Shown here piece by piece: positions 1-34,081 of a DNA stretch of 34,081 nucleotides (position 1 is the first letter of the stretch; each line of letters starts with the position of its first letter). Source of the DNA: Acidipropionibacterium jensenii DSM 20535 (GTDB taxonomy: Bacteria; Actinomycetota; Actinomycetes; Propionibacteriales; Propionibacteriaceae); assembly GCF_000425285.1 (NCBI RefSeq), contig NZ_AUDD01000024.1:1-34081 (forward strand), written 5' to 3'. The translations under genes were made by a program, and so were the position numbers. The notes beneath the pieces were generated by a model. It was not told the origin of the DNA. It was given only the letters and a program-made list of their open reading frames with translations, and searched no databases.

Positions 1-134
1 TGTTCGCCATCCCCGCCACCCTCGCCCGGAGCGGCCGGCGCGTCATCCTGCACGTCTCGGATCGCCAACCATGGGTCGACACCGTGGTCGCCGCAGTCGG
101 CGTGCTGCGGGGCCTGCCCGCCCCCGCGGGATAG
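1..134 (+). CDS. IS1380-like transposase, C-terminal fragment
   Basis: The frame with its first full codon at position 3 is open from the window edge to TAG at 132-134, giving 43 residues. It contains SGRRVILHVSDRQPWVD and ends GLPAPAG. The pattern of a basic 'SGR' turn, a beta strand, a W-x-D segment and a short hydrophobic helix is typical of the extreme C-terminus of IS1380-family transposases. The catalytic DDE residues lie upstream and cannot be checked. The assignment rests on this tail only. Confidence 0.5.
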   Translation, partial: FAIPATLARSGRRVILHVSDRQPWVDTVVAAVGVLRGLPAPAG

Positions 135-307
135 CCCCCGGTATGCACCTTGACCGCCCACCATCTGAAAGAACCCCACGGCCCGGACAGCCCGACCCCC
201 GCAGCGACATGCGGCGAACCGTCGCACCCGCCTGCCAGAATCAATGCTCAGTTCGACGACACAGCCGCCGAACCCCCACCCAGCAGCCACCCATGAAAAA
301 TCGAGGT
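1..307 (+). mobile_element. 3' remnant of an IS1380-like insertion sequence (left part outside window)
   Basis: The first 134 bases encode the C-terminus of a DDE transposase resembling the IS1380 group. The following 170 bases hold no gene and read as the non-coding right end of the element. The proposed right end lies near the AT-rich motif CCATGAAAAATCGAGG at 291-306, which resembles IS1380 termini; this is from memory and the matching left inverted repeat is not in the window. The reading frame of a secreted-protein gene on the other strand runs into this stretch without its own stop, which supports an insertion boundary near 305-310. The exact boundary is an inference. Confidence 0.45.
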
Positions 308-545
308 TGGGGTAAGAAAGGGAATCCGGAGTGCAAAGGCGAGGATTCTTGTACTGTCTCGTCTGGATGAGAGCTTTGGCACGCGACTCGCAGGTGGCCC
401 TGCTCTTATACCAGGTGCCTTCGACGAGATAGCGCCACTCATCGGCGTGTGCACGAGGAGCCGCCAGCTGAGTGGATACGCCCGACCCCACAAGAATCGC
501 CAAGAATGATTTCTGTACTCTTCTATGGGTCTTCAAAATCCCCAT
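308..545 (-). pseudogene. small secreted protein gene, 3' end lost at the IS boundary
   Basis: Read on the minus strand from ATG at 545, the frame starts MGILKTHRRVQKSFLAILVG, a classic signal peptide (basic n-region, hydrophobic core). It has a probable cleavage site after A-H-A (about residue 35) and a mature start DEWRYLVEGTWYKSRA. The mature part has two Cys about 24 residues apart and many aromatic residues, like small exported actinobacterial proteins with a W/Y-rich fold and one disulfide. The frame has no stop before the window edge because it runs into the antisense of the transposase, so the natural 3' end is missing. A -10-like TATCGT at 551-556 (minus) sits 6 nt before the ATG, and there is no Shine-Dalgarno site, so it may be leaderless. 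TTG at 536 is an alternative start. The function is unknown. Confidence 0.5.
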
Positions 546-609
546 GCCGAACGATAGGACTCGGTGCGGGACACCGTCAAGAGGCTCCTGAGATGTGGTG
601 ACGTCTGAC

Positions 610-842
610 GGTCATGGAGCTGATTGATCGTCGTGGTCCGCGTGATGTTGGAATCGTGACGCCAACACGTCATAGAGGGCAAAGCCCCTGGCGTCCCGCT
701 GACGTCACCCCAGCGCGACGGGCGGATGTTGCGCCACGGAAACCAGAACCCCGAGATGCATCTGGTGCGCATTATCACCAAGGGCGGCTTCGACACCTTC
801 ATGGGCGCTCCACGAGTGCGTCCGGGGCGCTGTTCTCGATGA
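610..842 (+). pseudogene. relic of an SNF2-type helicase from a mobile element
   Basis: Two overlapping frames join into one recognisable piece. The first reads PWRPADVT (about 686-709) and the second, shifted by one base at the C run 708-711, reads QRDGRMLRHGNQNPEMHLVR, continuing IITKGGFDTFM to about 805. PWRPAD-(x)-QR-x-GR-x-x-R-x-GN is helicase motif VI and its approach in the large SNF2/methylase-helicase proteins of conjugative and phage-like elements. The usual following aromatic/ERK segment is absent and a stop comes at 840-842. The N-terminal thousands of residues are missing, so this is a non-functional scrap. The family name is from recall of conserved motifs, not a search. Confidence 0.55.
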
Positions 843-879
843 CGCTGATTGACGCTCCGGAGGCTGCGTGAGCGGTGTC

Positions 880-1296
880 TCAGGAATTCTCCCTCGAGCA
901 CTCGGCGCACAGCCCGAAGAGCTCCAGTTCGTGGCCGGTCTCGCTGAACCCGTGACGAGCAGCGACCGCGGACGCCCAGGACTCGATCATCTGGTCCTGG
1001 CCGATCTCGACCACCTTGCCGCACTGGCGGCACACCAGGTGGTGGTGGTGTGAGGAGGAGCAACGTCGGTACGCCATCTCGCCGTCCTCGGCGCGGATGG
1101 TGTCCAGCTCGCCCTCCTCGCTCATCGCCTGGAGATTGCGGTAGACCGTCGCGAGTCCGACCTTGACGCCGCGCTCGCGCAGCTCCTCATGGACCTGCTG
1201 GGCCGTGAGGAAGGCACGCTCGCCGTCGAACAGATCGTTGATGGCGACACGCTGCCGGGTGGTGCGCTTGACGGGGCTTGCCGCCGGGTTCGACAC
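880..1296 (-). CDS. zur: Zinc uptake regulator Zur (Fur family, FurB type)
   Basis: The 138-residue product is a full-length Fur-family repressor. Residues 13-80 form the winged helix ([23 protein letters not shown]). The sensor part shows RRCS-x2[10 protein letters not shown] (His83-86, Cys89, Cys92) and a second Cys pair, Cys130 and Cys133. These are the structural and regulatory zinc ligands of Zur, and the stretch closely resembles mycobacterial FurB. With Zn bound, Zur represses zinc import and zinc-sparing genes. The GTG start at 1294-1296 is fixed by the excellent Shine-Dalgarno GAGGTGAT 5 nt upstream. It is divergent from glyQS; in mycobacteria glyS and zur are also neighbours. A FurA/PerR role is less likely because of the His-rich motif. 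Its own operator is not evident. Confidence 0.88.
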
Positions 1297-1404
1297 GGAT
1301 CATCACCTCTGTCATGGACACGTGAACACCGTCAATCTAGCGCGGCGGGGCCCCGATGGCAGAGGACTCCGGTCCGAGGCGGCCAGTCGATCGCCCCGGA
1401 CCGG

Positions 1405-1410
1405 TAGTGT
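1405..1410 (+). promoter_or_regulatory. probable -10 box for glyQS
   Basis: TAGTGT fits the actinobacterial TANNNT -10 pattern. No convincing -35 is seen. Transcription would start near 1417, leaving a leader of about 58 nt with a Shine-Dalgarno site before the TTG start of glyQS. Confidence 0.4.
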
Positions 1411-1474
1411 GGGCCATTGCGTGGACGCCATCCTGGTGCCCACTCCAATGAGGACTTGGAAGAAAGGGACGGCC

Positions 1475-2866
1475 TTGGCCTCCACTAGCACTCTCGACAA
1501 CGTCACCAATCTGTGCAAGCGCCGCGGCTTCGTGTTCCCCTGCGGCGAGATCTACGGCGGCTCCCGGGCCGCCTGGGACTACGGTCCGTACGGGGTCGAG
1601 CTCAAGGAGAACATCAAGCGTCAGTGGTGGCGGTCCATGGTGACCAGCCGCGACGACATCGTGGGCCTGGACTCCTCGGTCATCCTCCCCAAGGAGGTGT
1701 GGATCGCCTCGGGTCACGTCGGGGTGTTCAACGACCCGCTGACCGAGTGCCTGTCCTGCCACAAGCGGATGCGCGCCGATCACCTCCAGGAGATGTACGC
1801 CAACAAGCACGGCGTCGACGACCCCGACTCCGTGAAGCTCTCCGAGGTGAACTGCCCCAACTGCGGCACCAAGGGGCAGTGGACCGAGCCGCGGGACTTC
1901 AACATGATGCTGAAGACTTACCTCGGTCCGGTCCAGGACGAGGCCGGGCTGCACTACCTGCGTCCCGAGACCGCCCAGGGCATCTTCATCAACTTCCAGA
2001 ACGTGGTGAACAGCGCTCGCAAGAAGCCGCCGTTCGGGATCGCCCAGACTGGCAAGTCCTTCCGCAACGAGATCACTCCCGGAAACTTCATCTTCCGCAC
2101 CCGCGAGTTCGAGCAGATGGAGATGGAGTTCTTCGTCGTGCCCGGCACCGATGAGGACTGGCACGAGTACTGGATCGGCCACCGGACCGACTGGTACGTC
2201 GACCTGGGTATCGATCGGGCCAACCTGCGTCACTTCGAGCACCCCAAGGAGAAGCTCTCCCACTACTCCAAGCGGACCGTCGACATCGAGTACAAGTTCG
2301 GTTTCATCGGTTCCGACTGGGGCGAGCTGGAGGGTATCGCCAACCGCACCGACTTCGACCTGTCGACCCACTCGAAGCACTCCGGCAAGGACCTGTCCTA
2401 CTTCGACCAGAAGGAGAACAAGCGGTACCTGCCCTACGTAATCGAGCCCGCGGCCGGCCTCACCAGGTCGCTGATGGCCTTCATGGTCGACGCCTACACC
2501 GAGGACGAGGCCCCCAACACCAAGGGCGGCGTCGACAAGCGCACCGTGCTCAAGCTCGACAGGCGGCTGTCCCCGGTCAAGGCGGCCGTGCTGCCGCTGA
2601 GCCGCAACTCCGACCTCTCGCCCAAGGCCCGCGACCTCGCCGCGACCCTGCGCAAGCACTGGAACGTCGACTTCGACGACGCCCAGGCGATCGGCAAGCG
2701 GTACCGCCGTCAGGACGAGATCGGCACTCCGTTCTGCCTCACCGTCGACTTCGACACTCTCGAGGACGACGCCGTGACGATCCGTGATCGCGACACCATG
2801 AGCCAGGAACGGGTCGCCATCGATCAGGTGGAGTCCTATCTCGGAGCTCGCCTCATCGGCTGCTGA
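1475..2866 (+). CDS. glyQS: Glycyl-tRNA synthetase (alpha2 type)
   Basis: This is a class II synthetase that charges tRNA-Gly in the cytoplasm. The 463-residue product has motif 1 near the N-terminus ([25 protein letters not shown]), motif 2 ([21 protein letters not shown]) split around residue 200, motif 3 before PNTKGG, and the C-terminal anticodon-binding domain ([12 protein letters not shown]). TTG at 1475 is chosen because AGAAAGGGA lies 6-8 nt upstream and the product then starts just before the conserved [14 protein letters not shown]. The ATG at 1448 has no such site. An insertion between motifs 1 and 2 carries two Cys-x2-Cys pairs (CLSC near 90, CPNC near 125), a probable zinc knuckle. 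I recall the mycobacterial enzyme lacking these cysteines, which is notable beside zur. Confidence 0.95.
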
Positions 2867-2895
2867 CAGCAGCCGCACCACTGCGGGCACCCGCC

Positions 2896-2932
2896 GGGGC
2901 CCCGGGACGCCGACCAGGCGTTCCGGGGCCCC
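2896..2932. terminator. bidirectional hairpin between glyQS and nadC
   Basis: A 16-bp stem (2896-2911 with 2917-2932, one G-T pair) closes a 5-nt GACCA loop. It lies between the convergent glyQS and nadC ends and is the strongest hairpin seen in the window. It lacks a long T tract, as is common in GC-rich genomes. Confidence 0.75.
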
Positions 2933-3000
2933 TCGCCGTCCGGGGTGGCACTGGGGAGTCGTCGTCCGGGGATGGTGTCCCGGTGCTTCCGGGGTCTGTC

Positions 3001-4032
3001 TCAGACCAGGTCCAGACCCAGGTCCAGCACCGCCGGAGAGTGGGTGAGTGCGCCGACTGCGACATAGTCGACGCCGGTGGCCGCCACCGCCGTGGCGTCC
3101 TTCAGCTGGAGTCCGCCCGATGCCTCGGTGAGCACTCCGGCGGGTCGGGCCACAGCGACCGCCCGTCTCATCTGGTCGACCGACATGTTGTCCAGCAGGA
3201 TCAGTCCGGCCCCGGCCGAGACCGCCTCGCAGACCTGTGCGAGGGTGTCGCACTCGACCTCGCAGTCCAGTCCCGGGGCGCTGGTGCGCACCGCCGCCAG
3301 CGCCGCCCGCACCGATCCGGCGGCCGCGATGTGGTTGTCCTTGATGAGCGCCGCGTCTCCCAGTCCCATCCGGTGGTTGACCCCGCCGCCGCAGCGCACC
3401 GCGTACTTCTGCAGGACGCGCAGCCCCGGGACGGTCTTGCGGGTGTCGCGCACCCGGGTCCCGGATCCGGCCAGGGCATCGGCCCAGGCCGCCGTCGCGG
3501 TCGCCACTCCCGACAGCTGCCCGACCAGATTGAGCATCGTGCGCTCAGCGGTCAGCAGGGTGCGCAGCGGCGCCTCGACCTCCAGGACGATGTCGCCCGG
3601 ATGGACCCGCGACCCGTCGGACATCAGGATGGTGCTCCGCGCGCGATCGTGGTTGCGGGCAGCCATCAGGTGGAGCACCAGTGAGGCCACCGGCACCGCC
3701 GCCAGGCAGCCCTCGGCCCTGGACACCATTCGTGCGCGGCCGCGCTGATCGGCGTCGAAGATGGCGTCGGAGGTGACGTCCGGGCCCCAGGACAGGTCCT
3801 CGTCCAGAGCTCGGTCGGTGATCTCGATGAGGAGGTCGGTCTCCAGTCCGAGTGCTCCGATGGTGTCGAGAAGGTCGGCCGGCAGGGCAGGTGCGGCGGG
3901 ATCAGGAGAGTCAGCGGTGCCCGGCAGCTCAGCGGAGCATGCGGACACGACCAAGTCTGTGAACGCGGTGGGCTCATTGGAACCTGCGGACTCAGCGGAA
4001 CCTGCGGAGGCAGGGGGAGTACGGAGGGTCAT
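3001..4032 (-). CDS. nadC: Nicotinate-nucleotide pyrophosphorylase (carboxylating)
   Basis: The enzyme converts quinolinate and PRPP to nicotinate mononucleotide, the third step of de novo NAD synthesis. The 343-residue product carries the family signature: EAPLRTLLTAERTMLNL, DTRKTVPGLRVLQKYAV, GGGVNHRMGL and ALIKDNH, then EVECDTL, LLDNMS, EASGG and VDYVAVGALTHS of the alpha/beta barrel. About 60 extra N-terminal residues rich in Ala/Ser/Pro precede the core, so the ATG at 4030-4032 could be early. It was chosen because it overlaps the nadB stop by 4 nt (ATGA), which implies translational coupling. It is the last gene of nadA-nadB-nadC and faces the terminator at 2896-2932. Regulation is probably by NrtR through the nadA promoter. 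Confidence 0.95.
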   Translation of the reverse strand: MTLRTPPASAGSAESAGSNEPTAFTDLVVSACSAELPGTADSPDPAAPALPADLLDTIGALGLETDLLIEITDRALDEDLSWGPDVTSDAIFDADQRGRARMVSRAEGCLAAVPVASLVLHLMAARNHDRARSTILMSDGSRVHPGDIVLEVEAPLRTLLTAERTMLNLVGQLSGVATATAAWADALAGSGTRVRDTRKTVPGLRVLQKYAVRCGGGVNHRMGLGDAALIKDNHIAAAGSVRAALAAVRTSAPGLDCEVECDTLAQVCEAVSAGAGLILLDNMSVDQMRRAVAVARPAGVLTEASGGLQLKDATAVAATGVDYVAVGALTHSPAVLDLGLDLV

Positions 4033-5759
4033 GCCGCCTCCTGGTCGCGGCCGCCGTGACGGTCGGTGCCGGGTTCGGTACGGGTGAGGACGAGGCCGCC
4101 GCAGGAGTCCATCCGGGTGTCGATGTGGAGACGCCAGGCGTCCGACCGCTCGGGGATGTCCAGGCGACGATGACAGCCCCGCGACTCCGTGCGCATCGCG
4201 GCCGCACCGGCCACCAGCCGTCCCACCAGGGCGAGGTTGGTCGCTGTCAGGACGAGGTCGTCGAGACGGTCGGCACCGGCGGTGGCGTCCAGCCGGCCCA
4301 GAGCCCGTCTCAGACCGTCGGCATCCCGCATCACCGACACGTCGCGCTCCATCACCGCTCGTATCGGGTCGATCTCGCGGTGATCGACCAGTCGGGCGGC
4401 CGCCCGCTCGACGGCCGGCCCCGCTGCGGGCGCCGAGGACAGCCATCCGGCCAGGTCCGCGGCCGTTCTCTCGCCCATCACCAGGGCCTCGGTGAGGGAG
4501 TTGGAGGCCAGCCTGTTCGCCCCCTGAACCCCGGTGCAGGCGACCTCGCCGACGGCTCTGAGTCCGGGCACGCCGGTCAGCCCGGTCATCGTCGCCGCTA
4601 CTCCGCCGCAGTGGTAGTGGGCCCCGGGGCGCACCGGGATCGGTTCGACCACCGGGTCGATCCCACGCTCGCGGCACATCTGGAGGATCGAGGGGAAGGA
4701 CCGCTCCCAGCGTTGGGACCCGAAGGAGGTCGCGTCGAGGAACAGATGGTCCTCCCCGGTGGCGATCATCCGCATCTGCTCGGCCGCGGAGACGACGTCG
4801 CGGGGTGCCAGATCGGCGAGCGGGTGGACCCCGGTCATCACCCGGCGTCCGCTCCCGTCGACCAGGAATGCCCCCTCTCCACGAACCGCCTCGGAGATCA
4901 GCACACCGCGGTCGCCGGGGATCCGACGGGCGGGGGGAACCACCAGGATGGTCGGGTGGAACTGCATGAACTCGGCGTCGCGACACACTGCCCCGGCCCT
5001 CAGGGCGGCGGCCAGGCCGTCCCCGGTGGCGACCGGGGGATTGGTGGTGGTCGGCCACAGCTGGCCGATCCCACCGGTGGCCAGCACCACCGCCCGAGCT
5101 CCGATCCGTGCGGTTCCGCCGTCGGCCTCCAGCACCGAGACTCCGCAGGCGCGGCCCTGAGAGTCGGTGAGGACGTCGATCAGCCGGGTGCCCGACAGCA
5201 TCTGCAGGCGCTCTCCCGCACCCGAGGCGGCGAGGGCGCTGTCCAGAGCGCTGCTCAGGGTCCGCTCCACCTCGTGACCGGACTGGTCCCCGCCGGCGTG
5301 CAGGATCCGGCGGGCGTGGTGGCCGCCCTCCAGATGCAGGTCGATACGCCCCAGGGAGTCGGTGTCGAAGCGGGCGCCCAGATCGATGAGTCGACGCACG
5401 GCGCCGGGGGCGCCGTCGACCAGTTCGGCGACGGCCTGCCGCCCGCACAGCCCTGCTCCGGCTGCCAGGGTGTCACACCGGTGCGCCCCGGTGCTGTCGC
5501 CGGCCGCCCAGACCGCGGCCAGGCCACCCTGGGCCCAGTCCGTCGAGGAGTCGGTCAGTCCTGCCCGGGTGACGACGGCGACCTCGAGTCCCGAGGCCAG
5601 CAGGCCCAGGACGGTCGACAGTCCGGCGGCCCCGGTGCCGACCACCACGACGTCGCAGCGCCGGCCCACACCGGCGCCGGCAGGGGAGGCAGACGAGGCA
5701 CGGGCTGAAGACGAGGCGGGGGAGCCCGGGAACAACTGAGTGCCGGAGAGGGAGGTCAT
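4029..5759 (-). CDS. nadB: L-aspartate oxidase
   Basis: This FAD enzyme oxidises L-aspartate to iminoaspartate, the first step of de novo NAD synthesis. The 576-residue product has the dinucleotide fold [13 protein letters not shown] at about 38-50, then [31 protein letters not shown] and the active-site stretch [14 protein letters not shown]. Later come [21 protein letters not shown] and [14 protein letters not shown] of the succinate dehydrogenase/aspartate oxidase superfamily. The catalytic Arg/Glu environment appears intact. The start codon ATG (5757-5759) overlaps the nadA stop by 4 nt, and its own stop overlaps the nadC start by 4 nt. The order nadA-nadB-nadC is the classic actinobacterial operon. 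Confidence 0.95.
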
Positions 5760-6817
5760 CGCCGGCCCCCGGTGCTGCCGATGGCAATCATCCGTTCGAC
5801 GGCCAGTCGCGCCCGGGCGGCGATCACCGGGTCGACCAGGACCTCGTCGCGGCCCTCCTGGAGGCAGCGCAGCAGCTTGTCCCGGGTGGTCATCCGCATG
5901 AAGGGGCAGATCGCCCCGGCGTTGACCGGCTGGAAGCTGGCCCGCGGGTTGGCCTGTCGCAGCTGGTGCAGCATCCCGACCTCGGTGGCCACCAGGACAG
6001 TGCTGGCACCAGTGGTTCTCGCCGCGGTGAGCATCTGGCCGGTGGACAGAATGCGGGTGCGCTCGGCGGGCAGCTCTCCACACCCCGCCAGCCACAGGGC
6101 GCTGGTGGTGCACCCGCACTCGGGGTGCACGAAGAGATCGGCCCCGGGGTTGGCGTGCACCCTCTCGATGAGGCTGTCCGGAGAGATGTCGGCGTGCACG
6201 TGGCACTCGCCCATCCAGGTGTGGACGTTGTCGCGGTGCAGGGTGCGGCGCACATGGGCGCCGAGGAACTGGTCGGGGCAGAACAGCACATCGGTGGCGG
6301 AGGGGACCGACCGGACCACCTCCACCGCATTCGAGGAGGTGCAGCAGATGTCGCTCTCGGCCTTCACCGCGGCGGTGGTGTTGACATAGCTCACCACCAC
6401 CGCGCCCGGGTACTGGGCCCTCCAGTCGCGCACCTGCTCGGCGGTGATGCAGTCGGCCAGCGAGCACCCGGCCCGCGCGTCCGGAATGAGGACGCGCTTG
6501 TCGGGGGACAGGATCTTGGCCGTCTCGGCCATGAAGTGGACGCCGGCCAGGACGATGGTCGAGGAGTCGGTCCGAGCGGCGATCCGTGACAGCGCCAGCG
6601 AGTCCCCGACGTGGTCGGCGACGTCCTGGATGTCGGGGTGCTGGTAGTTGTGGGCCAGGATCACGGCGTTCTGGGCGCGGGCGGCGGTGCGGACCTGATC
6701 GGCCCACTCGTCGAACCCGGCGGTGCGGTCTGTCGTGTCGTCGGTGAGGAGGTCGGCGCGACCCGGGAGGGGCGAGCGGGTCGGCGCTGATCCGGTCGCG
6801 GACGGTGTGGTGGTCAT
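5756..6817 (-). CDS. nadA: Quinolinate synthase A
   Basis: This [4Fe-4S] enzyme condenses iminoaspartate with dihydroxyacetone phosphate to quinolinate. The 353-residue product contains the expected repeats: [78 protein letters not shown] and ICPFMRM. The cluster cysteines in CSLAD, PEC and CPFM are all present. ATG at 6815-6817 is preferred because CGGAG lies about 7 nt upstream. The longer frame from ATG 6862 has no ribosome-binding site and would add 15 non-conserved residues overlapping the leader. It is the first gene of the operon and divergent from the regulator gene, with the operator between them. Confidence 0.95.
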
Positions 6818-6874
6818 CGGCACTCCGATTCTGGAGAGTTGAGGGAGAGATGCGGGAGACATGTTGAAGACTGG

Positions 6875-6906
6875 TAGTCGAAAAGTTATCGACGATCAGT
6901 CGAAAA
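6875..6906. promoter_or_regulatory. probable NrtR operator
   Basis: GTCGA-N7-TCGAC forms a palindrome at 6877-6893, with outer bases TA/GA partly matching. AGTCGAAAA is repeated directly at 6876-6884 and 6898-6906, 22 bp (two helical turns) apart. The site lies in the 104-bp gap between nadA and the divergent regulator gene and resembles the TAGTCGA/TCGACTA type of NrtR box, as I recall it. Binding has not been tested. Confidence 0.65.
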
Positions 6907-6921
6907 CAGGGGAACTGTAAC

Positions 6922-7668
6922 ATGCCCCACGTGATGAGGGCACCATTCCGGGACCAGCGGGGAGTGGCCAAGTATCGCCACGAGGTGCTGGGGGTGGTGC
7001 TGCGGGCCGGCCCGGTGGGATCGCCGGGTCGTCCGGCGGAGCTGCAGGTCCTGGTGAGACGCCGGGACCGCGAGCCCTTCGCCGGGAAGTTCGCGCTGCC
7101 GAGCGGGCCGGTCGAGGTCACCGAGACGATGGAGGAGGCCCTGGCCCGCCATCTTCGGGAACAGCTGGGCCTGGAGACGCTGAGGCACTGCGAGCAGTTG
7201 GCCACCCTGTCCGATCCCGGGCGCGATCCCTTCGAGCGGACCATCGCCACCGCGTACCTCGGGCTGGTGCCCTGGGAGGACGCCCGGCCCCGCGAGTCGG
7301 GAGCGCGCTGGACAGCCGTCGCCGAGCTGCCCGATCTGGCCTTCGATCACCATCTGGTGGTCGGCCAGGCGGTCGACCGGCTGCGCGGGAAGGTGTCCTA
7401 CACCAATATCGCCCTCGCCCTGGCTCCGCCGGAGTTCACGATGGCCACACTGCGCGGTATCTACGAGGCGGTCCTCGGACGCGAGATCGACGTCACCAAT
7501 CTGTCGCGGGTGCTGCGCCGCCGGGGTCAGATCGCACGGGTCGGGACCCTCGGGGAGGCCGGCGCCAGGGGCGGTCGGCCGCCCAGCACCTGGCGGTTCA
7601 CCGAGGACAGCTATCGGGTCACCGACCCATTCGCCGTCCTCGGCCCCGGCAGGAACCCGACAGTGTGA
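6922..7668 (+). CDS. nrtR: NrtR, Nudix-related repressor of NAD biosynthesis
   Basis: The 248-residue product has a Nudix-fold N-terminal half (to about 150) and a winged-helix DNA-binding tail with FTMATLRGIYEAVLGREID (about 172-190), the NrtR hallmark. The Nudix box near 58-82 (LPSGPVEVTETMEEAL, then RHLREQLGL) is degenerate: the REUXEE glutamates are partly His and Gln. As known for NrtR, it probably senses ADP-ribose or NAD rather than hydrolysing it. It should repress the adjacent divergent nadABC operon through the palindrome at 6877-6893. ATG 6922 is supported by AGGGGA 8 nt upstream. gad starts only 39 nt downstream on the same strand, so read-through transcription is likely. Confidence 0.88.
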   Translation: MPHVMRAPFRDQRGVAKYRHEVLGVVLRAGPVGSPGRPAELQVLVRRRDREPFAGKFALPSGPVEVTETMEEALARHLREQLGLETLRHCEQLATLSDPGRDPFERTIATAYLGLVPWEDARPRESGARWTAVAELPDLAFDHHLVVGQAVDRLRGKVSYTNIALALAPPEFTMATLRGIYEAVLGREIDVTNLSRVLRRRGQIARVGTLGEAGARGGRPPSTWRFTEDSYRVTDPFAVLGPGRNPTV

Positions 7669-7707
7669 GGATGGGGGCAGTCGATCACGCGTCGCGAAGG
7701 GGCCGCC

Positions 7708-9190
7708 ATGTCAGCACACACCGGGCCGGCGAACACCGGGCCAGCACACATCGGGACGGGCACCACCGGGAAGGAGCATTCGGGACCGTCCCGCAGACAG
7801 GCAGCCGAGGTCCCGCGTCCCGACCAGGAGTCGGTCGCCCTCAATCCGGTCTTCGCCCGACCCGGGGAGACCACCGAGCTCCCGCGATTCCGGCTGCCGC
7901 GCCAGGAGAGTCTGCCCGAGACGGCCTACCAGATCGTCCACGACGAGGCGATGCTCGACGGCAACGCACGGCTCAACCTGGCCACCTTCGTCGGCACCTG
8001 GATGGACGACGACGCCAACCGCCTCTACCTCGAGGCCGCCGACAAGAACATGATCGACAAGGACGAGTACCCGCGCACCGCCGAGATCGAGACCAGGTGC
8101 GCCAGGATGCTGGCCGACCTGTGGCACGCCCCCGATCCTCAGCGCTGCCCGGGCACCTCGACCATCGGCTCCTCGGAGGCCTGCATGCTCGCCGGGCTGG
8201 CCCTCAAACGTCGCTGGACCCACGCCCGCAGAGCGGCCGGCAGGAGCTCGGACCGACCCAATCTGGTGATGTCCAGCGCGGTCCAGGTGTGCTGGGAGAA
8301 GTTCTGCAACTATTGGGACGTCGAGATGCGCCAGGTGCCCGTCTCGGCCGACCTCAAGGTGCTGGACGGCCACCGGCTGGACGAGTACATCGATGACCAC
8401 ACCATCGGCGTGGTGGCCATCATGGGGGTCACCTACACCGGCATGTACGAGCCGGTGGCCGAGATCTCCGCGGCTCTGGACGCCATCCAGGAGAGCACCG
8501 GGCTGGACGTCAGGATCCACGTCGACGGCGCCTCCGGAGCGATGATCGCCCCCCTTCCTCCAGCCGGATCTGGAGTGGGACTTCCGGGTGGACCGGGTGG
8601 TGTCGATCAACACCTCCGGCCACAAGTACGGGCTGGTCTACCCGGGCCTGGGATGGGTGGTCTGGCGCGACAGCCAGTACCTGCCCGATGACCTCGTCTT
8701 CACGGTGAGCTACCTCGGCGGCAACATGCCCACCTTCGCGCTGAACTTCTCGCGGCCCGGGGCCCAGGTCCTGCTGCAGTACTACATGTTCCTGAGGCTC
8801 GGGTTCGAGGGTTTCCGGCGCGTCCAGCAGACCTCCAGTGACGTCGCCACGGGGCTGGCCGCCCAGATCGGCGTGATGCCGGCCTTCCAGCTGTGGAACG
8901 ACGGATCCGACATCCCGGTCTTCGCCTGGAGCCTGCGCCCGGGCCACACCGAGAACTGGGATCTCCACCACCTGGGGGACCGGCTGCGGATGAAGGGATG
9001 GCTGGTGCCCGCCTACCCGATGCCCGCCGACCTCACCGATCTCACTGTCCAGCGGATCGTGGTGCGCAACGGGTTCAGCCAGGATCTGGCCGACGCCTTC
9101 CTGGCCGATCTGCGGGACGAGGTCGACTATCTCGACTCGCTGGACTCCCCGATGCCCAGGGTCGGCCACGCCCCCGCCTTCCACCACTGA
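7708..9190 (+). pseudogene. gad: Glutamate decarboxylase gene with a one-base frameshift
   Basis: The pieces 7708-8554 and 8555-9190 together encode a complete PLP-dependent glutamate decarboxylase of about 493 residues, which would make GABA and consume a cytoplasmic proton. The first piece has LDGNARLNLATFVGTWMDDD, TIGSSEACMLAGLALKRRW, VCWEKFCNYWDVE and HVDGASGAMIAP. The second, in the other frame, has EWDFRVDRVVSINTSGHKYG with the PLP lysine, then YLGGNMPTFALNFSRPG. The break is in a run of six C at 8549-8554; five C would restore the frame. Unrepaired, the first frame ends out of register at 8691 and lacks the PLP lysine, so it is inactive. The N-terminus has about 40 extra Thr/Gly/Pro-rich residues. 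The start has AAGGGG 5 nt upstream. A sequencing error or true mutation cannot be told apart. Confidence 0.85.
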
Positions 9191-9288
9191 GGGGGACCCC
9201 GCGCCAACCATCCGATGAGGCCCCCGGCGCCCGGCCAGCAAAGCCCTCCGATAGGGTTGGCGGACCCGGCCTGGAACGGAGCGAGGTC

Positions 9289-10065
9289 ATGAGCGTCACT
9301 GACCGGACAGCCAGCAGAACCGACGAGCCCGCAGCGCAGGGGGACGCCGTCGTCACCGTGCGGCACGCCAGGCTCAGACCCTCCAATGTCACCCTCAAGG
9401 TCGTCATGGCGGTGACCGGCACGATCTTCGCGCTGTTCGTCCTGGTCCACATGATCGGCAATCTCAAGGCGCTGATGGGGCCCGAGGAGTTCAACTCCTA
9501 CGCCCGCTTCCTGCGCGTGCTGGCCCACCCCCTGATCCCCTACGAGGGGGTGCTGTGGATCCTGCGGATCGTCCTGCTCGGCTGCCTGGTCTCCCACGTC
9601 TGGGCGGGAGTGCTGATCTGGTGGCGGGGTCGGCGCAGCCGGGGAGGGCACCGGCGCCGCGGGATGGCCGGCCTCACCTGGGGGGCGCGGACCATGCTGC
9701 TCTCCGGGATCCTGCTGCTGGGCTTCGTCGTGGTCCACCTGCTGGACCTCACCCTGGGCGCCGGGCTGGAGTCCTCGAGCTTCCGGGCGCCGGTGAGGAC
9801 CGGACCCGCCGACGTCGACGTCCACGCCTACCAGAACCTGGTGGCCAGCCTCTCCCGGCCGCCGATGGCGATCTACTACAGCCTCATGATGCTGGTGATC
9901 GGGGTCCATCTGGCCCAGGGGATCTGGAACGTCATCAACGATCTGGGCGGCACCGGCCCCCGGCTTCGCCGGATCTGGCTGCTGGTCGGTCTGCTCGTCG
10001 CACTGGCCGTCGTCATCGGCAACGGAACCCTGCCGATCCTCATTCTCACCGGGGTGATCTCATGA
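9289..10065 (+). CDS. sdhC: Succinate dehydrogenase cytochrome b subunit
   Basis: This is the membrane anchor of succinate dehydrogenase/fumarate reductase, of the single-subunit b558 type with five helices found in actinobacteria and Bacteroidetes. The 258-residue product has a hydrophilic N-terminal 40 residues and then membrane segments near 43-63, 88-110, 130-150, 185-205 and 230-250. Histidines that can bind heme are in VLVHMIGNL, SHVWAG, VVVHLLD and IGVHLAQG. ATG at 9289 follows ACGGAGCGAGG. The stop overlaps sdhA by 4 nt, so sdhCAB is one translationally coupled operon. In propionic-acid bacteria such an enzyme can also work as fumarate reductase; that is inference here. Confidence 0.92.
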   Translation: MSVTDRTASRTDEPAAQGDAVVTVRHARLRPSNVTLKVVMAVTGTIFALFVLVHMIGNLKALMGPEEFNSYARFLRVLAHPLIPYEGVLWILRIVLLGCLVSHVWAGVLIWWRGRRSRGGHRRRGMAGLTWGARTMLLSGILLLGFVVVHLLDLTLGAGLESSSFRAPVRTGPADVDVHAYQNLVASLSRPPMAIYYSLMMLVIGVHLAQGIWNVINDLGGTGPRLRRIWLLVGLLVALAVVIGNGTLPILILTGVIS

Positions 10066-12026
10066 CCGGCCCAGCACCTGCCGACCAGCCCGTCGCCGGA
10101 TACCGGATCGGGACCGAACTGGACGGCCACGCCCCGCCCGGCGATCCGCTGACCGCCTGGCAGCGGCGTCAGGACCAGTACCGGCTGGTCAACCCCGCCA
10201 ACCGCCGCAAGATGACGGTGATCGTCGTCGGGACCGGACTGGCCGGTGCCGGGGCCGCCGCCAGCCTGGGACAGCTCGGCTACCGGGTCGAGTGCTTCAG
10301 CTTCCACGACTCGCCGCGTCGCGCCCACTCGGTGGCCGCCCAGGGAGGGATCAACGCCGCCCGCGCCAGGAAGGTCGACGGCGACTCCCTGATCCGCTTC
10401 GTCACCGACACCGTCAAGGGCGGGGACTACCGCGGACGGGAGGCCGACGCGGTGCGACTGGGCACCGAGTCGGTGCGCGTCATCGACCACATGTACGCGA
10501 TCGGCGCCCCCTTCGCCCGCGAGTACGGCGGCCAGCTGGCCACCCGCTCCTTCGGCGGGGTGCAGGTGTCACGGACCTACTACACCCGCGGCCAGACCGG
10601 ACAGCAGCTCGAGGTGGCCTGCGCCCAGGCCCTCCAGGAGCAGGTGGACGCCGGCACCGTGCACATGCACACCCGCACCGAGATGCTCGATCTGGTGGTG
10701 GCCGACGGACGCGCCCAGGGAATCGTCACCCGCGACCTGCTCACCGGGCAGATCAGCACCTGGACCGGCCACGCCGTCATCCTGTGCAGCGGCGGGTACG
10801 GGTCGGTCTACCACTGGTCCACCCTGGCGATGAACTCCAACGCCACCGCCACCTGGCGGGCGCACCGTCGCGGCGCCTACTTCGCCAGTCCCTGCTTCGT
10901 CCAGTTCCATCCCACCGCCCTGCCGGTGAGCTCGACATGGCAGTCCAAGACCACACTGATGAGCGAGTCGCTGCGCAACGACGGTCGGATCTGGGTGCCC
11001 GCGCGCCCCGGTGACGACCGGCCGCCCAACGACATTCCCGAGGCGGAGCGCGACTACTACCTGGAACGGCGCTACCCGGCCTTCGGCAACCTCACCCCCC
11101 GCGACGTCGCCTCCCGCAACGCCCGGAGCCAGATCGACTCCGGCCACGGCGTCGGACCGCTGCACAACTCGGTCTACCTGGACTTCCGCGACGCCATCGC
11201 CCGGCTGGGTCGGGAGACCATCGCCGAGCGCTACGGGAACCTGTTCTCGATGTACCTGGACGCCACCGGGGAGGATCCCTACCGGGTGCCGATGAGGATC
11301 GCGCCGGGAGCCCACTTCACGATGGGCGGGCTGTGGGTCGACTACGACCAGATGACCACCATCCCCGGCCTGTTCGTGGGCGGGGAGGCCTCCAACAACT
11401 ACCACGGCGCCAACCGACTGGGAGCCAACTCGCTGCTGTCGGCATCGGTGGACGGCTGGTTCACCCTGCCCCTGTCGGTGCCGAACTACCTGGCCGGTCT
11501 GGTCGGAGAGCCGGTGCTCCCGGTCGACTCCGCCGAGGCTCTCGCCACCGCCGACCAGGTGAGACGCCGGGTCGAGCGGCTGCTGGCGGTCGGCGGCCAC
11601 CACCGGCCCGAGTGGTTCCACCGCCGACTCGGCGACATCCTCTACGCCCACTGCGGGGTCAGCCGCGACGAGCAGGGGCTGATGGAGGGTCTGGAGAAGG
11701 TCCGCGCGCTGCGCACCGAGTTCTGGCAGGACGTCCTGGTCGTCGGTGAGGGCGACCGGCTCAACCAGGAGCTGGAGAGGGCCGGGCGGGTCGCCGACTT
11801 CATCGAGCTCGGCGAGACGATGATCCTGGACGCCCTGGACCGCCGGGAGTCGGCCGGCGCACACTTCCGCACCGAGTACGCCACCGAGGACGGCGAGGCC
11901 CGCCGCGACGACGACCACTGGCGCAGCGTCTCGGCCTGGGAGACGACCCCCGAGGGTGACCATGTCCGCCACAGCGAGCCCCTGGACTTCTCGCTGATCA
12001 AGCTGCAGGTGAGGGACTACCGATGA
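10062..12026 (+). CDS. sdhA: Succinate dehydrogenase flavoprotein subunit
   Basis: This FAD subunit interconverts succinate and fumarate. The 654-residue product has VIVVGTGLAGAGAAASLGQL near 50, the covalent FAD histidine in RRAHSVAAQGGINAA, then GGYGSVYHWST, CFVQFHPTALP, the active-site GAHFTMGGLWVDY, and GGEASNNYHGANRLGANSL. The capping domain and C-terminal helical part (LRTEFWQDVLVVGEGDRLN) are present, with the usual length for the actinobacterial long form. The ATG at 10062 overlaps the sdhC stop, and the stop TGA at 12024-12026 overlaps the ATG of sdhB. No oddities are seen. Confidence 0.96.
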   Translation: MTGPAPADQPVAGYRIGTELDGHAPPGDPLTAWQRRQDQYRLVNPANRRKMTVIVVGTGLAGAGAAASLGQLGYRVECFSFHDSPRRAHSVAAQGGINAARARKVDGDSLIRFVTDTVKGGDYRGREADAVRLGTESVRVIDHMYAIGAPFAREYGGQLATRSFGGVQVSRTYYTRGQTGQQLEVACAQALQEQVDAGTVHMHTRTEMLDLVVADGRAQGIVTRDLLTGQISTWTGHAVILCSGGYGSVYHWSTLAMNSNATATWRAHRRGAYFASPCFVQFHPTALPVSSTWQSKTTLMSESLRNDGRIWVPARPGDDRPPNDIPEAERDYYLERRYPAFGNLTPRDVASRNARSQIDSGHGVGPLHNSVYLDFRDAIARLGRETIAERYGNLFSMYLDATGEDPYRVPMRIAPGAHFTMGGLWVDYDQMTTIPGLFVGGEASNNYHGANRLGANSLLSASVDGWFTLPLSVPNYLAGLVGEPVLPVDSAEALATADQVRRRVERLLAVGGHHRPEWFHRRLGDILYAHCGVSRDEQGLMEGLEKVRALRTEFWQDVLVVGEGDRLNQELERAGRVADFIELGETMILDALDRRESAGAHFRTEYATEDGEARRDDDHWRSVSAWETTPEGDHVRHSEPLDFSLIKLQVRDYR

Positions 12027-12778
12027 GAGTGACACTGGAGGTCTGGCGTCAGGACGGCCCCCGCGCGTCCGGACGTTTCGAGCACCACACCGTGGAGGAC
12101 GCCACCGCCGAGATGAGCCTGCTGGAGCTCCTCGACCGACTCAATGACCAGATCATCGAGCAGGGCGGGAAACCGGTGGTCTTCGAGTCCGACTGTCGTG
12201 AGGGGGTCTGCGGGTCCTGCGGGTTCCTCGTCAACGGGACACCGCACGGCCCGGTGCCCCACACCCCGGCCTGCCGCCAGCACCTGCGGGCCTTCCCCGG
12301 CGTCAGCCATTTCCGGCTGGAGCCGTTCCGGGCCGCCGCCTTCCCGGTGATCCGGGACCTGGCGGTGGACCGCTCCGGACTGGACTCCCTGGTGCGCGCC
12401 GGCGGGACGGTCGCGGTGATGACCGGGACCGCCGCCGACGCCGACGCCGCCCCCCAGTCCCACCACGAGGCCGAGGAGGCCCTCGACTTCGCCGCCTGCA
12501 TCGGCTGCGGGGCGTGCGTGGCGGCCTGCCCCAACGGCGCGGCAATGCTCTTCGCCGGGGCGGAGCTGGCCCATCTGGCCAGGATGCCCCAGGGCCGTCA
12601 GGAGCGCGGACGACGGGCGCGCCGGATGGTCGACGCCCTCGACGAGCAGTTCGGCCCCTGTTCGCTGTACGGGGAGTGCGCCAGGGTGTGCCCGGCCGGG
12701 ATTCCGCTGGCCGCGGTGGCCACGGTCAACCGGGAGCGGCTGCGCGCCGGCCTGCGGGGGCGCAACAGGGACGACTGA
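12023..12778 (+). CDS. sdhB: Succinate dehydrogenase iron-sulfur subunit
   Basis: This subunit passes electrons from the flavin in SdhA to the membrane cytochrome through three clusters. The 251-residue product has the plant-type [2Fe-2S] site SDCREGVCGSCGFLVNG with a distal Cys in TPACRQHL (residues about 57-90). The C-terminal ferredoxin domain holds CIGCGACVAACPNGA and CSLYGECARVCPAGI for the [4Fe-4S] and [3Fe-4S] clusters. The start ATG overlaps the sdhA stop by 4 nt. It is the last gene of sdhCAB; only 31 nt separate it from dusB, which has its own -10 box. Confidence 0.96.
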   Translation: MRVTLEVWRQDGPRASGRFEHHTVEDATAEMSLLELLDRLNDQIIEQGGKPVVFESDCREGVCGSCGFLVNGTPHGPVPHTPACRQHLRAFPGVSHFRLEPFRAAAFPVIRDLAVDRSGLDSLVRAGGTVAVMTGTAADADAAPQSHHEAEEALDFAACIGCGACVAACPNGAAMLFAGAELAHLARMPQGRQERGRRARRMVDALDEQFGPCSLYGECARVCPAGIPLAAVATVNRERLRAGLRGRNRDD

Positions 12779-12797
12779 GCCGGCCCGCGGTGCCGGG

Positions 12798-12803
12798 TAG
12801 CAT
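12798..12803 (+). promoter_or_regulatory. -10 box of a leaderless dusB transcript
   Basis: TAGCAT ends 7 nt before the GTG start at 12810, so transcription should begin at the start codon. There is no Shine-Dalgarno site. Confidence 0.6.
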
Positions 12804-12809
12804 GACCCG

Positions 12810-13958
12810 GTGCCTGTTGTCCCTCCTCTTGTCCTCACCGCGCCCTCGGGCGGTCGGGTGGTCGTCGACACCCCCGTGGTGCTCGCCCCGATGGCCGGGG
12901 TGACCAACGCCGCCTTCCGTCAGCTGTGCGCCGAGCAGGGTGCGGGACTCTACGTGTGCGAGATGATCACCTCCCGCGGGCTGGTCTACGGGGACCACAA
13001 GACCGCCGAGATGCTGCGGTTCGCCGATGTCGAGAAGGTCCGTTCGGTCCAGCTGTACGGGGTCGACCCGGCGATGATCGGGGAGGCCACCGAGATCCTG
13101 TGCGAGCAGTTCGGGGTCAACCACGTCGATCTCAACTTCGGCTGCCCGGTCCCCAAGGTGACCCGCAAGGGCGGCGGGGGAGTGCTTCCCTGGAAGTGCG
13201 ACCGGTTCTCCGCGGTGGTCGGGGCTGCCGTCGAGGCCGGTGACCGGCACGGGGTGCCGGTCACCGTCAAGACCCGAATCGGGATCGACGAGGACCACAT
13301 CACCTATCTGGACTCGGCCCGGCTGGCCGCAGACGCCGGGGCGGCAGCGGTCTGTCTGCACGCCCGCACGGTCGCCGAGGCCTACGCCGGCCACTCCCAC
13401 TGGGATGCGATCGCCCGGCTGGTCGAGGCGGTCGACGTCCCGGTGCTCGGCAACGGCGACATCTGGGAGGCCTCCGACGCCCTGGAGATGGTTCGCCGCA
13501 CCGGCTGCGCCGGGGTGGAGGTCGGGCGCGGCTGCCTGGGACGGCCCTGGCTGTTCCGTGATCTGGCCGACGCCTTCGCCGGCGAGCGGACCCGGACCCT
13601 GCCGACCCTGGGCGAGGTCGCCGCGATGATCCGTCGTCACGCCGAGCTGCTGGTCCGCTACGAGGGTCCGCACGGACTGGTCGACATGCGCAAGCACATG
13701 GCCTGGTACCTCAAGGGCTACCCGGTCGGCGGGACGACCCGGCACGCCCTGGGCACCATCTCCACCTTCGAGGAGCTGGACTCCCTGCTGGCCACCCTCG
13801 ACGCCGACGCGCCCTTCCCGGTGAAGGAGCTCGGACGTCCGCGCGGACGCCAGGGCAGTCCCCGGCGCAAGGTGGTCATGCCGATGGGGTGGCTGGACGG
13901 GCGCACCCTCGACGATGCCGATCTGTCGGAGGCCGAACTGGGGGTCTCCGGGGGGTGA
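12810..13958 (+). CDS. dusB: tRNA-dihydrouridine synthase, DusB type
   Basis: This FMN enzyme reduces specific uridines in tRNA to dihydrouridine. The 382-residue product begins the barrel with VVLAPMAGVTNAAFRQL and has VDLNFGCPVPKVTRKGGG with the catalytic Cys, then VTVKTRIGID, VCLHARTVAEAYAG, VPVLGNGDI and CAGVEVGRGCLGRPWLF. The C-terminal helical tRNA-binding domain includes MRKHMAWYLKGYP. The GTG start at 12810 is chosen from the leaderless -10 box and because the first strand starts about 20 residues later. The last 30 residues are basic and specific to this lineage. It is convergent with the small membrane-protein gene, with 3 nt between stops. Confidence 0.92.
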   Translation: MPVVPPLVLTAPSGGRVVVDTPVVLAPMAGVTNAAFRQLCAEQGAGLYVCEMITSRGLVYGDHKTAEMLRFADVEKVRSVQLYGVDPAMIGEATEILCEQFGVNHVDLNFGCPVPKVTRKGGGGVLPWKCDRFSAVVGAAVEAGDRHGVPVTVKTRIGIDEDHITYLDSARLAADAGAAAVCLHARTVAEAYAGHSHWDAIARLVEAVDVPVLGNGDIWEASDALEMVRRTGCAGVEVGRGCLGRPWLFRDLADAFAGERTRTLPTLGEVAAMIRRHAELLVRYEGPHGLVDMRKHMAWYLKGYPVGGTTRHALGTISTFEELDSLLATLDADAPFPVKELGRPRGRQGSPRRKVVMPMGWLDGRTLDDADLSEAELGVSGG

Positions 13959-13961
13959 GCC

Positions 13962-14528
13962 TCAGCCCTCGATGGAGGGCGCCATGGCGATCATGAAGAG
14001 CAGGGCCGAGACCACCGGGGCCAGCACCGAGATGATGATGGCGACGATGCCCAGGCGCTTGCTGTTGCGGTGCTTGCACGCCAGGATCCCCACCACCAGG
14101 GCGGCGATGCCCAGCGCGGTGGGAACCAGTTGGAGGACCAGCGTGAAGGCCCCCTTGAGGAACTCGTCCGCCGCACTGGGAACCAAGGAGCCATCGTCCG
14201 GAGCAGAGTCGAGGTCCGGGCTGCGCAGGCGCCTGGAGGCGGCCATCGCGGTCCCGGCGATCCAGCTGAGCATCAGGGAGATCCCCAGGGCGCACAGGAC
14301 CAGGCACAGCGAGATCACCCCCTTGGCGGAGCGCTACTCGAATCGGGACACCGGCGTCTGCTGGGGGCCGGGGGAGTACGGCTGGTCGACAGGGTAGGGC
14401 TGCTCGGGCAGGTAGGGCTGCTCGGGGGGATACGACTGGTACCCCTCCGAGGAGGAGTCACAGGAGTTCTGGGAGTACTGCGGATCGTGTGGTGGGGACC
14501 ATCCGGGGTCCCGGGGATCCTGTGACAT
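13962..14528 (-). pseudogene. Pro/Tyr-rich membrane protein gene split by an in-frame TAG
   Basis: One continuous frame of 189 codons runs from ATG 14526-14528 to 13962, interrupted only by TAG at 14334-14336. The first 64 codons give a cytosolic Pro/Tyr/Gln-rich head with repeats of EQPY/DQPY. The part after the TAG gives VISLCLVLCALGISLMLSWI, a linker with S/D residues, then two further membrane segments (LQLVPTALGIAALVVGILAC and IVAIIISVLAPVVSALLFMI). A Pro-rich head followed by such helices is the usual build of DUF4190-like actinobacterial membrane proteins, so both pieces were probably one gene. GGGAGGG precedes the ATG. A GTG at 14318 could restart the second part. TAG is one change from CAG or GAG. 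The function is unknown. Confidence 0.7.
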
Positions 14529-14613
14529 GGGCCCTCCCGTCACCGTCAGTGGAACGATGGGCAAAGACTACTGGTCGCTGAAACCTGTCGGTGGTCTTTG
14601 GCATGCTGGGTCC

Positions 14614-15732
14614 ATGGCTGAACCCTCCTACCGATCCCGCGCCTGGGCGCAGACCATGTCGGGCCACGCCGTCGACGGCGGCGTCGTGAGGAGCCACGCG
14701 GCCACCCGCAGCCGACTTCAGCCGGGACCGGTGGTCGACCGCCGGGCCCGCGAGGAGCGCGAGGCGGCCACCCTCAGGCCCGGTGCTGCCCTGGCCCACG
14801 GCGCCGGAACCAGGGCGGTCGCCGAACGGCCCGACCCGCAACGCACCTGCTTCGAGCGCGACCGCGACCGGATCGTCCACTCCACCGCCTTCCGCAGGCT
14901 GGCCGGCAAGACCCAGGTGGTCGTCCAGCCCACCGACCACCAGCGCACCCGGCTGACCCATGCCCTGGAGGTCGCCCAGGTCGCCCGGTCGATCGCCGCC
15001 GGGATCGGGGCCAACGTCACCCTGGCCGACGCGATGGCGCTGGGCCACGACTGCGGCCACGGACCGGGCGGTCACGCCTCCGAGGAGGCCTTCGACACCT
15101 TCCTGCCTGAGGGCTTCGACCACGCCACCTGGGGGGCCGATGTGGCCCTCACCTCGCTCAACCTGTGCGCCGAGACCCTGGACGGGATCCGCAACCACTC
15201 CTGGTCGCGACCGGCGCCGATGACCGTGGAGGGGGAGGTGGTCTCCTTCGCCGACCGGATCGCCTACTGCGCCCACGATCTGGAGGACGCCCAGCGCGCC
15301 GGCATCGTCACCACCGGGCAGATTCCCCGATCGGTGCGCGAGGTCGTCGGCGACGACCGGCGGACCCAGCTGGCAACCTTCATCCGCTCGGTCATCGGTG
15401 CCACCTGCGCCACTGGGGAGGTGGTGATGGGGGCCGACGCCGCCCGGGCGCTGGCCGGGCTGCGGGAGTTCAACTACGAACGGATCTACACCCGCCCGGA
15501 GTCCCAGGCCCAGAGCGAGGCGGTCATCTCGGTCCTGCGCGGACTGGTCTCCTACTACCTGGAGCACCTCGAACTGGTGCCCCAGGAGTTCCTCTCCAGC
15601 GGCGCCGACCGGGTGCACCAGGTGGTCGCCTATGTGGCGGGGATGACCGATCAGTTCGCCTTCAGCTGCGCCGAGGAGCTGCTCGGCTGGGACCGTGCGA
15701 GGCTGCCCCGCTGGCTGGGTCGAGGGTTCTGA
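14614..15732 (+). CDS. dgt: Deoxyguanosinetriphosphate triphosphohydrolase-like protein
   Basis: This HD-superfamily enzyme probably hydrolyses dGTP or other dNTPs to the nucleoside and triphosphate. The 372-residue product shows the metal ligands in RTRLTHALEVAQ (His) and ALGHDCGHGPGGHASE (His-Asp), and a later Asp in SFADRIAYCAHDLEDA. RDRIVHSTAFRRLAGKTQV is the typical approach to the HD core. The ATG at 14614 is preferred: a -10-like CATGCT ends 7 nt upstream, and earlier in-frame starts would run over the divergent gene. It is followed 35 nt later by dnaG, with which dgt is often linked in actinobacteria. Confidence 0.9.
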   Translation: MAEPSYRSRAWAQTMSGHAVDGGVVRSHAATRSRLQPGPVVDRRAREEREAATLRPGAALAHGAGTRAVAERPDPQRTCFERDRDRIVHSTAFRRLAGKTQVVVQPTDHQRTRLTHALEVAQVARSIAAGIGANVTLADAMALGHDCGHGPGGHASEEAFDTFLPEGFDHATWGADVALTSLNLCAETLDGIRNHSWSRPAPMTVEGEVVSFADRIAYCAHDLEDAQRAGIVTTGQIPRSVREVVGDDRRTQLATFIRSVIGATCATGEVVMGADAARALAGLREFNYERIYTRPESQAQSEAVISVLRGLVSYYLEHLELVPQEFLSSGADRVHQVVAYVAGMTDQFAFSCAEELLGWDRARLPRWLGRGF

Positions 15733-15753
15733 GCCCGGTCCCGGCAACGGCAC

Positions 15754-15759
15754 TAGGAT
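15754..15759 (+). promoter_or_regulatory. -10 box of a leaderless or near-leaderless dnaG transcript
   Basis: TAGGAT ends 9 nt before ATG 15768, and no Shine-Dalgarno site lies between. Confidence 0.5.
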
Positions 15760-15767
15760 GTGGACCC

Positions 15768-17654
15768 ATGGCCGGACGGATCAACGATGAGGACATCGCG
15801 CTGGTCCGCGAGCGGGCGAGGATCGACGAGATCGTGGGCGAGTACGTCCAGCTGCGCAATGCCGGCGGCGGCTCGCTGAAGGGACTGTGCCCCTTCCACG
15901 ACGAGCGCACCCCCAGCTTCCAGGTGACCCCCTCGCGCGGCCTGTTCTACTGCTTCGGCTGCGGTGAAGGCGGCGACGTCATCAGCTTCGTCGAGAAGAT
16001 CGACAACCTCACCTTCGTGGAGGCCGTCCAGCGGCTGGCCGACAAGGTCGGGGTCCAGCTGCGCATCGTCGACGACGGGCGTCCGGGCATCGAGCCGGGC
16101 CTGCGGCTGCAGATCCTGGAGGCCAACGACGCTGCCGCAGAGTTCTACCACCAGCAGGTCAGCTCCTCCGAGGGGATCATCGCCCGCCAGTTCCTGGACG
16201 GTCGTGGCTTCGAACGGGAGGCCGCCGAGACCTTCCACATCGGGTACGCCCCGCGCGGCGGCCACGTGCTGCGCGACCATCTGCTGGCGAAGGGGTTCAG
16301 CCCCAAGGCGCTGGTGAGTTCGGGGCTGGTTCGTGAGAAGGGCTGGGACTTCTTCCAGGGCCGGGTGCTGTGGCCCATCAAGGACTCCGGCAAGTCGGTG
16401 CTGGGATTCGGCGCCCGCCGGGTCTACGACGACGACCGGCTGCCGGCCAAGTACATCAACACCCCCGAGACGGTGGTCTACAAGAAGTCCCACGTCCTCT
16501 ACGGCCTGGATCTGTCGCGCACCAACATCGGCAGGAAGAGGCAGGCGGTGGTGATGGAGGGGTACACCGATGTGATGGCTGCCCACCTGTCCGGGGTGGA
16601 CACCGCGGTGGCCTCCTGCGGGACCGCCTTCGGCTCCGACCACGCCCGGCTGCTGCAACGCCTGATGGGCAACAACGGCGCCCTGTCGGGGGAGGTGGTG
16701 TTCACCTTCGACGGGGACGCCGCCGGCCGCAAGGCCGCCCTGAAGGTCTACCAGGGGGACTCGGAGTTCGTCTCCCAGACCTATGTCGCGGTGGAGCCGA
16801 ACGGCCTGGACCCCTGCGACCTGCGCATCCAGCACGGCCCCGACGCGGTCCGCGAGCTGGTCGCCCGGCGCATTCCGCTGTACCGCTACGTGATGGACAA
16901 CGTCGTCCACGACTTCGACCTCGACCGTGCCGACGGGAGGGTCGCCGCGGTGCGCGCCGCCGCCCCCCTGGTCACCAGCATCCGGGACTCCTCACTGGTC
17001 GACGGCTACCTGCGCGAGCTCTCCCAGATCGTCGGGATGGACGTCGACGAGGTGCGCCGGGAGGTGGCCCGCACCCGTCGCAACCCGGCCCCGCCGGCAG
17101 ACTTGCGGCCGACTCTCAGGGTGCTCCCCGAGGTGGCCGATCCCGCCCCGCAGGCCCCGGCCGCCCCCTCGATGCCGTGGCCCGATCCGGCCGACCGGCG
17201 GCTGGCCGCCGAACGAGGGCTGCTCAAACTCCTCCTCCAGCGCCCCGACCTGTTCGACGCCGACTGGGACCTGGTCGAGCCGGCCGACTTCCGCCACCCC
17301 GCCTACCGGGCCGTCTTCGAGGCCGCCACCTCGGTGCCGGTGGTCCCCGAGGGCTGGTCCCAGGCGGTGAGCGAGGCCACCTCAGACCCGATCGTGCGGC
17401 AGTTGGAGGTCGCCCTGCTGGTGGAGCCCGTGCTGTCGGCCGAACCCGATGCCCGGTACGCCGCGGCCTACGCCGCCCGGGTGCGGCTGCTGTCGGTCAC
17501 CGATGACATCGCCGATCTGAAGTCACGGTTGCAGCGCACCAACCCCACCACCGACCGGGGAGCCTACAACGCGATGTTCGCCGATCTGGTGGAACTGGAG
17601 GCGCTGCGCAAGGAGCTCATCTCGGCCGGCTCGGGCAGCATCGAGGTCCAGTAG
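15768..17654 (+). CDS. dnaG: DNA primase
   Basis: DnaG makes RNA primers at the replication fork and binds DnaB through its C-terminus. The 628-residue product has the CHC2 zinc finger (GLCPFHDERTPSFQVTP and YCFGCGEGGD, about 40-66), the RNA polymerase core, and the Toprim domain with VVMEGYTDVMAAHLSG and the metal site TFDGDAAGRKA. A Pro/Ala linker near 440-470 leads to the helicase-binding bundle (AERGLLKLLLQRPDLFD). The length matches actinobacterial primases. The start is set by MAGRINDEDI, which is conserved, and by the -10 box just upstream. No anomalies are seen. Confidence 0.96.
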   Translation: MAGRINDEDIALVRERARIDEIVGEYVQLRNAGGGSLKGLCPFHDERTPSFQVTPSRGLFYCFGCGEGGDVISFVEKIDNLTFVEAVQRLADKVGVQLRIVDDGRPGIEPGLRLQILEANDAAAEFYHQQVSSSEGIIARQFLDGRGFEREAAETFHIGYAPRGGHVLRDHLLAKGFSPKALVSSGLVREKGWDFFQGRVLWPIKDSGKSVLGFGARRVYDDDRLPAKYINTPETVVYKKSHVLYGLDLSRTNIGRKRQAVVMEGYTDVMAAHLSGVDTAVASCGTAFGSDHARLLQRLMGNNGALSGEVVFTFDGDAAGRKAALKVYQGDSEFVSQTYVAVEPNGLDPCDLRIQHGPDAVRELVARRIPLYRYVMDNVVHDFDLDRADGRVAAVRAAAPLVTSIRDSSLVDGYLRELSQIVGMDVDEVRREVARTRRNPAPPADLRPTLRVLPEVADPAPQAPAAPSMPWPDPADRRLAAERGLLKLLLQRPDLFDADWDLVEPADFRHPAYRAVFEAATSVPVVPEGWSQAVSEATSDPIVRQLEVALLVEPVLSAEPDARYAAAYAARVRLLSVTDDIADLKSRLQRTNPTTDRGAYNAMFADLVELEALRKELISAGSGSIEVQ

Positions 17655-17673
17655 CCACACCGGCACCGCCCGG

Positions 17674-17679
17674 TAGCAT
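17674..17679 (+). promoter_or_regulatory. -10 box of a near-leaderless MFS gene
   Basis: TAGCAT ends 9 nt before the GTG start at 17688. The same TAGCAT hexamer precedes dusB. Confidence 0.5.
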
Positions 17680-17687
17680 GGCCCATC

Positions 17688-18890
17688 GTGTTCTCGACCT
17701 ACGCCGACGTGCTGCGCACCAACGGGGCCTGGCGGTTCTCGCTGCCGGGAGCGCTGATGAGACTGCCGATGTCGCTGGTCGGAATCGCCATCATCCTGTC
17801 GGTGCGCGCCGCCTACGGCAACTACACCCTGGCCGGGGCCGTCGGGGCGGCGAGCCTTCTCACCAGCTGCCTGTGCGCACCGCTGCTGGCCCGACTGGTC
17901 GACAGCCACGGCCAGCGCCGCGTGATGGCGCCCTCCATTCTCATCTCGTCGGCGTCGATGGCGCTGCTGGCGGCGGCCATCGTGACGCGGTCCCCGGTCT
18001 GGGTGCTCTTCGCCCTCTCTGTGGTGGGCGGTGCGACCTGGGGGTCGCCGGGATCCCTGGTCCGTTCGCGGTGGTCGAAGGTGGTCGCGTCCCCGGGGCA
18101 GCTGCACACCGCCTATGCCCTGGAGTCGGCGGTCGACGAGTTCATCTTCATCGTGGGCCCGGTGCTGTCGACGGTGCTGGGTGCCGCCATCCACCCGGTG
18201 AGCGGACTGGTGCTGGCCACCGTCTGCTTCGTGGCCGGTGGGCTGGCCTTCTTCGCCCAGACCTCCTCGGAGCCCGCCCCCACTCCCCGGGTGCCGGGGG
18301 AGAGGCGGCCGAGCGTGCTGAGGAATCCCGTGATCCTGGTCCTGATGGCGACCTACATCGGCGCCGGCGCGCTGTTCGGGGCCAATGACGTGTCGGTGGT
18401 GGCGTTCACCCGTGAGCACGGGGCGGCCGCGATGGCCGGGATCCTGCTGGCCTTCTTCTCCACCGGGTCCTTCCTGTCCGGGCTGTTCTACGGCTCGCGG
18501 GTCTGGCGTCAACCGCTGTGGAAGCTCTTCGCGGCCGGCATCCTGCTGCTGGCGGTGGGTGCCTCGACCTTCCTGCTGGCGCACAGTCTGCTGGTTCTGG
18601 GGCTGGTCATGCTGGTGACCGGGGTGACCTGTGCTCCGACGATGACCAATGTCAACACCATCGTGGCCCGGGTGGTGACCCCGGCTCAGCTCACCGAGGG
18701 ACTCACCTGGACCATCACGGCGATGAATGTCGGGTCCTCGGCCGGCTCGACCCTGGCCGGCCGGATCATCGACGGATCGGGTGCCCACGGCGGGTTCCTG
18801 GTGGTGGTCGGCTCGGCATGGCTGATGGTGCTCTGCATGATCATCGGGCTGCCGAGTCTGCGCAGGGCCACGGGCCGACGCGAGGCCTGA
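17688..18890 (+). CDS. Major facilitator superfamily transporter
   Basis: The 400-residue product is an inner-membrane carrier with about 12 hydrophobic segments arranged as two six-helix halves. The loop between helices 2 and 3 reads ARLVDSHGQRRVM, a recognisable form of the MFS G-x3-D-x2-G-R-R motif. A central hydrophilic loop (SEPAPTPRVPGERRP, near residue 200) separates the halves. The substrate cannot be told from sequence. Relatives of this compact kind next to housekeeping genes are usually listed as drug or sugar efflux proteins, but I would not go beyond 'MFS'. GTG at 17688 fits the upstream -10 box. It is followed by a weak hairpin (19006-19029) and the opposing tRNA gene. Confidence 0.85.
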   Translation: MFSTYADVLRTNGAWRFSLPGALMRLPMSLVGIAIILSVRAAYGNYTLAGAVGAASLLTSCLCAPLLARLVDSHGQRRVMAPSILISSASMALLAAAIVTRSPVWVLFALSVVGGATWGSPGSLVRSRWSKVVASPGQLHTAYALESAVDEFIFIVGPVLSTVLGAAIHPVSGLVLATVCFVAGGLAFFAQTSSEPAPTPRVPGERRPSVLRNPVILVLMATYIGAGALFGANDVSVVAFTREHGAAAMAGILLAFFSTGSFLSGLFYGSRVWRQPLWKLFAAGILLLAVGASTFLLAHSLLVLGLVMLVTGVTCAPTMTNVNTIVARVVTPAQLTEGLTWTITAMNVGSSAGSTLAGRIIDGSGAHGGFLVVVGSAWLMVLCMIIGLPSLRRATGRREA

Positions 18891-19005
18891 GAGCTCCGGT
18901 TGGACGAGCGAGTCGTTCCACCGGTGATGAGAGAACGGGGATGAGCGAGGAAAACCGGGTCGGCCTACCCGCAACGATGCTGGGTGATGGCCGATCTTGG
19001 CCGCC

Positions 19006-19029
19006 GGGCGGGCCTGTAAGGCCCGGCCC
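19006..19029. terminator. weak hairpin between the MFS gene and tRNA-Asn
   Basis: GGGC-GGGCC pairs with GGCCCGGCCC around a TGTAA loop with one bulged base. It lies 10 nt past the tRNA 3' end on the minus strand and could serve either side. No T run is present. Confidence 0.4.
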
Positions 19030-19039
19030 GTGCGTGCGA

Positions 19040-19115
19040 TGGCTCCCCCGACTGGACTCGAACCAGTAACCCTCTGATTAACAGTCAGATGCTCTGCCAA
19101 TTGAGCTACAGGGGA
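19040..19115 (-). tRNA. tRNA-Asn (anticodon GTT)
   Basis: On the minus strand the 76-nt gene folds into a full cloverleaf: acceptor TCCCCTG with CGGGGGA (one T-G pair), D arm with GCTC and GAGC, and anticodon stem TCTGA/TCAGA around loop CTGTTAA (anticodon GTT). The T arm is ACTGG/CCAGT with loop TTCGAGT. The discriminator is G73, normal for Asn, and the CCA end is encoded (19040-19042). Confidence 0.96.
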
Positions 19116-19141
19116 TCAACGGCGCCTTGACGCGAGATCAG

Positions 19142-19170
19142 ACTCTAGCAGCCTCCCCGGTGCGGTGCAA
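19142..19170 (-). promoter_or_regulatory. sigma-70 promoter of tRNA-Asn
   Basis: On the minus strand TTGCAC (19165-19170) and TAGAGT (19142-19147) are separated by exactly 17 bp. Transcription would start near 19135, about 20 nt before the mature 5' end. Confidence 0.75.
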
Positions 19171-19201
19171 AAGCGGCGGCTCCGGGGGGATCTCGGACCC
19201 C

Positions 19202-19750
19202 TCAGCGCCACTCCTTCTGCAGTGCTGCGGTGCGATCCAGGACCCGCCTCTCGATGTCGGGGCTGGTGAGATCGGCGTCACCGTCGGCGATCACCGTCCA
19301 CAGGATCTGGCCGGTGTCCAGCCGGCCGAGCCGGCGACGTCCGGCGATGACGACGGTGCCTCCCTCGGCGGGGACCGGCTCGCGCACCACGATGGACGCC
19401 GTCACCCGGTCGTTGAAGACCTCCGGAAGGTCGCCGGGCTCCTCCAGCCTCACCTCGTCGGACTGCTGGTCGAGGAAGGACCACCACAGGGTCGATCCCT
19501 CCTCCCGCCAGCCGCCGCGCACCACCTCGTGCCAGGCCACCGCCTCGGCGCCGCCCTGGGGGTCGACCAGGGCCAGACCCTCGTCGACGGCGACCACCGT
19601 GACCGGTGTGTCCCCGTGATGACCCTCCCCCCACGCCAGCAGGTGGGGTTCGTCAACCCCGATCACCGCCGCCACCGCGGCCATCACCGGGGGATCGGGG
19701 CGCCGGTGCGCCGAGGCGGAGTCGATGAGACGCTTCCAGAACTGGGCCAT
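19202..19750 (-). CDS. Conserved hypothetical protein, coupled to the sigma-factor gene
   Basis: The 182-residue product begins MAQFWKRLIDSAS and has no signal peptide or membrane segment. It contains a PH-like or beta-rich pattern (VTVVAVDEGLALVDPQGG, EAVAWHEVVRGGW, VNDR-like FNDRVTASIVV, VVIAGRRRLG, WTVIADGDADL). Similar proteins of unknown role occur in other actinobacteria near tRNA genes, from recall. ATG 19750 has GGGAG 9 nt upstream. A GTG at 19771 overlaps the sigma gene's stop (GTGA), has GGAGG 4 nt upstream and would add seven residues. Either start implies co-expression with the sigma gene. I cannot assign a function. Confidence 0.75.
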   Translation of the reverse strand: MAQFWKRLIDSASAHRRPDPPVMAAVAAVIGVDEPHLLAWGEGHHGDTPVTVVAVDEGLALVDPQGGAEAVAWHEVVRGGWREEGSTLWWSFLDQQSDEVRLEEPGDLPEVFNDRVTASIVVREPVPAEGGTVVIAGRRRLGRLDTGQILWTVIADGDADLTSPDIERRVLDRTAALQKEWR

Positions 19751-19767
19751 GGGGACATTCTCCCGCG

Positions 19768-20607
19768 TCACGACTCCTCCCTGTGACGGGCCGCCAGATC
19801 GCGCATCAGCTCCAGTGCGCGCAGCTCCATCCGACGCACCGCCCGGTCGCTGATCCCCAGCTCGGCCGCCAGCCTGTGGCGTGGCACTGCCCGGCCCCCG
19901 AGGCCGAAGTGGGCATCGATGATGCGTCGCTGCAGCTGCGGCAGCTGCCGACGGGCCTCGGTCAGCCAGTGCTCGTCCGGTTCGGCGGCGTCGCCGCGGG
20001 GCATCAGCTGCTCCAGCAGCCATGCCTCACCGATCGGGACATCGCCACGGCGTCCCCGACGATCTCGGACCCAGGCGACATCGACTCCCAGGTCGGTGGC
20101 GATGTCGGCGTCCCCGGGCGGCCGGCCCAGCTCCATCGTGAGGGTCATCTCCCGGCGGTCGACCGCGCACTCGGTCCGCCTGCGCCAGACCGGTCGCGAC
20201 GAGTCTCCTCCCATCAGCTCCTCGGCGACCCGACGCCGGATCGCGGGCCACGCGTAGGTGGAGAACTTCAGCCCCCGGCGCGGATCGAAGCGCATCAGGG
20301 CCTCCGCCAGCCCGACGCAGGCGGCCTGGATGAGATCCTCCGAGGCCACCGCCCGGGAGCGGCCGGTCTCCCCGGCGATTCTCATGGCCAGGGGGAGATT
20401 GGACTGCCACAGCCGTTCGTGGGCCCGCCGGCCCTCCTCGATGAGTCTGTCCAGCTCCCCGGTGGTCGCATCGGTGGCCACGACCAGGTCGCCGTGCCTC
20501 ACGGCTTGAGCCACCAGGCCGGCCTCCATCATGAGGAACAGGCGGTGCTGCTGGCCCGCCGTGAGACGACCCGATCCGGCACGACTGATGAATTCTGCGA
20601 AGTTCAT
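19768..20607 (-). CDS. Sigma-70 family RNA polymerase sigma factor
   Basis: The 279-residue product has region 2 (LWQSNLPLAMRIAGETGRSR, SEDLIQAACVGLAEALMRFD, GLKFSTYAWPAIRRRVAEEL, about 78-145), a region-3-like stretch (MTLTMELGRPPGDADIATDL), and region 4 with the helix-turn-helix HRLAAELGISDRAVRRMELR near the C-terminus. There is no region 1.1, so it is a group 2/3-like alternative sigma, not the housekeeping one. Region 2.3-2.4 is well kept, so it probably recognises promoters close to the main type. ATG 20605-20607 is used, though its ribosome-binding site is poor. It is co-transcribed with the hypothetical gene at 19202 and divergent from the ABC-F gene across a region with DnaA-box-like repeats. 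The regulon is unknown. Confidence 0.85.
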   Translation of the reverse strand: MNFAEFISRAGSGRLTAGQQHRLFLMMEAGLVAQAVRHGDLVVATDATTGELDRLIEEGRRAHERLWQSNLPLAMRIAGETGRSRAVASEDLIQAACVGLAEALMRFDPRRGLKFSTYAWPAIRRRVAEELMGGDSSRPVWRRRTECAVDRREMTLTMELGRPPGDADIATDLGVDVAWVRDRRGRRGDVPIGEAWLLEQLMPRGDAAEPDEHWLTEARRQLPQLQRRIIDAHFGLGGRAVPRHRLAAELGISDRAVRRMELRALELMRDLAARHREES

Positions 20608-20659
20608 GCACCGAGGCTCACCCCCGGCGCGAGTCTGCGTCGAGGGCCGGCAGTCGATC

Positions 20660-20685
20660 TGTGGACAGAAAAAAAGTTGTCCACA
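20660..20685. promoter_or_regulatory. Inverted pair of DnaA-box-like sites
   Basis: TGTGGACA (20660-20667) and TGTCCACA (20678-20685) are perfect inverted copies around the A-rich spacer GAAAAAAAGT. With one flanking base the right copy is TTGTCCACA, the preferred DnaA box of high-GC actinobacteria. The left copy on the other strand is CTGTCCACA. The site lies between the divergent sigma-factor and ABC-F genes. It could bind DnaA or be an operator of unknown kind. Confidence 0.55.
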
Positions 20686-20717
20686 CCCGTCACAGGGGGG
20701 TCGTCGAGCCAAGGCGG

Positions 20718-20823
20718 TACAGTGGTCTGCGCCCCGAACCAGGAGGAACGTTGAAGCACTGAGGATGGCACCCGCTCTGGCGGCTGCCGCACGGCCCTGC
20801 ACACCCGAGCACCCAGGATCCTC
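20718..20823 (+). promoter_or_regulatory. Promoter and structured leader of the ABC-F gene with a 3-codon ORF
   Basis: TACAGT at 20718-20723 is a -10 box, with transcription from about 20730. AGGAGGA (20741-20747), the best Shine-Dalgarno site in the region, does not serve the ABC-F start at 20824. It precedes TTG-AAG-CAC-TGA (20751-20762), a possible leader ORF Met-Lys-His. GAGGAT (20761-20766), overlapping its stop, can pair with ATCCTC (20818-20823), which abuts the ABC-F ATG and covers part of its own AGGA site. This arrangement resembles ribosome-controlled leaders of ABC-F resistance genes; the role is inferred. Confidence 0.45.
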
Positions 20824-22473
20824 ATGTCTTCACACCCATCGGTCGTCGTCGACCACCTGTCCTTCTCATGGCCGGACGGAACCCCCGTCCTCACCGACCT
20901 CAGCCTCACCGCGCCCACCGGACGCACCGGCCTCATCGGTGACAACGGCACCGGCAAGACCACCCTGCTGCGCCTGCTGACCGGCGACCTCACACCGACC
21001 GCGGGAACCGTCCGGGTCACCGGCACCGTCGCCCTGCTGCGCCAGGACGTCGCCTCCCGACCCGGCACCACGGTCGCCGAGCTGCTCGGCATCGCCCCGG
21101 TGCGCTCGGCCCTCAGAGCCGTGGAGGCCGGTTCGGTGGACCCCGCCGCCTACGCAACCATCGGCGACGACTGGGACATCGAGCCCCGGGCCGTCGCCCA
21201 GCTGGCCGGCCTCGGCATACCCGCCGACGAGCACCTCCTCGACCGGCCGGCCACCAGCCTGTCCGGCGGTGAGGCGACCCTGGTCGGGCTGGCCGGGGTG
21301 AGACTGGCCGGCGCCGACGTCAGCCTTCTCGACGAGCCGACCAACAACCTGGACGCCGACTCCCGGGCCCGGCTCCACGACGCCCTGGACCACTGGTCCG
21401 GATCGGTGCTGGTGGTCTCCCACGACCGCGAGCTGCTCGAGCACGTCGACGCCATCGTCGAGCTCGACCCCGGCAGCCCCGAGGGGGCCAGACTGTTCTC
21501 CGGGACCCTGTCGGGATACCAGGAGCTGAGACGCAGCGAGCAGCAGAGTGCCGACCAGCGGCTGCGCCAGGCCGAGGCGGAGGTGCGCAGGGTCCGGCGG
21601 CAGGCGGCCGCCGACCAGCAGCACCGCGCCCAGCGCGACAGGGTGGGACGCCGGGAGGCGGCAACCTCGGGGATGGGCAAGGGGGCGGTGCACTTCTTCG
21701 TCAACAAGGCCGAGAAGAACTCGGCCTCACGGCGCCAGGCGCGCGAGGAGCAGGCCGACGAGGCGGCCGCCGCCAGAGATCGTGCCGACGCCGCGGCACG
21801 GCGTCCCGACCGGATCCGCATCGACCTTCCCGAGACCGCGGTGCCCCAGGGCAGACAGCTGCTGGCCCTCCAGGTGGGGGACCGGACGCTGCGGATGGAC
21901 GGTCCGGAGCGGATCCGGCTCACCGGGCCCAACGGCATCGGGAAGTCGACCCTGGTGCAGATCGCCCTGGGCAGCACCGATCCCGGGCTGGCGGTCCGGT
22001 CGGCTGAACTGTTCGCCGAACCCGTGACCAGTGCGCTGGCCCCCAGGGTCCCGGTGGGTCTGATCGGCCAGCGCGACGACCTGTCGGCCTTCGCCACGCC
22101 TCTGGACGCGGTGCGCCGGGCCTGCCCCGACAGCTCCCCGAACGAGGCCAGGGCCCTGCTGGCGCGGGTTCTGATAGGGGCGGCGACGGTGGAGCGGCCG
22201 ATCGCGGACCTGTCGGGAGGGGAGCGGTTCCGGGTCGCCCTGGCACGGATGCTGTTCGCCCGCCCCGCCCCGCAGCTGCTGGTCCTCGACGAGCCGACGA
22301 ACAACCTCGACATGGCCTCGACCGATCATCTGGTGGAGGCGCTGGCCGACTACCGCGGGGCGCTGCTGGTGGTCACCCACGACGGCACGCTGGCCGAGAG
22401 GCTGCGGATCGACCGGCAGTGGCAGCTCGACCGCACCCCGCAGGGAACCCGCATCGCGGACCAGCCGCGCTGA
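20824..22473 (+). CDS. ABC-F family ATPase (possible ribosome protection protein)
   Basis: The 549-residue product is a soluble twin-cassette ABC protein with no membrane domain. The first cassette has Walker A GDNGTGKTT (about 40), signature LSGGE and Walker B VSLLDEPTNNLD. The second has GPNGIGKST, LSGGE and LLVLDEPTNNLD followed by a switch His (VVTHDG). Between them lies an Arg/Glu/Ala-rich coiled linker (about 235-325), the part that enters the ribosomal E site in ABC-F proteins. Members either help translation or protect ribosomes from antibiotics; the family branch cannot be told by eye. The ATG at 20824 has AGGA upstream. The unusual leader suggests control by translation state. A weak hairpin follows the stop. 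Confidence 0.88.
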   Translation: MSSHPSVVVDHLSFSWPDGTPVLTDLSLTAPTGRTGLIGDNGTGKTTLLRLLTGDLTPTAGTVRVTGTVALLRQDVASRPGTTVAELLGIAPVRSALRAVEAGSVDPAAYATIGDDWDIEPRAVAQLAGLGIPADEHLLDRPATSLSGGEATLVGLAGVRLAGADVSLLDEPTNNLDADSRARLHDALDHWSGSVLVVSHDRELLEHVDAIVELDPGSPEGARLFSGTLSGYQELRRSEQQSADQRLRQAEAEVRRVRRQAAADQQHRAQRDRVGRREAATSGMGKGAVHFFVNKAEKNSASRRQAREEQADEAAAARDRADAAARRPDRIRIDLPETAVPQGRQLLALQVGDRTLRMDGPERIRLTGPNGIGKSTLVQIALGSTDPGLAVRSAELFAEPVTSALAPRVPVGLIGQRDDLSAFATPLDAVRRACPDSSPNEARALLARVLIGAATVERPIADLSGGERFRVALARMLFARPAPQLLVLDEPTNNLDMASTDHLVEALADYRGALLVVTHDGTLAERLRIDRQWQLDRTPQGTRIADQPR

Positions 22474-22475
22474 GC

Positions 22476-22494
22476 GGCGCCGCCGGACGGCGTC
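22476..22494 (+). terminator. possible terminator of the ABC-F gene
   Basis: A 7-bp stem GGCGCCG/CGGCGTC with one G-T pair and a 5-nt loop lies 2 nt past the stop codon. There is no T run. Confidence 0.35.
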
Positions 22495-22498
22495 CGCC

Positions 22499-22555
22499 CA
22501 GCTGTTCTCGTCAGCTGTTCTCGAGGTCAGTTGTTCGCGGGCTCAGTTGCTCTCG
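22499..22555. repeat. Four degenerate 12-bp repeats at the 3' end of otsA
   Basis: Units of CAGYTGYTCKCG begin at 22499, 22512, 22528 and 22544. The last one contains the otsA stop codon, and on the minus strand three of the four units carry a TGA in the same relative position. This looks like small tandem duplication of the gene terminus. Confidence 0.65.
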
Positions 22556-23946
22556 AGCTCGGTGAGGAAGGAGTCGGCCCACACATTGATGTCGTGGTCG
22601 AAGACCTGCTTGCGCATCGCGCGCATCTTGCGGGCCTTGACCCGCGGCGACTCGTGGAGGGCCTGCAGGATGCTCGCCTTCATCCCGTCGATGTCATAGG
22701 GGTTGACCATGTAGGCCTGACGCAGCTCCAGCGCCGCTCCCGCGAACTCCGAGAGCACCAGGGCCGAGTCGTTGCGGGACCGGCAGGCCACGTACTCCTT
22801 GGCGACCAGGTTCATGCCGTCCCGCAGCGGGGTGACGATCATCAGATCGGCGATCTGGTACATCGCGGCCAGGGTCTCGCGCGGCACCGAGGTGTAGCGG
22901 TAGGCGATCGGGCTGCGGGCCAGGGAGGTGCTCTGGGAGTTGATCCGGCCGACCAGCAGATCGATGTCGTTGCGCAGCATCCGGTACTCCTTGACCCGTT
23001 CGCGGGAGGGGGTCGCCAGCTGGAGGAAGACCACCTGCTCGGGGTCCAGGTCACGGCTCTCGAAGAGCTCGCCGATCGCCCGTACGCGGTTTCTCAGCCC
23101 CTTGCTGTAGTCCAGCCGGTCCACCCCGAACAGGATGGTCGAAGGGTCGCCCAGTTCCTGACGCAGTTTCTGCGCCTCGGCCAGGACCTGCGGGGAGTTG
23201 GCCAGGTTGCGCATCCCGACGGCGTCGATCGAGATCGGGAAGGCCTTGACGACGACCATCCTGCCGTCGGGCATGTGGACCCGGCCGCGGGCCCCCTCGA
23301 CGTCGGGGAGCCTGCGGGCCAGCCGCAGGAAGTTCGAGACGCAGCCGGGGAACTGGAAGCCGATCAGATCGGCGCCGAGCACCCCCTCGATGAGTTCCTT
23401 GCGCCAGGGCATCCGGGTGAACAGCTCCGGGGGCGGGAAGGGGATGTGCAGGAAGAAGCCGATCCGCAGGTCGGGGCGCATCTCGCGCAGCATCTGGGGG
23501 ACCAGGTGGAGCTGGTAGTCCTGGATCCACACCGTGGCGCCCTGCTCGGCGCGCTCGGCGGCCACCCTGGCGAATCGCTGATTGACCTCGCGGAAGGCGT
23601 CCCACCACTCGCGGTGGAAGACCGGTTCGGCGATGCAGTCGTGGAACAACGGCCACAGCGTCGCGTTCGAGAACCCCTCGTAGAACCGCTCGACGTCCTG
23701 GCTCGACAGCGGGACCGGGATGATGTCGTAGCCGTCGTGGTGGAAGGGCTCGACCCTCTCGTCGGGGGCGCCGGGCCATCCGATCCATGCGCCGCCGCGC
23801 GACTGCATCACCGGTTCGAGGGCGGTGACCAGCCCACCGGGGGAGGAGCGCCAGGACTCGGTGCCGTCCTCGCTGGTCACCCGGTCCACGGGAAGTCGGT
23901 TGGCGACGACGAGAAAGCTCGCCTTCTCCTGGACGGTCTCGGACAT
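22543..23946 (-). CDS. otsA: Alpha,alpha-trehalose-phosphate synthase
   Basis: This GT20 glycosyltransferase joins UDP- or GDP/ADP-glucose with glucose-6-phosphate to make trehalose-6-phosphate. The 467-residue product has FLVVANRLPVDR, SSPGGLVTALEPV, WIGWPGAP, WPLFHDC, VWIQDYQLHLVPQMLRE, IGFFLHIPFPPPELF, LIGFQFPGCVSNFLR, LFGVDRLDYSKGLRNRV and the sugar-nucleotide site TPLRDGMNLVAKEYVACR. All signature segments of OtsA are intact and the length is normal. ATG 23946 has AAGGGG 6 nt upstream. It is divergent from otsB with 117 bp between the starts, so the pair can be co-regulated, for example by osmotic stress; no operator is recognised. Confidence 0.96.
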   Translation of the reverse strand: MSETVQEKASFLVVANRLPVDRVTSEDGTESWRSSPGGLVTALEPVMQSRGGAWIGWPGAPDERVEPFHHDGYDIIPVPLSSQDVERFYEGFSNATLWPLFHDCIAEPVFHREWWDAFREVNQRFARVAAERAEQGATVWIQDYQLHLVPQMLREMRPDLRIGFFLHIPFPPPELFTRMPWRKELIEGVLGADLIGFQFPGCVSNFLRLARRLPDVEGARGRVHMPDGRMVVVKAFPISIDAVGMRNLANSPQVLAEAQKLRQELGDPSTILFGVDRLDYSKGLRNRVRAIGELFESRDLDPEQVVFLQLATPSRERVKEYRMLRNDIDLLVGRINSQSTSLARSPIAYRYTSVPRETLAAMYQIADLMIVTPLRDGMNLVAKEYVACRSRNDSALVLSEFAGAALELRQAYMVNPYDIDGMKASILQALHESPRVKARKMRAMRKQVFDHDINVWADSFLTELESN

Positions 23947-24051
23947 GTGATCCCCTTCGAGTTGTCCTGTCTCAGATTGCTCTGCCCGGCAGGCGGCACA
24001 CCGTGGCCACCGTATCAACCGGTCCGCGCCGGGCCCGGTTCGGCGATGTGT

Positions 24052-24057
24052 GACGAT
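24052..24057 (+). promoter_or_regulatory. -10 box of a leaderless otsB transcript
   Basis: GACGAT, preceded by an extended TGT, ends 7 nt before the GTG start at 24064. No Shine-Dalgarno site is present. Confidence 0.45.
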
Positions 24058-24063
24058 GGACGG

Positions 24064-24969
24064 GTGAGCGAGACGACGAACACCGATCTGGACTCCTGCT
24101 CCCCGCCACCGGCCGACGGATGGGTGGCACTGACCCCTGCCGGACGGGCCGTGGCGCGGGCGGTGGGCCACGACCCGGCCGGAACCCTGCTGGCCAGCGA
24201 CGTGGACGGCACCCTGTCCCCGATCGTCGCCGACCCGACCAGGGCCGCGGTGAGCGAGCGGGCCCGCCGGGCCCTGGCGGGGCTGGACGGACGGGTCGGC
24301 ACCCTGGCGGTGATCACCGGACGTCCGGTCGCCCGGGCGCGGGAGATGGTCGACGTCGACCGGCGCGGCGGACTGGACCATCTGGTGATGCTGGGTCTGT
24401 ACGGGGTCGAGCGCTACGACGTGGGCACCGGGCAGCTGCAGGTCCCCGAGCCTCCCGCCGTGATGGGGCAGGCCCGCCACCGGCTCCAGGAGGCGGTGGA
24501 CCGAGCGGTGGCCGCCGATCCCGCGATGGCCGGGACGATGGTCGAGGACAAGGGCAGCGCGGTGGTGCTGCACACCCGCCGAGCCGTCGAGCACGACCGG
24601 GCCCTGGCGCTGCTGGGGCCGGTGGCCCGCGATCTCGCCGGGGAGCTCGGGCTGGCCGTGGAGGAGGGCCGCGACGTCGTCGAGCTCAAGGCCTGGCAGA
24701 CCACCAAGGGGGACGCCCTGCGCCGGCTGATCGCCGAACGCATGCCCTCGGTGCTGCTGATGTGCGGCGACGACCTCGGCGATCTGCCGGCGATGGCCGT
24801 CGTCGAGGAGTGGATCGGCGAGGGCAGGCCGGGGGCCAGGGTGGTGTCCTGGTCGGCCGAGCAGCCACGGGTGGCACGGTCGGCCGATGTGCTGTGCGAC
24901 GGCCCCGAGGGAGTGGCGGCGTTCCTCGACGAGATCTCCGGACGGATCACCGAGAGTTCCACAATGTGA
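24064..24969 (+). CDS. otsB: Trehalose-6-phosphate phosphatase
   Basis: This HAD-family phosphatase converts trehalose-6-phosphate to trehalose, completing the pathway begun by OtsA. The 301-residue product has motif I LLASDVDGTLSPIV with the nucleophilic and acid Asp pair (about 44-50), motif II VITGRP, the cap-domain MVEDKGSAVVLHTR typical of OtsB, then DVVELKAWQTTKGDALRRLI and motif IV CGDDLGDLPAM. The GTG start at 24064 fits the leaderless -10 box. Both OtsA and OtsB begin with M-S-E-T by chance or by common origin of the divergent region. No anomalies are seen. Confidence 0.94.
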   Translation: MSETTNTDLDSCSPPPADGWVALTPAGRAVARAVGHDPAGTLLASDVDGTLSPIVADPTRAAVSERARRALAGLDGRVGTLAVITGRPVARAREMVDVDRRGGLDHLVMLGLYGVERYDVGTGQLQVPEPPAVMGQARHRLQEAVDRAVAADPAMAGTMVEDKGSAVVLHTRRAVEHDRALALLGPVARDLAGELGLAVEEGRDVVELKAWQTTKGDALRRLIAERMPSVLLMCGDDLGDLPAMAVVEEWIGEGRPGARVVSWSAEQPRVARSADVLCDGPEGVAAFLDEISGRITESSTM

Positions 24970-25007
24970 TATCAAATCTCAGATTCCGGAAGAAAGCGGC
25001 GAGTTTC

Positions 25008-25037
25008 TTGGCAACCCGATGACCCCGTGCCTAAAGT
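25008..25037 (+). promoter_or_regulatory. sigma-70 promoter of the cysK leader
   Basis: TTGGCA (25008-25013), an 18-bp spacer and TAAAGT (25032-25037) give a good promoter starting near 25044. The -35 is overlapped by the inverted repeat AAGAAA/TTTCTT (24990-25009). The palindrome TGATATCA lies at 24967-24974. Either could be an operator, but I recognise no known one. Confidence 0.65.
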
Positions 25038-25043
25038 GAGACC

Positions 25044-25559
25044 AGTGCTCGACGGCCAGTCCTGAGGACCGCGGTGGTCGCAGGGTCGGGAGCACGTCGA
25101 GGAGAGGACAGCCAGGTGGAGACACGGCGCACCGCAGTGATGGCACACGCATCATGCGTGGTCATGATGTCGATGCCGGCCTGCCGAATGCCCTCCTGTC
25201 CGGTGACCAGCAGCTGTTGCCGCTGAACCCGGTCCTGGACCGATGAGGCCACGGGCAACTCATCTGCGAGCGAGCCCCGATCCCGCGCCGATCAGCCCCT
25301 GGTTGACGGTACCCGGATCACCGGCACTCGGCTCCTGGTCGTCTCGTCAGTACTGCAGACGTCTCGTCGGAACCGGCTGGGCCCCGCAGCCCTCGACCCG
25401 GAGGTCCGGACCAGGCCCTCGCGAACCGATGAGGTCCGACCCGGGCGCCCACCAGTCCTCCAGAACCAGCACACCAGCATCATCACCACGTCATCCGTGA
25501 ACACCCAGACAGTCCCCGAACCCCCGGGGACGCACTACCGCAAAGGACAGCAAGAGACC
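25044..25559 (+). promoter_or_regulatory. Long 5' leader of cysK
   Basis: About 515 nt separate the promoter from cysK. Before the leader peptide, CTCGACG (25048-25054) can pair with CGTCGAG (25095-25101), touching the Shine-Dalgarno site. GTGCTC (25045-25050) can pair with GAGCAC (25090-25095), so the two pairings exclude each other. After the peptide come CGGTC-CTG-GACCG (25230-25242), GGCTG/CAGCC near 25375-25392 and the palindrome GGTCCGGACC (25403-25412). No hairpin with a T run is seen, so Rho-dependent attenuation is more likely than intrinsic termination. No known riboswitch or T-box was recognised. Confidence 0.5.
25116..25226 (+). CDS. Cys/Met-rich leader peptide upstream of cysK (putative cysteine attenuator)
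   Basis: GTG at 25116 with the Shine-Dalgarno GGAGAGGA (25101-25108) 7 nt upstream opens a 36-codon ORF ending at TGA 25224-25226. The peptide has Cys at 14, 23, 28, 34 and 35, Met at 9, 17, 18, 20 and 25, and ends SSCCR. Five Cys and five internal Met in 36 residues is far above any other short frame here, and the tandem Cys codons sit two codons before the stop. A ribosome short of Cys-tRNA would stall there and alter folding or Rho access in the 330-nt leader that follows. Poly-Cys leader ORFs acting this way are known in mycobacteria. ATG 25140 is a weaker alternative start with no ribosome site. Confidence 0.75.
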   Translation: METRRTAVMAHASCVVMMSMPACRMPSCPVTSSCCR

Positions 25560-26495
25560 ATGGCCAAGATCGCCAACGACGTCACCGAGCTCATCGGTGG
25601 CACCCCCCTCGTGAGGATCAACAAGCTCTTCCCCGACGCCAAGGCCACCATCCTGGCGAAGCTGGAGTACTTCAACCCCGCCTCCAGCGTCAAGGACCGG
25701 ATCGCCAAGTCGATCGTCGACGCCGCCGAGAAGTCCGGTGAGCTCAAGCCGGGCGGCACCATCGTCGAGGCCACCTCCGGCAACACCGGTATCGGCCTGG
25801 CCCTGGTCGGCGCGGCGCGCGGCTACAAGGTGATCATCACCCTGCCGGAGACGATGTCGAAGGAGCGTCGCTCGCTGCTGCGTCTGCTGGGTGCCGAGCT
25901 CGTCCTCACCCCCGGAGCCGAGGGCGTCCCCGGAGCCAACAAGCGGGCCGCCGAGATCGTCGCCGAGACCCCCGGATCGATCCTCGCCGCGCAGTTCGAC
26001 AACCCCGCCAACCCGGCCATCCACCACGACACCACCGGTGAGGAGATCTGGGAGGACACCGACGGCACCGTCGACATCCTGGTCGCCGGCATCGGCACCG
26101 GCGGCACCATCTCGGGCGCCGGCCGGTACCTCAAGGAGAAGAACCCCCAGATCAAGGCGGTCGGCGCCGAGCCCGCCGAGTCCCCGGTGATCACCAAGGG
26201 CCAGAAGGCCCCCCACAAGATCCAGGGCTGGGGCCCGGGCTTCGTCCCGAAGAACCTCGACAAGTCGATCGTCGACGAGATTCTCCTGGTGCCCGGCGAC
26301 GAGGCCATCGAGCTGGCCCGTCGGGCCGCCTCCGAGGAGGGCATCATCACCGGAATCTCCGGCGGCGGGGCTCTCCAGGCGGCCGCACAGCTGGCCGCCC
26401 GGCCCGAGAACGAGGGCAAGACGATCGTCACGGTGATCGCCGACACCGCCGAGCGCTACGAGTCCACCGACCTGTTCAAGGGCTACCTCGACTGA
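25560..26495 (+). CDS. cysK: Cysteine synthase A (O-acetylserine sulfhydrylase)
   Basis: This PLP enzyme makes cysteine from O-acetylserine and sulfide. The 311-residue product has ELIGGTPLVRINKL, FNPASSVKDRIAKSIV with the PLP lysine near 44, EATSGNTGIGLALVGAARGY for substrate and phosphate binding, AGIGTGGTISGAGRYLKEKN, and ITGISGGGALQAAAQLA. The usual ending with AERYEST is present. ATG 25560 gives the conserved start MAKIANDVTELIGG. An in-frame GTG at 25497 would add 21 non-conserved residues. Expression is probably controlled by the leader peptide at 25116. Only 6 nt separate its stop from the opposing pdxR stop. Confidence 0.96.
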   Translation: MAKIANDVTELIGGTPLVRINKLFPDAKATILAKLEYFNPASSVKDRIAKSIVDAAEKSGELKPGGTIVEATSGNTGIGLALVGAARGYKVIITLPETMSKERRSLLRLLGAELVLTPGAEGVPGANKRAAEIVAETPGSILAAQFDNPANPAIHHDTTGEEIWEDTDGTVDILVAGIGTGGTISGAGRYLKEKNPQIKAVGAEPAESPVITKGQKAPHKIQGWGPGFVPKNLDKSIVDEILLVPGDEAIELARRAASEEGIITGISGGGALQAAAQLAARPENEGKTIVTVIADTAERYESTDLFKGYLD

Positions 26496-26501
26496 ACCCG
26501 C

Positions 26502-27935
26502 TCACACGGGGTCGATCCGGCCCCCGATGATCGACGCCACCCTGCGCAGACTGTGCGCCAGGGTGGCGTCGTCGTGTGCGCCGAACCCCAGCACCAGGCC
26601 GTGCTCGGCGCCGGCGCCTCCCCAGTAGGACGACAGCGGCGTGACACCGACCCCCGCCCGCCGGCAGCACTCGACCAGACCGGTCTCCTCGCCCCGGCAC
26701 ACCAGGACCGCCTGGAGGCCGCCGTTGATCGGTTGCAGGCGCGCCCCGGGCAGATCGCCGAGGGTGTCGATGACCATCTGGCGGCGCCGTCGGTAGATGC
26801 GCCGCATCCGCTGGGTGCGTCGCCGCAGCGCACCGCTGGCCAGGTAGTGCGCCAGGGCGGTCTGCACCAGGGCCCCGACCGGTTGTCCGAGGGCCTGCCG
26901 GCGCCGTCCCACCGGCGCCACCAGGGAGGCCGGCAGGACCAGGTAGCCGCAGGCCACCGATGGGCTCAGCAGTGAGGAGAAGGTTCCCAGCAGCACGGTG
27001 AGATCGGGGGCCATCGCCGCCAGGGCGGGCAGCGGGGACCCGACGTGTCGCAGCTCGGAGTCGAAGTCGTCCTCGATCAGCCAGCTGTGGTGGCCGCTCG
27101 CCCAGGCGGTCAGGGCCACCCGGCGCTCGGCATCGAGGGACCCGCCGTAGGGGTACTGGTGGCTCGGCGTCACCAGGACGGCGTCCAGCCCATCCCCGGG
27201 TCCGTCGGGCAGCGAGTCGGTGCGCAGGCCGTGCGCGTCAGTGGCCAGGTCGACGGTCCGGTGGCCCAGTGCCGGCGGCACCCGGCGCAGGCTGGGATAG
27301 CCCGGCGACTCCACCCCGATCCGCAGCACCGCCCGGTCCGGGGTGGCCCAGGTCCCCAGCACGGTGGCCAGCCCCTCGCGGGCCCCGGCCGTCACCACCA
27401 CCCGGTCCGGGGTGGCGATCAGGCCGCGCATCTGACGCAGGTGCTCGGCGATCTGGCAGCGCAGCTCCCACAGTCCCAGCGGGTCCTCGACCGGTCCCGG
27501 CGGGGAGGACACCGCCTCGCGCCAGGCACCGCGCCACACCGAGTCGGCCAGTGAGGAGGTGTCGGGCTGTCCGGGGCGCAGGTCCAGCAGATGCGGCCGG
27601 TCGGGGACCTCGGCGCCATGCCCGACAGTCCCGGTGCGGACGGTGGACGGCGTCCCGGCGTGCAGCCCGTCGAGACGCCGGTTGACGGAGGTCCCCGAGC
27701 CGTGCGCCGCGACCAGGTACCCCTCGGCCTGGAGCTGGTCGTAGGCCGAGGTCACACACCCCCGGGAGACACCCAGACGGGCCGCCGCCTGCCGGGTGCT
27801 CGGCAGATGGTCACCCGGACGCACGCGGCCCGAGGAGATGAGCGTCCTGATCTGGTCGGCGAGCTGGACCGACAGTGTCCGGGACCCGCCGCGCTCCACC
27901 CTCAGCGGCAGATCGATCACCAGGTCCCGTCTCAC
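26502..27935 (-). CDS. pdxR: PdxR, MocR-type (GntR/aminotransferase-like) regulator of pdxST
   Basis: The 477-residue product has a GntR winged helix (TLSVQLADQIRTLISSGRVR, LPSTRQAAARLGVSRGCVTS, about 15-70) joined to a type-I aminotransferase-like domain (VVVTAGAREGLATVLGTW, PSHQYPYGGSLDAERR, LIEDDFDSELRH). It probably senses pyridoxal phosphate and controls the divergent pdxST. The segment GTFSSLLSPSVACGYLVLP aligns with GTFSKSLIPSLR of GabR, but the PLP-binding Lys is Ser (about residue 321). PLP would then have to bind without a Schiff base, or another ligand is sensed. GTG 27935 is chosen: -10-like CAGACT ends 7 nt upstream (leaderless). Repeats matching PdxR sites lie between it and pdxS. 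Confidence 0.88.
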   Translation of the reverse strand: MRRDLVIDLPLRVERGGSRTLSVQLADQIRTLISSGRVRPGDHLPSTRQAAARLGVSRGCVTSAYDQLQAEGYLVAAHGSGTSVNRRLDGLHAGTPSTVRTGTVGHGAEVPDRPHLLDLRPGQPDTSSLADSVWRGAWREAVSSPPGPVEDPLGLWELRCQIAEHLRQMRGLIATPDRVVVTAGAREGLATVLGTWATPDRAVLRIGVESPGYPSLRRVPPALGHRTVDLATDAHGLRTDSLPDGPGDGLDAVLVTPSHQYPYGGSLDAERRVALTAWASGHHSWLIEDDFDSELRHVGSPLPALAAMAPDLTVLLGTFSSLLSPSVACGYLVLPASLVAPVGRRRQALGQPVGALVQTALAHYLASGALRRRTQRMRRIYRRRRQMVIDTLGDLPGARLQPINGGLQAVLVCRGEETGLVECCRRAGVGVTPLSSYWGGAGAEHGLVLGFGAHDDATLAHSLRRVASIIGGRIDPV

Positions 27936-27941
27936 CCGACC

Positions 27942-28017
27942 AGTCTGACCGGGAGAGTGGACCAGTGCAAGTGGTGCGATTTGGATCTTGGAACAGACCA
28001 CTTTGCAGGACTTGGAT
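27942..28017. promoter_or_regulatory. pdxR-pdxS divergent control region with PdxR-like sites
   Basis: The pdxS promoter is TTGGAA (27988-27993), an 18-bp spacer and TTGGAT (28012-28017), ending 7 nt before ATG 28024 (leaderless). The pdxR -10 is CAGACT on the minus strand (27942-27947). Three AAAGTGG-like sites are present: AGAGTGGACCA (27954-27964), CAAGTGGTGCGA (27968-27979) and, inverted, AAAGTGGTCTG (27994-28004) in the pdxS spacer. The last nearly equals the AAAGTGGWCTA-type PdxR site I recall from Corynebacterium. Confidence 0.7.
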
Positions 28018-28023
28018 GGCCTC

Positions 28024-28932
28024 ATGACAGCTGAGAACACACAGGACGAGGCCCAGACGGGCACCTCCAGGGTCAAGCGCGGACTGGCGGACATGCTCAA
28101 GGGCGGCGTCATCATGGACGTCGTCACCCCTGATCAGGCCCGCATCGCCGAGGACGCCGGGGCGGTGGCCGTGATGGCTCTGGAGCGGGTGCCCGCCGAC
28201 ATCCGGGCCCAGGGCGGGGTGGCCCGGATGAGCGATCCGGACCTCATCGACGGGATCATCGACGCCGTCTCCATCCCGGTGATGGCCAAGGCGCGGATCG
28301 GGCACTTCGTCGAGGCCCAGGTGCTGGCCTCCCTCAAGGTCGACTACATCGACGAGTCCGAGGTGCTCAGCCCCGCCGACTACGCCAATCACATCAATAA
28401 GTGGGACTTCACCGTGCCCTTCGTGTGCGGGGCCACCAACCTGGGGGAGGCGCTGCGCCGAATCACCGAGGGAGCGGCGATGATCCGGTCCAAGGGCGAG
28501 GCGGGCACCGGCGACGTCTCCGAGGCCGTCAAGCACCTGCGGACCATCCGCAGCCAGATCCACAACCTGTCCAGCATGGACGCCGACCAGCTGTACGTCG
28601 CCGCCAAGGAGCTGGCGGCTCCCTACGAGCTGGTGCGCGAGGTGGCGCGCACCGGGGCGCTGCCCGTGGTGCTCTTCGTGGCCGGGGGAGTGGCCACCCC
28701 GGCGGACGCCGCGCTGGTGATGCAGATGGGGGCGGAAGGGGTCTTCGTGGGATCGGGGATCTTCAAGTCCGGCAGTCCCGCCAAACGGGCCGCAGCCATC
28801 GTGAAGGCCACCGCCGCCTTCGATGATCCCGATGTCATCGCCGAGGTCTCCCGGGGGCTCGGCGAGGCGATGGTGGGGATCAACGTCGCCGACGTGCCCG
28901 CCCCGCACCGTCTCGCGGAGCGTGGCTGGTGA
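28024..28932 (+). CDS. pdxS: Pyridoxal 5'-phosphate synthase, synthase subunit
   Basis: PdxS builds PLP from ribose-5-phosphate, glyceraldehyde-3-phosphate and ammonia supplied by PdxT. The 302-residue barrel has [96 protein letters not shown] and [20 protein letters not shown]. The two active-site lysines (in MAKAR and in the later [14 protein letters not shown] region) are present. It is one of the most conserved proteins known and shows no anomaly. ATG 28024 fits the leaderless -10 box; longer frames enter the operator. The pdxT start overlaps the stop by 4 nt. Confidence 0.97.
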
Positions 28933-29522
28933 GGGTCGGCGTCCTGGCCCTCCAGGGAGGGGTCGCCGAGCACCGCGAGGCGCTGCACCGGCTCAGCGTC
29001 GAGACCACCCAGGTGCGCAGACCCGCTGATCTGGCGGGTCTGGACGGCATCGTCCTGCCCGGCGGCGAGTCCACCGTCATCGACAAGCTGGCCCGCACAT
29101 TCGGACTGGCCGAACCGCTCAGGGCGGCGATCGCGGCGGGGCTGCCCACCCTGGCCACCTGCGCCGGGCTGATCTACCTGGCCTGCCGGGTTCGAGGGGC
29201 CGCTCCCGGCCAGCAGACCCTGGGGGTGCTGGACATCACCGTGAGGCGCAATGCCTTCGGGACGCAGCTGGACTCCTTCGAGACCCTCCTGTCGGTCGAC
29301 GGGGTCGCCGATCCGGTGCCGGCCACCTTCATCCGGGCCCCGGTCATCACCGAGCTGGGACCCGGTGTGCGTGCCGTGGCCCGACTGGACGAGAGTCGGG
29401 TGGTGGGGGTGCGCCAGGGCGCCGTCACCGGCTACTCCTTCCATCCCGAGGAGAGCACCGATCTGCGGGTGCACCGTGCCTGGATCGACTCCTGGGCGGC
29501 CTCGGGGGAGTTAGCGTCCTGA
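28929..29522 (+). CDS. pdxT: Pyridoxal 5'-phosphate synthase, glutaminase subunit
   Basis: PdxT is a triad glutaminase that feeds ammonia to PdxS. The 197-residue product has [29 protein letters not shown] (oxyanion region), the nucleophile in [30 protein letters not shown] and the His/Glu pair in [11 protein letters not shown]. The GTG start overlaps the pdxS stop (GTGA), showing translational coupling. Length and motifs are normal. Confidence 0.96.
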
Positions 29523-29533
29523 GGATGAACCAG

Positions 29534-29539
29534 TAGGGT
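29534..29539 (+). promoter_or_regulatory. -10 box of a leaderless tag transcript
   Basis: TAGGGT ends 8 nt before GTG 29547, and no ribosome-binding site lies between. Confidence 0.5.
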
Positions 29540-29546
29540 GAGGGTC

Positions 29547-30143
29547 GTGGGAAAGGACCTTGTGGTGGGCCCGGACGGGCTGGCTCGACCGGCGTGGGCG
29601 GTGTCCGATCCGCTGCTGCGCGAGTACTACGACTCCGAGTGGGGGTTGCCGGTCCGCGACGAGCGCGGCCTCTTCGAGAGGCTGTCTCTGGAGGCCTTCC
29701 AGTCGGGGCTGTCCTGGCTCACCATCCTCCGCAAGCGCGAGGGGTTCCGGCAGGCCTTCCGCGACTTCCAGCCCGAGGTGGTCTCCCGGTTCGCCGCCGA
29801 TGACGTCGAGCGGTTGATGAACGACTCCGCCATCGTGCGCAACAAGCTCAAGATCACCGCGACCATCGACAACGCGCGAGCGACCATGAGGCTGAGGTCC
29901 GACGGTGGACTTGCCGATCTCATCTGGTCCTTCCGGCCGTCGACCACTCCCGCCCCGCGCACCCTGGCCGAGGTTCCCACCGTCTCGGCGGAGTCGCGCG
30001 CACTGGCCAAGGAGTTGCGGGCCCGGGGATTCAGGTTCGTCGGTCCGACCACGATGTACGCCCTGATGGAGGCGGTCGGCATCGTCGACACCCATCTGGT
30101 CGGATCATGGCGTCGAGGAAGCTCGGGAGTCTGGCCGCAGTGA
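29547..30143 (+). CDS. tag: DNA-3-methyladenine glycosylase I, zinc ligands largely missing
   Basis: Tag excises 3-methyladenine from alkylated DNA. The 198-residue product follows the family along its length: DPLLREYYDSEWGLPV, LSLEAFQSGLSWLTILRKRE with the catalytic Glu at about 49, IVRNKLKITATIDNARA, LADLIWSFRP and ELRARGFRFVGPTTMYALME. In E. coli Tag zinc is held by Cys4, His17, His175 and Cys179. Here these positions are Pro15 (RPAW for RCGW), Tyr28 (YYD for YHD), a kept His (DTHLVG) and Ser, so the zinc snap is absent. GTG 29547 is chosen from the -10 box; an earlier GTG at 29538 overlaps that box. Confidence 0.9.
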   Translation: MGKDLVVGPDGLARPAWAVSDPLLREYYDSEWGLPVRDERGLFERLSLEAFQSGLSWLTILRKREGFRQAFRDFQPEVVSRFAADDVERLMNDSAIVRNKLKITATIDNARATMRLRSDGGLADLIWSFRPSTTPAPRTLAEVPTVSAESRALAKELRARGFRFVGPTTMYALMEAVGIVDTHLVGSWRRGSSGVWPQ

Positions 30144-30162
30144 CCGGACCGGGGCGCCCGCC

Positions 30163-31929
30163 TCAGTGGGTGGTCGACAGGTCGCCCGCCGTGAAACTCA
30201 GCGAGGCCTTGCCGATCGGAGCCTCCATCTGCTTCTGCTGCTCGGGCGGCGCATCGACCACCAGGGCATTGCTGGAGGCCGTGCCCAGGTGGCGTCGCTC
30301 GTAGTACTCCGACCCGTTGGAGCGGTATCCGGAGATCACGTACCAGCGCTTGCCGTGGGCCTTGTAGGTGATGCTCGCCCCGGCATCGCGGTAGCTGTCC
30401 TGGGCCGTCTGGTAGCAGGCGCTGAGGGAGCCGCCGCAGTCTGCCAGGCCGGTGTTGACCCCCAGGCCGCGCATCGTGGCGCGTCCGTCGGGTGAGGTGA
30501 AGGTCACCCCGTCGGCGTCCTCGGTGCCGGACCAGCCGATCGGGGCGGTGAACCCGAAGCCGTAGCGCTGGTTCCGGTAGCTGCTGGTGCCGGCGCTGAC
30601 CAGGCTCGGCGTGGCGGCCGCGGTCGGCGTGCTGGATGGCGTGGAAGTGGTGGGCTGGGCGGGAGCGGTGGACTGGGCGGGTGCCGTCGCGCCGACCGGA
30701 CCGGAGGTCGCGGAAGCCGAGCTGTCGGTGGGAGCGACCACCGCAGCGGCGGTCCCACCCGTTCCGGTGCCGCGCTGGGAGAACAGGTAGCCGCCGGTTG
30801 AGGCGGCGATGACCACCACGGCCAGTGCGCCGACGACCAGACCTCGACGGCGTCGTCGGGATCCCCCGGGGAGTCGAGGGTCGGCCGGCGCCGGGAAGGC
30901 TGCGGCAGCGGGGTACGGGGAACCGGGCGCAACAGCAGGAGCAGCAGAAGGCGCGGCCGGAGGGAACGTGGCCGGAGACGCCGGTCCCGGGACCCACGTC
31001 GGGTCGGGTGCCGGGATCACTGTGGGATCGAGCTGCGGCAGCGGGACGGCGGGCGGGGGAGTGCGCAGCCGGGCCAGGGCGGGAACGGCCGCCAGGACTG
31101 GGCCGGCCGCCGAGAGTGCCGCAGCGACGTCGGCCGCCCGGTAGAGCCGGTCGGTCGGTGACTTGGCAAGCAGCCGTGAGACGATCTGCCACAGTGGTTC
31201 GGGGAACCCGTCGGGGCGCCCGGGGGCGCACTGGCAGTGACCGCGCAGCACGGTCATGGTGGAGCCGGTGGCGAAGGGAGTCACCCCGCAGACCATCTCG
31301 TAGAGCATGATGCCCAGCGAGTACAGGTCCGAGGCCGCGGTGGGGCGATGGCCCTCAATGATCTCGGGAGCCATGTAGTTCGGCGTTCCGACCACGGCGG
31401 TCATGTGGGACAGGTGGGAGGCGTCCTGGAGGAAGGAGACGCCGAAGTCGGTGAGTCTGGCGGACTCGGGAGGGCCGGGCTCGACCAGGACATTCGCCGG
31501 TTTCACATCCCGATGGACGATGCCGTGGGCGTGCACCGCGCCCAGGCCGATGGCGATCTGGCGGCCGAGTTCGGCCGCCTCGCCCGCGGGAAGTGTGCCG
31601 CGACGAGCCAGTAGGCTCTGCAGATCGGTGCCGTCGACGAGGTCCATCACGATGGCCAGGGTCTGCCCCTCGACAACCATGTCGTGGACCCGCACCACAT
31701 GGGGCGAGTCGATTCCCAGGGCGATCGAGCGTTCAGTGACGAAACGCCGGACCAGATCGGGGTCGCTGGCCAGTCCGGGGAGCAGAAGTTTGACTGCGAA
31801 GGCCCGGCCGGAGCGGTCTGTGGCCCGCCAGACCTCCCCCATCGAGCCTGTACCGAGGACCGAGGTGAGGAGGTAGTTGCTGCCGAGGGCCCGACCAGCG
31901 CCCTGCGGCTCACTCTGGTCGTCATTCAC
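30163..31929 (-). CDS. Membrane-anchored serine/threonine protein kinase with extracellular domain
   Basis: This PknB-type kinase has its catalytic domain in the cytoplasm. The 588-residue product has the G-loop GTGSMGEVW (26-34), Lys47, HRDVKPANV (139-147), DFG (161-163), an activation loop with Ser/Thr, APE (187-189) and YSLGIMLYEM. A Pro/Ala linker (290-355) leads to one membrane helix (about 364-383, GLVVGALAVVVIAASTGGYL). Outside the cell come a Ser/Thr/Pro spacer and a compact C-terminal domain from about 450 (RYGFGFTAPIGW, two Cys that can bridge, WYVISGYRSNG) instead of PASTA repeats. GTG 31929 follows a strong TAGAAT -10 (31937-31942), so it is leaderless. It is divergent from an SH3 lipoprotein, which hints at a cell-envelope role. 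Confidence 0.93.
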   Translation of the reverse strand: MNDDQSEPQGAGRALGSNYLLTSVLGTGSMGEVWRATDRSGRAFAVKLLLPGLASDPDLVRRFVTERSIALGIDSPHVVRVHDMVVEGQTLAIVMDLVDGTDLQSLLARRGTLPAGEAAELGRQIAIGLGAVHAHGIVHRDVKPANVLVEPGPPESARLTDFGVSFLQDASHLSHMTAVVGTPNYMAPEIIEGHRPTAASDLYSLGIMLYEMVCGVTPFATGSTMTVLRGHCQCAPGRPDGFPEPLWQIVSRLLAKSPTDRLYRAADVAAALSAAGPVLAAVPALARLRTPPPAVPLPQLDPTVIPAPDPTWVPGPASPATFPPAAPSAAPAVAPGSPYPAAAAFPAPADPRLPGGSRRRRRGLVVGALAVVVIAASTGGYLFSQRGTGTGGTAAAVVAPTDSSASATSGPVGATAPAQSTAPAQPTTSTPSSTPTAAATPSLVSAGTSSYRNQRYGFGFTAPIGWSGTEDADGVTFTSPDGRATMRGLGVNTGLADCGGSLSACYQTAQDSYRDAGASITYKAHGKRWYVISGYRSNGSEYYERRHLGTASSNALVVDAPPEQQKQMEAPIGKASLSFTAGDLSTTH

Positions 31930-31936
31930 GGCCGGG

Positions 31937-31942
31937 ATTCTA
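31937..31942 (-). promoter_or_regulatory. -10 box of the leaderless kinase gene
   Basis: TAGAAT on the minus strand ends 8 nt before the GTG start at 31929. Confidence 0.6.
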
Positions 31943-32484
31943 CAAGTCGGGTGGCGGGCTCTCCGGGCGTCTCAGCCAATCACTGCGATGCCGGAGGGGA
32001 ACGGCGCACCGGTCGGCTCAATGGTCACGATGAGGGGATGGCCGGAGGGTGGAATGAGCAGTCCTCTGGTCGGTTGGGATCACCCATCAGTCCGGCGGTC
32101 GGGATCTCTCAACCGGCACTTGAGGGATCGCTGAAAAATTCTCAGTGCGTCTGATGGAAGCACTGTCGTCGTCGGTGGATCGGACCGGCGACCCACCTGA
32201 TCGTGGAGCTACGCCCCTTGCCAGATACATGTGTACGGCGTTACGTGGACGCCCCCAAGGAGATGAATCACATGTTTGTATTTCTTACCCCGCGGATGGC
32301 GTGTTGCATTGATGCGGCCGGAGATTGGTGATCTGGCACTGGTCCGTGGAAGGCGGACTCACGTACATTTCCCGTAGTCGCAATGGCAGTGGCCCTGTCC
32401 CGACCTGGACGACAGGAAGGGGCTCTGGGGACCGCCTCGAGCAGTCGAGAGACGGGTTTCGCCCGGCGGAAGGAAGTAAGCCTG
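31943..32484. other. Divergent intergenic region between the kinase and SH3 lipoprotein genes
   Basis: This stretch of about 540 bp has no long gene. It holds a hairpin CAGTGC/GCACTG (32143-32165), a short ORF at 32272-32331, a possible -10 TACATT (32364-32369) with a weak TGGTCC 18 bp upstream, and a hairpin CTCGA-GCAG-TCGAG (32436-32449). AT content is higher around 32270-32290. The lipoprotein start has the site AAGGAAG at 32470-32476. I looked for a c-di-AMP (ydaO) riboswitch, often found before cell-wall genes, and did not recognise one. Confidence 0.5.
32272..32331 (+). CDS. Possible 19-residue leader peptide
   Basis: AAGGAG (32257-32262) precedes ATG 32272 by 9 nt, and the frame encodes MFVFLTPRMACCIDAAGDW before TGA at 32329-32331. 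The good ribosome site and a Cys-Cys pair resemble leader peptides, but the next gene is the SH3 lipoprotein 150 nt downstream. It may be a leader ORF or chance. Confidence 0.3.
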   Translation: MFVFLTPRMACCIDAAGDW

Positions 32485-34081
32485 ATGGGAGCAGCGCACT
32501 CACTGAGAATCGGTGTCGCAGCAATAGCCTCGGCAGGTCTGATGGCCGGATGTGCCCCACTCACCGCTCACCAGCAGGCGACCCGGCGGGTCGACGACGG
32601 GTCGACTGCGCGCAAACAGGCCGACGCCCTGCGGGCGCTCACCCAGCCGCGCGGTGTCCCGGCCGACAGCGGATCGGCGTCCGCCACTGCCTCGACGCGG
32701 TCGACCCGGGCCACCTCCACGGTGCCGGACGACTCCAGCTCGCAGACCGCCGCTCCCGCACAGACGCAGCAGGCCCAGGCTCCCGACACCCAGGATCCGG
32801 CCGACCAGGCCGGCGAGTCGGCCCAGTCGGATGCGGAACAGTCCGCCCCCGAGTCGACCGATCAGACGGCCGACCAGGATGTCCAGGTCGCCGCCGCTCA
32901 GCCGTCGACGGCCACCCCGACCCCCGATGCTGCCCCGACTCCTGATGCCGCGATGAGCACCGACGCTCCCGTTACTGCTTCTGCCACGCCCTCGGACTCG
33001 TCCAGCAGCACGGCGGCGAGCACCACAGCTGAAGCCCCGGAGTCGGCGTCTGCGACCCCCAGTGCGACGTCCTCCTCCTCGAGCCCGGCCGCCACGGCAC
33101 CGACTCCGTCCGTCTCGAGCGCGGCGCCCTCATCCGCGACGTCGACCCCTTCCGTGACGTCGACCCCTTCCGCGACGACTTCGGCTCCGTCTGGCGCGAC
33201 CTCTAGTCCGTCTGCCCCGAGCCCGTCTGAGTCGGCCACGACACCGGCCCCGTCGGTCTCCAGCGCCGCGCCGTCCTCGACGTCGAGTCGGCGGCTGCCC
33301 ACCAAGGACCTGGCATCCTCTCAGAAGCCGTCCGCACCCGAGCAGCAGAGTGCTGACCAGCAGGATTCCGAGGAGTCCTCGACCGGGAGCAACTCCGCGT
33401 GGGTGACGGACTACCTCAACGTCCGCAGCGGTCCCTCGGCATCCCTGCCCAAGGTCGCCACCCTGACGCCCGGACAGCAGGTCCGGACCACCAGCCGCAC
33501 CGCGAACGGCTACCAGCAGGTCGTCTTCCAGGGACGCACCCGCTGGGTCCAGGCCAAGTACCTGACTGACGCGGCGCCGGCCTCCAGTAGAACTCTCGGC
33601 GCCGCTGCCGTGGCGAAGTCGACCAGAAAGGTCACCGCGAGCGCTCCCTCGGCGGCTGCCAAGGCGCCGTCCTCGGTATCGACCGCGCTGGTGCGCGGTG
33701 CTTACCTGACAGACAACGTCAACCTGCGCAGCGCTGCCGGCACCGACCAGAAGTCGTTGGGCATCCTGCCGGCCCACAGCTACCTCACGCTGCGCGGAGC
33801 GACGGTCGACGGCTGGGCTCCCGTGAGCGCAGCCGGTCACTCCGGCTGGGTGAAGGCGGCATTCCTGTCCACCACGAAGCCGGCAGCCATCGTGCCGGCG
33901 AGCCTGCGTGCGCCCAGCGCCTCCACACCTGCCCAGACCGCCAAGAAGGCCTCGGCCACGAAGTCCGCCGCGGCGAAGAACGCCGCGTCTGTTCGGCGGA
34001 TTGTGTATGCGTCGGTGGGTGTGAATGTGCGGAGTGGTGCGGGGACGGCTTTCCGGACGGTGGGTCAGTTGTCGCAGGGGG
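32485..34081 (+). CDS. Lipoprotein with Ser/Thr/Ala-rich stalk and bacterial SH3 repeats (3' end outside window)
   Basis: The frame is open from ATG 32485 to the window edge, 532 codons. It begins with a lipoprotein signal (basic n-region, LMAGC lipobox, Cys23). Residues about 25-300 are a low-complexity Ala/Ser/Thr/Pro/Gln stalk that could span the cell wall. Then come SH3b modules: the first near 306-360 (VTDYLNVRSGPSASLPKVAT, GRTRWVQAKYLT), the second near 402-460 (DNVNLRSAAGTDQKS, GHSGWVKAAFLS), and a third from about 506 (VGVNVRSGAGTAFRTVG), cut by the window. Such proteins bind peptidoglycan; a catalytic domain may follow downstream. AAGGAAG is 8 nt before the start. Codon usage changes sharply at the third module. 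Confidence 0.85.
   Translation, partial: MGAAHSLRIGVAAIASAGLMAGCAPLTAHQQATRRVDDGSTARKQADALRALTQPRGVPADSGSASATASTRSTRATSTVPDDSSSQTAAPAQTQQAQAPDTQDPADQAGESAQSDAEQSAPESTDQTADQDVQVAAAQPSTATPTPDAAPTPDAAMSTDAPVTASATPSDSSSSTAASTTAEAPESASATPSATSSSSSPAATAPTPSVSSAAPSSATSTPSVTSTPSATTSAPSGATSSPSAPSPSESATTPAPSVSSAAPSSTSSRRLPTKDLASSQKPSAPEQQSADQQDSEESSTGSNSAWVTDYLNVRSGPSASLPKVATLTPGQQVRTTSRTANGYQQVVFQGRTRWVQAKYLTDAAPASSRTLGAAAVAKSTRKVTASAPSAAAKAPSSVSTALVRGAYLTDNVNLRSAAGTDQKSLGILPAHSYLTLRGATVDGWAPVSAAGHSGWVKAAFLSTTKPAAIVPASLRAPSASTPAQTAKKASATKSAAAKNAASVRRIVYASVGVNVRSGAGTAFRTVGQLSQG
33138..33173 (+). repeat. Two tandem 18-bp repeats in the lipoprotein stalk
   Basis: GACGTCGACCCCTTCCGY occurs at 33138-33155 and again directly at 33156-33173, encoding T-S-T-P-S-V/A. 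The stalk also repeats V-S-S-A-A-P-S-S at two places. This suggests length variation by slippage. Confidence 0.7.

Follow-up and report, generated by a model that had tools for sequence, protein, structure and literature searches.

The window is the whole stretch of DNA that was analyzed, 34,081 nucleotides of a contig of Acidipropionibacterium jensenii DSM 20535. It contains cysK, which is preceded by a region with a short Cys- and Met-rich open reading frame (ORF) and, before that, by a trehalose-phosphatase gene (PF02358), and which is followed by a gene for a GntR-type regulator on the opposite strand. The cysK product scored 423.4 bits against TIGR01139 (cut-off 350.95). The coding part of cysK (25560–26492) has zero Cys codons; this would favor its translation during starvation. 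A tRNA gene at 19043–19115 on the − strand was the sole Rfam match of the window. The features of the cysK region are listed below.

25008–25037, + strand: promoter-like site TTGGCA-18-TAAAGT, the sole one found in 24900–25600
25100–25107, + strand: Shine-Dalgarno-like sequence AGGAGAGG of the leader ORF
25116–25226, + strand: Cys/Met leader ORF, 36 codons plus TGA, GTG start
25164–25184, + strand: conserved core Met-Met-Ser-Met-x-x-Cys, the first Met being Ala in two relatives
25215–25220, + strand: tandem Cys codons TGT TGC near the stop, the expected stall site
25227–25559, + strand: untranslated spacer of 333 nt from the leader stop to cysK, candidate Rho-loading region
25560–26495, + strand: cysK, cysteine synthase A (TIGR01139)

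The ORF at 25116–25226 translates as VETRRTAVMAHASCVVMMSMPACRMPSCPVTSSCCR and, as an earlier, sequence-only reading of this DNA had described, its 36 codons include five Cys and five internal Met and end in SSCCR before the stop. The Shine-Dalgarno site claimed in that reading is also present, but the spacing of 7 nt given for it is wrong: AGGAG (25100–25104) lies 11 nt and GAGG (25104–25107, identified by eye) 8 nt upstream of the GTG. The frame is open further 5′, with another GTG at 25074; alignment with relatives favors 25116 as the start. Shuffled sequence yielded 0.1 promoter-like sites on average, as a control for the site at 25008–25037. If transcription is assumed to start 7 nt past this site, it would begin approximately 515 nt before the cysK ATG (25560). 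The leader GTG lies 78 nt downstream of the −10-like box and would have some 71 nt of 5′ region ahead of it.

Three of four same-genus relatives could be compared, the contig of the fourth (G003) ending 114 nt before cysK. The frame is kept in all three, with the peptides VDIGHTACMAHVDRVAMMSMSTCRSMVPGQCCCR, VDDIRSAGLQNAQCAAAMSMSMCSRPCCRS, and VDDNRSAGLQNAQCAAAMSMSMCSFRCCRS. Besides the start, the residues A7, M18, S19, M20, C23, C34, C35, and R36 are invariant in these leaders, which gives a shared core of MSM..C..CCR. The promoter-like layout also recurs, as TTGGCA-18-TTATCT in G004 and as TTGGAA-17-TTACAT in G001 and G002 (hexamers assigned by eye, spacing computed). In six of six genome pairs, the leader ORF is better conserved than the spacer, with identities of 0.58–0.68 versus 0.40–0.49 in five pairs and of 0.95 versus 0.72 in a close pair.

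In a sister genus, g13 (which we take to be Cutibacterium), the leader was found in nine of nine genomes once a longer upstream stretch was read. The sequence-only reading would have been refuted had relatives lost the frame or its Cys codons; instead, frame and stop-proximal CysCys are preserved in the three same-genus relatives, and g13 has such a leader throughout. Two hits outside g13 and f7 (presumably Mycobacteriaceae), L253 and L262, and two extra short hits in g13 were set aside as chance. The g13 leader precedes a yeeE-tusA-cysK run in five of the nine genomes (yeeE is shortened in G092; in G016, both PF04143 for yeeE and PF01206 for tusA were matched) and stands immediately before cysK in G095. 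In the other three, G088, G090, and G093 (loci L266, L268, and L271), short stretches that by eye appear to be yeeE/tusA remnants lie between the intact leader frame and cysK.

Alignment of eight g13 leaders showed four columns in which all 32 of 32 cells are Cys, although TGT and TGC are swapped in three of these columns, and a fifth Cys column (29) with Cys in six leaders and its loss in two. Many non-Cys residues drift, and a few hardly change. The latter, for example Trp 8 (8/8), would suit a working small protein such as a copper- or thiol-binding Cys/Met peptide, for which gene order would be incidental; peptides that bind Cu(I) typically combine Met with Cys. Against such a product, which we consider improbable, stand the drift that g13 shows at many positions other than Cys and Met (of 280 single-base codon differences between g13 pairs, 180 alter the residue), the variation of Cys spacing between genera, and the fact that the downstream genes are sulfur genes, although the search design ensured the latter. 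Judged from the alignment, Cys residues that are kept while their codons switch and other residues drift are the prediction of a codon-read sensor, the reading that we prefer.

The window sequence by itself is not decisive against chance, because the Cys-clustering score of its ORF was matched or exceeded in 27 of 600 shuffled leaders and on 5 of 120 opposite strands; what decides the matter is the comparison with relatives. Despite the shuffled sequences that score as high, a chance ORF without function is contradicted by a frame that the genus conserves and by the return of such ORFs elsewhere in the family, and we regard it as highly improbable. The family, f1, is presumably Propionibacteriaceae, the family to which Propionibacterium acnes belongs, and the genus of the window presumably Acidipropionibacterium. 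A cysK gene was found at E 1e-100 in 158 of the 198 family genomes searched, and 120 cysK loci, some genomes contributing two, had enough upstream DNA for scanning. A Cys-cluster score of at least 3.5 was obtained for 27 of these 120 upstream regions, as opposed to 5 when the 120 reverse strands were scored and 27 among the 600 shuffles; the other 93 regions stayed below 3.5, partly since the leader sits farther upstream. Several genera of the family have Cys-run leaders before cysK or a yeeE/tsuA-like gene. Outside the family, a scan of 43 of 92 cysK upstream regions gave two weak matches, neither convincing. Within the own genome, TGYTGYTGY occurred at 344 sites versus 430 for the reversed control and was uninformative, and a search with profile A1 returned the window copy only, missing the yeeE leader described below.

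Leaders in the family start in two ways. In 13 of 13 cysK leaders of g8, g11, g16, g17, and g31, a TANNNT box lies 6–7 nt before the start, and these leaders are arranged as leaderless mRNAs would be. Such a box was near the start in 0 of 24 leaders of another group, comprising the cysK leaders of g1, those of g13, and those of yeeE; at least four letters of AGGAGG were present 5–13 nt upstream in 14 of these 24 versus 1 of the 13 TANNNT-type leaders. By its sequence, the window leader is of the Shine-Dalgarno form, not leaderless. Codon choice for Cys was counted in 24 leaders, which contained 69 TGT and 40 TGC (35 versus 13 in the last tandem, repeated tails included). Six leaders of the own genus had 14 of each, as compared with 3 TGT versus 12 TGC in the four genes around the window leader, and UGU is frequent in five presumed mycobacterial (f7) leaders (13 of 18 codons, the other 5 being TGC). 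A preference for TGT may give a sharper response where a single tRNA reads both codons, or it may serve pairing.

A yeeE/tsuA-like gene, 63% identical at the protein level to that of g13, is present on another contig of the own genome, and a second leader of this genome, MTTLGFIPFRTGRSTAARMSCPSCPACMPCLAC, precedes it:

G000:C11, reverse complement of L281, −499 to −397 of the yeeE match: second Cys/Met leader ORF

Its counterpart in G003 is MTTLGIIPFRTGRSTAARMSCRCCPARMSCPAC (L280). The g13 YeeE protein gave a good match to PF04143; it is likely a thiosulfate transporter, a name that is not certain because the score against the NCBI TsuA model is below the cut-off (384.6 of 645). Across the family, a yeeE match was found in 25 genomes, and a Cys-rich leader ORF in 16 of 22 usable upstream regions and in none of the other 6 (L324, L325, and L327 were left out of this count). 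None of the five genomes of the genus combines yeeE with a sulfite reductase domain: G000 and G003 have only the former, and G001, G002, and G004 only the latter. The cysK leader is found in both groups.

The sulfite reductase regions of the three same-genus relatives contained no such leader ORF. From 50 sulfite reductase loci of the family, of which 30 (L328–L357) cover no more than 1500 nt upstream of the domain match, 13 ORFs were listed, and 8 of these were judged real by eye. In f7, five of eight sulfite reductase upstream regions carry a polycysteine ORF. At the g13 locus L361, an ORF ending in MRMRMCCCR and a stop lies 983–863 nt upstream of where the sulfite reductase domain was matched. 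Sulfite reductase genes of g11 and g16 have HVDFARV..CC leaders that resemble those of f7. Among PF01053 loci (metB/metC/metY-type) of the genus, the 7 strongest of 23 matches were scanned without a convincing leader being found; one weak Cys-rich ORF lies 1 kb above one PF01053 locus, L288.

Taken as a leader peptide gene, the ORF at 25116–25226 probably controls cysK through the ribosome in response to cysteine, and the best reading of its wider affiliation is a ribosome-read cysteine leader in a Shine-Dalgarno-led, Met-bearing variant. Transcription would start near 25045, and a ribosome would load behind the Shine-Dalgarno site and translate the 36 codons. When charged tRNA-Cys is ample, the ribosome would reach the stop, leaving the long spacer bare and cysK expression low; when this tRNA runs short, the ribosome would stall at the stop-proximal Cys codons, and cysK expression would rise. 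That stalling at the tandem Cys codons raises cysK expression had been proposed in the sequence-only reading, by analogy to mycobacteria. The conserved frame, the Cys codons, and the recurrence before cysK and yeeE speak for that proposal; the transfer of the mycobacterial mechanism is something that we infer, because the mycobacterial ORFs are leaderless and the ORF of the window is Shine-Dalgarno-led.

How a stalled ribosome would be converted into cysK expression may be envisaged in two ways: (i) it could shield the C-rich spacer from Rho, as in Rho-dependent leaders of the tna type, or (ii) it could disrupt pairing that masks the cysK ribosome-binding site, as in polycysteine leaders of the mycobacterial type. 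A classical trp-type attenuator was rejected: no terminator-like site was found on the + strand in 24900–25600 (one weak site lies on the other strand), and folds are at chance level, with z-scores relative to shuffles of −0.78 for the whole leader and +0.95 for the region after the leader stop. A fold predicted inside the g13 ORF showed compensatory change in 0 of 32 pairs. A riboswitch or other known RNA family was rejected as well, since Rfam at gathering score gave only a tRNA in the window. The first 318 nt of the spacer have a C content of 0.41 and a G content of 0.27. Of 21 leader spacers, 19 have more C than G (mean difference 0.113), versus 49 of 89 presumed leader-free cysK regions (mean 0.015; p = 8e-7, a value that ignores kinship and is based on controls that may be coding). 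This composition would favor Rho as the candidate output, for which we would assume a probability slightly short of even.

Release of the cysK ribosome-binding site is a candidate too, which we hold at somewhat less than an even chance. In the own genus, the only one in which this pairing is favored, the Cys tract is predicted to pair with the site at rank fractions of 0.065, 0.093, 0.219, and 0.119, but the mean over 19 leaders was 0.36, where 0.5 is chance. When a stalled ribosome was modeled, the site opened by over 0.1 for 4 of 13 leaders, of which 3 belong to the own genus; the values for this genus went from 0.43 to 0.59, from 0.52 to 0.76, and from 0.66 to 0.82, with the fourth going from 0.69 to 0.66. 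In g13, an opening by more than 0.1 was obtained for one of nine. One other candidate, a pairing of the Met codons at 25157–25169 with 25478–25490, 70 nt before cysK (12 of 13 positions), was discarded, as by eye it was not seen in relatives.

The Met codons that the sequence-only reading had singled out as unusual are real, in frame, and a trait of the family. In 24 distinct tails of ORFs that had been chosen by Cys alone, Met accounts for 48 of 416 non-Cys residues (11.5%) as compared with 141 of 9931 (1.4%) for the remaining short ORFs in these regions; the Fisher p-values for such comparisons ignore relatedness. In a curated set of 37 leaders, which comprise 36 distinct tails, the numbers are 81 of 619, and 12 of 12 genus-by-gene groups exceed the 1.4% background. 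The curated set was compiled without L016, L186, L148, and the second ORF of L113 and L213, which are unlike the others, without L133 and L162, which share their tail with L132, and without the low scorers L158, L165, L175, L180, and L189. The g13 rows L111–L113 and L117 were exchanged for longer stretches of the same genomes, L003 entered one codon short at the start, which leaves its tail unaffected, and sulfite reductase leaders are not part of the Met count. The omitted odd leaders hold at most one Met, and the unpruned 11.5% is the safer figure. ATG triplets in the 37 leaders fall 82 times in frame 0, 2 times in frame +1, and 6 times in frame +2; because of this concentration in the reading frame, the feature resides in the codons, not in the triplet. 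The tails of presumed mycobacterial leaders (f7) contain Met in zero of five cases. From these sequences, the Met trait is real and lineage-bound.

What the Met codons do is less clear-cut. They may not be sensed at all and may instead tune the stall at the next Cys codon (context AUG-UGU) or be relics of in-frame starts, an explanation that is plausible, if clearly less than evenly probable. The residue directly before the Cys run is most commonly Met (27 of 112, Ala being next with 25), and two of the g13 Met columns alternate with GTG, which is likewise a start codon. However, several Met codons in the window and its relatives lie 3–6 codons before Cys and not adjacent to it, and no Shine-Dalgarno sequence was noticed by eye before the inner ATGs.

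Alternatively, extending the cysteine-leader explanation, the ribosome might slow at Met codons too, so that the leader would report both sulfur amino acids; this idea of an added methionine sensitivity is plausible, but we judge it less likely than not. Leaders that report more than one amino acid exist, such as the enteric thr and ilv leaders; these likewise combine codons for two or more amino acids from one pathway, but differ in the amino acids concerned and in having a classical terminator/antiterminator. The in-frame excess of Met in all groups and its absence from the presumed mycobacterial tails are consistent with dual sensing, as is the recurrence of Met before cysK, before yeeE, and, in five of the eight sulfite reductase leaders judged real (g13, g8, and three of g17), next to the Cys run. 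In addition, SAM-IV was not found in the four genus genomes G000–G003 under strict filters; yet G095 carries SAM-IV and also a Met-bearing leader. Further points against dual sensing are that the g13 Met columns (6/8, 6/6, 7/7, 5/7, and 4/8) are looser than the four Cys columns, that the tail of the g13 leader L271 is free of Met, that three g25 yeeE leaders share a single Met, located after the Cys run, that the three HVDF-type sulfite reductase leaders have no Met near the Cys run, that the strongest PF01053 loci of the genus have no convincing leader, and that the Met counts ignore the kinship of the genomes. Should dual sensing apply, which we hold to be less likely than not, one family would have made the polycysteine leader into a two-letter sensor of Cys and Met, used for cysK, for a yeeE/tsuA-type transporter, and, in some genera, for sulfite reductase.

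A 2005 study predicted leader peptides with Cys runs in Mycobacterium and Propionibacterium acnes, where they precede cys operons, and in Bifidobacterium longum, where the gene is cbs (PMC1262725). Seliverstov et al. proposed Rho for their leaders, weakly by their own word (PMC1262725). As far as described in the parts of that study considered here, the present leaders resemble theirs in being short ORFs with Cys near the stop, located before cysteine genes and lacking a terminator hairpin; the text considered deals with Cys runs only, its three mentions of methionine are unrelated to leaders, cysK is not named, and neither yeeE leaders nor the Met enrichment of the present leaders were seen in it. 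In mycobacteria, cysteine-responsive control by leaderless polycysteine short ORFs has been described (Canestrari et al. 2020, as cited in PMC13236596, PMC9031893, and PMC9094748), and Cys-rich uORFs have been reported, one of them with ribosome occupancy (PMC4633059). To judge by these accounts, a Cys-coded stall near the stop, here a predicted one, and the presence of several sulfur loci per genome are common to both systems. The window leader, too, is a short ORF before a sulfur gene with conserved stop-proximal Cys codons; unlike the mycobacterial ORFs, it has a Shine-Dalgarno-led GTG behind a 5′ region and Met in its tail, and because it is not leaderless it is not classed with them. By its anatomy, it would nonetheless work like the mycobacterial leaders. 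The uORFC-8-2 leader of cysS in Rhodobacterales (PMC8632094), as far as its description goes, is, like the window leader, a short ORF with Cys codons in tandem, but has an intrinsic terminator and two stems, neither of which was found here. A search of the open-licence literature returned no paper dealing with Met codons in leaders of this type, or with a leader before yeeE.

The cysteine part of the leader is of a known kind, predicted earlier in P. acnes, and the in-frame Met enrichment of the family is new as far as the open-licence literature shows. Together, the leaders described here support ribosome-read cysteine control well beyond the mycobacteria, in a family that is presumably Propionibacteriaceae, where cysK and a sulfur transporter are linked under one kind of leader and where a Shine-Dalgarno-led form of this leader occurs beside the leaderless form.
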